Shown here in pieces: positions 1 to 64,000 of a stretch of DNA of 64,000 nucleotides. The position numbers were made by a program, and so were the translations under genes. The stretch is from Salinisphaera shabanensis E1L3A. Its GTDB lineage: Bacteria; Pseudomonadota; Gammaproteobacteria; Nevskiales; Salinisphaeraceae. The notes under the pieces are model-generated. The model saw nothing but the letters and a program-made list of their open reading frames with translations. It had not been told where the DNA came from and did no database searches. The stretch is taken from assembly GCF_000215955.2 (NCBI RefSeq), contig NZ_AFNV02000011.1, positions 62,001 to 126,000 of the forward strand, given 5' to 3'. The first letter of the stretch is position 1. Every line of letters starts with the position of its first letter.

Positions 1-226
1 AGCTCTGGGGTTCGACAACGGCCAACGCGGCGGTAACGGCTACGGCGGCATCGAAGGCATTACCGCCCGCGTCGAGCACTTCCATGCCGGCAGCGGTCGC
101 CGCCGGATGGGCGCTGGCCACGGCCGGCACGGGGGGCGTGTCGTTTTGGGCAAGCGCGCCGGAGAGCGGCGCCAGTGAAACAAGCGCCACACAGGCGATT
201 ACACGAAGCCGTAAAGGCATGGGCAT
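1..226 (-). CDS. ggt: gamma-glutamyltransferase, N-terminal part (cut by window edge)
   Basis: Only the first 75 codons are in the window. The reading begins with a signal peptide (ATG at 226 or in-frame ATG at 220, basic start, hydrophobic core, Ala-X-Ala cut near ALAQ). It then shows the hallmark start of the gamma-glutamyltranspeptidase fold: ASAHPAATAAGMEVLDAGG followed by NAFDAAVAV and a V-E-P stretch. Members hydrolyse or transfer the gamma-glutamyl group of glutathione in the periplasm and self-cleave into two subunits; the cleavage site lies outside the window. Family assignment is firm from the N-terminal motif, but the exact substrate cannot be judged. Confidence 0.8.
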   Translation of the reverse strand, partial: MPMPLRLRVIACVALVSLAPLSGALAQNDTPPVPAVASAHPAATAAGMEVLDAGGNAFDAAVAVTAALAVVEPQS

Positions 227-279
227 TACCGAACAAACGAAAGGCGGATCGTCACGATACCGCCTGTAATCGCTGAGCT

Positions 280-774
280 CTAGCCGCCGGTCTTTTCGTG
301 AAGCTTGTCGGCGACGAGGCTGGGCACAAGACCGCTGATACGTCCGTCGAGAAACGCAATCTCGCGCACCAGGGTCGAGGAGATATGGGCATATTCCGGC
401 GAGGGCGCCAGAAAGATCGTATCCACCTGCGGGGCGAGATGGCGGTTCATCACAGCCATTTGTTTTTCGTATTCGTAGTCGCCCACGCCACGCACCCCGC
501 GCACCAGCACGCTCACGCCGTGCTTGCGGGCGAAATCGACCACCAGCCCGCTGACCGGCATGACGATCACGTTGTCGACATCGGCGAGCACCTGTTTGGC
601 CAGCTCCACGCGTTCCTGATGATCGAAGATCGATTTCTTGCTGGCATTGCTGGCCACGGCAACGATCAGTTCGTCGAACATGCCGGCGGCGCGCCGGATC
701 ACGTCGGCATGACCGTTGGTGATCGGATCGAAGGTGCCGGTATAGGCCGCGCGCACGTTGGGTGCCTTACTCAT
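280..774 (-). CDS. coaD: phosphopantetheine adenylyltransferase
   Basis: A 164-residue protein, the usual length for bacterial PPAT. It transfers AMP from ATP to 4'-phosphopantetheine, the penultimate step of coenzyme A synthesis, in the cytoplasm. The nucleotidyltransferase motif TGTFDPITNGH is at residues 12-22, and the second signature, S-S-T-L-V-R-E, lies near residue 130. It is the last gene of the minus-strand block after rsmD. The rsmD-coaD pairing is common in gammaproteobacteria and supports both calls. About 110 bases separate it from rsmD, so it may have its own promoter. Confidence 0.95.
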   Translation of the reverse strand: MSKAPNVRAAYTGTFDPITNGHADVIRRAAGMFDELIVAVASNASKKSIFDHQERVELAKQVLADVDNVIVMPVSGLVVDFARKHGVSVLVRGVRGVGDYEYEKQMAVMNRHLAPQVDTIFLAPSPEYAHISSTLVREIAFLDGRISGLVPSLVADKLHEKTGG

Positions 775-883
775 GGGTCACCCGTTTTGCCAAGGCCTTG
801 GCCCAGTCCTGTTCTGCTGACCGCACGTGGTTCTCCTCAGGCGTTTTTCGCGCGCGTGCGGCTGCACGCTGCGCGAGCATGTA

Positions 884-1516
884 TTACGAGATCAAAGATT
901 CGCCGTCATCTTCGCTGGCGCGGCACGGCTGTGCAAGGCAATAACCAACCTGGCCGGCGCGTTTGTCGCGCAGGATATCGACACGACCGGCAAGCAGCGC
1001 AAGCATCTGCTCGCGCTGTTCGGCGGGGTATTCGAGATAAACCCGCGCATGGGCGGGCAATACGCGCAGTACGCGCTCCAGCGCCTCGCCGTGCAAGGCG
1101 GCGGCAAACGGCGGGTCGATGAACACGATATCGGGTGCAGGTGCGGGCAGCGCCGTGCTCAGCGCATCGGCTTGCAGCAGGGTGGCGCGCGCGCCTGAGT
1201 GAAGCGTATCGAGAGTGGCGCGTAACGAGGCGATCACCTGGCGATCGCGATCGACGAACTGTACATGCGCCGCGCCGCGCGAGAGTGCTTCCAGCCCGAG
1301 CGCCCCAGTGCCCGCGAACAGATCGACACAGCGCGCGCCTTCAATACGCGGGGCCAGCCAGTTGAACAGCGTTTCGCGTACGCGATCCGGTGTCGGGCGC
1401 AGGCCCTCGGCAACCGTCACTGGCAGGCGCCGACCGCGCCATTCGCCGCCAATGATACGAATCGACGTGGTAGCGCTGGCGCTGCCCGCTCGGCGCCGTG
1501 GCGATTTTCGCGCCAT
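884..1516 (-). CDS. rsmD: 16S rRNA (guanine(966)-N2)-methyltransferase
   Basis: I place the start at the ATG at 1516 (MARKSPRRRAG..., 210 residues). A longer open frame reaches 1696 but would run into the tldD gene, and the 1516 start leaves a normal 25-base gap after tldD. SAM-dependent class I methyltransferase motifs are clear: VDLFAGTGALGLEALSRGA for SAM binding and VFIDPPF, the catalytic (D/N)PP(F/Y) motif of exocyclic-amine methylases. The RIIGGEWRGRRLPV start is typical of RsmD. The enzyme methylates G966 of 16S rRNA during 30S assembly. Confidence 0.93.
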   Translation of the reverse strand: MARKSPRRRAGSASATTSIRIIGGEWRGRRLPVTVAEGLRPTPDRVRETLFNWLAPRIEGARCVDLFAGTGALGLEALSRGAAHVQFVDRDRQVIASLRATLDTLHSGARATLLQADALSTALPAPAPDIVFIDPPFAAALHGEALERVLRVLPAHARVYLEYPAEQREQMLALLAGRVDILRDKRAGQVGYCLAQPCRASEDDGESLIS

Positions 1517-1541
1517 GTTCAGGCGCAAACCGGTGTTGCAA

Positions 1542-3008
1542 TCATCCCTGTTGGGTGCCGCCGACGGTGATCGCGTCGACCTTGAGCGTGGGTTGGCCCA
1601 CGCCCACCGGCACGCTCTGGCCGTTCTTGCCGCATACGCCGATGCCTTCATCGAGGGCGAGATCGTTGCCGACCATGGAGATACGTTCGAGCACATCCGG
1701 ACCGTTGCCGATGAGCGTGGCGCCCTTGATCGGCGCGCCGATCTTGCCGTTTTCGATGCGATAGGCCTCGTCGGCCGAAAACACGAAATTGCCGGACGTG
1801 ATATCCACCGAGCCGCCGGAGAAATTCACCGCATAGATACCGTTGTCGACCGAGGCGATGATGTCGTCGGGCACGCTCTCGCCCGCGCGCATATACGTAT
1901 TGGTCATGCGCGGCATGATCGTATGCGCATAGGATTCGCGGCGGGCATTGCCGGTAGGCGCCATGCCCATCAGGCGCGCGTTGTGCTTGTCCTGCATGTA
2001 ACCGACCAGACGCCCGTTTTCGATGAGCGTGTTGCAGGCCGCGGGACTGCCTTCATCGTCGATGGCCAGCGAACCACGGCGTCCATCGAGCGTGCCGTCG
2101 TCGACGATCGTACACAGATCGGAGGCGACCTTTTCACCGATACGGTTGGAATAGTTCGAGGAGCCGCGGCGATTGAAATCGCCCTCGAGGCCGTGGCCGA
2201 CCGCTTCATGCAGCAGCACGCCGGGCCAGCCCGCACCGAGCACGACCGGCAGACTGCCCGCCGGCGCGGCTTCGGCATACAGACGCACGAGCGCGCGGCG
2301 CACGGCCTCGCGCGCATAGCCGGCCACGCGATCGGCGCTGTCGCTGCTTGCCGTGCCGAAATAGTCGTAACCCATGCGGGCGCCGCCGCCGGCACTGGCG
2401 GATTCGCGTACGCCGTTTTCCTCGACTTGGACCGACACGTTCACCCGTACCAGCGGGCGGACGTCGCCGGCCAGCGTGCCGTCGGAGGCAGCGACCAGCA
2501 TCGTATCCGAGGAGCCGGCCAGCGATACCGTTACCCGCACCACGCGATCATCCGCGTCGCGGGCGATCTTGTCGGCGTGATGCAGCAATGAAACCTTGGC
2601 ATCGGCATCCAGCGTGCCGGCCGGGTCGATTGGCGCATAGCGCGTGGCAGCGCCGCTATCGCGGCGGGTGAGTGCGTTCACAGACGCGCTCTTGCCCTCG
2701 CGAGCGATCGCGGCCGCGGCTTTCGATGCCTGGGTGAGTGCCGGAAAGGCAAGCTCGTCGGCATAGGCGAAACCGGTCTGTTCGCCGGCCAGCGCGCGTA
2801 CCCCCACGCCCTGAGACGTGGAGGCACCGGCGCTGCGGACCACGCCGTCCTCGAGCAGCCACGATTCGTTCTTGAGAATCTGGAAATATAGATCGGCGTA
2901 GTCCACGCCCGGTACCATCAACGAGCCCAGCGCGGATTGCAGCTGGCTGGCATCAATGCCGGCCCGGCCGAGCAGCGTATCGGAGGCGATATCGATTGCG
3001 TTTTTCAT
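1542..3008 (-). CDS. tldD: metalloprotease TldD
   Basis: A 488-residue protein of the PmbA/TldD family, matching the usual length. The zinc-binding motif HEAVGHGLEGD (HExxxH) is present near residue 265, identifying it as the catalytic TldD partner rather than PmbA. With TldE/PmbA it forms a heterodimeric protease that degrades unfolded peptides and matures or destroys peptides such as CcdA and microcin B17 in Escherichia coli (family knowledge). It follows yhdP, the nitrilase gene and the quinone reductase on the same strand. The yhdP-tldD association is a classic gammaproteobacterial order, with two extra genes lying between here. Confidence 0.95.
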   Translation of the reverse strand: MKNAIDIASDTLLGRAGIDASQLQSALGSLMVPGVDYADLYFQILKNESWLLEDGVVRSAGASTSQGVGVRALAGEQTGFAYADELAFPALTQASKAAAAIAREGKSASVNALTRRDSGAATRYAPIDPAGTLDADAKVSLLHHADKIARDADDRVVRVTVSLAGSSDTMLVAASDGTLAGDVRPLVRVNVSVQVEENGVRESASAGGGARMGYDYFGTASSDSADRVAGYAREAVRRALVRLYAEAAPAGSLPVVLGAGWPGVLLHEAVGHGLEGDFNRRGSSNYSNRIGEKVASDLCTIVDDGTLDGRRGSLAIDDEGSPAACNTLIENGRLVGYMQDKHNARLMGMAPTGNARRESYAHTIMPRMTNTYMRAGESVPDDIIASVDNGIYAVNFSGGSVDITSGNFVFSADEAYRIENGKIGAPIKGATLIGNGPDVLERISMVGNDLALDEGIGVCGKNGQSVPVGVGQPTLKVDAITVGGTQQG

Positions 3009-3061
3009 GGCGCCACATTAACACCGTCTGGCGCATTGTTGGTGTGGGCGCCTATCGCTGA

Positions 3062-4036
3062 TCATAGTGTCAGAATCGTCGAGCCGGTGGTTTCGCGATT
3101 GGCCAGCGCCCGGTGGGCCTCGGCGGCGTCTTCCAGGGCAAAGCGCTGGCCGATCTTGATCTTCACATCGCCGGATTCGAGTACCGCGAACAGGTCGTCG
3201 CACATCATCTCGAAGCGTTCGCGCGTATCGGCATAGCCATTCAGGCTGGGCCGGGTGACGAACAGCGAGCCGCCCTTGTTGAGTTCGGCCAGGTTCACGC
3301 CCTCCACCGGTCCGGAGGCATTGCCGAAGCTCACCATCAGCCCGCGCTTGGACAGACAGGCCAGCGAGTCCTTCCAGGTGTCCTTCCCGACCGAGTCGTA
3401 GACCACCGGCACCATGGCGCCGTCGGTGAGCTCGCGTACGCGTTCGGGCACGGATTCGCGCGTGTAATCGATGGTCATCCAGGCGCCGTTCTGCTTGGCT
3501 GTTCCGGCCTTGTCTTCGTTCGAGACCGTGCCGATGAGATGGGCGCCGAGCGCATGCGCCCACTGGCAGGCGATCGAGCCCACGCCACCGGCGGCGGCGT
3601 GGAATAGAATCGTGTCGTCTTCGCCGATGGCATAGGTCTGGCGCAGCAGATATTGCACGGTCAGGCCCTTGAGCATGCCGGCCGCTGCGGTTTCAAAATC
3701 GATGGCCTCGGGCAGGGCGATCGCTTTTTCGGCATCCATGGTGATGAACTCGGCATAGGCACCGAGCGGGCCCTGTGCATAGGCTACGCGATCGCCTTCG
3801 GCGAAATCCTCGACGCCTTCGCCCACGGCATCGACCACGCCGGCGCCTTCGGTACCGAGGCCGCTTGGCGGCTGGGCTGGATACAGGCCTGTACGCACAT
3901 AGATATCGATGAAGTTCAGTCCGACCGCACGGTTGGCGATCCGGATCTCGCCCGGGCCGGGATCACGCGGCTCGACGTCGACGAGTTTCAGGACTTCAGG
4001 ACCACCGGTTTCGGTGAACTGGATCTGACGGGCCAT
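3062..4036 (-). CDS. zinc-independent NADPH:quinone oxidoreductase (MDR family)
   Basis: A 324-residue medium-chain dehydrogenase/reductase of the Qor type. The N-terminal GroES-like fold carries GLNFIDIYVRTGLYP, characteristic of quinone reductases. The Rossmann motif is HAAAGGVGSIACQWA (residues ~145-160), and the zinc-ligand cysteines of alcohol dehydrogenases are absent. Members reduce quinones by one electron with NADPH. A good Shine-Dalgarno (AAGGAGC) lies 6 bases before the ATG at 4036. Its placement between the nitrilase gene and tldD suggests cotranscription with housekeeping genes, but no specific link in function is evident. Confidence 0.88.
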   Translation of the reverse strand: MARQIQFTETGGPEVLKLVDVEPRDPGPGEIRIANRAVGLNFIDIYVRTGLYPAQPPSGLGTEGAGVVDAVGEGVEDFAEGDRVAYAQGPLGAYAEFITMDAEKAIALPEAIDFETAAAGMLKGLTVQYLLRQTYAIGEDDTILFHAAAGGVGSIACQWAHALGAHLIGTVSNEDKAGTAKQNGAWMTIDYTRESVPERVRELTDGAMVPVVYDSVGKDTWKDSLACLSKRGLMVSFGNASGPVEGVNLAELNKGGSLFVTRPSLNGYADTRERFEMMCDDLFAVLESGDVKIKIGQRFALEDAAEAHRALANRETTGSTILTL

Positions 4037-4087
4037 GGGTGCTCCTTGCAGAAGGATTCGAACAACAATGCCCGTTTGTAACAGGCC

Positions 4088-4936
4088 CTAGAACAAACGT
4101 CGATGCGACAGACAAGGGAAGCCTTCGCGCAGGCTGGCGATACGTGTACGGTCGACCGATGCGATAACCACTTCATTGGCCTCGCTTTTGGCTTCGGCCT
4201 TGAGCTGGCCCCAGGGGTCGAGAATCAGGCTGTGGCCGTAGGTGCGCCGGCCGCTGGCGTGATGCCCGGCCTGATTGGGGGCGATCATCGTGACTAGATT
4301 CTCGATCGCCCGAGCGCGGGTCAGCACATGCCAGTGGGCGCTGCCGGTGGTATGCGTGAATGCCGACGGTGCGACCACGATTTCGGCGCCTTCGGCGGCC
4401 AGCGCGCGATAGAGCTCGGGAAACCGCAGGTCGTAGCACACGCTCAGCCCGAGTCGCCCGAAAGGCGTATCCACGACGTTCGGCGTGGGCGGGCCGGCCA
4501 CGAAGGTGGCCGATTCACGATAAGCCTCGGCCGAGTCCGGCAGGCCGACGTCGAACAGGTGGATCTTGTCGTAGCGGGCGACGCGCTCGCCGTTGTCGGC
4601 ATATACCGGGCAGGTCGGGTAGACCCGATCCGGCTCATCGCTTGCGAGCGGAATGGTACCGCCGACGATCCATAGACCGTACTTGCGTGCGGCTTCGGCC
4701 AAAAAATCCTGAATGGGGGTGTTCCCATTGCCGGCGCCATCGGCTTCGGCTACGCGCAGTTTGTCGGTTTCGTGCGCGCCCATGAGCGCGAAGTTTTCGG
4801 GCAATACGGCAAGCTGGGCGCCGCGGCGTGCCGCATCGGCGAGCAGATCGTCGGCACGAGCCAGATTGGGCGCGACTTCGCCGCGCGAGTTCATTTGAAT
4901 GGCGGCCACACGGGGCATATCGGAATCGGTGGTCAT
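4088..4936 (-). CDS. carbon-nitrogen hydrolase (nitrilase superfamily, Nit/omega-amidase like)
   Basis: A 282-residue protein with the Glu-Lys-Cys catalytic triad of the nitrilase superfamily: Glu in LPENFALM, Lys in YDKIHLFDV and Cys in LSVCYDLRFPELYR. The pattern resembles the Nit/YafV/Nit2 branch, whose members hydrolyse omega-amides or deaminated glutathione, rather than true nitrilases. It begins 22 bases after the yhdP stop and is probably cotranscribed with yhdP. A nitrilase-like gene between yhdP and tldD is a recurrent arrangement in gammaproteobacteria. The exact substrate is not readable from sequence. Confidence 0.88.
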   Translation of the reverse strand: MTTDSDMPRVAAIQMNSRGEVAPNLARADDLLADAARRGAQLAVLPENFALMGAHETDKLRVAEADGAGNGNTPIQDFLAEAARKYGLWIVGGTIPLASDEPDRVYPTCPVYADNGERVARYDKIHLFDVGLPDSAEAYRESATFVAGPPTPNVVDTPFGRLGLSVCYDLRFPELYRALAAEGAEIVVAPSAFTHTTGSAHWHVLTRARAIENLVTMIAPNQAGHHASGRRTYGHSLILDPWGQLKAEAKSEANEVVIASVDRTRIASLREGFPCLSHRRLF

Positions 4937-4958
4937 GGCGGTATTGGGGTCGGTGGTG

Positions 4959-7900
4959 CTATTGCTCGGCGCTGGGCTGTTCGATACGCGGATCGTCCCA
5001 GCTGCCTTTCAGGGTATACGCGATGCTTGAGAATTTCTTGATCGGTTTCTTGAATATTTCCTGCATGGCGAATACGGCTGCGCCCACCAGGGGCCCGCCG
5101 AGCACAGTGCTAGCAACGGCAACGCCGCTACCGACCTTGGGCACGATGGTCACCCGTTCGTCGTAGTCGCGTGCTGCCAGCCCGATACGCCCGTTCATGC
5201 GAATTTGCGATGATGGCGTTTCGATACGGACGTTATCGCTATAGGCGTTGCCGTTTTCGATCGCAAAGTTCGCGCGTACGTGATCGAAGGCGAGCCCTTC
5301 GTCGACCACATCGCGAAAATCCAGGCGCAGCCGACGCGGCAGTACATACAGATTGACCAGCCCGAGCACGCGTGCCGCACCCGGCTCCACGGCCGTGAAG
5401 GTGCCGTTATCGAGTGCCAGCTCCACACTGCCGTCGAGTGAGCGCAGATCGAGCCCGGCCGGGTTTGGCGCGATATTCAGGCGCGCATGCACGCGGGTGG
5501 ACTCGGCGGTCACGCTTGGCGGGTAGCCGAGCGAACGCAACAAGCCTGCCATGCCGGCGCCTTCAAAACGGGTCTGGGCGCTGGCATGGGTCTGGCCCTT
5601 GTCGCGAATCCAGCGACCGGTCGCCCAGCCGGCAAGCGCGCCGTTCTTGAGCTGAAAACGGTCGAGCTGCCAGCCATTGGGCTGGGCTCGTGCTTTTACT
5701 TCGGCCTGGCCGAAATCGGTGTCGTCGACCTGGACGTTGGCAACGAACAGGTCCAGATGCGGCAGATCGTCCGGATCGATCTCTTTCCAGATCACCGGGT
5801 CGCTTTCAGCGGGTGACGGTTCGGCCTTCGGTGGCCGGGTCTTGATCGCCAGACGGGCCAGATTGCCGGCGATATTCACGGCGCCGCCGACGGGTTGGGT
5901 CCAGGTGATCTGGCCCTGGGTGTCGGGGCCTTCGAAATCGACACGCCAGCCGGGGCGCGCGCTCATCGGCTGGGCGCGCAGATGCGCGTTCTCGAAATAG
6001 CGGCTGTCGAGTTCCAGCGCACCGATACGCAGATCACCCCCGACAAAGTCGAGCGCGGGCGCACTGCTTTTCGATTTTTTCGCCTGCTCTGTCGCGGCGG
6101 CGACCTGGTCGCTTACCACGGTGAACCAGCCGATGCCGTCTGCGCGATCGGTGCGTCCGCCAATCCAGATACCATCGACATCGGGCGGGGTGAGTGTCTT
6201 GTCGTTGAGCAATGCCTGGATACGGGTGACCGCGCCGTTGCGCAGGCGCACGGTCGTATCGAGACGGCCGTCGTAGCCGACATGAATACGGCTGGCATCG
6301 CCGGAGACGGTAATCGCGAGCGGTGCCGCGTTCGATGCCGGCTTGGCCAACGGCTCGGGCAGGTCGAGGGCAAGCCCGCGCAAATCGCTCCTGAAATCGA
6401 TATCCGATACCTGACCGCTGCGCGCGACCTCGAAGGCGACCGTGAAATCGGCCGCGCCGTGGCCGTAGCGTAGCCAGGACTCGGGCAGATAATGGGCTAC
6501 TGCCGCGCCATCCTGCGGCAGCTGCAGGCGCGCACGGCTGACGATGCGCTGACTTTCGCCCGCAACGGGGACGACATCGGCATCCAGCGCGACGCCGAGT
6601 AGATCGCCCTTGAGACCATGGGCGGTCAACCCGTGCTTGTCGTCGAAGTGCATTTTGCCCGTTATATCGGTGATCGGGCCGGGCAGCGCGTCCTGGCGCA
6701 GCGTGGCCCCGCGTGCCCGGACGTCGCCCGCGACGCTCGGATCACCCAGACCGGGCTTGAGCGGAATACGCAGGTCGATGGCAAGGTCGGCCTGCCCGGT
6801 CACCTTGAGCGCATCGACGATCTTGGCGAAGCGATCGCGCAGCGGTGACTGGACGAGAAACGCCAGCATCTTCTCGGCTCGCGCGTTGCGGGCCTCGCCG
6901 TCGAGCTTGAGTACCGGCTCGCGAACGTTGTCCACGCGCCCGGTTGCCGGACCGAGATTCACGTCCAGCATGCGTGCAGCCGCAACATCCACGCGCAAGT
7001 CGTCGCCGTCGAGCGTGAGCTTGCCACGCGCGGCCTCGAGCGGCGGCCAGTCGTCCTTGTAGGCGACATCGATATCATGGCCGGTGAGTTCAAGATGGAA
7101 ACGCTCGTCGCCGCGTGGCTGCGCGAAGGGGAAGCGATCCATCGGCCCGCGCACTTCGAGCGTAGCGCTATCGAGCGTACCGGCAGTAATGGCCTTGGGC
7201 AGCCAGTCGCGCAGTTTCTGGTTGGGCAGATCCTCGGCCTGCGGGATACGCGCAAGCAGATGCGCGACCTGCGGCGCGCTGCCAGTGGCCTGTATATCCA
7301 CGACCGGCGCACGGCCCGGCCGCAGCTGTACACGACCGCTGGTCTTGAACTGGGCCTCGGCGCTCGTGAGTTCGAGCTTGCGGGCATCGATCTGCCAGCC
7401 GCCGTTATGGCGCTGCCATGATATCTCGCCATCGAGATCGTCAATCGCCAGTTCACCGCGCAGGTAGCGTCTGGCAGCAAGCGTGCCGCCGGCGTTGTCG
7501 AACTGCAGTATGTGGGTCCCGGCCTGCTGGTAATAGCTGCCGGTCAACGGGCCCACGGCAAGTGCCGGGTCGTCGATGGACAGCTGGTTGAAATCAAAGG
7601 CCAGCTGTAGCGGCGTATCGGCACCAACCGTAAGCGCCAGATTATCTACGCGCGCATCGATTGCGGTATCTGCGAGCCGCGGAATGCGCAGTTTGGCCAG
7701 GCGTTTCGCCATGGCGACAGGCACATGACGGGCATCGATACGCAGGCGCGGCTCGTCGGTATCGATTGCGCCGGTCAGGGCGAACTTGTCGAGCCCCGGT
7801 GCGTCGCCGGACAGTGAGGTCATCGCCACGCGAATGTCGTCGGCCGTAGTCGTCGCCTCGGGCGATGGGTCGACGCCGGTGGCCTTGAAGGTGGTGGACA

Positions 7901-8801
7901 GCTTCGGCAACAGATCGGCGTTGGCCGTGTCGTCGCGTACCGCATCGAGATCGAGCTGAGCCTTGGCATGGACCAAGTGCCCCTGTTGCCAGCGGCCGTT
8001 GATATCGGCCGACAGGCGACCGCCCGAGAGCTGGTTAAAAAGCGCGGCATCGATAGCTTGAGCGCTATGGGCGAGCGCGGGTGTGTCGAGTCCATCCACG
8101 GTGAATTCGAAGTCGGCATCGTCTATGGCGGGCAGCCGCCCGGAAAAACGCGCCTTGCCGTCGGCCTGCTTCAGCCAGTCCGGGCCGTCGAGATTGAAAC
8201 GCAGGGCATAGCTGTCGTTGCCGCGATGGGCGATATGGGCATCGAGACGCTCGATACGCGCGCGCCCGTCCGGCAGCGCTTCGTCGAGCAGGGTGATATC
8301 GGCATCGCTGATGGTGGCGGTATGCAGCAGGGCCAGGCGCTCGTTGATGGTGTCCCAGTCCAGCGGTTCGTCGTCCGGGCGCGACCAGTATTCGAGTTGC
8401 GGGCGGCCGTCGTCGCCGCGGCGTACCGCGACCGTTGGCTGTTCCAGCACCAGTCCATCGGGCAGGCGTTTGCCGTCGATGAGATCGGTAAAGGAAAAAT
8501 GCAGGCCAAGGCTTGCGAGCGTAACCGCGGGCTTATCGAAGCCGTGACGGGTCACGCGTACGTCGGCCAGCTCCAGCAATGGCCCAGTCCATTGCCAGCG
8601 CAGTTCGATCGCGTCGATCTGGATATCAGCATCGATACGCCGGCCGATACGTTCAGCCAGCGCCTCGCGATAGCTGGGTACGAGATGATCGATCAAGCGC
8701 ACGCCGCCCACCAGCAGCCCGGCCAGGATGACGAGGCTGGCGACGGTAACCACCAGCGCGCGTTTGATGATCGTCGTGCTAGCCATGCGCATCCGGCGCA
8801 C
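4959..8801 (-). CDS. yhdP: YhdP family AsmA-like envelope lipid transport protein
   Basis: A 1280-residue protein, close to the length of E. coli YhdP. A single N-terminal membrane anchor (VVTVASLVILAGLLVGGVRLI, residues ~14-34) is followed by a very long periplasmic region of repeating beta-rich segments, as in AsmA/TamB bridge proteins. The C-terminus keeps the AsmA-like GRIGLAARDYDERVTIVPKVG motif. In E. coli YhdP helps move phospholipids from inner to outer membrane (family knowledge). It sits directly downstream of rng, the conserved neighbour. The start at 8801 places the hydrophobic segment correctly; an internal Met at codon 6 is an alternative. Confidence 0.93.
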   Translation of the reverse strand: MRRMRMASTTIIKRALVVTVASLVILAGLLVGGVRLIDHLVPSYREALAERIGRRIDADIQIDAIELRWQWTGPLLELADVRVTRHGFDKPAVTLASLGLHFSFTDLIDGKRLPDGLVLEQPTVAVRRGDDGRPQLEYWSRPDDEPLDWDTINERLALLHTATISDADITLLDEALPDGRARIERLDAHIAHRGNDSYALRFNLDGPDWLKQADGKARFSGRLPAIDDADFEFTVDGLDTPALAHSAQAIDAALFNQLSGGRLSADINGRWQQGHLVHAKAQLDLDAVRDDTANADLLPKLSTTFKATGVDPSPEATTTADDIRVAMTSLSGDAPGLDKFALTGAIDTDEPRLRIDARHVPVAMAKRLAKLRIPRLADTAIDARVDNLALTVGADTPLQLAFDFNQLSIDDPALAVGPLTGSYYQQAGTHILQFDNAGGTLAARRYLRGELAIDDLDGEISWQRHNGGWQIDARKLELTSAEAQFKTSGRVQLRPGRAPVVDIQATGSAPQVAHLLARIPQAEDLPNQKLRDWLPKAITAGTLDSATLEVRGPMDRFPFAQPRGDERFHLELTGHDIDVAYKDDWPPLEAARGKLTLDGDDLRVDVAAARMLDVNLGPATGRVDNVREPVLKLDGEARNARAEKMLAFLVQSPLRDRFAKIVDALKVTGQADLAIDLRIPLKPGLGDPSVAGDVRARGATLRQDALPGPITDITGKMHFDDKHGLTAHGLKGDLLGVALDADVVPVAGESQRIVSRARLQLPQDGAAVAHYLPESWLRYGHGAADFTVAFEVARSGQVSDIDFRSDLRGLALDLPEPLAKPASNAAPLAITVSGDASRIHVGYDGRLDTTVRLRNGAVTRIQALLNDKTLTPPDVDGIWIGGRTDRADGIGWFTVVSDQVAAATEQAKKSKSSAPALDFVGGDLRIGALELDSRYFENAHLRAQPMSARPGWRVDFEGPDTQGQITWTQPVGGAVNIAGNLARLAIKTRPPKAEPSPAESDPVIWKEIDPDDLPHLDLFVANVQVDDTDFGQAEVKARAQPNGWQLDRFQLKNGALAGWATGRWIRDKGQTHASAQTRFEGAGMAGLLRSLGYPPSVTAESTRVHARLNIAPNPAGLDLRSLDGSVELALDNGTFTAVEPGAARVLGLVNLYVLPRRLRLDFRDVVDEGLAFDHVRANFAIENGNAYSDNVRIETPSSQIRMNGRIGLAARDYDERVTIVPKVGSGVAVASTVLGGPLVGAAVFAMQEIFKKPIKKFSSIAYTLKGSWDDPRIEQPSAEQ

Positions 8802-9094
8802 GGTTCAAGATGGCGGCGGGTGTGTGTAGTGGCTCACGATGCGCAGCCGCAAGCCGAGGTCCGCGCGATCCGTACCGGTTTGAACAGAAATTGGCAAAGC
8901 GCGTAGCGGGCATGAACGTGTCGGGCAGCGATCAGACGGATGCGATGGTGTTCCGACACACGCGCGCGGTCAGGGTTCGCGATGAGTCGGTTGCGGCACG
9001 GTCTTGGCCGGGGGCCGCAGCGCAGCGTTATCGACCCCTCACGAACTGCCGGCCCCGGGGCCGATCGTGTGCAGGCGTCGTATACCAACACAGC
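8802..9094. other. intergenic region between rng and yhdP
   Basis: About 290 bases with no credible gene on either strand; the short open frames here are shadows. A 14-base perfect palindrome of C and G (9050-9063) lies 31 bases after the rng stop. It has no loop and no following T run, so it is not a convincing terminator. A promoter for yhdP could lie here, but I see no clear -35/-10 pair. Confidence 0.5.
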
Positions 9095-10594
9095 TTACAT
9101 CACCACCAGATCGAACTGTTCCGGTGTGTAGAGCGATTCGGACTGCAGGCGCACCGGCAGACCGGTGTTGGTACACACCTCGTGGAAGGCGCCCGAAAGC
9201 TCGTCGAGCAGCAAACCAATGATATCGGGCGAGGCCAGAATCAGCAGTTCCTCGACGCGTTGACTGTGCGCGATCCGCGTCATTTCGCGAAACAGCCCGA
9301 AGCACACGGTCTCGCCTGTCTTGACGAAGCCACGGCCCTGGCAGGTTTCGCAGGCGTGGCACATGAGCTGCTGCAATGATTCGCGGGTACGCTTGCGCGT
9401 GACTTCGACCAGCCCGAGCGGCGAGATCGCGCCGACGCTCGTTTTGGCCGGATCGGCATCGAGCGCGGCGCGCAGCGCGGTGAGGACCTGGGCCTTGTGG
9501 TCGGCGTCGACCATGTCGATGAAATCGATCACGATGATGCCACCGAGATTGCGCAGCCGTAGCTGGCGCGCGACGGTGTTGGCGGCCTCGATATTGGTAC
9601 GCAAGACGGTCTGTTCGAGGCTGCGCGTGCCGACATAGCCGCCGGTGTTCACATCGACGGTGACCATGGCCTCGGTCTGTTCGATGATCAGGAAACCGCC
9701 GGAGCGCAGCGGCACCTTCGGCGCCAGCGCGCGCTCGATGGCTTCTTCGACACCGTATTGAGAGAACAGCGGTACCGGTTTGGTGTAATGCAGGGTGCGC
9801 TCGGTGAATTCGGGTGCGAAACGCTGGGTAAAGCCGGTCATCTCCTGCCAGGCAGCTTCGTCGTCGATCGTGATCGCTGCGACTTCAGGCGTGAGCATGT
9901 CGCGCAGCATGCGAATCGGCAGGGCGAGATCGCCGTATAGCAGGGTTTCCGGGGGCACCGTGCGGCTCTGGGTGAGTATGTCGTTCCACACCGTGGCGAG
10001 AAAACGCATATCCGCGGCCAGCGCGTGATGCGGGGCGCCGTCGCCCACGGTGCGCACAATGAATCCGCCGGTCAGTCCCAGTTCTTCCCGAATACTCGCG
10101 ACGGAGCTACTCAGGCGTTCGCGTTCGGCTTCGTTTTCGATACGCGCGGACACGCCGATACGCGGGTTGTAAGGCATATAAACCAGAAACCGCGACGGAA
10201 TCGCCAGGTCGGTGGTCAGGCGCGCACCCTTGGTGCTCATCGCATCCTTGGAGACTTGAACCAGTATCCGGTCGCCCTGGTTCAGCCGGTTCTGAATTCT
10301 GGGCGCGACATCCTGCGTTTCGGCCGGTCGGCGAACCATGTCCGAAATCTGCAGAAATGCGGCACGTGGCAGGCCAACGTCGATAAACGCAGCCTGCATT
10401 CCGGCCAGCACACGCTGCACCTTGCCCAGATAGATATTGCCGACCACGCTACCGGTGGCATCGCGCTGAATATAGATTTCCTGCAGCACGCCGTTTTCCA
10501 GGTGGGCTGCCCGGGTTTCGCCCTGCGAGACGTTGACCAGAATCTCGATACGCGGCGATTCGAGCTCGGCCGCTGTCTGCCCGGAGGCGCTCAC
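9095..10594 (-). CDS. rng: ribonuclease G
   Basis: Ribonuclease E/G family endoribonuclease that matures 16S rRNA 5' ends and degrades some mRNAs. Visible features are an S1-type RNA-binding start (EILVNVSQGETRAAHLENG, then GNIYLGKVQRVLAGMQAAFIDVG), the DNase-I-like catalytic region with GGIIVIDFIDMVDADH, and the cysteine pair of the zinc link in CHACETCQGRGF. I choose the GTG at 10594 (499 residues, like E. coli RNase G). The upstream ATG at 10687 would add 31 residues unlike the family. No strong ribosome site precedes either start. The maf gene often found upstream of rng is absent. Confidence 0.92.
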   Translation of the reverse strand: MSASGQTAAELESPRIEILVNVSQGETRAAHLENGVLQEIYIQRDATGSVVGNIYLGKVQRVLAGMQAAFIDVGLPRAAFLQISDMVRRPAETQDVAPRIQNRLNQGDRILVQVSKDAMSTKGARLTTDLAIPSRFLVYMPYNPRIGVSARIENEAERERLSSSVASIREELGLTGGFIVRTVGDGAPHHALAADMRFLATVWNDILTQSRTVPPETLLYGDLALPIRMLRDMLTPEVAAITIDDEAAWQEMTGFTQRFAPEFTERTLHYTKPVPLFSQYGVEEAIERALAPKVPLRSGGFLIIEQTEAMVTVDVNTGGYVGTRSLEQTVLRTNIEAANTVARQLRLRNLGGIIVIDFIDMVDADHKAQVLTALRAALDADPAKTSVGAISPLGLVEVTRKRTRESLQQLMCHACETCQGRGFVKTGETVCFGLFREMTRIAHSQRVEELLILASPDIIGLLLDELSGAFHEVCTNTGLPVRLQSESLYTPEQFDLVVM

Positions 10595-10717
10595 CGCGTG
10601 CCGCGCACAAGCGCGTGGATACGAAACAGATTGTGCGAATTCAGTGCCATACGTTCGATTGTCTGCGCACAGCATGCGCGTCTGCAAGCCGTCCGGCGCG
10701 CTTCGAGTGTGCTGAGC

Positions 10718-11191
10718 TCAACCGCGATGATAAGGATGGCCGGTCAGAATACTGTGCGCGCGAAACAGCTGTTCGGCCAGAATCACACGCACCAGCGGGT
10801 GTGGCAGCGTTAACGGCGACAGCGACCAACGCCGGTGGGCGCGCGCGAGACTGTTGGGGCCGAGCCCATCCGGGCCGCCGACGAGCAGGGCTCTGTCGCG
10901 CCCATCGGCCAGCCATTCGCGCATCTGGGCTGCAAGTTGCTCGGTTGTCCATGGCTTGCCATCGATGGCGAGCGCAATCACGTCCTGATCGCCGGAGAGC
11001 GCGTCGCAGATGCGTCGGTCCTCATCGGCGATGGCGCGTTCGGGCTTGTGGCTCTGGCCCTTGCGATTACCGGGTGCGATTTCGGTGAGTTCCAGCCGAC
11101 ACTCGTGTGGCAGGCGCTTGGCGTAGTCGTCATAAGCGCTCGTGACCCACGCGGGCATGCGCCGGCCGACCGCCAGCAGGCGTATTCGCAT
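10718..11191 (-). CDS. rlmH: 23S rRNA (pseudouridine(1915)-N3)-methyltransferase
   Basis: A 157-residue SPOUT-class methyltransferase, close to the usual 155. It begins MRIRLLAVGRRMP and has the SAM-binding knot LLVGGPDGLG. Near the C-terminus are SLSPLTLPHPLVRVILAEQL and the terminal HPYHRG, both RlmH signatures. It modifies pseudouridine 1915 in helix 69 of assembled 70S ribosomes. It lies 18 bases downstream of rsfS, and the pair is highly conserved, supporting cotranscription from nadD onward. Confidence 0.95.
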   Translation of the reverse strand: MRIRLLAVGRRMPAWVTSAYDDYAKRLPHECRLELTEIAPGNRKGQSHKPERAIADEDRRICDALSGDQDVIALAIDGKPWTTEQLAAQMREWLADGRDRALLVGGPDGLGPNSLARAHRRWSLSPLTLPHPLVRVILAEQLFRAHSILTGHPYHRG

Positions 11192-11209
11192 TGCCGTCGC
11201 CCCGAAAGG

Positions 11210-11602
11210 CTAGTGAGTGGTCGAGCTTTCGCCAGCGATCGCGTCCATGTCCCAGAGTTTTTCCAGCTGGTAGTAGGCGCGCGTAACCGGCTGCATGATA
11301 TGCACGACCACGCCGTTGAGATCGATGAGCACCCACTCGGCCTGAGTCAGGCCTTCCACGCGGGGCTTGATGCCGGCGTCCTTGGCATGGGCGATCACGG
11401 TTTCGCCGAGTCGTTTGACGTGGCGTGCCGAGCGACCGCTACAGATGACCATATGATCGGCAATGGTGGTCAGCGCGGCGACATCAAGCACCTGGACGGA
11501 TTCGCCCTTGAGTTCGTCGACGGCTTCGATGGCCAGCTCGAGCAACGCATTGATCTGCGGATCGCTGTTGCGGGCGGATTCGGGCTTGTCTTGTAGATTC
11601 AT
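11210..11602 (-). CDS. rsfS: ribosome silencing factor RsfS
   Basis: A 130-residue member of the RsfS/Iojap family. It binds ribosomal protein L14 and blocks subunit joining in starvation (family knowledge). Typical motifs are visible: VLDVAALTTIADHMVICSGRSARHVKRLGE and, later, EWVLIDLNGVVVHIM (read as separate family signatures). It overlaps the end of nadD by 4 bases (ATGA-type junction), so translation is probably coupled. The order nadD-rsfS-rlmH is the standard bacterial arrangement. Confidence 0.95.
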   Translation of the reverse strand: MNLQDKPESARNSDPQINALLELAIEAVDELKGESVQVLDVAALTTIADHMVICSGRSARHVKRLGETVIAHAKDAGIKPRVEGLTQAEWVLIDLNGVVVHIMQPVTRAYYQLEKLWDMDAIAGESSTTH

Positions 11603-12264
11603 TGACTCGCGGCCGTGGCCGATTGGGACTGATAGACGCCTGCATCCATAATGTCGTCGAGCACAGCCGTGGGCAAGAGGTAGCGCGGACTTTCACCGCG
11701 CTGAAGCAGCTCGCGGATATAACTTGCCGAAATGACAAGCGGCGGCGGCATGTACGTATAGATATGGCCACAAAGCGTGCGATGCAATGCCTCGTGGCTG
11801 TCCGTCTGGCGCTGGGTCAGTGCTTCGGCGGCGGCGCCGTCGAGCTCACAGTCGATACCGGGGCGGTCGATAAGCACGATATGGGCGCTATCGAAAATGC
11901 GTTCCCATTCATGCCATTGGGGCAGTTTGGCGAACACGTCGCGGCCCATGATCAGACATAGCGGCGTATCCGGCATCTCGGCACGCATCGAAGCCAGCGT
12001 ATCGACGGTATAGGAGGGGCCGTCGCGCAGCAGTTCGCGGTCGTCCAGCCGCAGGCGTGGCTCGTCGCTGACCGCTACCCGAATCCATTTCGAACGCTGT
12101 CCGGGCGATGCCGTGGGTGCGCCGCGATGGGGCGGGCGCGCGCAGGGAACGAGGCGCACATGCGCAAGCTCAAGTGCTACGGCCATTTCCATGGCCAGGC
12201 GCAGATGGCCGTTGTGAACGGGATCGAACGTGCCGCCAAGGACACCGACAGGGGCCGTGCTCAA
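11599..12264 (-). CDS. nadD: nicotinate-nucleotide adenylyltransferase
   Basis: Transfers AMP from ATP to nicotinate mononucleotide in NAD synthesis. The motif VGVLGGTFDPVHNGHLRLA is the nucleotidyltransferase signature, with SYTVDTLASMR and later ISASYIRELL as the second signature. The open frame runs to 12321, but that start overlaps proA. A TTG at 12264 is preceded by CGGAGA at 7 bases, leaves a 25-base gap after proA and puts the GTFDPVHNGH motif at the usual distance. I therefore take TTG as start (221 residues). A rare start codon here may keep enzyme levels low. Confidence 0.92.
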   Translation of the reverse strand: MSTAPVGVLGGTFDPVHNGHLRLAMEMAVALELAHVRLVPCARPPHRGAPTASPGQRSKWIRVAVSDEPRLRLDDRELLRDGPSYTVDTLASMRAEMPDTPLCLIMGRDVFAKLPQWHEWERIFDSAHIVLIDRPGIDCELDGAAAEALTQRQTDSHEALHRTLCGHIYTYMPPPLVISASYIRELLQRGESPRYLLPTAVLDDIMDAGVYQSQSATAASQ

Positions 12265-12289
12265 AATAATTCTCCGAGAGCGATCAAGG

Positions 12290-13591
12290 CTAGCGAACGT
12301 GGCCGTCGCCGAACACGACATACTTGAGCGATGTCAGGCCTTCCAGACCGACGGGGCCGCGCGCATGCAGCTTGTCGGTGGAAATACCGATTTCCGCACC
12401 CAGGCCATATTCGAAGCCGTCGGCAAAGCGTGTCGACGCGTTGACCATGACCGACGACGAATCCACGGCCCGCATGAATGCCCGCGCCTTGGTCACGCTT
12501 TCGGTCACGATCGCATCGGTATGGTGCGAACCCCAGGTTTCGATATGGTCGATTGCCTCGTCCATGTGGTCGACGATCCTGATCGCGAGCACCGGTGCCA
12601 GGTATTCCTCGGCCCAGTCGGCGTCCGCAGCTGGCTTGACGCTCGCGCCCAGCAGCTTGCGCGTGCGCTGACAGCCGCGCAGTTCAACGCCGGCCTGGCG
12701 CAGATCCTGGGAGAGCGGTTTGAGTACGTCCTCGGCGATCGAGTCTGCGACCAGCAGCGTCTCCATCGTATTACAGGTGCCATACCGCTGCGTCTTGGCA
12801 TTCACCGCGATGGCGATGGCCTTTTCGATATCGGCATCATCGTCGATATAGACATGACACACACCATCGAGATGCTTGATCACCGGCATCTGGGCGTTGT
12901 CGGCCACGAATTCGATCAGGCCCTTGCCGCCGCGCGGCACGATCACATCTACATGTTCGGGCATGCGCAGCAATGCACCGACCGCGGCGCGATCCGTGGT
13001 TTCCACCACCTGGACGGCATCGGCAGGCAACCCGGCGTCGGTGAGCCCGCGACTAATACAGGCTGCGATCGCCTGATTGCTATGGGTGGCTTCCGAGCCG
13101 CCACGCAGAATCGCTGCGTTGCCGGATTTCAGACACAGCGCGGCGGCATCGGCGGTCACGTTCGGACGCGATTCGTAGATGATGCCGATCACGCCCAGCG
13201 GCACGCGCATGCGACCGACCTGAATACCGGAGGGCCGGTAGTTGAGATCGGTGATGCCGCCAATGGGATCGGCCAGGGCGGCGACCTGGCGCAGGCCTTC
13301 GGCCATCTGTTCGAGGCGCTTGTCGTTGAGTTCGAGACGTTCGAGCAGGGCGGTGTCGAGCTCGTCTCGCCCGTCGCGCATGTCGCGGGCATTAGCCGCC
13401 AGAATGCTGCTGCGCCCGGCGATCAGGGCTTCGGCAATCGCGAACAGCGCGGCGTTTTTCGCCCCCGGTTCGGCGGCGGCCATATGACGGGCTGCGGCCC
13501 GGGCACGCTTGCCCATGGCCTGCATCTGCCGTTCGATACGGGTTTGCGGACTGCTGTCCTGGTTTTCGCGATCGCTTAAATTGGCGCTCAT
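12290..13591 (-). CDS. proA: glutamate-5-semialdehyde dehydrogenase (gamma-glutamyl phosphate reductase)
   Basis: A 433-residue aldehyde-dehydrogenase-fold enzyme that reduces gamma-glutamyl phosphate with NADPH in proline synthesis. Start at the ATG at 13591 ([10 protein letters not shown]...) gives the family length; the frame extends to 13687 but would enter holA. Signatures include [38 protein letters not shown] and the catalytic cysteine in [13 protein letters not shown]. It begins 11 bases after the holA stop, so the two are cotranscribed. The holA-proA-nadD order is seen in several gammaproteobacteria. Confidence 0.95.
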
Positions 13592-13602
13592 GACTTCTGG
13601 TT

Positions 13603-14646
13603 TTACTGGAAACGATTGGATACAAGGCAGGACGTGCGCGGTGGCTCGCCCGCCAGACCGAGGGTCAATGTTACCAGTTCGTCCCACGCGCGCCCGACGG
13701 CTGCGCCTTTGTTGACCTGATCCAGCCTGGATGCGCGGCGTAGCAACTCGGACAGCATGTTCGGATCGGCCCGTGTCGCGGCTTCGCCGAGCTGGCGCTT
13801 GCGCGCGGGCGGCATGAAGATCTTGCCCAGCATGGCATCCAGCCGGTTGGCACGCGCGGCAAGCGCGGCCTGATAAAGCATGCGGATTTCACGCACCAGC
13901 GCCCAGGTGATCGGTATCGCGTCCACGCCTTCGGCGCGCAGTTTGGCGAGCGTTTTCAACGCACTGACGCTATCGCCGGCCAGTGCTTTGGCGGGCAGGT
14001 CGAAAATGCCGAAACGGCTGTGATCGCTCGCGGCCGCCGCGATTTCGGCCGCTCCGATGGTTTCGTTCGGGTGCAGTAGCGCAAGACGATCGATTTCCTG
14101 GGCGGCGGCCAAGAGATTGCCTTCGGTCTGTTCGGCCAGCAGTGCGACCGCGTCGCGATCGAGCGCCAGCCCGTTCGCACGCGCGCGTTGCTCTACCCAT
14201 TGCGCCATGCGTGCGCCGGGCAGCGGCCAAGCGTACATTGCCACTCCGGCTTTGGACATGGCCTTGTACCAGGCGCTTTTACGGGCGCTGGCCGCAAGCG
14301 GCGTAGCCACGATCAAAAGCAGCGTCGTATCGGGCGCGTTCTTGGCATAGTCGCTGATCGCCGCACTGCCGGGCTTGCCGGGGCCCTTGTCGGTGAGATG
14401 CAGCTCGAGCAGGCGTTTTTCCGAAAACAGCGACAGACTCGCGCCGGCGCTGGCCAGCTGGCCCCAGTCGAAACCGGGCTCGGCATGGAGCACTTCACGT
14501 TCGTCGAAGCCCTGATGGCGTGCAGCAGCGCGCAGCGCATCCGCGGCCTCGAGCACCTGCAGCGGTTCGTCGCCGGCCAGCAGATAGCAGCGGGCCAGGG
14601 GCTGGGTTTCGATCTGGCGCTGAAACTGGTCGGGGCGCAACTCCAC
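13603..14646 (-). CDS. holA: DNA polymerase III delta subunit
   Basis: A 347-residue clamp-loader delta subunit that opens the beta sliding clamp. The N-terminus [13 protein letters not shown] followed by [20 protein letters not shown], and the [17 protein letters not shown] clamp-binding element, are typical of HolA. The degenerate AAA+ fold without a Walker A fits delta. The lptE gene, usually immediately upstream of holA in gammaproteobacteria, is not here; speD lies upstream instead. Downstream proA follows after 11 bases. Confidence 0.93.
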
Positions 14647-14753
14647 GGCTCTACCTCGCTAGGGACAACACACGGTGTGGCCGATGAAAAAGATCAGGTG
14701 CACGAGCCAATATCTGCATATGCACGATGCGCGCCACGGCGTGCACGCGCGCT

Positions 14754-15536
14754 TTATTCGCTGTCGTTTGCGCCGTTGGCGAAATTGCGCCCGTAGAAGA
14801 TTTCGTTGACCTCGGATTCGATTCGATCCGTAAGCTCTGCGGCTTCTTCTTCGGATAGGTCCGCCGCTTTTTCGGCGAACAGATAGTCGTCCAGCGAAAA
14901 CTCGGTAAGCCGCATCTTGGTATGGAAGATGCGTTCGGCAAGCACGTTCACGTCGATCATCTGGTAACGGTTGCAGATGTCTTCAGGAATATAGTCCTGG
15001 ATCGAATTGATCTCGTGATCGATGAAGTGCTTCACGCCGTCCACATCACGCGTGAAACCGCGCACGCGGTAATCCATCGATACCACGTCGGATTCGAAGC
15101 TGTGAATGAGATGATCGAGCGCCTTGAGCGGCGAGATCAGCCCGCAGGTCGAGACATCGATATCGGCCCGAAACGTCGAAATACCGTTGTCCGGATGAAA
15201 CTCCGGATAGGTATGCACGGTGATATGGCTCTTGTCGAGATGGCCGACCACAGCATCCGGCGTGGGGCCGTCGTAGGCGGCTTCTTCGGCGATGAGAATG
15301 GTCACGCTCGCGCCCTCGGGCTCGTAGTCCTGGCGGGCTATATTGAGGATATGCGCGCCGATGATGTCCGAGACTTCGGTGAGAATCTGGGTTAGCCGGT
15401 CGGCGCTGAACATGTCGTCGAGATAGGCGACATACGCCTTCTTCTGCTCTTGCGTACGCGCATGGCAGATGTCGTAGATGTTGAACGACAGCGACTTGGT
15501 CAGATTGTTGAAGCCGTGCAGGCGCAGTTTTTCCAT
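14754..15536 (-). CDS. speD: adenosylmethionine decarboxylase proenzyme
   Basis: A 260-residue pyruvoyl-dependent enzyme of the E. coli class. It makes decarboxylated SAM, the aminopropyl donor for spermidine. The self-cleavage site lies in [13 protein letters not shown]: cleavage before Ser103 generates the pyruvoyl group. Other conserved stretches are [18 protein letters not shown] and [16 protein letters not shown]. It is followed by about 100 bases of non-coding sequence before holA. The 180-base gap upstream toward the OsmC gene probably holds its promoter. Confidence 0.95.
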
Positions 15537-15715
15537 GGCGAATTCAATGGGGGTGCGGTGTAAGCCTGAGCGGTCGAGTTCAACGTGGGCTGGCTGCCGA
15601 TTTCAGCACGTCGCGCCCTGTGCTGCGTTATTCGACCGGGTTCAATAGGCGATGAAATGGCGCAGTATCCGCGCCCGAGCGCGCACGTCAAGCGTAACGG
15701 GCGCGCATCACTCGA

Positions 15716-16132
15716 TCAGCCGGCTTCGATCGTGTAATCGTGCGTGATGTTCACACTCGACTGCAGCATGATCGAGGCTGAACAGTACTTCTCGGCCGAC
15801 AGTTGCACGGCGCGTGCGACATGCTTTTCGTTGAGGTTCTCGCCGGCGACGAAAAACTGCAAGTGGATATCGGTGAATACCTTCGGGTCGGTGCTCGCGC
15901 GCGTGCCGTCCACTTCAATACGGCAGCCGGTCACCTCTTGGCGCGACTTCTTGAGGATATGCATCACGTCCATGGCACTGCAGCCGCCCACGCCCAGAAG
16001 GATCATTTCCATGGGCCGGAAGCCGGCGTTTTCGCCGCCGATATCAGGCGGCCCGTCGATGGTGACTTCGTGGCCGCTATCAGCGGTCCCGGAGAACTGA
16101 AGCTGGCCCTGCCAATCGATAGTTGCTTTCAT
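15716..16132 (-). CDS. OsmC family protein (YhfA-like)
   Basis: A 138-residue OsmC/Ohr-fold protein. Two cysteines at the expected active-site positions are present: Cys51 in GVGGCSAMDVMHIL and Cys117 in EKYCSASIML. These form the peroxide-reducing pair in Ohr/OsmC enzymes. The sequence around GFRPMEMILLG resembles the YhfA branch, whose substrate is unsettled. It lies upstream of speD on the same strand. Organic peroxide or reactive-sulfur reduction is likely for the family, but the specific role is inferred. Confidence 0.88.
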   Translation of the reverse strand: MKATIDWQGQLQFSGTADSGHEVTIDGPPDIGGENAGFRPMEMILLGVGGCSAMDVMHILKKSRQEVTGCRIEVDGTRASTDPKVFTDIHLQFFVAGENLNEKHVARAVQLSAEKYCSASIMLQSSVNITHDYTIEAG

Positions 16133-16292
16133 TTACGGTCGTGATCGTCGGGGTGATGGATCGACGATGGGGCCGCTCGAAGACAAAAAAAGTGTCGCCT
16201 GGCGCGTAATCGTTGCCGCGCAAGTGCGGCGCCCGCGCAACGGATACCAGATATCGTCGCGACGTGACGGCCAATATCTCTGGCGAAACGGA

Positions 16293-16320
16293 ATCGGGGC
16301 GAGCATCAGCCCGCCCCGAT
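16293..16320 (-). terminator. candidate terminator hairpin after the calcium-repeat lipoprotein gene
   Basis: A perfect 9-base-pair stem (ATCGGGGCG / CGCCCCGAT) with a 10-base loop starts 17 bases after the stop at 16337. On the minus strand it is followed by a short mixed T stretch (TTCCGTTT) instead of a clean T run, so it may be a weak terminator or an mRNA end stabiliser. Confidence 0.5.
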
Positions 16321-16336
16321 CCGAAGGCCGCCTTGT

Positions 16337-17620
16337 TTACGGCTGGGTCGCTGTGACCGTATCCAATGTGCCGGTCTGCGCGCAGCCTGCATAGACATCC
16401 AGGCTCGACAGCACGCTTGCCGCGCCATTGAGACTGATCCGGATGGCGTCGTACGTTTCATCCGTTTCGAATGTAACCAGACGACGGTCATCGCTGGACA
16501 GCAGGCCGACCAGATCCAGCACCAACAGGTTGCTACTGGTTGCTTCGTCGACGAGCACGCCGTTGCGCAACACGCCGATCGTGATGCCTTCGATCAACTC
16601 CAGGTCGAGTAGCGAATCGGGCGAAGACAGCACCAGACCGGCCTGGCCGGGATCGAAGTCATCCGCCTGAGTGCTTGATATCGTGAGCGAGGCATCGCTG
16701 CCGCCAAGCAACGGAAGGCCTACGGGTACCGAGATGTTAGCGGCGTTGTCGAGATTGCTGTCGATCGCCGCACGCGTATTTGTAACGCCGCACAGCAAGC
16801 AGGTGGCCGAGGTCTGGGTCATGACCGTGGCATTCGGGTCGATGATCGGCGTAAACGGTGTACTCGGGTGCACGCTGCAGCTGGCGACATTGGCATTACC
16901 GCCGCCGTTACCGCCGCTACCACCGTTATCCGTACCCGGCGTCGTATCGCATGCATCACCCGTGTCGTCACCGTCGGTATCGGTTTGATCCGGATTGCGA
17001 ATGGCCGGGCAATTGTCGTCGGCATTAGCCACGCCGTCGTTGTCTGTATCGCCCTGACACATATCGCCGACACTGTCGTCGTCGCTATTGGCCTGCTCGT
17101 TATTGGCTGCGACCGGGCAGTTATCGACGTCATCTTCCACGCCATCACCATCTGTGTCGTCATCACAGGCGTCGCCGACGCCGTTATGGTCGGTATCGGT
17201 CTGTAGTGGATTGGCGACCGCCGGGCAGTTGTCGATGCCATCATCGACGCCATCGGCATCTCCATCGTTGTTCGTGTCGCAGGCGGCGCCTATACCGTCG
17301 TCATCGACATCGGTCTGGCCACTGTTGCTCGTGAACGTGCAGTTATCCTGCCCATTCGCGAAATCGTCGCCATCGACATCGTTAGCGCAAGCATTGCCGA
17401 TACCGTCGTTGTCGAGATCGCTCTGGTCCTCATTTGCAACAAGCGGGCAGTTGTCGTTGGCGTCGATGGCACTGTCCTGATCGCTATTCTGCGTGGTGCT
17501 TACAGGCGTCTGATCGGGCTGAGAGTCGCCACCGATATCGACGTTTCCGTCGCCGTTGCAGCCCACCAGGGCGATAGTGAGCAGTAGCAGCAGGAATGCT
17601 ATTACCTGATTCCTTTTCAT
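16337..17620 (-). CDS. lipoprotein with thrombospondin type-3 calcium-binding repeats
   Basis: Start at ATG 17620, preceded by a strong GGAGGGGG ribosome site; 427 residues. The N-terminus is a lipoprotein signal (MKRNQV, hydrophobic run, lipobox LVGC with Cys21). Residues ~50-205 hold five DNC(P/T) repeats with intervening D-x-D-x-D-G motifs (for example DTDGDGVEDDVDNCP), the thrombospondin type-3 / OmpA-linker calcium-binding pattern. The C-terminal ~200 residues, with several cysteines (CSVHPSTPF, TCLLCGV, YAGCAQ), match no family I recognise. It is probably on the outer membrane and calcium-stabilised. The function is unknown. Confidence 0.8.
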   Translation of the reverse strand: MKRNQVIAFLLLLLTIALVGCNGDGNVDIGGDSQPDQTPVSTTQNSDQDSAIDANDNCPLVANEDQSDLDNDGIGNACANDVDGDDFANGQDNCTFTSNSGQTDVDDDGIGAACDTNNDGDADGVDDGIDNCPAVANPLQTDTDHNGVGDACDDDTDGDGVEDDVDNCPVAANNEQANSDDDSVGDMCQGDTDNDGVANADDNCPAIRNPDQTDTDGDDTGDACDTTPGTDNGGSGGNGGGNANVASCSVHPSTPFTPIIDPNATVMTQTSATCLLCGVTNTRAAIDSNLDNAANISVPVGLPLLGGSDASLTISSTQADDFDPGQAGLVLSSPDSLLDLELIEGITIGVLRNGVLVDEATSSNLLVLDLVGLLSSDDRRLVTFETDETYDAIRISLNGAASVLSSLDVYAGCAQTGTLDTVTATQP

Positions 17621-18139
17621 CTGAGTCCCCCTCCGTTTGGTACTGCGCATCGCACCATTGCGCGTGCACTTGGAAAAACCAAACCACAACCACATTCGAC
17701 TTGTCACGTATTTGTAGCCCACTAAAAAGCTCAAGAAAATACGAGAGCCGCTTTATTTTGAAGGTGTCTCGAAACGCGGGCTTCATGCGAAAAAAAATTT
17801 TGAGAAACAATAATTTTTGATTCTTATTAGTTCTTTGTATGTAGAATAAAATGAATTTAAAAGACAGATATCGGATTATCAGTTTTAAAAGGGGGTTTTG
17901 TATTTTTCTCTATTTTTCCGTGAGCTGCGCGCGCAAATGGGCTTTGCTGGAACCGGCTCGATAGCTGGCTTTTTCAGCTGAGACAGGCCGCATACGGGTT
18001 TTTGTTTGGGTCGAGATTTCTGTGCGCCGGCCGACGTGAAACGCGCACTCACAGCTGTGCCACGAACACGAAAGTGTCCGCAGAAAGCCGGGGACTGGCT
18101 TGTCGGGCGGGTGTTATCGCGCGGCTGGGGTTGCGACTG
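17621..18139. promoter_or_regulatory. AT-rich intergenic region upstream of the lipoprotein gene and downstream of trpC
   Basis: About 520 bases without a convincing gene. The part around 17790-17930 is strikingly AT-rich compared with its GC-rich surroundings and contains several TATAAT-like words on the minus strand. It probably holds the lipoprotein promoter and may bind H-NS-like proteins. I cannot single out one -35/-10 pair with confidence. The part next to trpC (18000-18139) shows no clear T-run terminator. Confidence 0.4.
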
Positions 18140-18946
18140 CTATCGGAGTGGATCCAGCAACGCGCACAACGCGGTACCAGGATCGGGCTCACGCATGAAG
18201 GACTCGCCGATCAGGAACGCGCCGAAACCGGCCTCTGCGAGTTGGGTCAGGTCGGCCGGTGTATGAATACCGCTTTCGCTGACCAAAAGCCGATTGGGGG
18301 GAATGGTATCGCGGAGGTCGATGCTCGTATCGAGAGTGGTCTCGAAGGTGTGTAGATCGCGGTTGTTGATACCCAGAATCGTGCGCTCTGGGAGTTCGAG
18401 CGCGCGTTCGAGTTCTTCGCTGTCGTGCACTTCGGCGAGTACGTCCATGCCCAGTTCGAAGGCGCGATCGGCGAGTTCGGCCATGAGTTCGGTATTCAGG
18501 GCGGCGGCAATCAGGAGAATGCAGTCGGCGCCCATGGCACGGGCCTGATCGACCTGGATGGTATCGATCATGAAATCCTTGCGTAGCACGGGCAGGTCGC
18601 AGGCCTGGCGGGCCAGGGCCAGAAAGTCGTTGTCGCCTTGAAAGAAATCGCGATCGGTGAGTACCGACAGACAGGCCGCGCCGCCGGCGGCATAGCGCTC
18701 GGCCAGCCAGGCGACGTCGAAATCCTCGCGGATCAGCCCTTTGCTGGGTGATGCCTTTTTGATTTCAGCGATCACTGCGCGTGGCGCTTTGGCACGCAGC
18801 GCATCGGCGAAGCCGCGCGGCGCGAAGGCGCGTTCGACGGCGGCGTTCAGTTCTGCGGTCGAGGTCTGGGTACGAAACGCATCGATTTCTTCGCGCTTGC
18901 GCACGAGGATGCGGTCGAGGATCGTATCGGTCGTACGTACGCTCAT
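18140..18946 (-). CDS. trpC: indole-3-glycerol phosphate synthase
   Basis: A 268-residue TIM-barrel enzyme that closes the indole ring in tryptophan synthesis. It is a stand-alone TrpC, not fused to TrpF. Conserved segments are VIAEIKKASPSKGLIREDFD, YAAGGAACLSVLTDRDFFQG, PVLRKDFMID and ILGINNRDLHTFETTLD. It overlaps trpD by 4 bases and is the last gene of the trpEGDC operon. Confidence 0.97.
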   Translation of the reverse strand: MSVRTTDTILDRILVRKREEIDAFRTQTSTAELNAAVERAFAPRGFADALRAKAPRAVIAEIKKASPSKGLIREDFDVAWLAERYAAGGAACLSVLTDRDFFQGDNDFLALARQACDLPVLRKDFMIDTIQVDQARAMGADCILLIAAALNTELMAELADRAFELGMDVLAEVHDSEELERALELPERTILGINNRDLHTFETTLDTSIDLRDTIPPNRLLVSESGIHTPADLTQLAEAGFGAFLIGESFMREPDPGTALCALLDPLR

Positions 18947-19995
18947 GAGTTCACCATGCCGACGCGGCCGGTCATCGTTTGGGTGAGTTCGGAAAGCGCT
19001 GCCATGCGTTCGCCGGCAGCACCGCTGAGCAGCACCTCGCGAGCCTGCGAGACGCCCGCGGCAATATCGGGCGCATGGCCGGCGACATATAGCGCTGCGC
19101 CCGCATTGAACGCAACCATGTCGAGCGCGAGCCCGGCCTTGCCGGCAAGCACATCGCGCACGATCTCCAGGCTCTCGGCCGCGGACTTCACCCGTAGGCC
19201 GTCCAGCGAACCGCGTTCTAGGCCGACATCTTCCGGGGCGATCTTGTAGGTCGAGATCTTGCCGTCCTTCAATTCGGCGACCCGGCTCGGGGCGTTGATG
19301 GAGAGTTCATCGAGCCCGTCCTCGCCGTGCACGATCATCACGTGGCGGCTGCCCAGGCGCTGCAGCACCTCGGCCAACGGTTCACACAGATGGCCGTTGA
19401 ACACGCCCATGACTTGATTGCGTGCGCCGGCCGGGTTGGTGAGCGGGCCGATGATATTGAAGATGGTGCGTACGCCCAGCTCGCGTCGCGGGCCGACCGC
19501 ATATTTCATGGCGCCGTGATGGGCCGGCGCGAACATGAAACCCACCCCCAGCCGGCGAATACATTCGGCCACCTGCTCGGGCGATGTGTCGATTGCTACG
19601 CCGGCGGCTTCGAGCAGATCCGAACTGCCCGAAGAGCTGGAAACCGAGCGGTTGCCGTGTTTGGCGACATGCCCGCCCGCGGCCGCCACGGCAAATGCCG
19701 CGGCCGTGGAAACATTGAAGAGCCCGGCGGCATCGCCGCCCGTGCCGCAGGTATCCACGAGTTGATCGGCCAGTGCCGGGTCCACGGGCACATCGGTGGC
19801 CAGTTCGCGCATGACGGTCGTGGCGGCTGCAATCTCCGGCACCGTTTCGCCTTTCATGCGCATGGCGATCAGAAAACCGCCGATCTGAGCTGCGGTGGCC
19901 TGACCGGTCATGATCGCGGTCATCGCCTGATGCATGCGTTCGGCCGAGAGATCGCGCCCGGCGACGATATGGTTCATCAACTCCTTGTCGATCAC
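18943..19995 (-). CDS. trpD: anthranilate phosphoribosyltransferase
   Basis: A 350-residue class IV phosphoribosyltransferase joining anthranilate and PRPP. The PRPP-binding signature [17 protein letters not shown] is present, with [21 protein letters not shown] and [13 protein letters not shown]. Length and motifs are normal. Four-base overlaps with trpG and trpC point to translational coupling that keeps the enzymes in proportion. Confidence 0.97.
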
Positions 19996-20606
19996 TGGGC
20001 TTCTCCCGTGGCGGGCTGGCCTTCGCCGCAGCGTTTGAGAAAGGTGCGCAGCATTTCATGGCCGTGTTCGGACAGGATCGATTCCGGATGAAACTGCACG
20101 CCTTCCGCGCCCGTCGGCGTATGAATCAGGCCCATGATTTCGTCCATTTCGCCGTCTTCGGTCTCGGTCCAGGCCGTGATCTCGAAATCGGCCGGCAGGC
20201 CGTCGCGGGCGACGATGAGCGAGTGATAGCGTGTGGCGGTAAGCGGATCGTCGAGATTCTCGAATACGCCACGCCCGGTATGCCGAATCACCGATGTCTT
20301 GCCGTGCATGACCTGGCGTGCGCGGGTCACCTTGCCGCCGTAGGCTTGGCCCAGCGCCTGATGCCCCAGGCATACGCCGAAGATCGGCAGCCGATGGGCC
20401 AGACGCTGGATCAGCTCGACCGATACGCCCGCTTCATCCGGCGTACACGGGCCGGGCGAGACGACGATGCCGGCCGGCTTGAGTTCTTCGATATCTTCGA
20501 CCGTGACCTGATCGTTACGCACCACGTGGACTTCGGCCTCAAGCTCGCCGAGGTACTGCACCAGGTTGTAGGTAAACGAATCGTAGTTGTCGAGCATGAG
20601 AATCAT
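19992..20606 (-). CDS. trpG: anthranilate synthase component II (glutamine amidotransferase)
   Basis: A 204-residue class I glutamine amidotransferase that supplies ammonia to TrpE. It starts with [21 protein letters not shown]; the nucleophilic Cys is in [16 protein letters not shown] and the catalytic His-Glu in [13 protein letters not shown]. It overlaps trpE by 4 bases and trpD by 4 bases. In pseudomonads the same gene may also serve p-aminobenzoate synthesis, which cannot be judged here. Confidence 0.97.
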
Positions 20607-22150
20607 GCGTCACCCCCGTTGCGCGGTGTGCTGGCCTGCGCGCGTGTACTGAGCCCGCGCTCGGCGATGGCCGCGGCTTTCATCACGGCCTTGGCCTTGT
20701 TCATGGTTTCTTCCCATTCGGCGGTCGGCTGCGAATCGGCCACGATGCCGCCACCGGCCTGGACATGAATCTCGCCGTCCTTGAGCACGGCGGTACGAAT
20801 GGCAATCGCCAGATCCATGCTGCCATTGCCGGCCAGATAGCCCACCGCGCCGCCATAGACGCCGCGTTTGACCGGCTCGATTTCGTCGATGATTTCCATC
20901 GCCCGGATCTTGGGTGCGCCGGAGAGCGTGCCGGCCGGGAAGGCGGCACGCAGTGCATCCATCGGGGTGAGGTCGTCGCGCAGCTTGCCGGTGACGTTCG
21001 AGACGATATGCATGACATGCGAGTAGCGCTCTATGGCCATGCGTTCGGTCAGCTTCACGCTACCCGGCTGCGATACGCGCCCGACATCGTTCCGCCCGAG
21101 GTCGATGAGCATCAGATGCTCGGCGATCTCTTTCGGGTCTTTGAGCAGATCTTCGGCCAGGGCTTCGTCTTCGCTCGCGGTGGCGCCGCGCTTGCGCGTG
21201 CCGGCGATCGGACGCACGGTGACTTCGCCGTCCATGGCGCGCACCAGAATCTCCGGCGAGGCGCCGACCACGTGATGGTCGCCGAAGTTGAAGTAATACA
21301 TGTACGGCGAGGGGTTCAGGCTGCGCAGCGCCCGGTACAACGACATCGGCTCGGCGTTGAACGGCGCCGAGAGACGCTGGCTCGGCACTACCTGCATCAC
21401 GTCGCCGGCCTGGGTGTAGTCGCGAATACGACGCACCGCGTCTTCATAACCGGTCTGGGTCAGACCGGACACGAAGCGGCTGTCGTCGAGCAACTCGGAC
21501 GGGGCCTCGTCGGCGTTTGCTCGCGTCGTGCTGGTGGTCAACGGCTGTTCGAGACGATCGAGCAGCGCGTCGAGCCGGCGGGCTACGCGCTCACGATCGG
21601 CCTCGTCGCCGTCTACGTAATGCGCAACGCAATAGAGCTTGCCCGACAGATTGTCGAAGATGACCAGCTCTTCGGCGATCAGCAGCAGGATATCCGGCAG
21701 ACCGAGCGGGTCGTCCTTGCCGGCACCGCCGGCCGCCAGACGCGGCTCGATATAGCGAATCGTGTCGTAGCCGAAATAGCCGACCAGCCCGCCGGTCAGG
21801 CGCGGCAGCTCCGGTAGGCGCGGCAATGGGCGCGCATCGTTGAAGGCTTGAATCCAGGCCAGCGGATCGTCGGTCTCGATCTGTTCGAGAACCGCGTCGT
21901 CGCGTTCGTGCACCAGCGTGTGGCCGCGTACGCGAATACGCTCGGCACAGGGCAGGCCGATAATCGAATACCGGCCCCAGCGCTCGCCGCCCTGGACCGA
22001 TTCCAGCAGAAACGAGTAGGGCGCGTCGGCCAGTTTGAGATAGGTCGACAGCGGCGTGTCGAGATCGGCCAATGCCTCGACTACCAGCGGCACGCGCGGA
22101 TGTTGAAGCGAATGGGTGGATTCGCGGTGGGAAGCAGACGAATTGTTCAT
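20603..22150 (-). CDS. trpE: anthranilate synthase component I
   Basis: A 515-residue chorismate-using enzyme, first step of tryptophan synthesis. Start at ATG 22150 ([11 protein letters not shown]...); the frame is open to 22225 but the family N-terminus fits 22150. The tryptophan feedback site is indicated by [16 protein letters not shown]. Catalytic motifs are [27 protein letters not shown] and YGGAVGYL. It heads trpEGDC. The upstream leader carries a possible Trp-codon attenuation peptide and repeat elements (see separate entries). The gph gene that usually links rpe and trpE in pseudomonads is missing. Confidence 0.96.
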
Positions 22151-22237
22151 GAAGTCACTCGATCGAAAATCGCAAGAAGTGCGCGCTCGGCCAGCCGTAA
22201 GAGCAGGGTAATACGCGCGAGACAATGTCCAGGCTAT

Positions 22238-22321
22238 TCAGCCTCGCCAGTCGTCTTCTCGCCATCGCCAAGCCGCATCAAAAGCGCGGTTGGCGGTGTT
22301 TTTGAATCGATTCGGTGTCAT
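22238..22321 (-). CDS. candidate trp operon leader peptide (trpL-like)
   Basis: A 27-codon open frame, ATG at 22321 and TGA ending at 22238, lies 87 bases before the trpE start on the same strand. It encodes three Trp residues near its end (AWRWREDDWRG then stop). That is far above the chance rate for Trp and the arrangement expected of an attenuation leader. Ahead of its ATG only a weak purine stretch is seen. I could not find a clean GC hairpin plus T run between it and trpE, so classical attenuation is not proven. Chance occurrence in GC-rich DNA remains possible. Confidence 0.45.
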   Translation of the reverse strand: MTPNRFKNTANRAFDAAWRWREDDWRG

Positions 22322-22360
22322 GTCGGTCGTCATTCGTCGCAGGCGCGCCGCGCGCCACGG

Positions 22361-22378
22361 TAAGTCAATGCTGACTTA
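22361..22378. promoter_or_regulatory. perfect inverted repeat, candidate operator upstream of trp leader
   Basis: TAAGTCA and TGACTTA are perfect 7-base inverted arms around ATGC, 40 bases upstream of the leader ORF. Two more related half-sites (CAAGTC at 22394 and GACTTA at 22409) follow within 36 bases. The clustering suggests a regulator site for trpE or for the divergent gene. It lacks the CTAG core of the E. coli TrpR operator. Confidence 0.45.
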
Positions 22379-22933
22379 TCTGATCCGCCTTGCCAAGTCA
22401 CACCCGCGGACTTACCCGCCGGCCCGGTGATCGGGTTTTCCGGTCGGCCGCTGTATAGAGCTGCTACGCCTTATAGGAGAGCCGGCGATACGGCACCAGT
22501 GCTTCCCATTCTGCCTCGGGTAGCGCTGACAAGGTTAATAGGCTGACACCTCGTGCGTCATTGTTTGCCGCCACAGCTGTAGATGCATCGAAATCGCGCT
22601 CGAGGCTACTGATCGTGCAGCGTATTTTGCGCTACGACCGAAGAATGACGTGCGGACATAATGAATTCGGAAAATATTTCTTTCGATATCGCCGGTGCCA
22701 AATCAAGGAACCACGCGGTTTGCGCCGGATGGCGGTCGCTACAGGTCTGAAAATAATTGTTTTTATAGATATCGTAGTGATAGGTTTTGCAACCATCGGC
22801 TTCTACGCTTATCGGCGGATAACTGGCGCGCAATCAGTAAGTTGTGCGTCGGTCGCGCGATGGCATGTCGTCGTGGGGGATACAGGCAGCGAGGCGTGGA
22901 GCCGTGTGCTCATACCAAAAGGAGGAGATGCCT
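22379..22933. other. intergenic region between the trp leader and the OmpW-like gene
   Basis: About 550 bases between divergent genes. Open frames on both strands are short and without family features. One plus-strand frame ends in a hydrophobic stretch near 22740-22820, but its start and coding pattern are unconvincing. The region near 22680-22770 is AT-rich and probably carries the promoter of the OmpW-like gene. A very strong ribosome site (AAAAGGAGG at 22917-22925) precedes that gene. Confidence 0.4.
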
Positions 22934-23971
22934 ATGCCTGTTGTCCAGTATCGCCCGACCGCCTGGGCTATTGCCCTGTGTTTTGTTCTCGCTGCCGGTA
23001 CGCTGCCGTGTCGTGCTGCCCGCGCGAATGACGAAGAAGCGGCGGCTGTACCCGGGGCGCGCGATGATGTCGATACGTCGCACCGTGGTTTCTACGACCG
23101 TTTCGTTAAGGACAAGCTCTATATAAAGCCCGGCGTGTCGTATCTTGATTTCAGTCAGCTCGAAAGTTCGGAGCTGGATTTGTCCGGCGTCGAGTTTCCG
23201 GCCTCGCTGGCGGTGGGCAAAGGCCGTATTGCCGGCGCCACCGCAACAATAGCCAATCAGTCGATCGCGACGATCGGGGTCGGCTACAACATCCCGGGGA
23301 CCGGTCGTCATCTGTCCTTCGAAACCATCATCGGCAAGCCGATCGATATCGATTTCATCGCGCAGCCGGGCACGTTACGGGATCAGTCGCTCGCGCCCAC
23401 GGCGGATCTGGGTAATCTGGTCACCGGCGATAGCGTGCTTGAACAGGCGCTCGGTCAGACCCTCAGCGATCTGGGTTCCGCGGTTAATTCGGCTACTGGG
23501 CTGCTGGATACCGGCATCCCGCCGCTCGGTCGCGAACTGGGCACTGTGAAGAGTCTGCCGATCATGATGACGCTGACCTACCACCCCTTTCCGGATGCAT
23601 TCGTACGGCCCTATCTGGGCGGCGGCGGCATCTATCTTTACAACTACGATGCCGAGATCAGCAACGATGTGCTCACCGAGGTGAGCGATCCCGGTTTCGA
23701 TGTATCGTCAACGCCGGGCTATATTCTGCAGGCCGGCGTGGATATCGGCTCGCCGCAGGGTGGTTTTTACGGCTTTGCGGACGCGCGCTATATCGGTGGC
23801 GCGACCGTGAAAGGCAGTCTGTCGGATGTGAACGTCCGGCTCAACAATCAGGCCCTGGCCAATACGCTCGGTCTGCTGGGTTACGGCGAAGACATCGCAG
23901 TCGGCGACGCCGACATCGAACTCGAGATCAACGCCATGATTTACAGCGTGGGTGTCGGCTACCGCTTCTGA
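22934..23971 (+). CDS. OmpW-like outer membrane beta-barrel protein
   Basis: A 345-residue protein with a signal peptide (WAIALCFVLAAGTLPCRAARA) and a C-terminus ending in VGVGYRF, the aromatic-terminated last strand of outer membrane barrels. The mature part starts KLYIKPGVSYLDF and contains PFPDAFVRPYLGGGGIYLYNY and GFYGFADARYIGG, as in OmpW proteins. It is longer than E. coli OmpW (about 210), with inserted loops around residues 70-190. I choose the second of two close ATGs (22934), 8 bases after AGGAGG; the first (22928) is too near. OmpW proteins carry small hydrophobic molecules, so a link to hydrocarbon use is possible but inferred. Confidence 0.78.
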   Translation: MPVVQYRPTAWAIALCFVLAAGTLPCRAARANDEEAAAVPGARDDVDTSHRGFYDRFVKDKLYIKPGVSYLDFSQLESSELDLSGVEFPASLAVGKGRIAGATATIANQSIATIGVGYNIPGTGRHLSFETIIGKPIDIDFIAQPGTLRDQSLAPTADLGNLVTGDSVLEQALGQTLSDLGSAVNSATGLLDTGIPPLGRELGTVKSLPIMMTLTYHPFPDAFVRPYLGGGGIYLYNYDAEISNDVLTEVSDPGFDVSSTPGYILQAGVDIGSPQGGFYGFADARYIGGATVKGSLSDVNVRLNNQALANTLGLLGYGEDIAVGDADIELEINAMIYSVGVGYRF

Positions 23972-24034
23972 CGTGGAGACCCACGCCAAAGCGTTTGTTC
24001 ACCGGCCCGCCGGTTGTCGTTCTCCTTCGCTCGC

Positions 24035-24721
24035 TCAGGCGAGTTCGGCACGCATGTCGGCAATGACTTTCGCATAGTCGGGTTGGCCGAAGATCGCCGA
24101 GCCGGCGACGAACGTATCGGCGCCGGCATCGGCCACACGCTTGATGTTGTCGGTCTTGATGCCGCCGTCGACCTCCAGCCGGATATCGCGGCCCGAGGCA
24201 TCAATGATCTCGCGGGCCTCGGCGATCTTGCCAATGGCTTCTTCAATGAATTTCTGGCCGCCGAAGCCGGGGTTCACCGACATGATCAGCACGATATCGA
24301 CCTTGTCGAGCACGTATTTCAGCCATTCCAGCGGCGTGGCGGGATTGAATACGAGCCCGGTCTTGCAGCCGGCGTCGCGTGCCAGTTGCAGGCTGCGGTC
24401 GACATGTTCGCTGGCTTCCGGATGAAAGGTGATCGACGTCGCGCCGGCTTCCGCAAACGCGCTGATCATGGCATCCACCGGTTTGACCATTAGATGTACG
24501 TCGATCGGCACGTTCGGATGCCGGGCCTTGAGGCGCTTGGCCAGCGCCGCGCCGACCGGCGGGCCGAAGGTCAGGTTCGGCACGTAGTGGTTATCCATCA
24601 CATCGAAATGAATCCAGTCGGCGCCAGCGTCGATGACCGCTTCGCATTCGTCGCCCAGTGCGGCGAGGTCGGCAGCGAGAATCGAGGGCGCGATGAGCGG
24701 CGCGTATTTGGATCGGGACAT
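24035..24721 (-). CDS. rpe: ribulose-phosphate 3-epimerase
   Basis: A 228-residue TIM-barrel enzyme interconverting ribulose 5-phosphate and xylulose 5-phosphate. Motifs: [66 protein letters not shown] and [10 protein letters not shown]. These include the metal-binding His and Asp residues. The rpe-trpE neighbourhood is ancestral; here the gene is separated from trpE by the oppositely oriented OmpW-like gene. Confidence 0.97.
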
Positions 24722-24792
24722 GATTCAAAACCGTGGATCGGACAGCGGCGCTAGTTTACGCTTTGCGGATTGTCTATGTCAGTCGAGCTTGA

Positions 24793-25248
24793 ATGAGCGT
24801 TCTTATCGCGTTGCATGCGCTTGCCGCCGTTATCTGGGTGGGCGGGCTATTCTTTCTGGTTGGTATTTTGCGCCCGGCCGCTTCGTCCGTGCCGCTGGCC
24901 GAACGGCTGCCGCTGCTATTCACCGCGATGGGGCGCTTCTTCCTCTGGGTATGGATTGCGATCATCGTGCTGCTGGTCACCGGTAACACCATGATTTTCA
25001 TGCTCGGCGGCATGGCCGGTGTGCCGCTGTATATCCATCTCATGCAGGCGCTGGGCTGGGTGATGTTTCTGTTGTTCGGGCATATGTTCTTCTCGCCCTG
25101 GCGGCGCGTGCGCGTGGCGCTGTCGGCGGGTGCCCTGGCCGATGCCCTCCGGGCGATGAACCAGCTGCGATTCTTTGCGGCCATCAATCTCGCCATCGGC
25201 CTGTTGGTTGTCGTCATCGCCACAGGCGGGCGCTACTGGGTGGGTTGA
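24793..25248 (+). CDS. CopD-family integral membrane protein
   Basis: A 151-residue protein with four predicted membrane segments: LIALHALAAVIWVGGLFFLV, FFLWVWIAIIVLLVTGN, LMQALGWVMFLLFGHMFF and FFAAINLAIGLLVVVIA. The His-Ala-Ala-x-Val-W-V-G-G motif and conserved His residues are as in CopD-like and DUF2269-type proteins. Family members have been linked to copper handling, but many have no known role. It diverges from rpe with a 71-base gap and is followed by purC. Family placement is moderately sure; function unknown. Confidence 0.7.
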   Translation: MSVLIALHALAAVIWVGGLFFLVGILRPAASSVPLAERLPLLFTAMGRFFLWVWIAIIVLLVTGNTMIFMLGGMAGVPLYIHLMQALGWVMFLLFGHMFFSPWRRVRVALSAGALADALRAMNQLRFFAAINLAIGLLVVVIATGGRYWVG

Positions 25249-25320
25249 TAACAGCGCACCGGGCGCGCGCTGATAGAATTGCGCCGGTCATCCATTCAAC
25301 GCCGCCGCTGCGCCTGTGCC

Positions 25321-26205
25321 ATGCCCGACACATTATTTGAATCCGATCTGCACAGCGTGCCGCTGCTCATGCGCGGCAAGGTGCGCGATGTCTATGCGGT
25401 GGGTGATGACCATTTGCTGATTGTGGCCACCGATCGCCTGTCGGCGTTCGACGTGATCCTGCCCGATCCGATTCCGGGCAAGGGCGCGGTGCTCACGGCC
25501 GTCTCCAATTTCTGGTTCGATCGGTTTGCTGGTCAGATCGCCGATCATCGAGCTGACATACCGCTGACCGATGTGCTCACCGGTGAAGAGATAGAACAGG
25601 TCGCGTCGCGGGCGATGCTGGTCAAGCGTCTCGATGCGTTGCCGGTGGAAGCGGTCGCACGCGGTTATATCATCGGTTCCGGCTGGAAGGACTATCAGGC
25701 CACCGGCACGGTGTCGGGTATCGAACTGCCGGCGGGGCTGAAACAGGCACAGCAGTTGCCCGAACCGATATTCACGCCGTCGACGAAAGCCGAAGCCGGT
25801 GAACACGACGAGGCCATCGATTTCGATGCGGTCGTGGATCTGATCGGCGCCGAGCGTGCCGCCGAGGTGCGCGATGCCACCTTGTCGATCTACAAGGACG
25901 CGGCTGCCTATGCACGCGAGCGCGGCATCATCATTGCCGATACCAAGTTTGAATTCGGCGTGGATGCCGCCGGCCAACTGGTGCTCATCGACGAAGTCCT
26001 TACGCCGGATTCGTCGCGTTTCTGGCCCGTTTCCGAGTACGACACGGGTATGAGCCCGCCGAGCTTCGACAAGCAGTACGTGCGCGATTATCTGGAAACG
26101 CTGGACTGGGACAAGACCGCGCCTGGCCCGCGCCTGCCGCAACAGGTGATCGACAATACCGCGGCCAAGTATCGCGAAGCACAGCAATTGCTTACCGGCG
26201 CGTAG
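25321..26205 (+). CDS. purC: phosphoribosylaminoimidazole-succinocarboxamide synthase
   Basis: A 294-residue SAICAR synthetase joining CAIR and aspartate in purine synthesis. It resembles the longer (yeast-like) branch rather than the 237-residue E. coli type. Start at ATG 25321 ([10 protein letters not shown]); the open frame upstream to 25279 lacks homology. Motifs include [64 protein letters not shown] and [16 protein letters not shown] hairpin between purC and the convergent hydrolase gene probably ends its transcript. Confidence 0.96.
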
Positions 26206-26229
26206 GCGACCCGCGTGCCGGTGATGGGC

Positions 26230-26253
26230 CGGCCCCGCCGTGCGGCGGGGCCG
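26230..26253. terminator. strong hairpin between convergent genes
   Basis: A perfect 10-base-pair GC stem (CGGCCCCGCC / GGCGGGGCCG) with a GTGC loop sits 24 bases after purC and 10 bases after the end of the converging hydrolase gene. No T run follows on either strand, so it may act as a bidirectional mRNA end or Rho-linked structure. Confidence 0.6.
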
Positions 26254-26263
26254 ACCTGAAATT

Positions 26264-28237
26264 CTAGACGCCCGTTTCGTAGTCCTGCGGGTCGAGAATC
26301 GGGATCTGGACGCTGCCGTTGATCGTGCTGGCCGGTACCAGCAGATCGCGCGAGAAGCTCACCGGATATTGCGGGTGAAACCCGTATATCAGCAGGCCCA
26401 GTTCGTCGCCTTCCGACAGGCGCTCGGCAATGCCCGTCATATCCAGATCGTGACTGCCGAAACCGCGCAGCGGCGTGAGCTGATCGTCGATGAGATCCCA
26501 GCGCGCCGTGCCCGCCGCGCGTTTGCCCAGCGCAAGGAAATAGATTGGATCACAGCCGAGCGCGAGTGCATCGATGGCACAGTCACCGGGTTGCTCCTGA
26601 CCCAGGATGCCGCCGAGCAAATCGCCGACCGGGTCGATGATCTGATCGACCGTGATCGCGATATGCGGAATGCCGGCGACCACGCCGCCACCGACCGGCG
26701 CGGTATAGAACGACTGGGTCTGTAGCAACGGCTCGCGCGTGGCGCTGCCGAGCACACTGCCGAGTATGCCGAGCGTGCCGGACAGGGCCGGCGTGTCCAT
26801 TGCGATATCGAACGATTCGCCGCCCCGGGGAATGGTGTCGGTGGCAATCGCATCGCCTTCGGCAAGGCTCAGGCAGAGTTTGTCGCCGATGCCGAGTGCG
26901 GCGTCGAGCGCGCCCTTGTCGGCCTGCAGTTTTTCCTGGAACCAGGCGAAGGTCACGTCGTAGAGATCGAGGCTGCCACAGGTCTGGCTGCCACCGGCAT
27001 CCTGGAATGCGGGCAGGGTGAGTGCGGCATAGAACGGGTCGAGCGGGTCTTCGAGGCCGGCCGTGCCCAGGCTCGCGGGCAGAATATGGCCGGTCTGATG
27101 GGTGAGCAGTCGCACATCGCCGCCAAGCGCTTTTAGGCAGTCGTAGCTGTTGGCGGCATCGTTGAAGTTGAACAACGTGTCGCGAAAACCTTGGGTGATC
27201 AGGGCGTCGATCTTGTGCAAGCCGCCGGGTGCGACCTCAAGTGGGTCCGGCACGCCGATGGTGAATCCGTCCTGCGAACCCGCGGGCTCGTTCTCGCAGA
27301 AAAAGCGCAGGCTGTGATAGCGGAACAGGTTCAGTGCCGCGTCGGGAATACGATTGGTGAGCGCGCCGCGCACGGCGGCTTCGTAGATGACCGGGTCTTC
27401 GCGCAGGCCCTCGGCGCGCTGCACCTGTTCGAGCACGTGGTCCACGATGACGCTCGGGTCGCCCGTGGTCGCCAGACCGAGTATCGGCACTTCGCCTGCG
27501 GCGACCAGCGCCAGCACCCAGCCGCTCTTGATCACTTCGTTCGGATCGAGCGCGTAGGTGAGGTCGTAGGGCGCGATATCGGGTGCGATCACGCGCAGGC
27601 GTTCCTCGGGATCGGCGCCGGCGAGTAGCCATTGGTACATGCCGCCGTAAGAGCCACCATAGCTGCCGACCTTCATCTTGCCGTTCGCGCGTCGGGCCAG
27701 GCCTTCGAGGTTCTCGGCCCAGTCGAGCACGCCGACCAGATCCTGACCCTCGAAATCGGGCGACATCACGCGCACGGTGTTCGAGGTTTCGCCGAACCCC
27801 CGCTGATCGATCGAGATCAGGTAGTAGCCCGCGTCACGCAGGCGTTGCTGGAATGCATCCGGTGTCTTGCTGCGGCTGCCGCCATATCCATGGCCGTGCA
27901 GTATCAGCGGATAGCTCTCGCCGGCCACTAGCTCGGCCGGCTCCATCACGGTCAGCACGATATCGTCGGTGCCGCCGTCGTTGGTAGCGATGGTCAGCGT
28001 CTCGTCGTAGACGCGCCCGGCGCGGCTTTCGGCGACCGGTACCGTTGGGGCGCTGGTGTCGTCGCCGTTATCTTCTCCACTACCGTCGTTGTTCGGTGTT
28101 TCACTGTCGCCGCTGTTGGCGCCGGTGCTGTCGGCGCTAGCCAAAACGACGTTGCCGTCGTCTTTGCAGCCGGCCAGTATCAATACGCTGCAGCACAGCA
28201 CAATCGATAGCGCGTGCTTCAATCCGTTCGCACCCAT
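26264..28237 (-). CDS. alpha/beta-hydrolase lipoprotein (X-Pro dipeptidyl peptidase / CocE-like)
   Basis: A 657-residue predicted lipoprotein: hydrophobic start, lipobox LAGC with Cys24, then an acidic Asn/Asp/Gly linker (residues ~35-70). An alpha/beta-hydrolase domain follows: oxyanion region LILHGHGYGGS, ISIDQRGFGETS, and nucleophile elbow GGSYG with Ser196 within VGSYGGSYGGMYQW. The C-terminal ~180 residues look like a beta-rich galactose-binding-like domain, as in CocE/NonD hydrolases. It probably acts on esters or peptides at the outer membrane; the substrate is unknown. The linker resembles that of the lipoprotein at 16337-17620. Confidence 0.75.
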   Translation of the reverse strand: MGANGLKHALSIVLCCSVLILAGCKDDGNVVLASADSTGANSGDSETPNNDGSGEDNGDDTSAPTVPVAESRAGRVYDETLTIATNDGGTDDIVLTVMEPAELVAGESYPLILHGHGYGGSRSKTPDAFQQRLRDAGYYLISIDQRGFGETSNTVRVMSPDFEGQDLVGVLDWAENLEGLARRANGKMKVGSYGGSYGGMYQWLLAGADPEERLRVIAPDIAPYDLTYALDPNEVIKSGWVLALVAAGEVPILGLATTGDPSVIVDHVLEQVQRAEGLREDPVIYEAAVRGALTNRIPDAALNLFRYHSLRFFCENEPAGSQDGFTIGVPDPLEVAPGGLHKIDALITQGFRDTLFNFNDAANSYDCLKALGGDVRLLTHQTGHILPASLGTAGLEDPLDPFYAALTLPAFQDAGGSQTCGSLDLYDVTFAWFQEKLQADKGALDAALGIGDKLCLSLAEGDAIATDTIPRGGESFDIAMDTPALSGTLGILGSVLGSATREPLLQTQSFYTAPVGGGVVAGIPHIAITVDQIIDPVGDLLGGILGQEQPGDCAIDALALGCDPIYFLALGKRAAGTARWDLIDDQLTPLRGFGSHDLDMTGIAERLSEGDELGLLIYGFHPQYPVSFSRDLLVPASTINGSVQIPILDPQDYETGV

Positions 28238-28586
28238 GATGTCTCCCTCGCTTGTATGAGCGCTAGACGCTCTTTTGTTCTAATCGCGCCAGTTAGCCAG
28301 CCGCGCCGGTGGGCTCGCTGGCGGTCGCCAATCTGAAAATCGATCTTTACGGCAAGGCGAGGGTGCGTGCAAGCAAGCCGCGACTCGGCGCATCGCGCGA
28401 ACGCCAACGCGCGTCGGTGATGCTTGAAAGCAAACGATAATCCGGAGAATAACGGCGGCGCTATCCGAACGGCCGCGTTGCAGGCACGGCGTATACCGCC
28501 TCTGAATGGCCCGTTGCGCGCTAAATTGTCTTATGCGCGGGGTGTCTGAGTGCGCGCTCGAACGATGACGCGTACGCAGGAAGCGC
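28238..28586. other. intergenic region between two minus-strand genes
   Basis: Roughly 350 bases between the ankyrin-like gene and the hydrolase lipoprotein gene. No open frame with family features is seen. It should hold the hydrolase promoter, but I cannot name clear -35/-10 elements or a T-run terminator. Confidence 0.4.
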
Positions 28587-29288
28587 TTAGGCAGCGTCCG
28601 CCGTGCGCGTGGATGCGGTCTTCGACTGCGATTCGTCGTTGGCGCTGGCCTGGCGGGTGAGTTCGCTATCGAGCATGCCGATGATGCGATTGCGATCGAT
28701 ACGCTGATCCTTGATGGCCAGGAAGTAGGCATAGCCCATCGCGCGTGTATCGTTCTTGCCGGCACGGTGCTGCAGGTCGGCGCCGTGGTCGATCATGAAG
28801 CGCAGCATTTTGGGGTCGTTGCGCTGGATGGCGAAGAACAGGCCGGTGAGCTGATCGCTGCCCGCACGCGGGTCCTCGGCATCGATATCCAGACCGTGGG
28901 CGAGATAGAAATCGGCACAGCCGTAAGGATCGTCGAGCCGGGCTTCGCGTTCGAAGATATACACCAGCCCGCCGGCTTCGCGCAGGTCAGGCACATCGGC
29001 CTCGCGCTCTGCGACCTGATCGAAGTCGCGTTCGCAGAACCCGCGTTCTTCGATTGAAGCCTGCATCTGCGCGTTCCCCTCGTCTGCGCTGGCGGCTTGC
29101 TCGCTGCCGGCTGTCGCATCGCGGGTTGCCGCATCGCCTGACCCGCGCTCGGCCAGTGTGGCCGAGTCGCGCTGGCTGTCGGTCTGGGCGGCGTCCGGCG
29201 TCAGCACCCCAGGCCCGCCAGCAAGCCAGAAGATCAACAGACCCAGAAAGATTGCGACGATAATAGTAATAACGACGATCGGTCTCAT
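28587..29288 (-). CDS. membrane-anchored ankyrin-repeat-like protein
   Basis: A 233-residue protein with an N-terminal membrane segment (IVVITIIVAIFLGLLIFWLAG, residues 4-24), then a low-complexity Ala/Ser/Asp/Glu-rich linker to about residue 80. A C-terminal region follows with ankyrin-like phrases: ADFYLAHGLDIDAEDPRAG, LTGLFFAIQRNDPKMLRFM and DHGADLQHRAGKNDT. About two to three degenerate repeats are visible. Two cysteines (FCERDF, GCADF) may form a disulfide if the domain is periplasmic. It lies upstream of the hydrolase and downstream of prpB. Function unknown; protein binding is the general role of such repeats. Confidence 0.7.
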   Translation of the reverse strand: MRPIVVITIIVAIFLGLLIFWLAGGPGVLTPDAAQTDSQRDSATLAERGSGDAATRDATAGSEQAASADEGNAQMQASIEERGFCERDFDQVAEREADVPDLREAGGLVYIFEREARLDDPYGCADFYLAHGLDIDAEDPRAGSDQLTGLFFAIQRNDPKMLRFMIDHGADLQHRAGKNDTRAMGYAYFLAIKDQRIDRNRIIGMLDSELTRQASANDESQSKTASTRTADAA

Positions 29289-29333
29289 AGGCGGGGTCTC
29301 GTTGGCTTGGGCGGGGTTTTCGGTCAGGTGTGG

Positions 29334-30203
29334 TTACTGGTCTTTGTTTTCGCCGAACAGGGCGTCGAGCTTGTCTTCGTATTCGTGATAGCCCAAGTGT
29401 TCGTAGAGTTCGTTGCGCGTCTGCATGCGATCGACCACGTTCTTCTGGGTGCTATCGCCGCGGATCGCGGCATAGACGTCCAGCGCCGCGTTCGCCATGG
29501 CGCGCGAGGCAGACAACGGATAGAGCACCATGGCCACGCCCTGGTCGCCCAGCTCGGTGGTGGTATAGAGCTCGGTTTGGCCGAATTCGGTGATGTTGGC
29601 GAGTACCGGCACGCCGAGGTCGGTGAAACGCTTGTACATCGACAGGTCGGTCATCGCTTCGGCGAAGATGAAATCGGCGCCGGCTTCGATACAGGCCGCG
29701 GCCCGTTCGACGGCCGAGTCCAGGCCTTCGACGGCCAGCGCATCGGTGCGCGCCATGATCAGCATCTCGTCGCGGGCATCGGCTGCCGCGGTCACGCGCT
29801 CGGCCATTTCCTCCTTGGAGACGATCGCCTTGCCTGGGCGATGCCCACAGCGTTTGGCGGCCACCTGGTCTTCGATATGCACACAGGCCGCGCCCGCGCC
29901 TTCGAACAGCTTGACCGTGCGTCCGATATTGAATGCGCTGCCCCAGCCGGTATCGATATCCACCAGCAGCGGCACATCGGTGGCATAGGTGATACGGCGC
30001 ACGTCTTCGAGCACGTCGTTCATCGTGGTCATGCCCAGATCCGGCAGGCCATAGGACCAGTTCGCCACGCCGCCGCCGGACAGATAGATCGCCTTGAAGC
30101 CGCTGTGTTCGGCCAGCATCGCCGAATAGGCATTGATCGCACCCACGATCTGAAGCGGGTGTTCGGTTTCGAGTGCGGAAAGAAAGCGTTGGGCTGCGGA
30201 CAT
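29334..30203 (-). CDS. prpB: 2-methylisocitrate lyase
   Basis: A 289-residue isocitrate lyase/PEP mutase superfamily enzyme that splits 2-methylisocitrate into succinate and pyruvate in the methylcitrate cycle of propionate use. Signatures: [48 protein letters not shown] with the catalytic Cys in KRCGH, and [12 protein letters not shown]. No prpC or prpR is adjacent, which is unusual for prp loci. A PrpD-family gene lies at 61500-63053. Propionyl-CoA arises from odd-chain alkanes and fatty acids, so the neighbouring alkane locus fits. Confidence 0.92.
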
Positions 30204-30380
30204 AATCGTCTAACGGTCGGATTGAATGACGGGCGTCAGCTTAACTCAAGCTCGATATTCTGCGGTGCTAGGTCGATACGCAAAGAAAGCACGATTCGCT
30301 GATTGCGCAGACCGCCATCTCGTAAAGCGGTGCGATCTGCGAAATCTGCGGATACTTACCGGTATTCGCGGACCGGTTTC

Positions 30381-31829
30381 TCAGCTGAGCCAGCGCGTGG
30401 CGAACTTGATGAACCAGCGGGTGAAGCCCTTGTAGGGCGGTAGGAACAGAAAGCTGAGCGAGAAGCGCTCGCGCACCACGGCGCGTTCGTGGCTGAAGGC
30501 CTTGAAGCCGTAGTGACCGTGTGAGTTGCCGAGCCCGGAGTTGTTGACGCCGCCGAAGGGCAGGTTCGCGTGCAGGAACTGCACCATCGAGTGATTTACG
30601 CAGGAACCGCCCGCGCTGGTGTGGGTGAGCACTTTCTCGATGAAGTCGTTGTCGCGCGCGAATACATATAGCGCCAACGGTTTCGGCTTGGCGTTGATTT
30701 CACCGATGATGCGGTCGGTATCGGTGAACGGCACGATCGGCAGCACGGGGCCGAAGATTTCCTCTTCGAGCACGCGCGAGTCGCGGTCCACGTCGGTGAG
30801 TAGTGTGGGGGCGATATAGTTGTCGTCATTGGCCGGTACGCCGCCCATCGGCACCCGCGCGCCGCGCTGGGTGGCGTCGTCGATCAGCCCTTTGACGCGC
30901 CCGTAGTGCTTGTCGTTGACGATGCGGCAGTAGTCCGGGTTCGACTCCATGCGGGACTGATCGCCATAGAGCTTGGTCATCGCCTTGCGCATCGCCTCGA
31001 TGAAGCTGTCGACAATATCGGTATGGACATACATATAGTCCGGCGCGATACAGGTCTGGCCGTTGTTGGCGAACTTGCCCCAGGCCAGGTTTTTGGCCGC
31101 GTTGGCGATATCGGCGGTCTTGTCGACGATCACCGGCGACTTGCCGCCCAGTTCGAGCGTGACCGAGGTGAGATTCTCCGCCGCGGCGCGCATCACGATC
31201 TTGCCGACTGCCGGCGAACCGGTGAAAAAGATATGGTTGAAGGGCAGCCCCAGCAGGTGCTGGGAGGTTTCCACCGCGCCCTGAACGACCGCGACTTCAT
31301 CCTCGTCGAAGATATCTCTGACGATCTCGTCCATGAGCTGTGCGCAGTGCGGCGTCAGCTCCGACGGTTTGAGAATGACCGTATTACCGGCCGCGAGCGC
31401 CGAGACAAGGGGGCCGAAACTCAGGTTGATCGGGTAGTTCCAGGGCGAGATGATCAGGCAGACGCCCTTGGGCTCGTTGCGCACCTCGGCCGAGGTGCCG
31501 AACATCAGCAGCGTGGGGCGCTTGCGCTCGGGCTTCATCCAGCCTTTGAGATGACGAATGGCGTGGTTGGCTTCCATCACCACCGGCAGGATTTCGGTGA
31601 TATCCACTTCCGGGGCCGGCTTGGCAAAGTCTGCATGACAGGCTTTGTAGATCTGTTCGGTGCGATCGAACATGGCCTGCCGCAGGCGTTTGAGCTTTTC
31701 GATGCGCTCGGCGGCCGTGGATGTACGCAGCGACAGTGCCTTGCTCTGCTGGGCCGCAAACAGCCGCTCGGTTCGATTATGGTCGGCCTCTTCGGGCGCG
31801 GCGGCGATATTCTCTACGGCGGTACTCAT
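30381..31829 (-). CDS. aldehyde dehydrogenase (coniferyl-aldehyde/alkanal type)
   Basis: A 482-residue NAD(P)-dependent aldehyde dehydrogenase of the class 3-like/coniferyl aldehyde branch. Seen: ISPWNYPINLSFGPLVSALA, GSPAVGKIVMRAA, catalytic Glu in TLELGGKSPVIVD and catalytic Cys in NNGQTCIAPDYMYVH. The C-terminus is hydrophobic (SLSFLFLPPYKGFTRWF), suggesting membrane association as in fatty aldehyde dehydrogenases. A ribosome site GAGGATAACC precedes ATG 31829. It follows tetR, divergent from alkB, so it likely oxidises fatty aldehydes made from alkanes; that role is inferred from context. Confidence 0.88.
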   Translation of the reverse strand: MSTAVENIAAAPEEADHNRTERLFAAQQSKALSLRTSTAAERIEKLKRLRQAMFDRTEQIYKACHADFAKPAPEVDITEILPVVMEANHAIRHLKGWMKPERKRPTLLMFGTSAEVRNEPKGVCLIISPWNYPINLSFGPLVSALAAGNTVILKPSELTPHCAQLMDEIVRDIFDEDEVAVVQGAVETSQHLLGLPFNHIFFTGSPAVGKIVMRAAAENLTSVTLELGGKSPVIVDKTADIANAAKNLAWGKFANNGQTCIAPDYMYVHTDIVDSFIEAMRKAMTKLYGDQSRMESNPDYCRIVNDKHYGRVKGLIDDATQRGARVPMGGVPANDDNYIAPTLLTDVDRDSRVLEEEIFGPVLPIVPFTDTDRIIGEINAKPKPLALYVFARDNDFIEKVLTHTSAGGSCVNHSMVQFLHANLPFGGVNNSGLGNSHGHYGFKAFSHERAVVRERFSLSFLFLPPYKGFTRWFIKFATRWLS

Positions 31830-31924
31830 GGTTATCCTCCTGTCTCGACGCCGGCGGCATCGAGCGTTGCTCGCGTTGTCTTGATGTTATGTCAGTTTCT
31901 TGTCGCAGCGGCCGGCGGCGATAT

Positions 31925-32581
31925 TCAAGATTCTTCCGCCATGTCCAGCCGTTCTGCCGCGCGCTTGGCCAGTGCCGGTGCCCGCGCATGCGCCTGAAAG
32001 AAGATATGCGCGAGTACGCGCACCACACGTCGGTGATCGCGGGTGCTGCGATGGCCCAGCGGCAGCACGATCGCCTCGATCAATGAAATGAACGCGCGCG
32101 CCATATCGCGCGTCGAGCCTTCCACGCCCAGCGCGTTGGCCGCGCGGGCTTCATCGAGTACCTGTTCGATCGCCTCCGAGGCCTGGGCTTCGAAGGCCTG
32201 CTGCACGGCAATCGCCGATTCGACTTCGGCCGTGCTCGGCTTGAGCCAGTAGCCGGCGATACCGTCGGCCAGGCGCGGGTCCTCGACCAGGTGCTCGAGG
32301 CCGGCGAACATTGCAAAAATCTGTTCGACCGGGTCGGTTTCGTCCGCCACGGCATCGAACACATGGGCTTCGAAAATGCCGATCAGACGGCGCATGGCAT
32401 CGGCATACAGCGTCTGCTTGCTGTCGAAATGCCAGTACAGCGCCGCTTTCGTTACCCCCGATTCCTTGGCCAGACGGGTCATCGAGACGCCGTCATACCC
32501 GAAGCGGCCGAAGGCGCGAAATGCTGCCTCGCAGATGCGCTTGCGCGTTTGCCGTGGATCCGTGTCGACCGGTCGTGCCAT
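31925..32581 (-). CDS. TetR family transcriptional regulator
   Basis: A 218-residue TetR-type repressor. The N-terminal helix-turn-helix is typical: RICEAAFRAFGRFGYDGVSM, then TRLAKESGVTKAALYWHFDSK. The C-terminal ligand domain is variable. It is divergent from alkB and 95 bases upstream of the aldehyde dehydrogenase gene. Two similar 10-base sites in the tetR-alkB intergenic region (32636-32645, 32679-32688) are likely its operators. It probably represses the alkane genes and itself until an alkane-derived ligand binds; regulator-target pairing is inferred from position. Confidence 0.9.
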   Translation of the reverse strand: MARPVDTDPRQTRKRICEAAFRAFGRFGYDGVSMTRLAKESGVTKAALYWHFDSKQTLYADAMRRLIGIFEAHVFDAVADETDPVEQIFAMFAGLEHLVEDPRLADGIAGYWLKPSTAEVESAIAVQQAFEAQASEAIEQVLDEARAANALGVEGSTRDMARAFISLIEAIVLPLGHRSTRDHRRVVRVLAHIFFQAHARAPALAKRAAERLDMAEES

Positions 32582-32628
32582 GCCGTGTCTTCGTCTATCG
32601 ATAGAGAACCCGACGTTAGCACAGGCTA

Positions 32629-32658
32629 TTGACTAACCGGTCGATTAATTCATAGAGT
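32629..32658 (+). promoter_or_regulatory. predicted alkB promoter
   Basis: TTGACT at 32629-32634 and TAGAGT at 32653-32658 are spaced 18 bases apart, pointing to alkB. The first operator-like site lies between them, the expected place for a repressor that blocks RNA polymerase. Transcript data are lacking. Confidence 0.5.
32636..32645. promoter_or_regulatory. candidate TetR operator, copy 1
   Basis: ACCGGTCGAT, inside the spacer of the predicted alkB promoter. It matches copy 2 (ACCGATCGGT) at 8 of 10 positions. GACCGGTC-like palindromes are common TetR targets. Confidence 0.5.
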
Positions 32659-32678
32659 TACATCGTGCAATGTAATAA

Positions 32679-32688
32679 ACCGATCGGT
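32679..32688. promoter_or_regulatory. candidate TetR operator, copy 2
   Basis: ACCGATCGGT is a perfect 10-base palindrome, 43 bases (about four helix turns) from copy 1 and just downstream of the predicted alkB -10. Both lie between divergent tetR and alkB. Confidence 0.5.
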
Positions 32689-32743
32689 CGGGCGCAAAGT
32701 AGCCGACTCGGTCGTGTCAATGCCGCTAACGCGAGGAGATCGC

Positions 32744-33925
32744 ATGAATACAATGACAATGGCCGAAGCGCGGGCCCACGACCGCAAGCGCTGGCTCTGG
32801 CCGATGGGCTTCGGGATCATCATGATCGTGGCCGCACTGGCGCTCACCGGCTGGATTACGGGTCAGACCTGGTTGATCTTCGCCGGGCCGATCGTCGTCT
32901 ATGGCGTGGTGCCGGTGCTCGATCTTTTAATCGGCAAGGACAGCACCAATCCGCCCGAGCGGGTGCTCGATATCCTCGAGGACGACCCGTTCTATCGCTA
33001 CTCGACCTATATCTATGTGGTCGTTCAGCTCATTCTTTTCGTGGCCGTCTGCGCGATCGTCGGTACGCAGGATTTGACGTTCTGGCAGTGGCTGGGCTTT
33101 GTCAGCACCATTGGCATGCTCTCGGGTGTATCGATCAATACCGCCCACGAGCTGGGCCACAAGAACACCGCGGTCGAAAGCTGGCTGGCCAAGATCGCGC
33201 TGGCGCCGGTGGCCTACGGCCATTTCTATACCGAACACAATCGCGGCCACCACAAGAACGTCGCGACGCCGCACGACCCGGCGAGCGCGCGTATGGGCGA
33301 GCCGTTCTGGCGCTTTCTCGTACGCACCGCCGGCGGCAGTGCGCGTTCGGCACTCGATATCGAGAAGCGGCGCATGGCGCGCAAGAACCGCAGCTTTTGG
33401 AGTGTGCACAACGAAGTGCTGCAGTCCTGGGGTATGACGATCGTGCTCTGGGGCGCGCTGATGTTCGCCTTCGGGATCGAACTGCTGCCGTTTCTGGTGC
33501 TCCAGGCCATCATCGGTGCGTCGCTTCTGGAAGCGGTCAATTACGCTGAACACTACGGCCTGCTGCGCAAAAAGCTCGAAAGCGGTCGTTACGAGCGCTG
33601 CCAGCCAGAGCATTCCTGGAACAACGATCACATCGTGACCAATATCATGCTCTTCCATCTGCAACGTCATTCCGATCACCATGCGCACCCGACGCGTCGT
33701 TATCAGTCGTTGCGCCATTTCGACGAGGCACCGCAGTTGCCGACCGGCTATGCGGGCATGATCGTTCTGGCCTATTTTCCGCCGCTTTGGTATCGGGTGA
33801 TGGACAAGCGCGTTGTCGCGCACTACGACGGCGACCTGCGCCGGGCCAACCTGCAGCCGGAAAAACGCGAGCGCCTGTTGGCGAAATATCCGCCGCCGCA
33901 TGCGCCGGCCGATGCGTCTGCATAG
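32744..33925 (+). CDS. alkB: alkane 1-monooxygenase
   Basis: A 393-residue integral-membrane di-iron hydroxylase that oxidises the terminal carbon of alkanes using electrons from rubredoxin. All histidine boxes are present: HELGHK at 135-140, EHNRGHHKN at ~164-172, the NYAEHYG box, and the diagnostic LQRHSDHHAHPTRRYQ near residue 310. Several membrane segments occupy residues 18-130. Start at ATG 32744, preceded by GAGGAG at 7 bases; an upstream in-frame ATG at 32714 lacks a ribosome site. Rubredoxin and its reductase follow on the same strand, making a complete electron chain. Confidence 0.97.
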   Translation: MNTMTMAEARAHDRKRWLWPMGFGIIMIVAALALTGWITGQTWLIFAGPIVVYGVVPVLDLLIGKDSTNPPERVLDILEDDPFYRYSTYIYVVVQLILFVAVCAIVGTQDLTFWQWLGFVSTIGMLSGVSINTAHELGHKNTAVESWLAKIALAPVAYGHFYTEHNRGHHKNVATPHDPASARMGEPFWRFLVRTAGGSARSALDIEKRRMARKNRSFWSVHNEVLQSWGMTIVLWGALMFAFGIELLPFLVLQAIIGASLLEAVNYAEHYGLLRKKLESGRYERCQPEHSWNNDHIVTNIMLFHLQRHSDHHAHPTRRYQSLRHFDEAPQLPTGYAGMIVLAYFPPLWYRVMDKRVVAHYDGDLRRANLQPEKRERLLAKYPPPHAPADASA

Positions 33926-33992
33926 CGCGGTCGCTGCGTAATCAAGAAATCGCCGTCGTACGGTGGTTTTGGTAGCCTTGAATTCTACCGAG

Positions 33993-34016
33993 CGGGCGCC
34001 GTTACTACGGCGCCCG
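33993..34016 (+). terminator. hairpin between alkB and rubredoxin gene
   Basis: A perfect 10-base-pair stem (CGGGCGCCGT / ACGGCGCCCG) with a TACT loop, followed by AATTT. The T run is too poor for a firm terminator. It could partly end the alkB transcript or protect its 3' end while letting some reading into the rubredoxin gene. Confidence 0.55.
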
Positions 34017-34051
34017 AATTTGCTACAGCGCAATAGTTCAAAGGACGTTAG

Positions 34052-34219
34052 ATGAAGAAATGGCAATGCATCGTCTGTGGTTTCGAGTACGACGAAGCCG
34101 AAGGCATGCCGGACGAAGGTATCGAGCCGGGTACCAAGTGGGAAGCGATCCCCGACGATTGGACCTGCCCCGACTGCGGCGCGCCCAAGGACGATTTCGA
34201 AATGATGGAAGTCGACTGA
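34052..34219 (+). CDS. rubredoxin (AlkG2-type)
   Basis: A 55-residue protein. The two iron-binding pairs are clear: Cys6-x-x-Cys9 in [13 protein letters not shown] and Cys39-x-x-Cys42 in [13 protein letters not shown]. Between them is [15 protein letters not shown], typical of alkane-type rubredoxins. Acidic residues dominate the C-terminus (EMMEVD). It starts at ATG 34052 behind AAGGACG and lies between alkB and the reductase gene. It carries single electrons from rubredoxin reductase to AlkB in the cytoplasm. Confidence 0.96.
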
Positions 34220-34301
34220 TAGAAGTCGGTTGAAAGCAGCCGCACGTCGTCACGCACGGGCCGCTTGCCGGCCTGTTTTCTGATCTCACTCGAGAGCACG
34301 C

Positions 34302-35456
34302 ATGGATCCGATCATTATCGTCGGCACCGGGCTGGCCGGTTACGGTACCGCCCGCGAATTTCGCAAGCACGACAAGGAGCGCCCGCTGGTTCTGATCACC
34401 CGCGACGACGGCGCCAACTATTACAAGCCCGATCTGTCGGAGGCGCATGCCAAGGAGGCCGAGCCTGACGATCTGATCAAGAAAGACGTCGATGCGATGG
34501 CCGAAGAGCTCGATGCGACGATTCATACCCATCGTCAGGTCGAATCCATCGACCGCGAGAATCGCCAGGTCGTGCTCAACGGCGACACGTTCACCTACCA
34601 CAAGCTCGTGCTCGCCTTCGGCGCCGACCCGATCGTGCTCAAGCTGGCCGGTGACGCCACCGAGTCGATTCATAAGGTCAACAACCTTTCCGACTATCGC
34701 GCCTTTCGCGCGAATCTGGGCGAAGCCAAGCATGTGGCGATCCTGGGCGCCGGTCTGATTGGCTGCGAGTTCGCCAATGATCTCGTCAAGGCAGGCTACG
34801 AGGTATCGGTAGCCGACCCGGCCGACTGGCCGCTGTCGCAACTGTTGCCCAAGGCTTGCGGCCAGGCCGTTCAACACGGTTTGGCACGGGCCGGCGTGCA
34901 CTGGCATCTCGGCCATGCCGCGACCGGCGTGCATCACGCCAACAAAGAGCTCCAGATCCTGCTCGACAATGACGAAAGCATTCGGGCCGACGCGGTACTG
35001 TCGGCAGTCGGCCTGCGCGCCGGCATCGACCTGGCCGAAAAGGCCGGGCTGGAAATCGACAAGGGTATTGTCGTCGACCGTACGCTGGTCACGAGCGATC
35101 CGAACATCTACGCGCTCGGCGACTGTGCCGAAGTCGATGGCCAGTGGCGGCCCTATGTGGGCCCGCTCATGCAGTGCGCGCGCACGCTGGGCAAAACGCT
35201 GGCCGGCGCCGACGGCGACACGGCCGGTCAGGTCAAATACCCGACCCTGCCCATCATCGTGAAAACCCACGTCTGCCCGGTTGTGGTATTGCCGCCGGTC
35301 GAAAGCGGCGGCCAATGGGAAATCGAAGGCGATATGCCCGATTTCGAAGCCCGCTGCATGAGCGAAGACGGCCGGCTCATCGGCTTCGCGCTCACCGGCG
35401 AAGCCACCAACAAGCGTCGCGACTACATCAAGGAAGCGCCGCCGCTGATGGCGTAG
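34302..35456 (+). CDS. rubredoxin-NAD(+) reductase
   Basis: A 384-residue FAD- and NAD(P)H-binding oxidoreductase of the AlkT/RubB family. N-terminal FAD motif IIVGTGLAGYGTAREFR; second dinucleotide motif VAILGAGLIGCEFANDL (residues ~147-163); FAD-binding YALGDCAEVDGQWRPYV near residue 270. Its length and its position 83 bases downstream of the rubredoxin gene support the specific role: NADH to rubredoxin electron transfer for alkane hydroxylation. Confidence 0.93.
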   Translation: MDPIIIVGTGLAGYGTAREFRKHDKERPLVLITRDDGANYYKPDLSEAHAKEAEPDDLIKKDVDAMAEELDATIHTHRQVESIDRENRQVVLNGDTFTYHKLVLAFGADPIVLKLAGDATESIHKVNNLSDYRAFRANLGEAKHVAILGAGLIGCEFANDLVKAGYEVSVADPADWPLSQLLPKACGQAVQHGLARAGVHWHLGHAATGVHHANKELQILLDNDESIRADAVLSAVGLRAGIDLAEKAGLEIDKGIVVDRTLVTSDPNIYALGDCAEVDGQWRPYVGPLMQCARTLGKTLAGADGDTAGQVKYPTLPIIVKTHVCPVVVLPPVESGGQWEIEGDMPDFEARCMSEDGRLIGFALTGEATNKRRDYIKEAPPLMA

Positions 35457-35662
35457 TCCGTGAGCGTCTGGCGTTCCACCGAGTCCTGACCGTCTTGTTC
35501 GCAGCGCACGAGATCGTGTTGCTTACGCATTTGTTCTGCCGCAAACCGACCGGCTAGCACGCGCTCGAGGCATCTCGCGAACGCGTGAACGGGGGGGGGT
35601 ATTTCAGCGCGGTATGTCGATCCAGGCGGCAAACCGAAGCGAGCCGGAATGCGTTTACCTGG

Positions 35663-36790
35663 CTAGGCGACGTGCCGCGCGTTGCCCTGTGCAACGCGCG
35701 ACAGCCGCGCACCCGCCAGTCGTGCGCCCTTGATATTGCCGGCCATCGGCCCGAGCTGAAGACTGGCCGGTCGCCCGAGCAGATGCAGGCCGGGCGCGGC
35801 TTCCAGGTCGTCGTTCATGAAGACATGCCCGTCGCGATCGCAGCGTAGATCGAAATTACGGATACAACGATCGAGCAGGCTGTTCTCGGCCGGCCATGGC
35901 TCGAAACCCGTGGCCAGAATCACGCGGTCGGCATCGAGTCGCCGGCCGTCGTCGAAAAGCAATCCGTGATCGTCACGGACTGCAACGCTGCCACGCCGCC
36001 ATGCGATATCGCCGGCAGCCAGGGCGGCGGTGATCCGCGCGAAAACATCCGGTGGCAGGGTGCCGGGCTGGCGGGCTTCGGCGAGCAGGGCGGTGCGCTG
36101 TTCGACTGGCGTGTTGGCAAACGGGGTCAAGCAGCGCGGGCCGGCATAGCAGGGGTCGCTATCGAAATCGGCACGCCGCGGTGCCTCGCGTGTGACCCAG
36201 CAGACCGCGTGGCCGAGTCCGCGTAGACGCAGCGCGAGCTGGGCGCCGGTGATGCCGCCGCCGACGACCGCGACGTGCATGTCGGTGGATGTGTTGATAT
36301 CGAAATCGCGGTCGTAAACATGTTCGCAGCGTATGGCCCACGCCGGGCGATACGGCGCGTTGGGCCCGAGTGCGAGCACCAGGCGTGCCGTGTCGTGCCG
36401 GGCACCGTCTGTCGTATGCACGCGCCAGCCGCGGCTCAGGCGTTCGATGCGCTCGGCGCGTGCGGCAATACGTGGTGGCTCGGCCAGTGCTTGGGCTGCG
36501 TGGGCTTCGAACAAGGCACGCGAGGGGCGCCGGTAATAGCCCAGTTCGTTGGCGCCGTCGAAACCGTGTTCGCCCGCGAACACGCGTAGCGAATCGGCGC
36601 GCTGGCCCAGATGGTGTGCGTTCGACGAGCGCAGATAGGTCATGCCGCAGGCGTCGGCACGGCGCCGCCAGGCGGCGAGCGCGGGGCGGTCGTCGATTAC
36701 TGCGAGCCGTGCGCGCGGCGCGGCCGCGGCAATCGATTGTGCGACGAAGCTGCCGTGCAGGCCGCCGCCGACGATCAGCCAGTCGTACAT
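35663..36790 (-). CDS. FAD/NAD(P)-binding oxidoreductase (monooxygenase-like)
   Basis: A 375-residue protein. It starts with an FAD-binding Rossmann motif YDWLIVGGGLHGSFVAQSIA and has a second one, HVAVVGGGITGAQLALRLRG, near residue 165. A typical ATG-type flavin motif (VILATGFEPWP) is near residue 295. The overall order resembles flavin monooxygenases of the lysine/ornithine hydroxylase or COG4529-like groups, but no substrate-specific motif is visible. It converges with the rubredoxin reductase gene and is followed upstream by sixA. No function is assigned. Confidence 0.72.
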   Translation of the reverse strand: MYDWLIVGGGLHGSFVAQSIAAAAPRARLAVIDDRPALAAWRRRADACGMTYLRSSNAHHLGQRADSLRVFAGEHGFDGANELGYYRRPSRALFEAHAAQALAEPPRIAARAERIERLSRGWRVHTTDGARHDTARLVLALGPNAPYRPAWAIRCEHVYDRDFDINTSTDMHVAVVGGGITGAQLALRLRGLGHAVCWVTREAPRRADFDSDPCYAGPRCLTPFANTPVEQRTALLAEARQPGTLPPDVFARITAALAAGDIAWRRGSVAVRDDHGLLFDDGRRLDADRVILATGFEPWPAENSLLDRCIRNFDLRCDRDGHVFMNDDLEAAPGLHLLGRPASLQLGPMAGNIKGARLAGARLSRVAQGNARHVA

Positions 36791-36809
36791 GTCAGCGCGA
36801 GCGAACGCC

Positions 36810-37319
36810 TTAGCCGAGCTTGCGCAGCTGGCGGGCGGTCAGCAGCCAGCGCAATGTGCTGGTGCCGCCGTCCGGCGGGCCGGGGAACTCAAGCAGGGCC
36901 GCGCCGGCTTTCTTGAAGGCCATCAAACGATCGCGCCGGCGGGTCAGGCTCCAGGACACCCAGGTGGCCAGATCCGGCTCGTGGCCGACCAGTACCAGGC
37001 GGCGATCGCCGAAGTGCGTGTGCAGGTATTCGTCGAGTGCGGCCATATCCACCGGCGGAGCGAGCACATCGGCTTCCTCGATGGTGGGGTCGTCCAGATA
37101 ACCGGCCAGAATCTCGGCGGTCTGCACGGCGCGCAGTAGCGGGCTGGTGACGATATCGTCCACCGCCAGCTCGTTGAGCGTGGCGCGCAGGCCCGCCGCC
37201 GCAGCGCGCGTACGGCGCGTGCCTTCGGGGGTGAGGGGGCGTTCTTCGTCCGACAGACCCAGGCCGTGGGCCTTGTCGGCGTCGAGCGCAATACCGTGGC
37301 GAATGACGATGATATCCAT
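36810..37319 (-). CDS. sixA: phosphohistidine phosphatase SixA-like
   Basis: A 169-residue histidine phosphatase. It begins MDIIVIRHGIALD with the RHG catalytic motif, has SPLLRAVQTAEIL for phosphate binding and VGHEPDLATWV for the second catalytic His. Start at ATG 37319; an upstream in-frame ATG at 37355 would lengthen it beyond the family's usual ~160 residues. SixA removes phosphate from histidines on phosphorelay or PTS proteins. It lies 19 bases upstream of the FAD oxidoreductase gene. Confidence 0.88.
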   Translation of the reverse strand: MDIIVIRHGIALDADKAHGLGLSDEERPLTPEGTRRTRAAAAGLRATLNELAVDDIVTSPLLRAVQTAEILAGYLDDPTIEEADVLAPPVDMAALDEYLHTHFGDRRLVLVGHEPDLATWVSWSLTRRRDRLMAFKKAGAALLEFPGPPDGGTSTLRWLLTARQLRKLG

Positions 37320-37486
37320 GGCGCTATTGTCCCCTGTGAACGCTGGCACTGCCACCGCGCGATGGCTGTTTGCTCGGGTCGAAGCTATCGAAAATCGCGG
37401 AGCCGCTAAAAATTTTTATCGTCATTATTTTCATGAATCGTTTCGCCTTCCGGTATCGGTAAAAACGCTTGTACGCCAAGTCTTTT

Positions 37487-37508
37487 ACAGATCGTCCACG
37501 AGATCTGT
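37487..37508. repeat. inverted repeat in the sixA-nrdA intergenic region
   Basis: Perfect 7-base arms ACAGATC and GATCTGT around an 8-base loop. It may be a protein-binding site or a stem-loop. Nothing on either side tells which gene it serves. Confidence 0.4.
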
Positions 37509-37640
37509 GGAAATTTTGCATGCGCTGGGCGCCCACGCCGGTGCGCGAGGCTACGACCCAAGTATGTCGTCGGCTGGCCAGCCGATGATCATCCCCGCGA
37601 GGCCTTGCGGGACACGCGATTGCGCCGGTTTCACCCCAGT

Positions 37641-37649
37641 TTATCCACA
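37641..37649 (+). promoter_or_regulatory. DnaA box upstream of nrdA
   Basis: TTATCCACA, an exact match to the high-affinity DnaA consensus, about 70 bases upstream of the predicted nrdA -35. A related word, TTGTCCAC, follows at 37653. In E. coli DnaA sites upstream of nrdAB regulate the operon through the cell cycle; the same is plausible here. Confidence 0.6.
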
Positions 37650-37678
37650 GTGTTGTCCACGCCTTGTTCACCGTAGCA

Positions 37679-37694
37679 CCACAACATATAGTTC
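37679..37694. promoter_or_regulatory. NrdR-like box 1
   Basis: CCACAACATATAGTTC resembles the 16-base NrdR box with its CA..ATAT..G core, 42 bases (four helix turns) upstream of a second box. NrdR is the ATP/dATP-sensing repressor of ribonucleotide reductase genes. The match is imperfect. Confidence 0.45.
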
Positions 37695-37716
37695 TGTTGG
37701 TGGCGAAAAGGGGTGC

Positions 37717-37744
37717 TTGACCACAGTATCTAGTGGGGTAGAGT
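37717..37744 (+). promoter_or_regulatory. predicted nrdA promoter
   Basis: TTGACC at 37717-37722 and TAGAGT at 37739-37744, spaced 16 bases. The same -10 word occurs in the predicted alkB promoter. The second NrdR-like box fills the spacer, as expected for repression. Confidence 0.5.
37721..37736. promoter_or_regulatory. NrdR-like box 2
   Basis: CCACAGTATCTAGTGG, with CCAC and GTGG arms and a central TATCT, overlaps the -35 and spacer of the predicted nrdA promoter. It is the better of the two boxes. Confidence 0.5.
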
Positions 37745-37844
37745 TCGCCGACAAGACGTTGTCCCCAGCGCGGCACGGCGTCTACCGGTTTCGTTTTAGC
37801 GCGGCGTCGTTCTCCCGGCGCGGTGTATTTCAAGAGGCATAGCC

Positions 37845-40800
37845 ATGGAGCAAACACAGGTTTCCGATCGCGCGAATGCGCGCAGCGAACAGCCGGCATC
37901 GGCCGATTCGTACGGCGCCAGCATTGAGGCGACGGCGCCGGGCAGCTACAAGGTCATCCGCCGCAATGGCAAGGTCACCCCGTTCGATGCCTCCAAGATC
38001 GAGCTGGCCGTGACCAAGGCCTTCATCGATGTCGAAGGCCAGCAGGGCGCGGCGTCTTCGCGTATCCGTGAAACCGTCAAGCAGATCACCGAACAGGTGG
38101 TGCAGGGCGTGACCCGCAGCCTGCCGGGCGGCGGCGCGGTACATATCGAGGATATTCAGGACTACGTCGAGCTCGCGCTCATGCGCAGCGGCGAACACAA
38201 GGTCGCGCGCTCCTACGTGCTGTATCGCGAAGAGCGGGCCCACGAGCGCGCCGCCAAGCTGGCCGAGAAGGGCGCCGAAGCCGGCGAGCCGGCCCGTGCT
38301 GCCGATATCAACGTCGCCTTCACGGACGGCACCACCCGCCCGCTGGATCGCGATCGCCTGGGTCGCGTGATCGACGAAGCCTGTGCCGGCGTCGACGGTG
38401 TCTCTGCCGAGCAGGTCCTCAAGGACACGCTCAAGAACGCCTTTGACGGTATCGCGGAAGACGAGCTGTCCACGGCACTCGTGCTGTCGGCCCGTCAGCG
38501 TCTGGAAGCCGAGCCGAACTACGGCACGGTCGCCGCTCGCCTGTTGATGGACAAGATCCGTCACGAAGGCCTGACCTTCCTCGCCGACGGCGCGGTGGAA
38601 TACGCCACCCACGCCGAAATGCGCGAGCGCTATCCGGCCTACTTCAAGGACTTCATCGCCGCCGGCGTAGAACATGAGCTCATCGACCCGCAGCTGGGCG
38701 AATACGATCTCGACCGTCTGGGCCAGGCCCTGATTGCCGATCGCGATCTGTCGTTCACCTATCTGGGCCTGCAGACGCTTTACGACCGCTACTTCATCCA
38801 TCACGAATCCAAGCGCTTCGAACTGCCGCAGGCGTTCTATATGCGCGTGGCGATGGGCCTCGCGATCAACGAGATCGAGCGCGAAGAAAAAGCCATCGAG
38901 TTCTACAAGCTGCTCTCGAGCTTCGACTTCATGTCGTCCACGCCGACGCTGTTCAACTCCGGCACGCTGCGCCCGCAGTTGTCGAGCTGCTACCTGACCA
39001 GCGTCTCGGACGACCTGCACGGCATCTACGGCGCAGTGCAGGACAACGCCATGCTGTCCAAGTTTGCCGGCGGTCTGGGCAACGACTGGACGCCGGTGCG
39101 TGCCATGGGCGCCCATATCAAGGGCACCAACGGCAAGTCGCAGGGCGTGGTCCCATTCCTGAAAGTGGTCAACGACACGGCCGTGGCCGTGAACCAGGGC
39201 GGCAAGCGCAAGGGCGCGGTCTGTGCCTATCTGGAAACCTGGCACAAGGACATCGAGGAATTCCTCGACCTGCGCAAGAACACCGGCGACGACCGTCGTC
39301 GCTGCCACGACATGAACACCGCGAACTGGATCCCCGATCTGTTCGTCAAGCGTGTGCTCAACGACGAGCCGTGGACGCTGTTCTCGCCCAACGACGTGCC
39401 GGACCTGCACGATCTCACCGGCAACGCCTTCGAAGAAGCCTATGTGGGCTACGAAGCCAAGGCCGCCCGCGGCGAGATCAAGAACTACAAGACGCTGTCG
39501 GCGGTCAACCTGTGGCGCAAGATGCTGTCGCTGCTGTTTGAAACGGGCCACCCGTGGTTCACCTTCAAGGACCCGTGCAACCTGCGCAGCCCGCAGCAGC
39601 ACAAGGGCGTGGTGCATTCGTCCAACCTGTGCACCGAGATCACGCTCAACACGTCGCCGGGCAAGGAAATCGCGGTCTGCAACCTGGGCTCGGTGAACCT
39701 GCCGCAGCACATTGAGAACGGCGAATTGAACGTGGCCAAGCTCGAAGCCACCATCAACACCGCCATGCGCATGCTCGATAACGTCATCGAGTACAACTAC
39801 TACAGCGTGAAGACCGCACGGGACTCCAACCTGCGTCATCGCCCGGTGGGCATGGGCCTGATGGGCTTCCAGGACGCGCTCTACAAGCTGAAACTGCCCT
39901 ACGAATCGAGCGACGCGGTGGACTTTGCCGATCGTTCGATGGAGCAGATCAGCTACCTCGCCATCAAGGCCTCGACCAATCTGGCCGAAGAGCGCGGCGC
40001 CTACAGCACCTTCAAGGGCAGCCTGTGGGATCAGGGCATCCTGCCGATCGACTCGATCAAGATCCTGCGCGAAAACCGCGGCGCCGAATATCTGGACCAG
40101 GACGAAGGCCAGACGCTGGATTGGGAAACCCTGCGTGAGCGCGTCACCCGCGTGGGCATGCGTAACTCCAACTGCATGGCCATCGCCCCGACGGCGACCA
40201 TCGCCAACATCACCGGCGTGAGCCAGTCCATCGAGCCGACGTACCAGAACCTGTACGTCAAATCGAACCTGTCGGGCGAGTTCACCGTCATCAACCCCTA
40301 CCTCGTGGAAGACCTCAAGGCGCTTGGCCTGTGGGACGAGGTGATGGCCAACGATCTCAAGTACTACGACGGCAGTGTGCAGGGCATCGACCGTATTCCG
40401 GACGATCTGAAAGTGCTCTACAAATGCGCCTTCGAGATCGACCCGCGCTGGTTGGTGGAAGCCGGTTCGCGCCGCCAGAAATGGCTGGATCAGGCCCAGA
40501 GCCTGAACCTGTACATGGCCGAACCCTCGGGCCGCAAGTTGGACGAACTCTACAAGTTCGCCTGGAAGAAAGGCCTGAAGACCACCTACTACCTGCGTTC
40601 CACCAGTGCCACGCATACCGAGAAGTCGACGATCACCGATCATCGTCTGAACGCGGTCGGCAACGGCGGCAAGGGCTCCGGCGGCGGTACCGGCGCAGGT
40701 GGCTCGGCCAACGGCGGCGGTCAGGCGGTCAACGCGGCGTCCAACGGCGCGAGTGCCAGCGAAGCGCCCAAGGCACGGCCCACGGCCTCGGCCAGTGCGC

Positions 40801-40874
40801 CGGCGCCGGAAGGCAAGCCGACCGCACCCATGGCCTGTGCCATCGACGATCCGGACTGCGAGGCCTGCCAGTAG
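37845..40874 (+). CDS. nrdA: ribonucleoside-diphosphate reductase alpha subunit (class Ia, two ATP-cones)
   Basis: A 1009-residue catalytic subunit that reduces ribonucleotides to deoxyribonucleotides. Two ATP-cone regulatory domains lie in tandem at the N-terminus: KVIRRNGKVTPFDASKIE (from ~residue 37) and a second at ~148-240 starting VAFTDGTTRPLDRDRLG. Pseudomonas-type NrdA has the same tandem arrangement. The catalytic barrel has SSCYLTSVSDDLHGIYG, NLCTEITLNT and MGLMGFQDALYKL. The C-terminal tail, after a Gly/Ser/Ala-rich linker, ends in CAIDDPDCEACQ with redox cysteines. A BrnTA pair separates it from nrdB. Confidence 0.96.
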   Translation: MEQTQVSDRANARSEQPASADSYGASIEATAPGSYKVIRRNGKVTPFDASKIELAVTKAFIDVEGQQGAASSRIRETVKQITEQVVQGVTRSLPGGGAVHIEDIQDYVELALMRSGEHKVARSYVLYREERAHERAAKLAEKGAEAGEPARAADINVAFTDGTTRPLDRDRLGRVIDEACAGVDGVSAEQVLKDTLKNAFDGIAEDELSTALVLSARQRLEAEPNYGTVAARLLMDKIRHEGLTFLADGAVEYATHAEMRERYPAYFKDFIAAGVEHELIDPQLGEYDLDRLGQALIADRDLSFTYLGLQTLYDRYFIHHESKRFELPQAFYMRVAMGLAINEIEREEKAIEFYKLLSSFDFMSSTPTLFNSGTLRPQLSSCYLTSVSDDLHGIYGAVQDNAMLSKFAGGLGNDWTPVRAMGAHIKGTNGKSQGVVPFLKVVNDTAVAVNQGGKRKGAVCAYLETWHKDIEEFLDLRKNTGDDRRRCHDMNTANWIPDLFVKRVLNDEPWTLFSPNDVPDLHDLTGNAFEEAYVGYEAKAARGEIKNYKTLSAVNLWRKMLSLLFETGHPWFTFKDPCNLRSPQQHKGVVHSSNLCTEITLNTSPGKEIAVCNLGSVNLPQHIENGELNVAKLEATINTAMRMLDNVIEYNYYSVKTARDSNLRHRPVGMGLMGFQDALYKLKLPYESSDAVDFADRSMEQISYLAIKASTNLAEERGAYSTFKGSLWDQGILPIDSIKILRENRGAEYLDQDEGQTLDWETLRERVTRVGMRNSNCMAIAPTATIANITGVSQSIEPTYQNLYVKSNLSGEFTVINPYLVEDLKALGLWDEVMANDLKYYDGSVQGIDRIPDDLKVLYKCAFEIDPRWLVEAGSRRQKWLDQAQSLNLYMAEPSGRKLDELYKFAWKKGLKTTYYLRSTSATHTEKSTITDHRLNAVGNGGKGSGGGTGAGGSANGGGQAVNAASNGASASEAPKARPTASASAPAPEGKPTAPMACAIDDPDCEACQ

Positions 40875-40883
40875 GCGTTAGCC

Positions 40884-41192
40884 ATGACCACGCCGTGTTT
40901 TCGTTACCAATGGGATGCCGCCAAAGCGCTTGCCAATCGACGAAAACACGGCGTGAGTTTCGATGTCGCCGTAGGCGTTTTTCGTGACCCGCTGGCTCTG
41001 ACAATTGCCGATCCGGCGCACAGCGAAACCGAAGAGCGTTGGATTACACTCGGCGTTGTACCGGAAACAGGCTTGCTGGTCGTGGTTCATACCTGGGCCG
41101 AGTGGAGCGAAAACGAGATCGACGTACGCATGATCTCGGCTCGGCGCGCCAGCAGACGGGAACAACGCGACTACGAAGGTGGCGACCTATGA
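40884..41192 (+). CDS. brnT: BrnT family toxin
   Basis: A 102-residue RNase toxin of the BrnT family. Typical features: FRYQWDAAKALANRRKHGVSF, an acidic-aromatic middle region FRDPLALTIADPAHSETEERW, and C-terminal RMISARRASRREQRDYEGG. BrnT cleaves RNA and is neutralised by BrnA. It starts 9 bases after the nrdA stop, so it must be cotranscribed with nrdA, and overlaps brnA by 4 bases. Its place inside the ribonucleotide reductase operon is unusual. Confidence 0.9.
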   Translation: MTTPCFRYQWDAAKALANRRKHGVSFDVAVGVFRDPLALTIADPAHSETEERWITLGVVPETGLLVVVHTWAEWSENEIDVRMISARRASRREQRDYEGGDL

Positions 41193-41401
41193 AAGACGAA
41201 TACGATTTTTCGAACGGCGAACGCGGCAAATTCTATCGGCCCAACGCCTCGCACCATATTCCGTTGTATCTCGACAGTGATGTCATGGAGTTTTTGGCGA
41301 AACGTTCGCGCGATCAGGGTATTGAACCGCGCGAGCTAGCCAATCAAATGCTCAAGAAAGACATCGAGATCGTGCAGGCGGCGGAAAGAACATCCAAATA
41401 A
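41189..41401 (+). CDS. brnA: BrnA family antitoxin
   Basis: A 70-residue BrnA/CopG-like antitoxin. It begins [19 protein letters not shown], and the ribbon-helix-helix part is [19 protein letters not shown] then [15 protein letters not shown]. It overlaps brnT by 4 bases (ATGA). BrnA binds BrnT and represses the pair. The ORF is shorter than typical BrnA (~80-90 residues), missing part of the usual DIDTSDIPE-type lead, so its N-terminal arm may be trimmed. About 60 bases separate it from nrdB. Confidence 0.87.
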
Positions 41402-41462
41402 CGCGCGTTACAACGCAACAGAACACCGCTTTTTAACGAAGCAAGGCAAAAGGAACGACACC

Positions 41463-42662
41463 ATGCTCGACTTCGAAGACACACCCCGCCAAGGCACGCC
41501 CGAGCACAAGCCGGGCAGCACGGCCAACCCGAACCCGGCCGGCAACGCGCCCGATCCGTACGCGCTCGACAAGCAGCCCGAAAAAACCAACCAGTCCGGC
41601 GCGGAAGAAGCGGTCACCGGTCTGGAACAGGTCGAACTCGGCGCCGGCCGTGTCTCGGTCGACGAAAAGCGCATCATCAACTGCCGCGCCGACGTCAACC
41701 AGCTCGTGCCCTTCAAATACACCTGGGCCTGGGAAAAGTACCTCAACGCCTGCGCCAACCACTGGATGCCGCAGGAAGTGAGCATGTCCGCCGACATCGC
41801 CATGTGGCAGGACCCGGACGCCCTCACCGAAGACGAGCGCCTTATCCTCAAGCGCGGCTTCGGCTTCTTTGCCTCCAGCGAATCGCTGGTCGCCAATAAC
41901 ATCGTGCTGGGTGTGTACAAGCACCTCACCAACCCCGAATGCCGCCAGTACCTGCTGCGCCAGGCCTTCGAGGAAGCCGTGCACGGACATACCTTCCAGT
42001 ACATCGTGGAAAGCCTCAACCTCGACGAGGGCGAGATCTTCAACATGTACCGCGAGCTGCCCAGCGTGCACAACAAGGCCGCCTGGGCCATGCAGTACAC
42101 CCAGAGCCTGAACGACCCCAACTTCCAGACCGGCACCCACGAAAACGACCAGATCTTCCTGCGTGACCTGATCGCCTTCTACGTGATCTTCGAAGGCATC
42201 TGGTTCTATGCCGGCTTCGTGCAGTACCTGAGCTTCGGCCGCCGCAACAAGATGACCGGCACCGCCGAGCAGATGCAATACATCATGCGCGACGAGTCCA
42301 TGCACCTGAACTTCGGCATCGACGTGATCAACCAGATCAAGATCGAAAACCCGAACCTCTGGACGCAGGAATTCCAGGACGAAGCCCGTCGCATGATCGA
42401 CGAAGCCATGCACCTGGAAATCGAATACGCCCACGACACCATGCCCCGCGGCGTGCTCGGCCTGAACGCCAGCATGTTCGACGAATACATGAAGTTCATC
42501 GCCAACCGCCGCTGCTCCCAGATCGGCCTGGCCGAACTCTACCCCGGCGCGGAAAATCCGTTCCCGTGGATGAGCGAGATGATGGACCTCAAGAAGGAGA
42601 AGAACTTCTTTGAAACTCGGGTGATTGAGTATCAGTCGGGTGGGGCGTTGAGCTGGGATTAA
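41463..42662 (+). CDS. nrdB: ribonucleoside-diphosphate reductase beta subunit
   Basis: A 399-residue class Ia beta subunit that houses the di-iron centre and tyrosyl radical. Iron ligands and radical surroundings are recognisable in [51 protein letters not shown] and [16 protein letters not shown]. The C-terminus ([11 protein letters not shown]) is the tail that binds NrdA. The N-terminal ~45 residues are a flexible Pro/Gly-rich extension. It is the last conserved chromosomal gene before the accessory island begins. Confidence 0.95.
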
Positions 42663-42690
42663 GAGCTAAGCCAATAGTCAAGTTGCCGCC

Positions 42691-42918
42691 GTGTCTGCTA
42701 CCGATCGACTGAAAGAACAGATCGCCTACCTCAAGCTTTGGTTGGGCATTCTCGTTGTCACCGGTATCAGCATTGGCGGCTGGCTCGTTAGCAATTGGGA
42801 CGATTCCACGTGGCCGTTGCTGATGGGCGCTGTCGTTGGTTTGTTCTCGATTGCTGGCGGTTGCCGTGTACTCCACGCTAAGATCGAAGAGAAGATTAAC
42901 CAGCTCGAGGACTTGTAA
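42691..42918 (+). CDS. small two-helix membrane protein
   Basis: A 75-residue protein beginning with GTG at 42691. Two hydrophobic helices are visible: LKLWLGILVVTGISIGGWLV (residues ~14-33) and WPLLMGAVVGLFSIAGGCRVL (~40-60), followed by a charged coiled tail (AKIEEKINQLEDL). It begins 29 bases after nrdB and is followed 3 bases later by a 27-residue hydrophobic peptide ORF. Small membrane pairs of this style occur beside mobile and toxin-antitoxin genes, from memory. No function can be assigned. Confidence 0.62.
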   Translation: MSATDRLKEQIAYLKLWLGILVVTGISIGGWLVSNWDDSTWPLLMGAVVGLFSIAGGCRVLHAKIEEKINQLEDL

Positions 42919-42921
42919 GCC

Positions 42922-43005
42922 ATGGATATTTTGGTCGGATTGCTGATAGCTGGCGGCGCGGGTTTTCTCACGTATTTGGCAATTGACGCAGCGCGTCGGG
43001 CGTAA
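42922..43005 (+). CDS. candidate 27-residue single-helix membrane peptide
   Basis: ATG at 42922, stop at 43003-43005. The translation is almost all one membrane helix (ILVGLLIAGGAGFLTYLAI) with a short basic end (AARRA). It starts 3 bases after the stop of the small membrane protein at 42691-42918, suggesting they work together. Too short for family recognition; coding status is uncertain. Confidence 0.45.
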   Translation: MDILVGLLIAGGAGFLTYLAIDAARRA

Positions 43006-43010
43006 GCTGG

Positions 43011-43361
43011 CTATTTGGTCGCGGCGCAAGATGACGATGTTAGTCGTATCATCTCAGCGCGAATTCCAACATGCCATGAGCGAAAGCAATACCAAAAGGC
43101 GGATCTTCCGGCGACCAAGAACTTAACGAGCAGGTCCCCACGTCGGACGACGATATCGATACGCCGGATATCCCGAAATAATGGAGTCGCGCCGAGCGCG
43201 GCAAGTTTTATTTGCCAGGGTCGGCGCACAACGTAGTGCTGTATCTTGATCGTGACGTTGCGGCCTTTCCCGCTGAGCGAGCGTTCGCCCGTGGCGTCCC
43301 GTTACGCGCTTTGGCGAACGAGATGCTGAAGAAGGATATCGATATAGTGCGGTCTGTTTAG
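43011..43361 (+). pseudogene. decayed second BrnT/BrnA locus
   Basis: The remains of a toxin-antitoxin pair split over several frames. At 43030-43100 a frame reads SRIISARIPTCHERKQY, matching the BrnT C-terminal RIISAR...RE..Y pattern. Near 43140-43180 another frame gives SDDDIDTPDIP, the CopG/BrnA linker. From 43197 to the stop at 43361 a third frame reads RGKFYLPGSAHNVVLYLD and then ALANEMLKKDIDIV. The last part closely parallels the intact BrnA at 41189-41401. No intact start-to-stop frame exists, so it should be inactive. Confidence 0.75.
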
Positions 43362-43518
43362 TCTGCTCGAACTCGCAGTTTTGACCTAATGCGATACCTG
43401 ATCCTAAGCCGTCTGTAATACGGCTACCACCCGTACGCTGAGTTTCAGCGTTACGACCATGTGCACGAATCCGCGCGAGTTGATAACCTGGCGATTGTAC
43501 AGTCGGCTCGGGACACGA

Positions 43519-44493
43519 ATGGACTTTATCGATCTATACTGCGGCGCTGGTTTTGGCGCCAGAGGCGCTGTTGCCGGTGGTGGTGTCGCAAGACTCGCCG
43601 TCGACATATGGCAGGCCGCGACTGCCACTTATCAATGCAATTTCCCTGAAGCCCACGTCATCACCTCTAGCGTTGACGACGTGGAGCCAAGGCGATTCGA
43701 TCCGGCGCTTGGAGCGGATCTCCTTCTTACCTCTCCGGAGTGTACGTCCCACTCATTAGCCCGCGGGAATAGGCCGGCGGATGAAACTAGTCTTGAGACT
43801 GCTATCTCATTTATGCCTTGGGTCGACCATTTTAGGCCACGTTGGATTGTAATCGAGAATGTGGCTCGACTTCGCGCCTGGGACCGTTACGCTTCACTAT
43901 GCGACCAAGTGGCTCGGCGCGGTTACGAGGTTAGCGAGTGTCTCCTGAATGCCGCTGATTTCGGTGCGCCACAGGCGAGAAAGCGCTTATTTATGATATG
44001 CGGACGCGAGTCTTCGCCTCCAACAGTCGACGCTCTTTATCCCGTGCACGCGCCGCGTCGCACCGCTAGAGATATCGTTGATTCTGATGGGACATGGCGT
44101 ACTACGCCGCTTTATAGCAAACGCCGCGCTGAAGCTACGGTAGAGCGAGCCGAGCGAGCGATTGCGGAGCTGGGCCGCGGAGTACCGTTTTTGATTGTCT
44201 ATTACACGTCTGATCGAGCTGGAGGGTGGCAGTCGCTCGATCAGCCTCTCCGCACGATCACGACGGTGGATCGATTCGGTTTAGTAACCTGGGACGGCAA
44301 TGAACCCCGATTGAGAATGCTTCAGCCGCCCGAGTTATTGCGTGCTATGGGCGCGGATAGGCATCTGCTCGATGTCGGGTCCAGGCGGGATAAAGTAAAA
44401 CTTTGCGGTAACGGAATCTGCTCTCCGGTTATGCAGAGAATAGTCGAATGTCTTCGCGATATTGACAATCGAGTTGCGCGGGAGGCGGCCTAA
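43519..44493 (+). CDS. DNA (cytosine-5)-methyltransferase
   Basis: A 325-residue C5-cytosine methylase. Motif I is MDFIDLYCGAGFGARGA (SAM binding), motif IV is TSPECTSHS with catalytic Cys75 (SPEC instead of the common PPCQ), motif VI is VIENVARL, motif VIII is APQARKRLF, and motif X is KLCGNGICSPVMQRIV. The target-recognition region between VIII and IX is short, so the recognised sequence is probably short. I take ATG 43519; an upstream ATG at 43459 would add 20 unrelated residues. It converges with the receiver/GHKL pair. Base composition here is visibly less GC-rich than the chromosome, a sign of transfer. Confidence 0.87.
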   Translation: MDFIDLYCGAGFGARGAVAGGGVARLAVDIWQAATATYQCNFPEAHVITSSVDDVEPRRFDPALGADLLLTSPECTSHSLARGNRPADETSLETAISFMPWVDHFRPRWIVIENVARLRAWDRYASLCDQVARRGYEVSECLLNAADFGAPQARKRLFMICGRESSPPTVDALYPVHAPRRTARDIVDSDGTWRTTPLYSKRRAEATVERAERAIAELGRGVPFLIVYYTSDRAGGWQSLDQPLRTITTVDRFGLVTWDGNEPRLRMLQPPELLRAMGADRHLLDVGSRRDKVKLCGNGICSPVMQRIVECLRDIDNRVAREAA

Positions 44494-44653
44494 GCCGATG
44501 ACCGCTTCCCCGCCGCTCACATAGGCGATTCAAACCTTGCGCGATTATAGAATGTAAACCTACTCTTTTAGCTTTATTCTGGAAAGCGGCGGATAACTGC
44601 TTTGTTGGCTTTGGCGCATTCACTTGAAAAACCGAAAGTGCGGAACGGTCAAA

Positions 44654-45739
44654 CTAGGACTTCTTTGTTTTTTCTGTTCCAGTCCTTTTGGCAATAAGTT
44701 GTTTTGAAGCATCGTCGAGATCCGGCGTACCGAGTCGGGTGTAGTAATTGCCGAACGCGAGGCAAATTGACTCCCGAAATGGTTGATCGAGCTGACAAAT
44801 TGGCTCCATGAGGGGAAATTCTTCGTATTCAAACTGTTTAATTGCTTGAAAATCGACTATTAAATCTTGGATGAAGAAAGTCCCCGGGAGAAACTTATAC
44901 CTTGGCCCTTTATTGCCCGCAATAAACGCTGCCCTTTTATTCTGTTTGAACTCATCGACTGGATAGCAACGAATAGCGAGAACGCGATCGGCTTTTTTTC
45001 TAGCCAAATCACAGGCAGGCGTTACTACAAGCCATATCTCGTTTTGTCCCGAACTATAAATATTACCGGTGCTGACAACGCTCGGCTCGTCTAATGGGTA
45101 AATATAATACTCAATCGGTACGACGGTTGCCTGTGGATCCCCTGAATAATCCTTGATTGCTATCTTTGAAAGGCCAGAGGAGATGCGACGTGATAGCAAA
45201 TAAGCGAGCTCGTACGGGTGATCCGAACGTAAATCCTCACGGACATCGGCCCACTGCTTATAAATCGTATCCCATAGGTAAGCCCGCTGATATTCTTCGA
45301 CATGTCTAAGCAGGCGAGGTATACCCGTCTCGTGGATTTCACGTGCCGCCTGCCTCAGCTCTGTAGCCCCGTTTCCTTTAGTCACAACCTTAACGATCGG
45401 AGCTTGGACGTGTGTGAGTTTTGCAGTAAAACCGGAATAGAAGATGACCGGGACAAAATGCAAGTCCTGTAGTTGCTGGAGGAGCCTTTCGCCACTCTGG
45501 CTCTCGAGTCCAGGGTCGGACTCGGGTCGCGGATCTTCGCTGCCGTGTAGATCCAGGACCACGAGATCAAAGCGCTCTTGGGTAAGGCGCGTCAATGCAT
45601 GTCTGAAATCAGTTTCCCAAGTCGCGTCAATCCGACCATAAGGATTATCATCGTCCCAGGCTTCGAGTAATTCGGCAGCCTCTTCGGCCTTTTCTTTCTC
45701 GTCGTCTACGCACAACGCGCGCCACGGCTTATCCAACAT
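44654..45739 (-). CDS. response-regulator receiver protein with unknown C-terminal domain
   Basis: A 361-residue protein. Residues 1-130 form a receiver domain: acidic pair in CVDDE (Asp12-Asp13), phosphoacceptor Asp63 in DLVVLDLHG, Ser102 in VIFYSG and Lys near 117-121 in IVKVVTKG. An insertion of about 15 residues (DPRPESDPGLESQSGE) follows the Asp. The C-terminal 210 residues match no DNA-binding output I know. A phrase EIWLVVTPACDLARKKADRV (Cys243) stands out and may be functional. The gene starts 3 bases after the stop of the GHKL kinase gene, so the two are coupled. Confidence 0.72.
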   Translation of the reverse strand: MLDKPWRALCVDDEKEKAEEAAELLEAWDDDNPYGRIDATWETDFRHALTRLTQERFDLVVLDLHGSEDPRPESDPGLESQSGERLLQQLQDLHFVPVIFYSGFTAKLTHVQAPIVKVVTKGNGATELRQAAREIHETGIPRLLRHVEEYQRAYLWDTIYKQWADVREDLRSDHPYELAYLLSRRISSGLSKIAIKDYSGDPQATVVPIEYYIYPLDEPSVVSTGNIYSSGQNEIWLVVTPACDLARKKADRVLAIRCYPVDEFKQNKRAAFIAGNKGPRYKFLPGTFFIQDLIVDFQAIKQFEYEEFPLMEPICQLDQPFRESICLAFGNYYTRLGTPDLDDASKQLIAKRTGTEKTKKS

Positions 45740-45742
45740 TTT

Positions 45743-47983
45743 CTATACCCTTTTTCGCAGCGTTATCCGAAACGTCGCGCCTGGCAATGGCCCTTCGTCC
45801 ATGATTTCAAAAGCACCGTCGTAGAAGTCCTTGATGATTTCCCCGACGATTACGAGCCCGAGACCGACACCATCTTCTCTGGTGCTAAAGTAAGGCTGAA
45901 AGACGGCTTCGCGATCGTCGGACGCAATACCCGGCCCGCTATCGGAGAAGAGAATTTGGAGAACGCCCTCACCCGGACGACTGCAGGCCACTAGGATGGA
46001 ACGCCTTTCTCGTGGCACTTGGCGGAGCCAGTAAAGGCTGTTACTCAGAAGGTTGATAAATACTTCCTGAAGTTCCGATCGATCCACGGTAACCAGAAAG
46101 CTTTCAGTCGGTAGTTCGACTTCGACACCTAGCTGTGTCAATTCTGACCGGAAGTGTGAAAACGCTTCCTGGATGATCTGATCGATGTAGAGCTTGCTTG
46201 GCCGCCCTCGCTTACGCCCGCCCAGAGGTTCGACCCTGGAAATAACTTCATGCATCAGCTTGCCAGCATCCAGGATTCGATCGACCTTTTTGCTGGAATC
46301 ATCAATGGCTTTGATGCACTCTTCAGAAAGCTCGGCTTCCTTGCGTTTGAATTTGGTTATGCGTTCGCTGATCAAGGTTCCTTGCGCGTTTATCGTGGAT
46401 AACGGCTGTCTGGCTTCGTGGACGATCTTGTCGACAAGCTGCCCTAGCGTGGCGAGAGAGTGATACTGAGCGAGGACCTTACCAATACGATCCACCTGTT
46501 GTTTCCACTCACGCGCCTTTTGATCCACAAGCTCGATGGTTTTTTTAGACGCGCCATCTTGTTTGAGTTCGCTCCGCAGGTCGCCCATTTCAGGCGGCGC
46601 AAGGAGAGCGTCACGAGTAGTGTCGTTCCGTGGATCCTTGGGTTTTTTCTTTGCCTCATTGCGGACGCGCTCTAGCTCGGAAAGGATCGCCAGCATGATC
46701 GAAGAGAGGTCCTCGAAGGCTTTATTATCGGTCAGTCCTTCCCGGTTGCTTTGATCGTACAGATCAGGGTTTTCGTCTGCGCCGATTCGAACCACACCTA
46801 CGATCTGATTGTTCGAAAACTTTTTGGATGGGGTGTTGACCCGGCGCATGTCTAGCCTTAGCCAATCGTTATCCTGCTCGCCGTAGGGAAGCACCCGGAA
46901 TCCGTCCCGATAAATGCTTATGCCTGATACAGACTTTACGTCAGCTCGAATCGATCGAATTCCGACACCGAGTTTCTGCTTCGTGCCTTCGAGATCGTCT
47001 AGGTCCCAGGCCTTGATTTCGATTGCCAGCGGCCCGCAAGCAGGTTTGCATGTGCCGGCAAGGTCCTGCCGCATAGGAATATCGCGGATCGCCATATCCG
47101 CGTCAGGAACCTGTCTGTACCAACCGTTTTTTGTCCGCTCTCCGCCTGTTCCAAAAACTTGTATATGTAGCGTAAAAGCGCCATCAGCGTCTATGGTTGC
47201 TTCAGCTGAGTAGTGTGGATACTTTAGCGCCTCCGGCGGCGATACTTCCTGTTTGACGGGCTCTCCCTTTCCCGAAGTCTCCAGGAAGATTCGGAAATCT
47301 TCGCTTTGTCCTGCCGGGGAAACAAGTCGACTAAGAGCGTGTCCGAGTTGCTCGAGATCTTTCGGTCGCCATGATCGCTTCAAGGGCGACATTCGCAGCA
47401 GCGTACCGTGGGAGCCGTCGCGTGGCAGCTGATGCTGATCGCTATTAGCTGGGGCTGGGGCACTCGAGGCTGTGAAGAATGCCGGCTCCCGTTCCTCGGC
47501 TAGTAGTATTACCTCGTCGAGAAAGAGCGAATCGTTGTCGAACTGAGTCCAATCAAAGTAAGCGTAGGTTTCATTGGGAGAGTCAACGGGGCGCGTAATG
47601 AGTTCGAGTTCCGAAGCAAGCCGCGCGGACGCGAAACGCCCGACGCCTTTTTCCCCTAGAACGCGTCGATTGAGAAATGAGCTGCGCGTGTTTTTCTTTT
47701 TAGTCGCAGTACCTGGTTCCATCCAGGCGGAACGAACGGTACCCAGGTTCATGCCAACGCCGTCATCCTCTATCTCGATGCAACTAGTATTCTTTTCGAG
47801 TTCGCCCTTGAAACGAACTGCGACGCAGCTGGCGTCTGCGTCGTAGGCATTTTTGACTAGTTCAAGAATCGCAACCTGCTCGCTGCTGATCAGATCCTCA
47901 CCAAGAGCGCGTATGATGCGTGCTCGGGGTCTGAGCGGTTTGCCGTGTTGTTTGTAAGACTCGTCATTGGATTGGTAGGCCAT
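45743..47983 (-). CDS. dual-GHKL protein: MORC/Hsp90-like ATPase fused to histidine kinase
   Basis: A 746-residue protein (ATG at 47983; the frame is open to 48031). Residues 20-120 hold a GHKL ATPase: ELVKNAYDADA (Asn45), IEDDGVGM (73-78) and GEKGVGRFASARLA. Residues 330-430 carry the transducer-like ISIYRDGFRVLPYGEQDNDWL and DQSNREGLTDN, as in prokaryotic MORC/MutL-like ATPases. From ~490 a histidine kinase follows: VHEARQPLSTI with His522, NLLSNSLYWL (Asn648), DSGPGI and DGVGLGL. No membrane segment exists, so sensing is cytoplasmic. Its partner is the receiver protein immediately downstream. Confidence 0.8.
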   Translation of the reverse strand: MAYQSNDESYKQHGKPLRPRARIIRALGEDLISSEQVAILELVKNAYDADASCVAVRFKGELEKNTSCIEIEDDGVGMNLGTVRSAWMEPGTATKKKNTRSSFLNRRVLGEKGVGRFASARLASELELITRPVDSPNETYAYFDWTQFDNDSLFLDEVILLAEEREPAFFTASSAPAPANSDQHQLPRDGSHGTLLRMSPLKRSWRPKDLEQLGHALSRLVSPAGQSEDFRIFLETSGKGEPVKQEVSPPEALKYPHYSAEATIDADGAFTLHIQVFGTGGERTKNGWYRQVPDADMAIRDIPMRQDLAGTCKPACGPLAIEIKAWDLDDLEGTKQKLGVGIRSIRADVKSVSGISIYRDGFRVLPYGEQDNDWLRLDMRRVNTPSKKFSNNQIVGVVRIGADENPDLYDQSNREGLTDNKAFEDLSSIMLAILSELERVRNEAKKKPKDPRNDTTRDALLAPPEMGDLRSELKQDGASKKTIELVDQKAREWKQQVDRIGKVLAQYHSLATLGQLVDKIVHEARQPLSTINAQGTLISERITKFKRKEAELSEECIKAIDDSSKKVDRILDAGKLMHEVISRVEPLGGRKRGRPSKLYIDQIIQEAFSHFRSELTQLGVEVELPTESFLVTVDRSELQEVFINLLSNSLYWLRQVPRERRSILVACSRPGEGVLQILFSDSGPGIASDDREAVFQPYFSTREDGVGLGLVIVGEIIKDFYDGAFEIMDEGPLPGATFRITLRKRV

Positions 47984-48147
47984 CGTTATCTCACGAGTCC
48001 ATAGTCGGACTATTCTCTCGCTTTGCACCATATCTGGCGAAGCAGAACGCCACCAGCAATTGTCGGGGCATATGCCGACCTCCTTTTCGATCGTATTTTC
48101 AGCCTACCGTTGTTAAGCGGCGAAACGCTAGCGCTGTTGCGATTTAC

Positions 48148-48663
48148 TTAGCCAAACCATGTTGCGTCCGAGGGGTGGGGGCGCCGCGACAAGCTATTAG
48201 GGCGAGGGCGCATATGCTTAGGCGGTTTAGCTGGCCACGTTGACGACGACTCATCTCCTACAATCAAGGCGGGGAGCTCTCGCAATTCTTCTAATTGGTG
48301 TCGGAGTCCGCATTCCCAGATTACAAAAACGCGCCACCCGTTTTGAAGAAGTCGTTCAATACTCCGCTGATCGCGATGCACATTGCCTTCGAACTTTCTT
48401 TGCCAAAAATCGGTTCTTGTGGCGGGGACCGTCGCGTAATGGCATCCGGGGTGTCGATGCCAGAAACAGCCATGTACGAATATGACTAATCGGTATTTGG
48501 GTAGCACGATATCTGGTCGTCCTGGCAGATCCTTTCGGTGAAGACGAAACCTAAAGCCGCACGCATGCAGATAACGTCGAACCTGCAGCTCCGGTTTAGT
48601 ATCGCGACCCTTAATCCGCGACATCATGGACGACCGTTTACATGGATTTACTATGTCATTCAT
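48148..48663 (-). CDS. vsr: very short patch repair (Vsr) endonuclease
   Basis: A 171-residue Vsr homologue. The N-terminus has SSMMSRIKGRDTKPELQVRR; the catalytic region has DLPGRPDIVLPKYRLVIFVHG then CFWHRHPGCHYATVP, with the zinc-binding Cys/His set; further on, FWQRKFEGNVHRDQ and VFVIWECGL. Vsr nicks next to T:G mismatches made when 5-methylcytosine deaminates, so it is the natural partner of the methylase at 43519. It lies upstream of the GHKL kinase gene with a 164-base gap on the same strand. Confidence 0.92.
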   Translation of the reverse strand: MNDIVNPCKRSSMMSRIKGRDTKPELQVRRYLHACGFRFRLHRKDLPGRPDIVLPKYRLVIFVHGCFWHRHPGCHYATVPATRTDFWQRKFEGNVHRDQRSIERLLQNGWRVFVIWECGLRHQLEELRELPALIVGDESSSTWPAKPPKHMRPRPNSLSRRPHPSDATWFG

Positions 48664-49107
48664 TGCGGTGGTGCGGGGACGGTATGGAGAGGCTCCGGCT
48701 ATTTCGGACAGTTAAATCAGGGGTTAACGGCTAGCTTACGTTCGCATCGCTCCCGAGATTGGCAGCTCAGCGATTGGTGCAGTCGCTGTCGGCTATAAAA
48801 AAACCTCGACGTGGTCGAAGATCGAAGATTTAGCCTGCGATGGCGACTCAACCTGCTGCCCCAGATCATTCATTCTTCAGCGTACTTGAGAAGCATTCGG
48901 CACCGCACTATCCCAGCAGCTGCCCTTGCGGCTCATGCTCGGCGTGATCTCTCGTCGGACCACATAACCACGATACGCGTGGCCGCGAGGACGACGCCTA
49001 TTCATCAGAGGTTCTCGCGCGTTAGCTGATGCAGTGTCCGCCGTTAATCGCTTGGTGATATCCCAAGCTACATCGGCACGGTCGCGGATGAGATTCTGCG
49101 TCGGCCC
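48664..49107. other. intergenic region between vsr and the methionine-synthase-like gene
   Basis: About 440 bases. It contains a good minus-strand terminator at 48797-48820 and, between it and vsr, the probable vsr promoter region. The rest (48830-49100) has only short open frames without family features. Confidence 0.45.
48797..48820 (-). terminator. intrinsic terminator, minus strand
   Basis: On the minus strand a CTTCGA / TCGAGG stem with a CCACG loop is followed directly by seven T. It stands 288 bases after the stop of the methionine-synthase-like gene and before vsr, so it insulates the two transcripts. Confidence 0.65.
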
Positions 49108-50289
49108 TCAGCCCCATATACGCTTGGAAGCGATGGCGGCGCCCTCGGTCAACGAGCCGAGCTTGGCCCAGGCCACATCCGGTGCCACGAATTCATAGCT
49201 GGCGAAGGTGCCGAAACCACAGTCCGTGCCGGCGATGACGCGCTCGCGATCGCCCACGGCGTCCACCGCAGCACAGATACGGTTGGCGACGACCTGCGGG
49301 TGTTCGAGGTAGTTGGTGGTTACGTCGATCACGCCCGGCAGCAGCAGCATGCCCGCCGGTAGCGGATGCTGCTTGAAGGCGACGGTTTCGTGTTCGTGGC
49401 GGGGATTGCCGAGCGGGATGCTCAACGCGCCCACGTTGGCGCGATAGAGAATCGGCAACAATTCGTCGACCGGCACGTCGTCCTGGTGCGGGCCCTGCCA
49501 GTTGCCCCAGCACACGTGCAGGCGCACCTTCTCGGGCGGGATGTCCGCCAGCGCGAGGTTGATCGCTTCCACATGCAGTTCGACGCGTTCGAGGAAGGTG
49601 CCGAGCGGCGCGTCGCCAAACATCACCACGCGTTCCATGGCCAGGTCCGGTGCATCGAGCTGCAGCAGGTGGCCGCAGGCGACGATGGCGTCGTATTCCT
49701 TTTTCATCTCTTTCGCGACGGCGAGCACGTAGTCGCGATCGGTGCGATACGCCGGGTTGTGCTCGCCGCGCAGCATGGTGGTGGTCACCACGCCGGGGGA
49801 GGCCGCCGTCATGAAGGTTTCGGCCGGTTTCGGATGATTGGCCAGGCCGCGCTCGAAGGCATCCAGCTCGGCGGTGACACCCGCCAGCGAGTCCTCGTAG
49901 TGGACGGCCTGCTGGGCTTCGGCCGTATCCCACACCCGGGCCAGATCCTCGGCCACGCCGATCTGGCGCGCCATATGGTCGGCATAGCCGGGAAAGCGCT
50001 GCATATCGAGTGCGGTCTTGCGCCGCTGCTCGCCGCCGAAGCCGCTCATGCGTTCGACCACGTAAGTGGAAAAACCGACGCGCGGCGCTTCGCCGTCGTT
50101 GATGACATCCAGTCCGGCATCGATCTGACCCTTGACCGCCCGGGCCACGCCGTCGTCGATATGGCGTGCCAAGGCGTTGGCGTCGACCGGCTTGCCTTTT
50201 TCCTGCTTGACCAGCAGTTCCGACAGCTCGCGCGGACGCGGCAGGCTGCCGGTATGGGTGGTCAGGATTCGATCGCGGCTATGTTGCAT
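49108..50289 (-). CDS. cobalamin-independent methionine synthase family protein
   Basis: A 393-residue protein of the MetE C-terminal-domain family. It starts ILTTHTGSLPRPRELSELL, a pattern shared by stand-alone MetE-like proteins and epoxyalkane:CoM transferases. Zinc-ligand candidates are His and Cys in VRLHVCWGNWQGPH (residues ~240-250) and Cys in IAGTDCGFGTFAS near the C-terminus. Members use a zinc thiolate to transfer a methyl or alkyl group. Without the MetE N-terminal domain, it may use a donor other than methyltetrahydropteroyl-glutamate. It is isolated within the island. Confidence 0.82.
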   Translation of the reverse strand: MQHSRDRILTTHTGSLPRPRELSELLVKQEKGKPVDANALARHIDDGVARAVKGQIDAGLDVINDGEAPRVGFSTYVVERMSGFGGEQRRKTALDMQRFPGYADHMARQIGVAEDLARVWDTAEAQQAVHYEDSLAGVTAELDAFERGLANHPKPAETFMTAASPGVVTTTMLRGEHNPAYRTDRDYVLAVAKEMKKEYDAIVACGHLLQLDAPDLAMERVVMFGDAPLGTFLERVELHVEAINLALADIPPEKVRLHVCWGNWQGPHQDDVPVDELLPILYRANVGALSIPLGNPRHEHETVAFKQHPLPAGMLLLPGVIDVTTNYLEHPQVVANRICAAVDAVGDRERVIAGTDCGFGTFASYEFVAPDVAWAKLGSLTEGAAIASKRIWG

Positions 50290-50710
50290 GGTGACCTCTG
50301 CGTGAAAGCAGTCGTAGTCTACGCGGGCCGTACCTCAGGTGATGCCCCCAGAGACGGGGCTTCCTCACGCCTGGCTAGACCCGCGTAGCGACTTGAGGCA
50401 GTCAGCATACGTGCGAGTCGAACGCCATGACGAGGTGAAGTGGGAGACAATATGTTTTGAATAGGTGAGCCGAGGGCAGTCTTCATCCTGTGGATAGCCG
50501 TATATTTGATTCGCGAGAGGGGATTGGCGACCAATGGATTCAGGTCGCAAACGCAGCACGCCTCGAAGGATGAGACATCGCAGAACTTTTGGTTAAATCG
50601 AGGTTGTCGGAACCATTGGCGTACCGAGCACTGGCGCAATAAATCGCCGTATTCGTCCGTAGTATCGTGAGCCCGCGGCCAAGGGTTTGATTTGAATTGT
50701 TGGGGGCACC
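50290..50710. other. intergenic region between the methionine-synthase-like gene and recQ
   Basis: About 420 bases between divergent genes. The part 50340-50470 includes a short hairpin (GCCCC / GGGGC around a 7-base loop, 50343-50359) next to ATCAC on the minus strand, vaguely like the right end of an IS200/IS605-type element, but no transposase gene is present. Promoters for both flanking genes should lie here. Confidence 0.35.
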
Positions 50711-52642
50711 ATGGACGACCAGCCTGATCGCCTACTCAAGGCGTATTTCGGTTACGAGCGTTTTCAACCCGGCCAGCGTGAAGTGATCGAGCACTTGTTG
50801 GCTGGCCGTTCTGCGGCGGCGGTATTTCCTACCGGCGGCGGTAAATCGCTGTGCTATCAACTGCCGGCATTGGCGTTGCCGGGTATCACGTTAGTGGTGT
50901 CGCCGTTGATCGCGTTGATGAAGGATCAGATCGATGCGTTGAGCGCCCGTGGCATCGCTGCACAGCGGCTGGATTCGAGCCTCGATGCCGAGGGTTACCG
51001 TGCTGTGATGGATCGCCTGCGCTCGGGCGAGTTGCGTCTTTTGTATGTGGCGCCAGAGCGTTTCAACAACGAACGCTTTCGGCAAACGCTGAGCCAATTA
51101 CGCGTATCGCTGTTTGCGGTGGACGAGGCGCATTGCATCTCGGAATGGGGGCACAATTTCCGCCCCGACTATCTCAAGCTGGTGGGTTTCGCCAAGGCGG
51201 CCAAGGCCGAGCGCCTGTTGGCGCTGACCGCGACCGCCACGCCGGCCGTGCTGGACGACATTTGCCAGGTACTCGATATCGGCGCCGACTGTGCCGTGCG
51301 TACAGCTTTTTATCGTCCCAATCTGACGCTGCTGTTCGCGCCGACCACCGTGGAACAGCGCGACCATGATCTGCTGGCGCGTCTGAATGAGCGGTCGGCG
51401 GGGCCGACGATCGTTTATGTAACCCTTCAGCGGACCGCAGAGCAGGTGGCGAAGCAGCTGGCTGATGCAGGCCATCCAGCACGGGCCTACCACGCCGGGA
51501 TGGACAGCGAGAAGCGCAGCGTGGTGCAGGAATGGTTCGTGCGTTCCAACGACGGCATTGTGGTGGCAACGATCGCGTTCGGCATGGGCATCGACAAGGC
51601 CGACATCCGCTACGTCTACCACTACAACTTGCCCAAGAGCCTGGAAAACTACGCCCAGGAAATCGGCCGTGCCGGGCGCGACGGCGAGAATGCGGTGTGC
51701 GAGATGCTGGCTTGCGCCGACGACCAGAACACACTGGAAAATTTCGTTTATGGCGATACGCCCACGGCGGCTGCGATCGATTCGTTCCTGCACGACATCT
51801 TCGCGCAGGAAGCGGAATTCGATATCAGCCTATCGGCGCTATCCCGCATGCATGATCTGCGTGAACTGGTCGCGCGCACGCTGCTGACTTATCTCGAGTT
51901 GCAGGGCTACCTGAAGGGCGGCACGCCTTTTTACGCCAGTTACCGATTCCGGCCGAAGATGGCGTCGCAGGACATACTGGCCCGTTTCCAGGGGCCCCGC
52001 CGACAGTTCCTGGCCGAGTTGCTACGCAGGGCGCGCAAGGCCCGGACCTGGTTTGACCTGGATGTAGATAGCGCGGTCGCCGAGATGCAGCAGCCGCGCG
52101 AGCGCATCGTGGCGGCGCTGGATTATCTGGGCGAGCAGCATATGCTGGAAGTCACCGCGGCCGGCGTGCGTCATCGCTACCGGATTCTGCAGCGCCCCGA
52201 CAGCGTGAAGGCATTGGCCGCCAAACTTTACGAGCACGCGCTACGCCGCGAGGAGAGCGAGTTGGCGCGCTTGCAGCAAGTGCTTGCGCTCATCGAAGCG
52301 GATGGCTGCCAAGTGGCGGCCTTGAGTGCGCACTTCGGCGAACAGCGCGAGCCCTGCGGCCACTGCTCCTGGTGCTTGAATGATGGCAAACCGGTGCGCA
52401 TCCCGGCCCGTCGCAAAACCGAGATCGATCCGGCCGTGTGGGCCGAGATGGAGACGCTGCGACGACAACACCCGAATGTATTGGGCCCGGCACGTGTCGT
52501 GGCGCGCTTTTTGTGTGGCGTTTCATCGCCGTCGCTATCCAAGGCGAAACTTACGCGCCATACCCTGTTTGGCCGCCTGGCTGATGTACCGTTCGCGGCA
52601 GTGGAAAAGCACGCTCAGGATTCTGCACCGCCGACAGCGTGA
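50711..52642 (+). CDS. recQ: ATP-dependent DNA helicase RecQ
   Basis: A 643-residue superfamily 2 helicase with all main motifs: AVFPTGGGKSLCYQLPAL (Walker A), VSPLIALMKDQI, VDEAHCISEWGHNFRPDY (DEAH box), ALTATATP and YAQEIGRAGRDGE. The RecQ-specific zinc-binding domain ends in PCGHCSWCLNDGK near residue 550. The C-terminal HRDC domain seen in E. coli RecQ is not evident; the last ~80 residues are different. It unwinds DNA in recombination repair. In this defence-rich setting it may belong to the island, though recQ can also be a core gene. Confidence 0.92.
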   Translation: MDDQPDRLLKAYFGYERFQPGQREVIEHLLAGRSAAAVFPTGGGKSLCYQLPALALPGITLVVSPLIALMKDQIDALSARGIAAQRLDSSLDAEGYRAVMDRLRSGELRLLYVAPERFNNERFRQTLSQLRVSLFAVDEAHCISEWGHNFRPDYLKLVGFAKAAKAERLLALTATATPAVLDDICQVLDIGADCAVRTAFYRPNLTLLFAPTTVEQRDHDLLARLNERSAGPTIVYVTLQRTAEQVAKQLADAGHPARAYHAGMDSEKRSVVQEWFVRSNDGIVVATIAFGMGIDKADIRYVYHYNLPKSLENYAQEIGRAGRDGENAVCEMLACADDQNTLENFVYGDTPTAAAIDSFLHDIFAQEAEFDISLSALSRMHDLRELVARTLLTYLELQGYLKGGTPFYASYRFRPKMASQDILARFQGPRRQFLAELLRRARKARTWFDLDVDSAVAEMQQPRERIVAALDYLGEQHMLEVTAAGVRHRYRILQRPDSVKALAAKLYEHALRREESELARLQQVLALIEADGCQVAALSAHFGEQREPCGHCSWCLNDGKPVRIPARRKTEIDPAVWAEMETLRRQHPNVLGPARVVARFLCGVSSPSLSKAKLTRHTLFGRLADVPFAAVEKHAQDSAPPTA

Positions 52643-52996
52643 ACATGACTAATAGGCACTAGACGAGGACTTCGCGGCGGCGTTCGCCGACGGTTTGATC
52701 CCGGGAGGGGACACTCACTTCCCACTCGTATTATCAGCCAGATCCTGGCGGCACCTCTGCTCGACCTGATGCGTTATGCGTTGGCTCTCGCGGATGGTGC
52801 TGGCGGCGGTGGACGAGGAACCGCTCATGGGCGCTAGCGGCGGCTGCTCCAACAATGCCCGCACGCTGTTCGGACAGCTGGATCTCTCGCTACGCGATTT
52901 AAAGCTCGAGGTGGGCTCCTGAAACAGCGCGCCGCCTTTGGGCGGCGGGGGCTGGGCGTCTCATCTTGGCCGGGCAGCGCCAAGGCTGGCGCCCGC
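52643..52996. other. intergenic region between recQ and jetD
   Basis: About 350 bases between converging genes. A 48-codon open frame (52776-52922, plus strand, ending RDLKLEVGS) is visible but matches nothing I know and may be the remnant of a lost gene. A GC hairpin follows at 52930-52947. No mobile-element ends are clear. Confidence 0.35.
52930..52947. terminator. GC hairpin downstream of the Wadjet operon
   Basis: Stem CGCCGCC / GGCGGCG with a TTTG loop, about 50 bases after the jetD stop. No T run follows on either strand. It could mark the 3' end of the Wadjet transcript. Confidence 0.5.
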
Positions 52997-54202
52997 TCAG
53001 CGTTCGTAGAGGTCGTCGATGTGAGCCAGTGCCTCCAGCAACCAGCGCTGGGCGATATGCTCCTGCTCCAGGCGTAGCGCGGGCGCACGGTGATCGTCGC
53101 GGAGTGCCTGGAACAGCGCGGCTTCGTCTTCCGTCAGGTGGTCCAGTAGCCCGGTGAAGCGCTTGTCCGCAGCCTCCTGGCCCCAGACCGGTCGGTGCGC
53201 CTCGAGCGTGGCCTGGTCCATCAGCAGTGAGCGGGCGTGCGGAAAAGCGCGACGGAAGCGGTTCAGGATGGCGAAGCCGTGGGTGTCGATATCGCCCCAG
53301 TAGTAGAGGCGTTTGTCAGCCAGCCAGGGGAGACGGCGCAGCGCCTCGACCCGATAGCCCAGGCCGAAGATCACCAGCGCGTTGGGGAATGCCGGAAACG
53401 CCAGGCCGTTGATTTCGTTTTCGGTGATGAAGACGGTATTCGCCCCCACGTCCAGGCGGGCGAGCTGCGCCACCGGCAGCGCCAGGTCGGTGAGCCCCTG
53501 AATCGCCAGCCGCTCGTCCAGCAGCCGCAAACGCAATCGCGGCGGCTTGTCGCGTAACCCGTAGCGGCGGTTGAAGCCGCGGACCCCGGTGGCACCTGTA
53601 TCGATAGCGCCGGCTGGCAGGACGGCGTCGAGCAGTTCGGCGAGCAGGCCGCGATGGGTCTCGATGAACTTGGTGTGAATGCCCGGGATGTCCAGTTCGC
53701 GCAGGTAGACGCCGGGTCGCGGATGGGCCTGGAACCAGGCCAGCACGGCGAGCAGGTCGTCCCAGTGTGGCGCGTGTTCGAGCGCACGCAGCGGGCGCTG
53801 ACGCAGCCAGTCGCGCAAGGCGGGGAAGGGCGTCAGGGTGCGCTCGGCGAGGCGGGTAAAGCGTGCCGCATCGTCACGATGGCCGAGCCAGCGCAGGGCG
53901 TCGTCTTCCGTATCCACGGTGATGACGTCGGGCAAGTCGTTGGCGCCCTGCACCCGGTGGCGGCGCTGTCGCCAGTGCACCGTGTAGCCAAAGCCTTTGC
54001 TGTCTTTCGCGCCCTCGCGCAGGGTGCGCACCCAGTCGGCGACATCCGCGAAGCGTTCGGTGAGATCCCGGGCGCTGGGCTTGCGCAGTCGCAGAGTCAC
54101 GGGGAACAGCGCATCGCCGTCCAGGCGCGCGCGCAGGATGTCGCCGCGCCGCCAGTACTTGTCCAGCTGCTGTTTCAGGTCGGCCGGTGACGTCCAGTTC
54201 AT
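52997..54202 (-). CDS. jetD: Wadjet system nuclease subunit JetD
   Basis: A 401-residue protein with an N-terminal DUF3322-like part and a C-terminal toprim-type DUF2220 domain. The toprim acids are Glu261/Glu263 in [14 protein letters not shown] and Asp304/Asp306 in [18 protein letters not shown]. In Wadjet systems JetD cuts circular plasmid DNA after the SMC motor has extruded it (family knowledge). It overlaps jetC by 4 bases and is the last gene of the jetABCD operon. All expected catalytic residues are present. Confidence 0.93.
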
Positions 54203-57200
54203 GGCTGCATACGAATCCGTTCACGGGCGGTTTTTTCCGCCTGGTACTCCTCAATGCTGAGATTGCGCAACAGAGATTCGCGGCCCTCGCGGTTGTGCAC
54301 GAAACCGACGCTGTGCACATAGGGCTCGATGATGTGAATCTTCTGCAGCGGGGTGACGATCAAGAGTTGCAGATTTAACCGCTTGAACAGCTCCAGCCCG
54401 TAGCGGGCGGATTCGTCGGAACCGCGGCCGAAGGCCTCGTCGATGACCACGAAGCGGAATGAGCGTGAGCGCTGCTCGCCCCATTCCAGGCCGAACTGGT
54501 AGGCGAGACTGGCGGCGAGCACGGTGTAGGCCAGCTTCTCCTTCTGGCCGCCGGATTTGCCGCCGGAATCGGAATAGTGCTCGTATTCGCGGTCGTCCTC
54601 GCGCCAGCGTTCCGAGGCGGAAAACACGAACCAGTTGCGCACGTCGGTTACTTTCTGGGTCCAGCGCTTGTCCAGCTCGCCGGTGCCCTCGCGGCCGCGG
54701 AAGCGTTCGATGATGCGTTTCACCTGCAGGAATTTCTGCTCGGTGTACTGTTCTTCCTCGTTGCCGCTGAGGGCGCCCTCGGTACAGGCACGCAACTCCT
54801 GCTGGAAGTCGCGTACTTCCTGGTCGCCGGTGGGTTCCGCCAGCAGGGTGATGTAGCGGCCCGGGTTGTAGTCGATGCCTTTGAGCGAACGGTTGATGAT
54901 GGCGATACGCTCGCGGATCGCCTGGCGTTCCTTGTGTAGCTGGCCCTGAAACGCTGCCACCTCGCGGATGGTGTTCTCGTTGAGCAGCTCCTTGAAACGG
55001 CGTTCGAAGCGCGGCAGGTCGTCGCGCTGCAACGCGTCCAGCATGGCGCGGTATTCGCCGCCGGCGGCCAGGGTGGCATCCACCTCGCGGCTTTCCAGCG
55101 GGAATGCGTGCTGGTGGCGCTGCATGGCGCTGACGATGCGCTCGCTTAGTGCCTTGAGCTGCTTGTCATGCTGGTCGATCTGCTTTTGCAGCCAGTCGCG
55201 CAGTTCGCTTTGCTGGTTGTCGCAGGATTCCACTGTCAGCGTGCGCCCGGCCAGCGCTTCTTCGCGGTAGCCCGCGAGGGTCTCGAAGCAGGCGCGCTGG
55301 GCCTCGTCGGCTTCGGCGAGCAGGGCGGCGCTTTCCTCGCGCTGGGCGGTGGCGGTTTCGGTCTTGGTGCGGTTGGCGCCTTCGTCCTGGCCCAGGGCTG
55401 ACCGCGCCTCCTCGGTTTCGTTGAGACTGCCTTCGAGTGTCTTGAGCTGGCTTTCCAGCTCCCGCAGTAGATCGTTGGCGGCCTCCAGAGCCAGGCGCTC
55501 GTTTTCCAACTGCTCCAGTTGCCGAGCTAACGGCTTCCAATCCAGCTCCTCGAAGTCGCCGAACATGGCCAGTTGGCCCAGCATGCCCAGGGCATCTTCC
55601 AAGCCCTTGCGCTCGTTTTCCCAGCCCTGGATGTGCTTGGCGAGCTCCCGACCGCGCCGGGCCAGGGATTCGGCCTCCGCTTCCAGGGCACGAATCTTGG
55701 CCTGGTTGTCCCATCCCAGCACGTAGCGGCTGGCGTCGTCGATGCGGTGACGGTCGTCTTTCTCGTGGCGCCCGCCCGGCGCCTTGATCTGCCCTGTGCG
55801 GGTGATGGCGCGCTGCTCCCGGCGGAAGCGGGTCATATCCTCGCAACAGACGTAATCGAAACGCCGTACCAATTCCCGCTCCAGCCACGGGTAAAAAGCG
55901 CTGTCCGGCTGGATGCGCAGCTTGTGCACCAGCGACTCCGGCGCCGCCGATGACACCGCGCCACGCGAGTCGCGGACCCGGAAGTACACCAGCCTGCCGC
56001 GCAGATGCGTGCGGTCGACCCAGTCGGCGACTCGCTCGTACAAGGCGTCCGGCACCAACAGTGACAGGCCGAAGTTGTGCAGCAGACGCTCGATGGCACC
56101 TTCCCAGTCGCGCTCCTCGGCGGGGACCTGCAGCAACTCACCGACGAAGGGGACATCGTCTTCGTCGAGTTGCAATGCGGCGCACAAAGCCTCGCGAATC
56201 GCCAGCACGCGACCTGGGATATTGGAGCGCCGTTGGCGCAGTGAGGCGAGCTCGGTTTCCAGCTCGCCGTGCTGCCCATTCAGGGCATGCAGTTTGGCGC
56301 CGGCTTCGTTGATGTGGTTCTGCAGCTGGGCTCGCTGTTCCTGCAACGCTTCCTGGCGCTTTTCGCGCTGGCGGCGGTTGTCGACGAAGATATCAAGCGT
56401 ATCGGCGTCGGGCAGCGACAGCGCCCGGGTCAGTTCGCGGTATTGTTGCGCCTTGTGCTGGCGATGCTGTTTTTGCCGCTGACAGTCCTGTATCTCCGTT
56501 TTCAATCGTTGCAGCCGGTCGCCGCCGTTGTCGGCGATGGACTGGCGCAGCTCGTCGCGGCGCGCCTGCTGATCGCGGCGCTGGCCATCCAGGGCGGAGC
56601 GCCGCTGGGCCAGGCGTTGCGCTTCGACGGCCAGATTCTCCAAGCGCTTGTCCAGCAAATCCATTTTCAAACTGGCGTACCAGGGCCGCAATGCCTCGCG
56701 GCTTTGCCGCAGGTCCGCCACCTGCCGTTCACGCTCGTCGTGACGGTCCAGATCGGCTACCAGTGGTTCGAGCATCTCGATGCGCAGGCGCGCCTTGAGC
56801 ACCGCCTCGTGGGCGCGGTTGAGATCGTCGAAGTGGCGGATCAACGCTTCGATGCGCTCGCCCACCGGGAACGGCTCCAGCATATGATCGCGCACGAAGC
56901 GGGTGATGTTATCCACCGACTTCATGGAGACGGTCTGGTTGAACAGCTCCATGGCCTGTTCATTGTCGATTCCAAAACGGCGGCGAAAGGCGGCGCCGTA
57001 AGCGGGGAAAGCGTCGAACACTTCGACGCCGGTTTGTTTTCTCAAACGCTTTTTCAGGTCGGCGATATCGCTGCCGAAATCGGCGAAGTCACCGGCCAGG
57101 GTGAGTGCGCGGTCGGCTACCATGTAGAAACGCTCCGGCTGGCCGGCGCTGTCCTTGATCCAGAACACCTGGGCCAGCGTCACGTCCTGATCGTAACCGG

Positions 57201-57582
57201 CATTGTGGAAGTGGCCGAGAATCACCGAGTAGCTGTTGTGATCGCGCAGTGCCACGGCCTTGGCAGAGAGCCCGGCCTCACCGCGCTCGGCCTTGTAGTA
57301 GCCTAGAACGTAAGAGCGCAGCGAGCGCTCCTTGCTCTCGGCACCGGCGGCCTTGTTGTAGGTGATTCGCTGCGCCGGCACCAGCAGGGTGGTAACCGCG
57401 TCCACCAGGGTGGACTTTCCCGAGCCGATATCGCCGGTGAGTAGGCTGTTGTCGCCCCGCGGATCCAGCGCCCAAACCTGGCGGTCGAAGGTGCCCCAGT
57501 TGAACACCTCCAGCCGTTGTAGGCGAAAGCCGGCCTGCTCGTTGGAATCCGCGAAATCCAATCCCAGCGTCTCATTGTGCAT
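54199..57582 (-). CDS. jetC: Wadjet system SMC-like ATPase JetC
   Basis: A 1127-residue MukB-like SMC ATPase. Walker A is GDIGSGKST (residues 50-58), followed by a long coiled-coil. The C-terminal head has the signature [16 protein letters not shown] and Walker [19 protein letters not shown] choose ATG 57582, 7 bases after GGAG; an ATG 6 bases upstream is possible. It overlaps the end of jetB by 11 bases. The motor extrudes plasmid loops so that small circles are recognised. An intact ATPase suggests a working system. Confidence 0.93.
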
Positions 57583-58162
57583 CGGCATGCTCCCGATATT
57601 CCTGGAGGCGCTGTTCGAACTCCCCGAGCCATTGGGCGTCGACGAACGACTGCAGGATGCGGCGCACTTCATAGCGGTCGTTCTGTCCGCGCAGCCGCCG
57701 CAGAAAGCCCAGTTCGATCACCTTGTTGATATCGCCCTGCACGCGATCCACCAGTTTCGCCTCGTTGGCGGTGTCTGGTAGGAACAGCCGCACCAGTTCC
57801 ACGATCTGCGCCTGGGTCAGAATGAGGCGCGGGTCGCCGCCGCTGGCGTCGTGCTCGGCGAGCTTCTTGCGCAGCAGCGCCAGCAACAGGCTGACCGGAT
57901 AGGAGAGCTGGCGGCGCGGCACCAGCCGCGGCGGGCCCTGCTCGTCGTCGCCGCGCGCCGTTTGGCGCAGGTAGGCGTAGCCTTCGGCCTCGTCCAGCAC
58001 CAGTTCCAGGCCCAGCACCGTGACGTAATCGCGAACCCGGCCCTGAAGCGTCAGCAGGGATTGCCACAGCGCTTCCTGCTGGTCGCGATAGAGCACGCCC
58101 TTGAGCAGGCGAATCAACAGGGGCGACAGATCGGAGGCGGTATCGATATCACTTTCACTCAT
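57572..58162 (-). CDS. jetB: Wadjet system MukE-like subunit JetB
   Basis: A 196-residue DUF4194 protein (start at ATG 58162; the longer frame to 58216 overlaps jetA). It is helical with two winged-helix-like parts, such as [21 protein letters not shown] and [21 protein letters not shown]. JetB binds the kleisin JetA to form the non-SMC part of the complex. It lies 4 bases after jetA and overlaps jetC by 11 bases, so all four jet genes are translated together. Confidence 0.9.
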
Positions 58163-58166
58163 GCAA

Positions 58167-59603
58167 TCACCGGCTGAACAGCACATCGGGAACGGTGGCG
58201 CGGCGCACCATGCCATGATCGTCGCGCCAGCTCACCTCACACTCGCCGGCCTCGTCGATCAACGCGCTTGGATCGTCGGCGGCCAGCGCCAGCCAAGTCA
58301 CCAGTTCCGCCAGGCCGCGTTCCAGGGGACTGTGCTCCAGCAACGCCGCCAGGCTGATCTGGTCACGGTTCTGCAGCGCCTGCTGCAGTCGCGAGCGCAG
58401 TGCCGCTCGGTCCACGTAAAACTGGTCGAACAAAGCGCCGGCATCCAGATCGGCGTCGCCGGTGGCCAGCTCGTTCTGCTCAATGCGCGGCTTCAACGGC
58501 GGCCGGTACAGGGGCCGCTCCAGGGGCAGCGTTACCGACGGCGCCAACTCGTCCACCGTCATGCCCGGTGCCTGGGCCGGTGCCTCGCGCACTGCGAGGG
58601 CGTGCCGCTCCACCTTGTGCACCAACTGCATAATGCGGCGATTCTCCAGCCAGGCCTGATCGTCGAGATAGCGTCGCAACTGCTCGGAAAGTCGCGCCAC
58701 GGTACGCAACGTCGCCTCGCCGGCCTCCAGCCAATCGTAATGCACCCGCTGTAGGCGCGGATCGGGTTCCAGCTCGCGCACCGGGTCCAGTGCCATCACC
58801 CGCTCCAGCAGCGTGGACAACTCTTCCTGGCGACTCGGCGACATCAAAAAATCCCAGAACGCACGAAAGGTGCGCCCCTGATCGGTGTCGGTAATGGCAT
58901 CGTGTTCGCCGAACACCTGCGCCAGCATATCGCCCTTGCTCCCGTCCCAGGCCGCCACTGTTTCACGCACCTGGCGATCCAGATCGCGAAAGTTCTGCTC
59001 CACCTGCCGGAAATCCGCCAGCAGGCCCCGGGCGGTGTCCGACATCTGCAAAAAGCGTTCTCGCAGCCGGGTGTCGTCCATCATCCGCAGGCGGCCCTCT
59101 TGGATCTCCTCGATCTCCCGCTCGATAGCTTCTTTACGCCGGGTCAGTTCTTCAATGCGCGCCTTTGGATCGGTCTCGGTGCCCTCGGTGATCTCGCGCA
59201 GCAGCTCGAAGACCGTCAGCAACCGCGACTCCGCGCCGATAAAACGCTGCCCCTGCAGCGACACCAACCACTGCACCGCTTTCTCTGTGGCCGGCGCCAG
59301 ATCGTAATGGGGCTCGTCGCTGTCGCGCGGGTAATACTTGCGCAGCCACCCGCGTTCGTCCGCCGCCCAGTCGTTGAGATACTGACGCGCCGGCTTGGGA
59401 AAGGCGTCATCTCCCAACCGCTCGCGCAGATGGAAAAGAAAATCCTCCAGTCGCGATGCCAGCTCGGCCTCGGCGAAAGTCCGCTGGTTCGGCTCAATGA
59501 AATAGCGATGCAGAAACGCCGCCACCAGTGGCCCATGGTCGGCGGCCAGCAGCCGCCAGCCCGGGTGCTGACGGCGCAAGGTGGTAAGAAAGTCGTAGTC
59601 CAT
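58167..59603 (-). CDS. jetA: Wadjet system kleisin-like subunit JetA
   Basis: A 478-residue DUF3375 protein, the MukF-like kleisin of Wadjet. It begins MDYDFLTTLRRQHPGWRLLA, then FLHRYFIEPNQRTFAEAELA, both typical of DUF3375. A coiled segment around residues 170-200 (KARIEELTRRKEAIEREIEE) is a likely bridging helix. Start at ATG 59603; upstream in-frame ATGs (to 59675) lack homology. It heads the operon; no -35/-10 is obvious upstream. Confidence 0.92.
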   Translation of the reverse strand: MDYDFLTTLRRQHPGWRLLAADHGPLVAAFLHRYFIEPNQRTFAEAELASRLEDFLFHLRERLGDDAFPKPARQYLNDWAADERGWLRKYYPRDSDEPHYDLAPATEKAVQWLVSLQGQRFIGAESRLLTVFELLREITEGTETDPKARIEELTRRKEAIEREIEEIQEGRLRMMDDTRLRERFLQMSDTARGLLADFRQVEQNFRDLDRQVRETVAAWDGSKGDMLAQVFGEHDAITDTDQGRTFRAFWDFLMSPSRQEELSTLLERVMALDPVRELEPDPRLQRVHYDWLEAGEATLRTVARLSEQLRRYLDDQAWLENRRIMQLVHKVERHALAVREAPAQAPGMTVDELAPSVTLPLERPLYRPPLKPRIEQNELATGDADLDAGALFDQFYVDRAALRSRLQQALQNRDQISLAALLEHSPLERGLAELVTWLALAADDPSALIDEAGECEVSWRDDHGMVRRATVPDVLFSR

Positions 59604-59785
59604 ATTGATATTAAGGCGAACGCTGTGACCGCGGATTCGAACACGAGTGTTGCCAAATGGCGGGTGGGACATCAAGCGTGGGTTCGCCTGCCGAATTCGA
59701 CGTCATCGCGCTAGTGCCTGCGGCCGTGCGTCCGACGTGACAAGGATCGACCCCGTCGGCGCGCTTGGCGCCAAAAATACGGTGT

Positions 59786-60175
59786 TTACCAGCGGTGCAC
59801 GTCAATGCTTTCGATATGGTCGAAATGCTGGTCGTGCGTCCACAGGCCGGCCTGGTTTTCTCGTGCCAGGGCCGCGATCCATGCATTGTTGGTCGGTATC
59901 TTGGTGCCGGCGGCGCGTAGTGCGCTCATGATTTGCCCGTAGTGGTGCGCTGTGTCGCGGGTGATGGTGAGGAAGCTCACGAAAGGCTGCGCAAGGAATA
60001 GGTCGAGTTGCTGTCGATTGGCGGCGTATCGGCTGCGGTAACGGAATCCGTATTCCAGTTCGCCAATCACGATCGATGCCATGAGGATTGCCTGGCTGTT
60101 CTCCAGGCCGCGTAGCAGTGCCTCGTCGCCGCGCATGATGGCGGTATAGGCGTTGGTGTCGAGCAGCGCGATCAT
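59786..60175 (-). CDS. vapC: VapC-type PIN-domain toxin with altered active site
   Basis: A 129-residue PIN-domain protein. Acidic residues are Asp6 in LLDTNAY, Glu39 in IVIGELEYGF and Asp115 in LWTHDQHFDHI. At the fourth position the usual TND reads TNN (Asn97 in IPTNNAWIAALA), so one metal-binding aspartate is replaced by asparagine. VapC enzymes cleave tRNA or rRNA; this one may be weak or inactive. It overlaps the antitoxin gene by 4 bases and lies at the right part of the defence island. Confidence 0.85.
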   Translation of the reverse strand: MIALLDTNAYTAIMRGDEALLRGLENSQAILMASIVIGELEYGFRYRSRYAANRQQLDLFLAQPFVSFLTITRDTAHHYGQIMSALRAAGTKIPTNNAWIAALARENQAGLWTHDQHFDHIESIDVHRW

Positions 60176-60435
60176 GGCTGAAGTCGGATGTCGTCCTCGC
60201 GTGATTCATGGATCGCGCGATCGATCGCTTTGGCCTCGGCGTTCGATAATTGACCGGCAAACGCTCGAAGCTGATCGCCGATACCTGGCCCAACCGATGG
60301 CACCGCTTCAAGGCCGGCGCCGCGACGCATGAGCTTGAGCGCGGCCTTGTTCAGCGACGAATTATCCCGAGCGGCGAGCTCGCGAAGGCGTTTTTCAAGT
60401 TCCGGATCGAAGCCGCGTAGTGTGAGTTGAGTCAT
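60172..60435 (-). CDS. vapB: VapB/FitA-type antitoxin
   Basis: An 87-residue protein (ATG at 60435; the longer frame to 60450 is less likely). The N-terminal ribbon-helix-helix part is MTQLTLRGFDPELEKRLREL then ARDNSSLNKAALKLMRRG. The C-terminal part (EAKAIDRAIHESREDDIRL) would bind and block the toxin. It overlaps vapC by 4 bases, the standard antitoxin-first order. The pair likely autoregulates. Confidence 0.82.
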   Translation of the reverse strand: MTQLTLRGFDPELEKRLRELAARDNSSLNKAALKLMRRGAGLEAVPSVGPGIGDQLRAFAGQLSNAEAKAIDRAIHESREDDIRLQP

Positions 60436-60753
60436 GGATACGCTCCACATGAGTCACAGTGAGTCATTGTGACCTGGGCAACGGTAGGCGGCAACGTCGC
60501 GTGTTTCGGAACGGTAAATCAGCTCCCAATCGCGGCCCAGTACCGTTGGCAAGAGGCGAACTGTTAAATGGAACAGGCTTAAATTGTGCGCTGCATTATA
60601 GGCAGATGCTATCTATTTTATATCGATAATAGATTTAAACTTAAGGTTGGTTAGCGGCAGAATAAGACTTAACAAAAAATAGACCAATCAAGAGCGGTCG
60701 ATCTCTTCAGCCGCGACGACGCGAATAGATTTTGCGGCTATTTCAGCAGCCTC
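60436..60753. other. AT-rich region between vapBC and the symporter remnant
   Basis: About 320 bases, AT-rich between 60580 and 60690. It contains an inverted repeat (60611-60634) and no gene. It likely contains the vapBC promoter and marks the right edge of the island. Confidence 0.45.
60611..60634. repeat. inverted repeat near the island edge
   Basis: Perfect 7-base arms ATCTATT and AATAGAT around a 10-base AT-rich spacer. It could be a regulator site for vapBC or a vestige of an element end. Confidence 0.4.
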
Positions 60754-61326
60754 CTAGCGGATCAGCCGCTCGACTCGCCCGATGAAGTTCTACCGAAACT
60801 GGTTGTAGAAATCGCGAATTTCTCGCCATGGCTGATCGGTCTGGCCCTGTCCGGCGCGCTGGCTGCGGCCACGTCGACCGCCGCTAATCTTGCGCATACG
60901 TCGGCAACCATTCTCACGCGGGACATAGGACAAAATCTGCCGCTCGGTCGTAACCTGGAAGAAGCGCAGGTATTGAAACTGACTCGAGCCGGCGTCGTGG
61001 TGGTCTCGCTTGCCGCCTACGTGCTGGCGTTGTTCAATCCCGCCTCGTTGGTTTCGCTTTTACTCGGGGCTTACGGTGTGGTGGTGCAACTGTTGCCCAT
61101 GTTGCTGGGGGCGCTGTTCTGGCGGCGGTCTTCGCGCGCAGGGGCGTTCTCCGGTCTTGCGGTCGGTGCGGCCGTTACCTTGTACTACCAGTTTGCCGGC
61201 GGTGCCCTGTTCGATTGGCATCCAGGATTTTGTGGTCTGGCCGCCAACATGATTGTCTTCATCGGCGTGAGTCTGGCGTCGAAAGCCGTGCGCGCGAAAT
61301 CGCCTGCCGAATCGTTGAGCTCGTAG
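60754..61326 (+). pseudogene. sodium:solute symporter, N-terminally truncated remnant
   Basis: The open frame from 60754 to the stop at 61326 reads about 190 residues of the C-terminal part of an SSS-family transporter: SPWLIGLALSGALAAATSTAA, THTSATIL-like LAHTSATILTRDIGQNL, and membrane helices GVVVVSLAAYVLALF and LLLGAYGVVVQLLPMLLGALF. The first roughly 300 residues of the family (~500) are missing and no start with a ribosome site exists. The break falls next to the AT-rich edge of the defence island, so insertion of the island probably removed the front half. Confidence 0.8.
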
Positions 61327-61499
61327 CGTCGAAAGGCACGCTCTCGGATCAGGTCGGTCGGTTCGGGCCCTGGGCGAGGGCGTGCATTTTCGCTCGAAAG
61401 AACGGCCCGAAACGGAATACGGGCCAAATCGTTTAACATCGGCCCCACGAAGATGCCGCCCTTGCCGGGCAGCCCGTTCAATCAGAAGGAATGTGTTGT

Positions 61500-63053
61500 A
61501 TGACCGCTACGATCCACACCGTTGCCGTCGAAAAAACGAGCGGCGATCTTGCCCGCGAACAGCAGTTGGCCTGGAAGCTTGCCGAGCTGGCGACCCGTGC
61601 GAAAGACGCCCCACAGGATGATGAAGCCGTGGCCATGGCCAAGAACCGGATCATCGACAACGCGGCGATTGCGTTAGGTGCGGCGAACGAGCGCGCGGTA
61701 AAGGTCGCCCGTGCCGATGCGCTGGGTTCCAAGGGCACGGGCAAGGCCACCATCTGGGGGCTGGAAGACAAGTTCGCGCCGGTGCCGGCGGCTTTCGCCA
61801 ACGCGGTGGGGGTGCGTTTTCTGGATAACGACGACTGCTATCTGGCGGCCGAATATTCGCACCCGGACGACAACATTTCGCCGATCATTGCCGTGGGCCA
61901 GCACCTGGGCGTGAGCGGTGCCGATATCCTGCGCGGCATCGTGGTGGCGTATGAAGTGCACGTCGCGCTGGTGGGTACAGGCGACGGCACCGGGATCTGT
62001 CTGCACAAGCACAAGGTCGATCATATGACCCATATCGCCGCGGGCACCGCGGCGGGTCTGTCTTCCATGCTGGGGCTCGACACCGAGCAGGCTTACCACG
62101 CGATCAACTTCGCCGTGCACAACGCCATTTCCTCGCGTCAGTCGCGCAAGGGCGATATCGGCGCACAGAAGGAATTCGTGCCAGGCTTTTCGGCCGAGAT
62201 TTCCATCAAGGCCGTTCACCACGCCATGCACGGCCTCAAGGGCCCGAACCCGGTATACGAAGGTGTGGATTCCATCATTCGTCGCTTTTTGAATGGCCGG
62301 GACGACGAAAACGCGGTCTACAAGGTCGAACTGGCCGAGCCGGGCGTCGATGCGCTGCGCAACATCATGAAAACCTACCCGAAGCAGTACGCCTTCGAAT
62401 ATCAGGGCCAGGCAATCATCGACCTGGCACTGGAACTGCGCAAGCAACTGCCGAAGAAGGGCGACGGCGTCGATCTCGATCAGATCGAAAAGATCGTGCT
62501 GGAAACCAGCCATCACACCCATCATGTGATCGGCACGGACGCCCAGGATCCGCAGAAGATCGACCCGGATTCGCCGCGCGGCACGCTCGATCACAGCATC
62601 ATGTTCGCCATAGCCCGCTGCATTCAGGCCGGCGAATTCCACAAGGATCGCGCCTACCAGATGACGAGCGCCGAAAAAGACGAACTGCGTGCCATCATGG
62701 CCCGTATCGAAACGCAGTTCGATCAGCGCTGGGAAGATCTTTACCACGACCAGGATCCGAACGTGCAGGCCTATGGTGGCCGTATGGTCATCACCCTGGC
62801 CGTCGGCAACGAAGTGGCTGACGAGAAAACCCGTGCCAATGCCCATCCGGGTGGTGACACGCCCTGGCAGCGACCGGACTACGAGGCCAAGCTCGCCGAC
62901 TACACCAAGGATTTGGTCTCGGATGTCGAACGCGACCGCTTCATCGCGGCTGTGGACGGCATGGATTCCATCTCTGGCGATGAGCTGGTCCGGATCAATC
63001 TGATCGTGGACGCTGGCAAGCTGGAAATGCCGGATACAAACGGCATCTACTAG
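61500..63053 (+). CDS. prpD: MmgE/PrpD family protein (2-methylcitrate dehydratase-like)
   Basis: A 517-residue MmgE/PrpD family protein. Seen: MAKNRIIDNAAIALGAANE, VRFLDNDDCYLAAEYSHPDDNISPIIAV (read in two parts), AGTAAGLSSMLGLDTEQAYHA and DSPRGTLDHSIMFAIARCIQ. The length fits 2-methylcitrate dehydratases and related cis-aconitate decarboxylases. The ATG at 61500 is 10 bases after AGAAGG; an upstream ATG at 61491 sits on top of that site. PrpB lies 31 kb away. Whether this is the methylcitrate-cycle enzyme or a paralogue is uncertain, so the symbol is provisional. Confidence 0.82.
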   Translation: MTATIHTVAVEKTSGDLAREQQLAWKLAELATRAKDAPQDDEAVAMAKNRIIDNAAIALGAANERAVKVARADALGSKGTGKATIWGLEDKFAPVPAAFANAVGVRFLDNDDCYLAAEYSHPDDNISPIIAVGQHLGVSGADILRGIVVAYEVHVALVGTGDGTGICLHKHKVDHMTHIAAGTAAGLSSMLGLDTEQAYHAINFAVHNAISSRQSRKGDIGAQKEFVPGFSAEISIKAVHHAMHGLKGPNPVYEGVDSIIRRFLNGRDDENAVYKVELAEPGVDALRNIMKTYPKQYAFEYQGQAIIDLALELRKQLPKKGDGVDLDQIEKIVLETSHHTHHVIGTDAQDPQKIDPDSPRGTLDHSIMFAIARCIQAGEFHKDRAYQMTSAEKDELRAIMARIETQFDQRWEDLYHDQDPNVQAYGGRMVITLAVGNEVADEKTRANAHPGGDTPWQRPDYEAKLADYTKDLVSDVERDRFIAAVDGMDSISGDELVRINLIVDAGKLEMPDTNGIY

Positions 63054-63091
63054 CGCTGGTTTGTCATCGCGGATTTGTCGCGAAGCACTAC

Positions 63092-63123
63092 GGCCCCGGC
63101 ACCTGTGGCGTCGGGGCCTTTTT
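63092..63123 (+). terminator. intrinsic terminator after the prpD-family gene
   Basis: A 7-base-pair GGCCCCG / CGGGGCC stem with a 13-base loop, followed directly by TTTTT, 38 bases after the stop. It ends the prpD transcript before the gabD-like gene. Confidence 0.85.
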
Positions 63124-63213
63124 ATGTCTGACCGGGGTTATCGACTGTGCAACGCACTGGTGGGTAAAGCCATAATAGCCGTATAGGTGCGATCTTATTT
63201 TCTGGAGTAGACG

Positions 63214-64000
63214 ATGTTCATCAACGGCGAATGGCTCGAAGATCGGGCCACCTTTGCAGTCACCAACCCGGCCACCGGCGAGACGATCGATACGGTCCCC
63301 GACTGCAGCAAGGCGGACATCGATGCCGCGATTGGCGCGGCCCATGCGGCGTTTTCGGGTTGGCGTGCGACCACCGCTTATGAACGTGCCCAGCTGTTGT
63401 ATCGCGCCTGGGAGTTGATGAACGAACGCAAGCGCGAGCTCGCCGAACTGATGACCCGCGAGCAAGGCAAGCCGCTCAAGGCCTCGCTGGCCGAAGTGGG
63501 CTACGGCGCGGATTTTCTGCTCTGGTTCGCCGAAGAGGCCAAGCGCGTCTACGGCCAATTGGTGCCCTCGGCACGCGAGAACCAGCGCTTCATGGTGCGG
63601 CGTGATCCGGTGGGCGTGGTGGGCGCGATCACGCCTTGGAATTATCCGATCTCGATGATTACACGCAAGCTGGGTCCGGCTTTGGCGGCTGGCTGTACGG
63701 TGGTTCTGAAGCCAGCCGAAAGCACGCCTTTGTGTGCACGGGCCATGTTCGAGATTTTCGAGGCAGCCGGCTTTCCCAAAGGCGTGGTCAATTTGCTGAC
63801 CGTGTCCGATCCCACCGCGACGGGCCAGGCCTTTTGCAGCGATGCGCGGGTACGCAAGCTCACCTTCACCGGCTCGACGGCGGTGGGGCGCAAGCTCAAC
63901 GGCGAGGCCGCACTTCATTTGAAGCGCGTATCCATGGAACTGGGCGGGCACGCGCCCGCGCTGGTGTTTCCCGATGCCGACCCGGTGCATGCGGCCAAGG
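63214..64000 (+). CDS. gabD: succinate-semialdehyde dehydrogenase-type enzyme, partial (cut by window edge)
   Basis: The first 262 codons of an aldehyde dehydrogenase: MFINGEWLEDRATFAVTNPA, TREQGKPLKASLAEVGYGA, VGAITPWNYPISMITRKLG, TVVLKPAESTPLCARA, LTFTGSTAVGRKL and catalytic Glu in SMELGGHAP. The pattern REQGKPL followed by EV.YGA matches NAD(P)-dependent succinate-semialdehyde dehydrogenase (GabD/Sad) better than other branches. ATG at 63214 follows TGGAG at 7 bases. The catalytic Cys lies beyond the window edge. Substrate call is probable, not certain. Confidence 0.8.
   Translation, partial: MFINGEWLEDRATFAVTNPATGETIDTVPDCSKADIDAAIGAAHAAFSGWRATTAYERAQLLYRAWELMNERKRELAELMTREQGKPLKASLAEVGYGADFLLWFAEEAKRVYGQLVPSARENQRFMVRRDPVGVVGAITPWNYPISMITRKLGPALAAGCTVVLKPAESTPLCARAMFEIFEAAGFPKGVVNLLTVSDPTATGQAFCSDARVRKLTFTGSTAVGRKLNGEAALHLKRVSMELGGHAPALVFPDADPVHAAK

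Follow-up and report, generated by a model that had tools for sequence, protein, structure and literature searches.

A C5 methylase locus with a dual-GHKL histidine kinase and a receiver protein with a predicted toxin-fold domain in Salinisphaera shabanensis: a possible two-component toxin system

Gene layout and genomic setting

The window, meaning the whole stretch of 64,000 nucleotides of Salinisphaera shabanensis E1L3A that was analysed, carries a variable segment of about 6.3 kb (42661..48972), flanked by nrdB and a metE-like gene, with four intact ORFs. A C5 cytosine DNA methyltransferase of 324 aa (43519..44493, + strand; its ORF is open from 43459) converges on three genes of the − strand, namely a receiver protein of 361 aa (44654..45739), a dual-GHKL histidine kinase of 762 aa (45743..48031) and a Vsr mismatch endonuclease of 171 aa (48148..48663), just as the initial annotation of this DNA had described them. 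The methylase matches PF00145 (9.4e-32), the PADLOC model DrmMII (5e-80) and the methylases of three related loci (L012-L014), and is the only PF00145 match in the source genome. Vsr matches TIGR00632 (5.7e-44) and PF03852 (2.6e-32), and has D51, H64 and H69 at what we take to be the E. coli Vsr numbering. No restriction endonuclease was recognised among the four proteins by domain and defence-model searches, in agreement with the initial annotation, and the idea of a hidden restriction enzyme in the segment was rejected on this ground. The locus thus has a methylase and Vsr like Type II restriction-modification (R-M) systems of the EcoRII/Dcm type, from which it differs by the missing endonuclease; at one related locus (L055), EcoRII lies beside the kinase-receiver pair. 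With Class 2 DISARM it has the DrmMII-type methylase in common; no DrmA, DrmB, DrmC or DrmE was recognised among the four proteins, and the match of a helicase at 50711-52642 to DrmA is confined to 86 residues (1e-9).

The GC content of the segment is 51-59% in 2-kb steps, against 60-66% in most other steps, and its flanks are 93.8% and 90.6% identical to a locus of the same genus (L177 of genome G665), with blastn identity ending at 42660 and resuming at 48973. At the same site G665 encodes an 806-aa protein with a SIR2_2 (4.1e-23) and a STAND NTPase domain (2.5e-17) (L177:1690-4110, +), and in genome G171 the nrdB side is 95% identical and is followed by a different ORF of 367 aa without a clear Pfam match. 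Since different genes occupy the site in G665 and G171, the interval between nrdB and the metE-like gene exchanges its cargo and is a cargo hotspot. All four Wadjet genes (JetD, JetC, JetB and JetA; 52997-59675, −) lie 4.3 kb from the segment. Wadjet is an anti-plasmid system. Because the site is common to a SIR2/STAND gene and Wadjet is nearby, the setting suggests defence, in line with the initial annotation. Before nrdB there is also a toxin-antitoxin pair (40884-41401, +), named BrnT/BrnA-like by eye. The leading ORF of this pair has a match to 7vd7, a solved chain labelled 'toxin' (5.8e-16), and inspection by eye also shows another BrnA-like copy, degenerate, near 43150-43360.

The kinase

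Pfam places on the kinase, from the N-terminus, an HATPase_c_3 domain (the N-terminal GHKL domain; residues 50-166, 47534..47884, −), a HisKA phospho-acceptor domain (residues 529-588, 46268..46447, −) and an HATPase_c kinase domain (residues 650-760, 45752..46084, −). The phospho-acceptor H538 is present in all 76 kinases aligned, and the ATP-site residues that were checked in 75-76 of them. Judged from homologous sequences, an inner start near 47983 is possible. The nearest PDB sequences for the N-terminal GHKL domain, all of them weak, are MORC4 (0.087), MutL (0.18) and a heat shock protein (0.23). One related locus has a 922-aa ORF (L088:4020-6788, +) that resembles a fusion of kinase and receiver. 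It was rejected as a Rosetta stone: position 673 of 721 in the kinase profile, still within the kinase domain, passes in frame straight into position 83 of 377 in the receiver profile, in mid-receiver. With such a gap across both domains, this ORF is taken as a deletion or an assembly chimera.

The receiver protein and its C-terminal domain

The full-length AF2 model of the receiver protein has a pLDDT of 88.4. Its receiver domain (residues 1-139, 45323..45739, −) contains the phospho-acceptor D63 in all of 70 members, together with D13 (68/70), T/S102 (70/70) and K121 (47/70, with R in 18). The conserved His, Asp, ATP-site, T/S and K residues are those of a two-component system, in line with the kinase and receiver of the initial annotation, and phosphotransfer between the two would be expected.

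The same annotation had pointed to the rest of this protein, an "unknown C-terminal domain", as a likely effector. Since searches with the full-length fold were filled by receiver-containing chains, the C-terminal part (residues 172-345, 44705..45226, −) was modelled alone (pLDDT 88.3). Foldseek and VIA-align then returned MazF, CcdB and Kid, with the structural match at approximately residues 220-335, and the domain is thus predicted to have a MazF/CcdB fold. A P-x-C-D motif lies at residues 241-244, with C243 and D244 in 70 of 70 members and P241 in 69; the invariant C-D pair could be an active site. Fusion to a receiver and this C-D pair set the domain apart from the MazF/PemK/Kid/CcdB superfamily. 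At the level of sequence, the domain gave no significant MazF/PemK match (hhalign probability 0.1%, local and global, against a home-made alignment of 20 PemK ORFs), PemK_toxin is not among the Pfam families listed for 39 members of the window's clade and 31 of clade A (see below), and a PDB sequence search with the C-terminal alignment returned four matches, the best at 0.075 and none a toxin. The Arg/Thr pair that we take to be catalytic in MazF is not apparent in the domain alignments. In a library of viral structures the domain found PemK-like phage proteins (best E 2.0e-3), and PHROG family phrog_4575 matches 15 of 58 members (4.5e-7); tblastn against phages gave no match for the window's receiver protein or two other members. 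Matches to PADLOC PDC-M60 (0.017 and 0.041) were set aside, for they cover the receiver region only. No antitoxin gene was recognised beside the receiver protein at the locus. Elsewhere, a 405-aa protein (L174:2002-3219, +) contains the tail of this effector domain, with no kinase or methylase recognised nearby.

Distribution and gene company of the relatives

A genome collection was scanned by kinase patterns for related loci, and the best 80 of at least 558 confirmed matches were kept. The hosts of these 80 loci belong to many bacterial phyla, with Rhodanobacter, Vreelandella, Cupriavidus, Streptomyces, Chloroflexota and Bacteroidota among them, and include the archaea Methanoregula, Methanoperedens and a Thaumarchaeon. 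A kinase tree, which is a quick build with 20 open forks and long branches, separates clade A (35 rows), clade B (43 rows) and 16 others; the window falls in clade B, with L057 of Rhodanobacter sp. A1T4 as its sister. Linkage was counted in clades A and B (77 loci), from which 30 loci with less than 4 kb on a side were dropped, leaving 47 with the window included. Outside the two clades, and thus outside the counts, are L090, L094, L095, L097, L099, L103, L104, L105, L109, L111, L117, L124, L132, L139, L140 and L141; also left out were L007 (near-identical to L009), L100 (kinase cut off), and L138 and L142 (no kinase above the bit threshold).

The receiver gene adjoins the kinase in 45 of the 47 loci, a C5 methylase lies within 4 kb in 42, and Vsr in 19. 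The methylase was not used in finding the loci, but 9 of the 10 seed loci carry one. For scale, one C5 methylase per 3.76 Mb would put one within 4 kb of about 0.3% of random genes, by our own arithmetic. With such frequencies the gene set is not a matter of chance, and co-occurrence in other genomes, on which the initial proposal of one functional locus depended, was indeed found. Three loci (L012, L013 and L014) carry all four genes, with identities of 56-57% for the methylase, 43-48% for Vsr, 28-29% for the kinase and 22-24% for the receiver protein, while at some loci methylase, kinase and receiver stand alone. Restriction genes of several kinds are found near some loci, and no single restriction enzyme recurs across them; one neighbour-gene scan covered ORFs up to 700 aa, with 25 of its 151 families listed. 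An HhH-GPD glycosylase family lies near 6 of the 47 well-flanked loci, 5 of which have no Vsr, so that Vsr or the glycosylase is near 24 of the 42 methylase loci; neighbour clustering places the family in 12 loci (e.g., L067:7233-7949, +). In our reading both serve to repair deaminated 5-methylcytosine, the glycosylase possibly being a T:G glycosylase that replaces Vsr.

Several loci of the window's clade (L057, L064, L065 and L093) have an AspBHI-type restriction enzyme near the module, which in L057 consists of RE_AspBHI_N and Mrr_cat. AspBHI-type enzymes are often modification-dependent. Outside the counted clades, L139, L140 and L141 are adenine-methylase versions of the kinase locus: in L139 a 409-aa partner matches the toxin-fold profile, and in L140 and L141 a short receiver-type partner is followed by genes annotated as MBL-fold or HNH.

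Might the kinase, receiver and methylase be a modification-sensitive restriction complex, with the MORC-like ATPase as DNA scanner and either the C-terminal domain or a recruited Vsr as the nuclease? The N-terminal part of the kinase is similar to the restriction enzymes BbrUII/HgiDII (7.6e-18), the MBL-fold or HNH genes beside two adenine-methylase versions would fit, and MORC/paraMORC ATPases are likewise GHKL ATPases of R-M loci, where methylase and Vsr-type genes lie near them (Iyer et al., 2008; PMC2292703). Those ATPases differ from the window's, which is fused to a histidine-kinase core and paired with a receiver; neither "receiver" nor "two-component" appears in the text of that article. 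Against cutting, none of the 50 listed PDB matches of the C-terminal domain is by its title a DNA-cutting enzyme, and 28 of the 47 loci have no Vsr within 4 kb. For the latter reason Vsr as effector, an option of the initial annotation, was dropped, and the restriction complex as a whole seems quite improbable to us.

The receiver protein is sparsely distributed. It was found in 5 of 273 other gammaproteobacterial genomes and nearly full-length in 3 of 397 other Pseudomonadota genomes, the same three being given by the C-terminal domain search, and the 16 other genomes of the family Salinisphaeraceae have no full-length match. A count of 279 'positive' genomes among 398 was discounted, for nearly all of the rows listed cover the receiver domain only. 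On plasmids the protein occurs in 34 records, 33 from Campylobacter and 33 typed as conjugative. Two Campylobacter records were read, and both show the layout of the window, with kinase and receiver genes facing a dcm gene in convergent orientation. In the lone Enterobacter record, the part that was read contains kinase and receiver but no methylase. At the DNA level the L008 pair has no relative in E. coli. Such plasmid carriage and mosaic distribution would also suit an addiction element, whose toxin-fold effector fires as methylation fades after gene loss and which has little antiviral role. The sharing of the site with a SIR2/STAND gene and the nearness of Wadjet speak for defence, and addiction as the main role is in our estimate very unlikely; the two roles are, however, compatible and not exclusive.

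Relation to HEF_HK/Response_reg_2 elements

A computational study (Bellieny-Rabelo et al., 2021; PMC8011034) described two-component-like elements of the HEF_HK/Response_reg_2 kind (PF19191/PF19192) that have C5 methylase and Vsr genes nearby and, in the available part of that paper, a regulator without other known domain. The initial annotation's word "under-described" thus holds for the output domain, none being given in that part, and not for the gene company. Common to both are a C5 methylase, a GHKL kinase with an N-terminal HATPase_c_3, a receiver-type partner and Vsr neighbours, and the adjacency of kinase and receiver and the nearness of the methylase counted above are as in the published kind. 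In the four sister loci that were read, a C5 methylase always lies beside the kinase. Sister kinases are 993-1003 aa and regulators about 540-720 aa in the copies read, compared with 762 and 361 aa in the window. The homology of the kinases is remote, with values of 7.6e-61 and 5.9e-59 to the kinase profile. PF19191 does not match the window kinase at E≤1, nor is it among 25 of the 40 families listed for 42 kinases of its clade; PF19192 does not match the receiver protein (Response_reg only at E≤1) or anything in the window's genome, and is absent from 25 of the 26 families listed for 39 receivers of the clade and from all 21 for 31 of clade A. When both were run over one set of 398 genomes, PF19192 picked out 10 and the C-terminal profile matched strongly in 4 different ones; of the three weak matches of that profile, two (G304 and G442) belong to regulators of the PF19192 type. 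Among 12 regulators detected with PF19192, 10 of them in these genomes and 2 in another search, 6 have a P/A-x-C-D motif in the corresponding position. Shuffled proteins, 3400 in number, reached 12.8 bits at best; 7 of the 12 regulators exceed this value, and 5 score 1.5-12.3 bits. As the Pfam models miss the window's proteins, yet remote homology and, in half of these regulators, the motif are shared, the locus would be a new, diverged branch of the published kind, with the toxin-fold output domain as its new element. For a receiver joined to a MazF fold, no statement was found in searches of an open-licence library; a figure legend of PMC13092281 has HATPase and REC among the domains of predicted defence systems.

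For their sister family, the authors of PMC8011034 suggest, in the part available, a role in R-M regulation. Carried over to the window, kinase and receiver would adjust how strongly the methylase and any restriction enzyme nearby are expressed or how active they are, and the toxin-fold domain would only bind nucleic acid or protein. Two-component logic, the several kinds of restriction gene near some loci and the fact that the MazF residues are not apparent fit with this, but no restriction enzyme that could be regulated was recognised in the segment, methylase, kinase and receiver alone make up some loci, the best structural matches of the output domain are toxins and not DNA-binding regulators, and the possible active site C-D is invariant. 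Such regulation is therefore a serious alternative that we nevertheless consider unlikely.

A possible mechanism

The best explanation of the locus, which we regard with about as much belief as doubt, is a two-component toxin system coupled to methylation. In it, the C5 methylase would mark the cell's own DNA, and Vsr would repair T:G mismatches that arise by deamination of 5-methylcytosine. The sensor would be a MORC/MutL-type GHKL ATPase module joined to a complete histidine-kinase core. When the kinase meets unmarked target sites, whether on invading DNA or after the methylase has been lost, it may autophosphorylate on H538 and hand the phosphate on to D63. The MazF/CcdB-fold domain of the receiver protein might then be freed or rearranged and arrest the cell, so that the invader fails. 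The domain would thereby take the place of the restriction enzyme. The unmarked-site signal is our supposition; phosphate might activate or inhibit, and the presumed toxicity might be aimed at RNA, gyrase or another target. To our knowledge, two-component signalling has rarely been linked to immunity. The entire picture, in which a MORC-like ATPase reads methylation, a two-component phosphorelay ends in a toxin-fold output, phosphate-gated arrest replaces the nuclease, two diverged clades occur across bacteria and archaea, and roughly half of the sister regulators checked share the motif, is put forward tentatively, at a little under even confidence. If it holds, the toxin-fold effector would account for C5 methylase and Vsr loci without a restriction enzyme, and the locus would be a bacterial setting where a MORC-like ATPase may read DNA methylation. 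The joining of a receiver to the predicted MazF/CcdB-fold domain also gives the orphan regulator class of the 2021 paper a concrete candidate effector.

Two further observations concern relatives of single components. On a Thalassospira plasmid, a methylase 48.7% identical to the window's (L142:5986-6963, +) lies next to MZA-type defence genes, without the kinase. In a kinase sub-group (L105, L111, L117 and L132), the kinase is preceded at all four loci by a HerA-like ATPase of 544 aa and at three by a 358-aa protein without a Pfam match.
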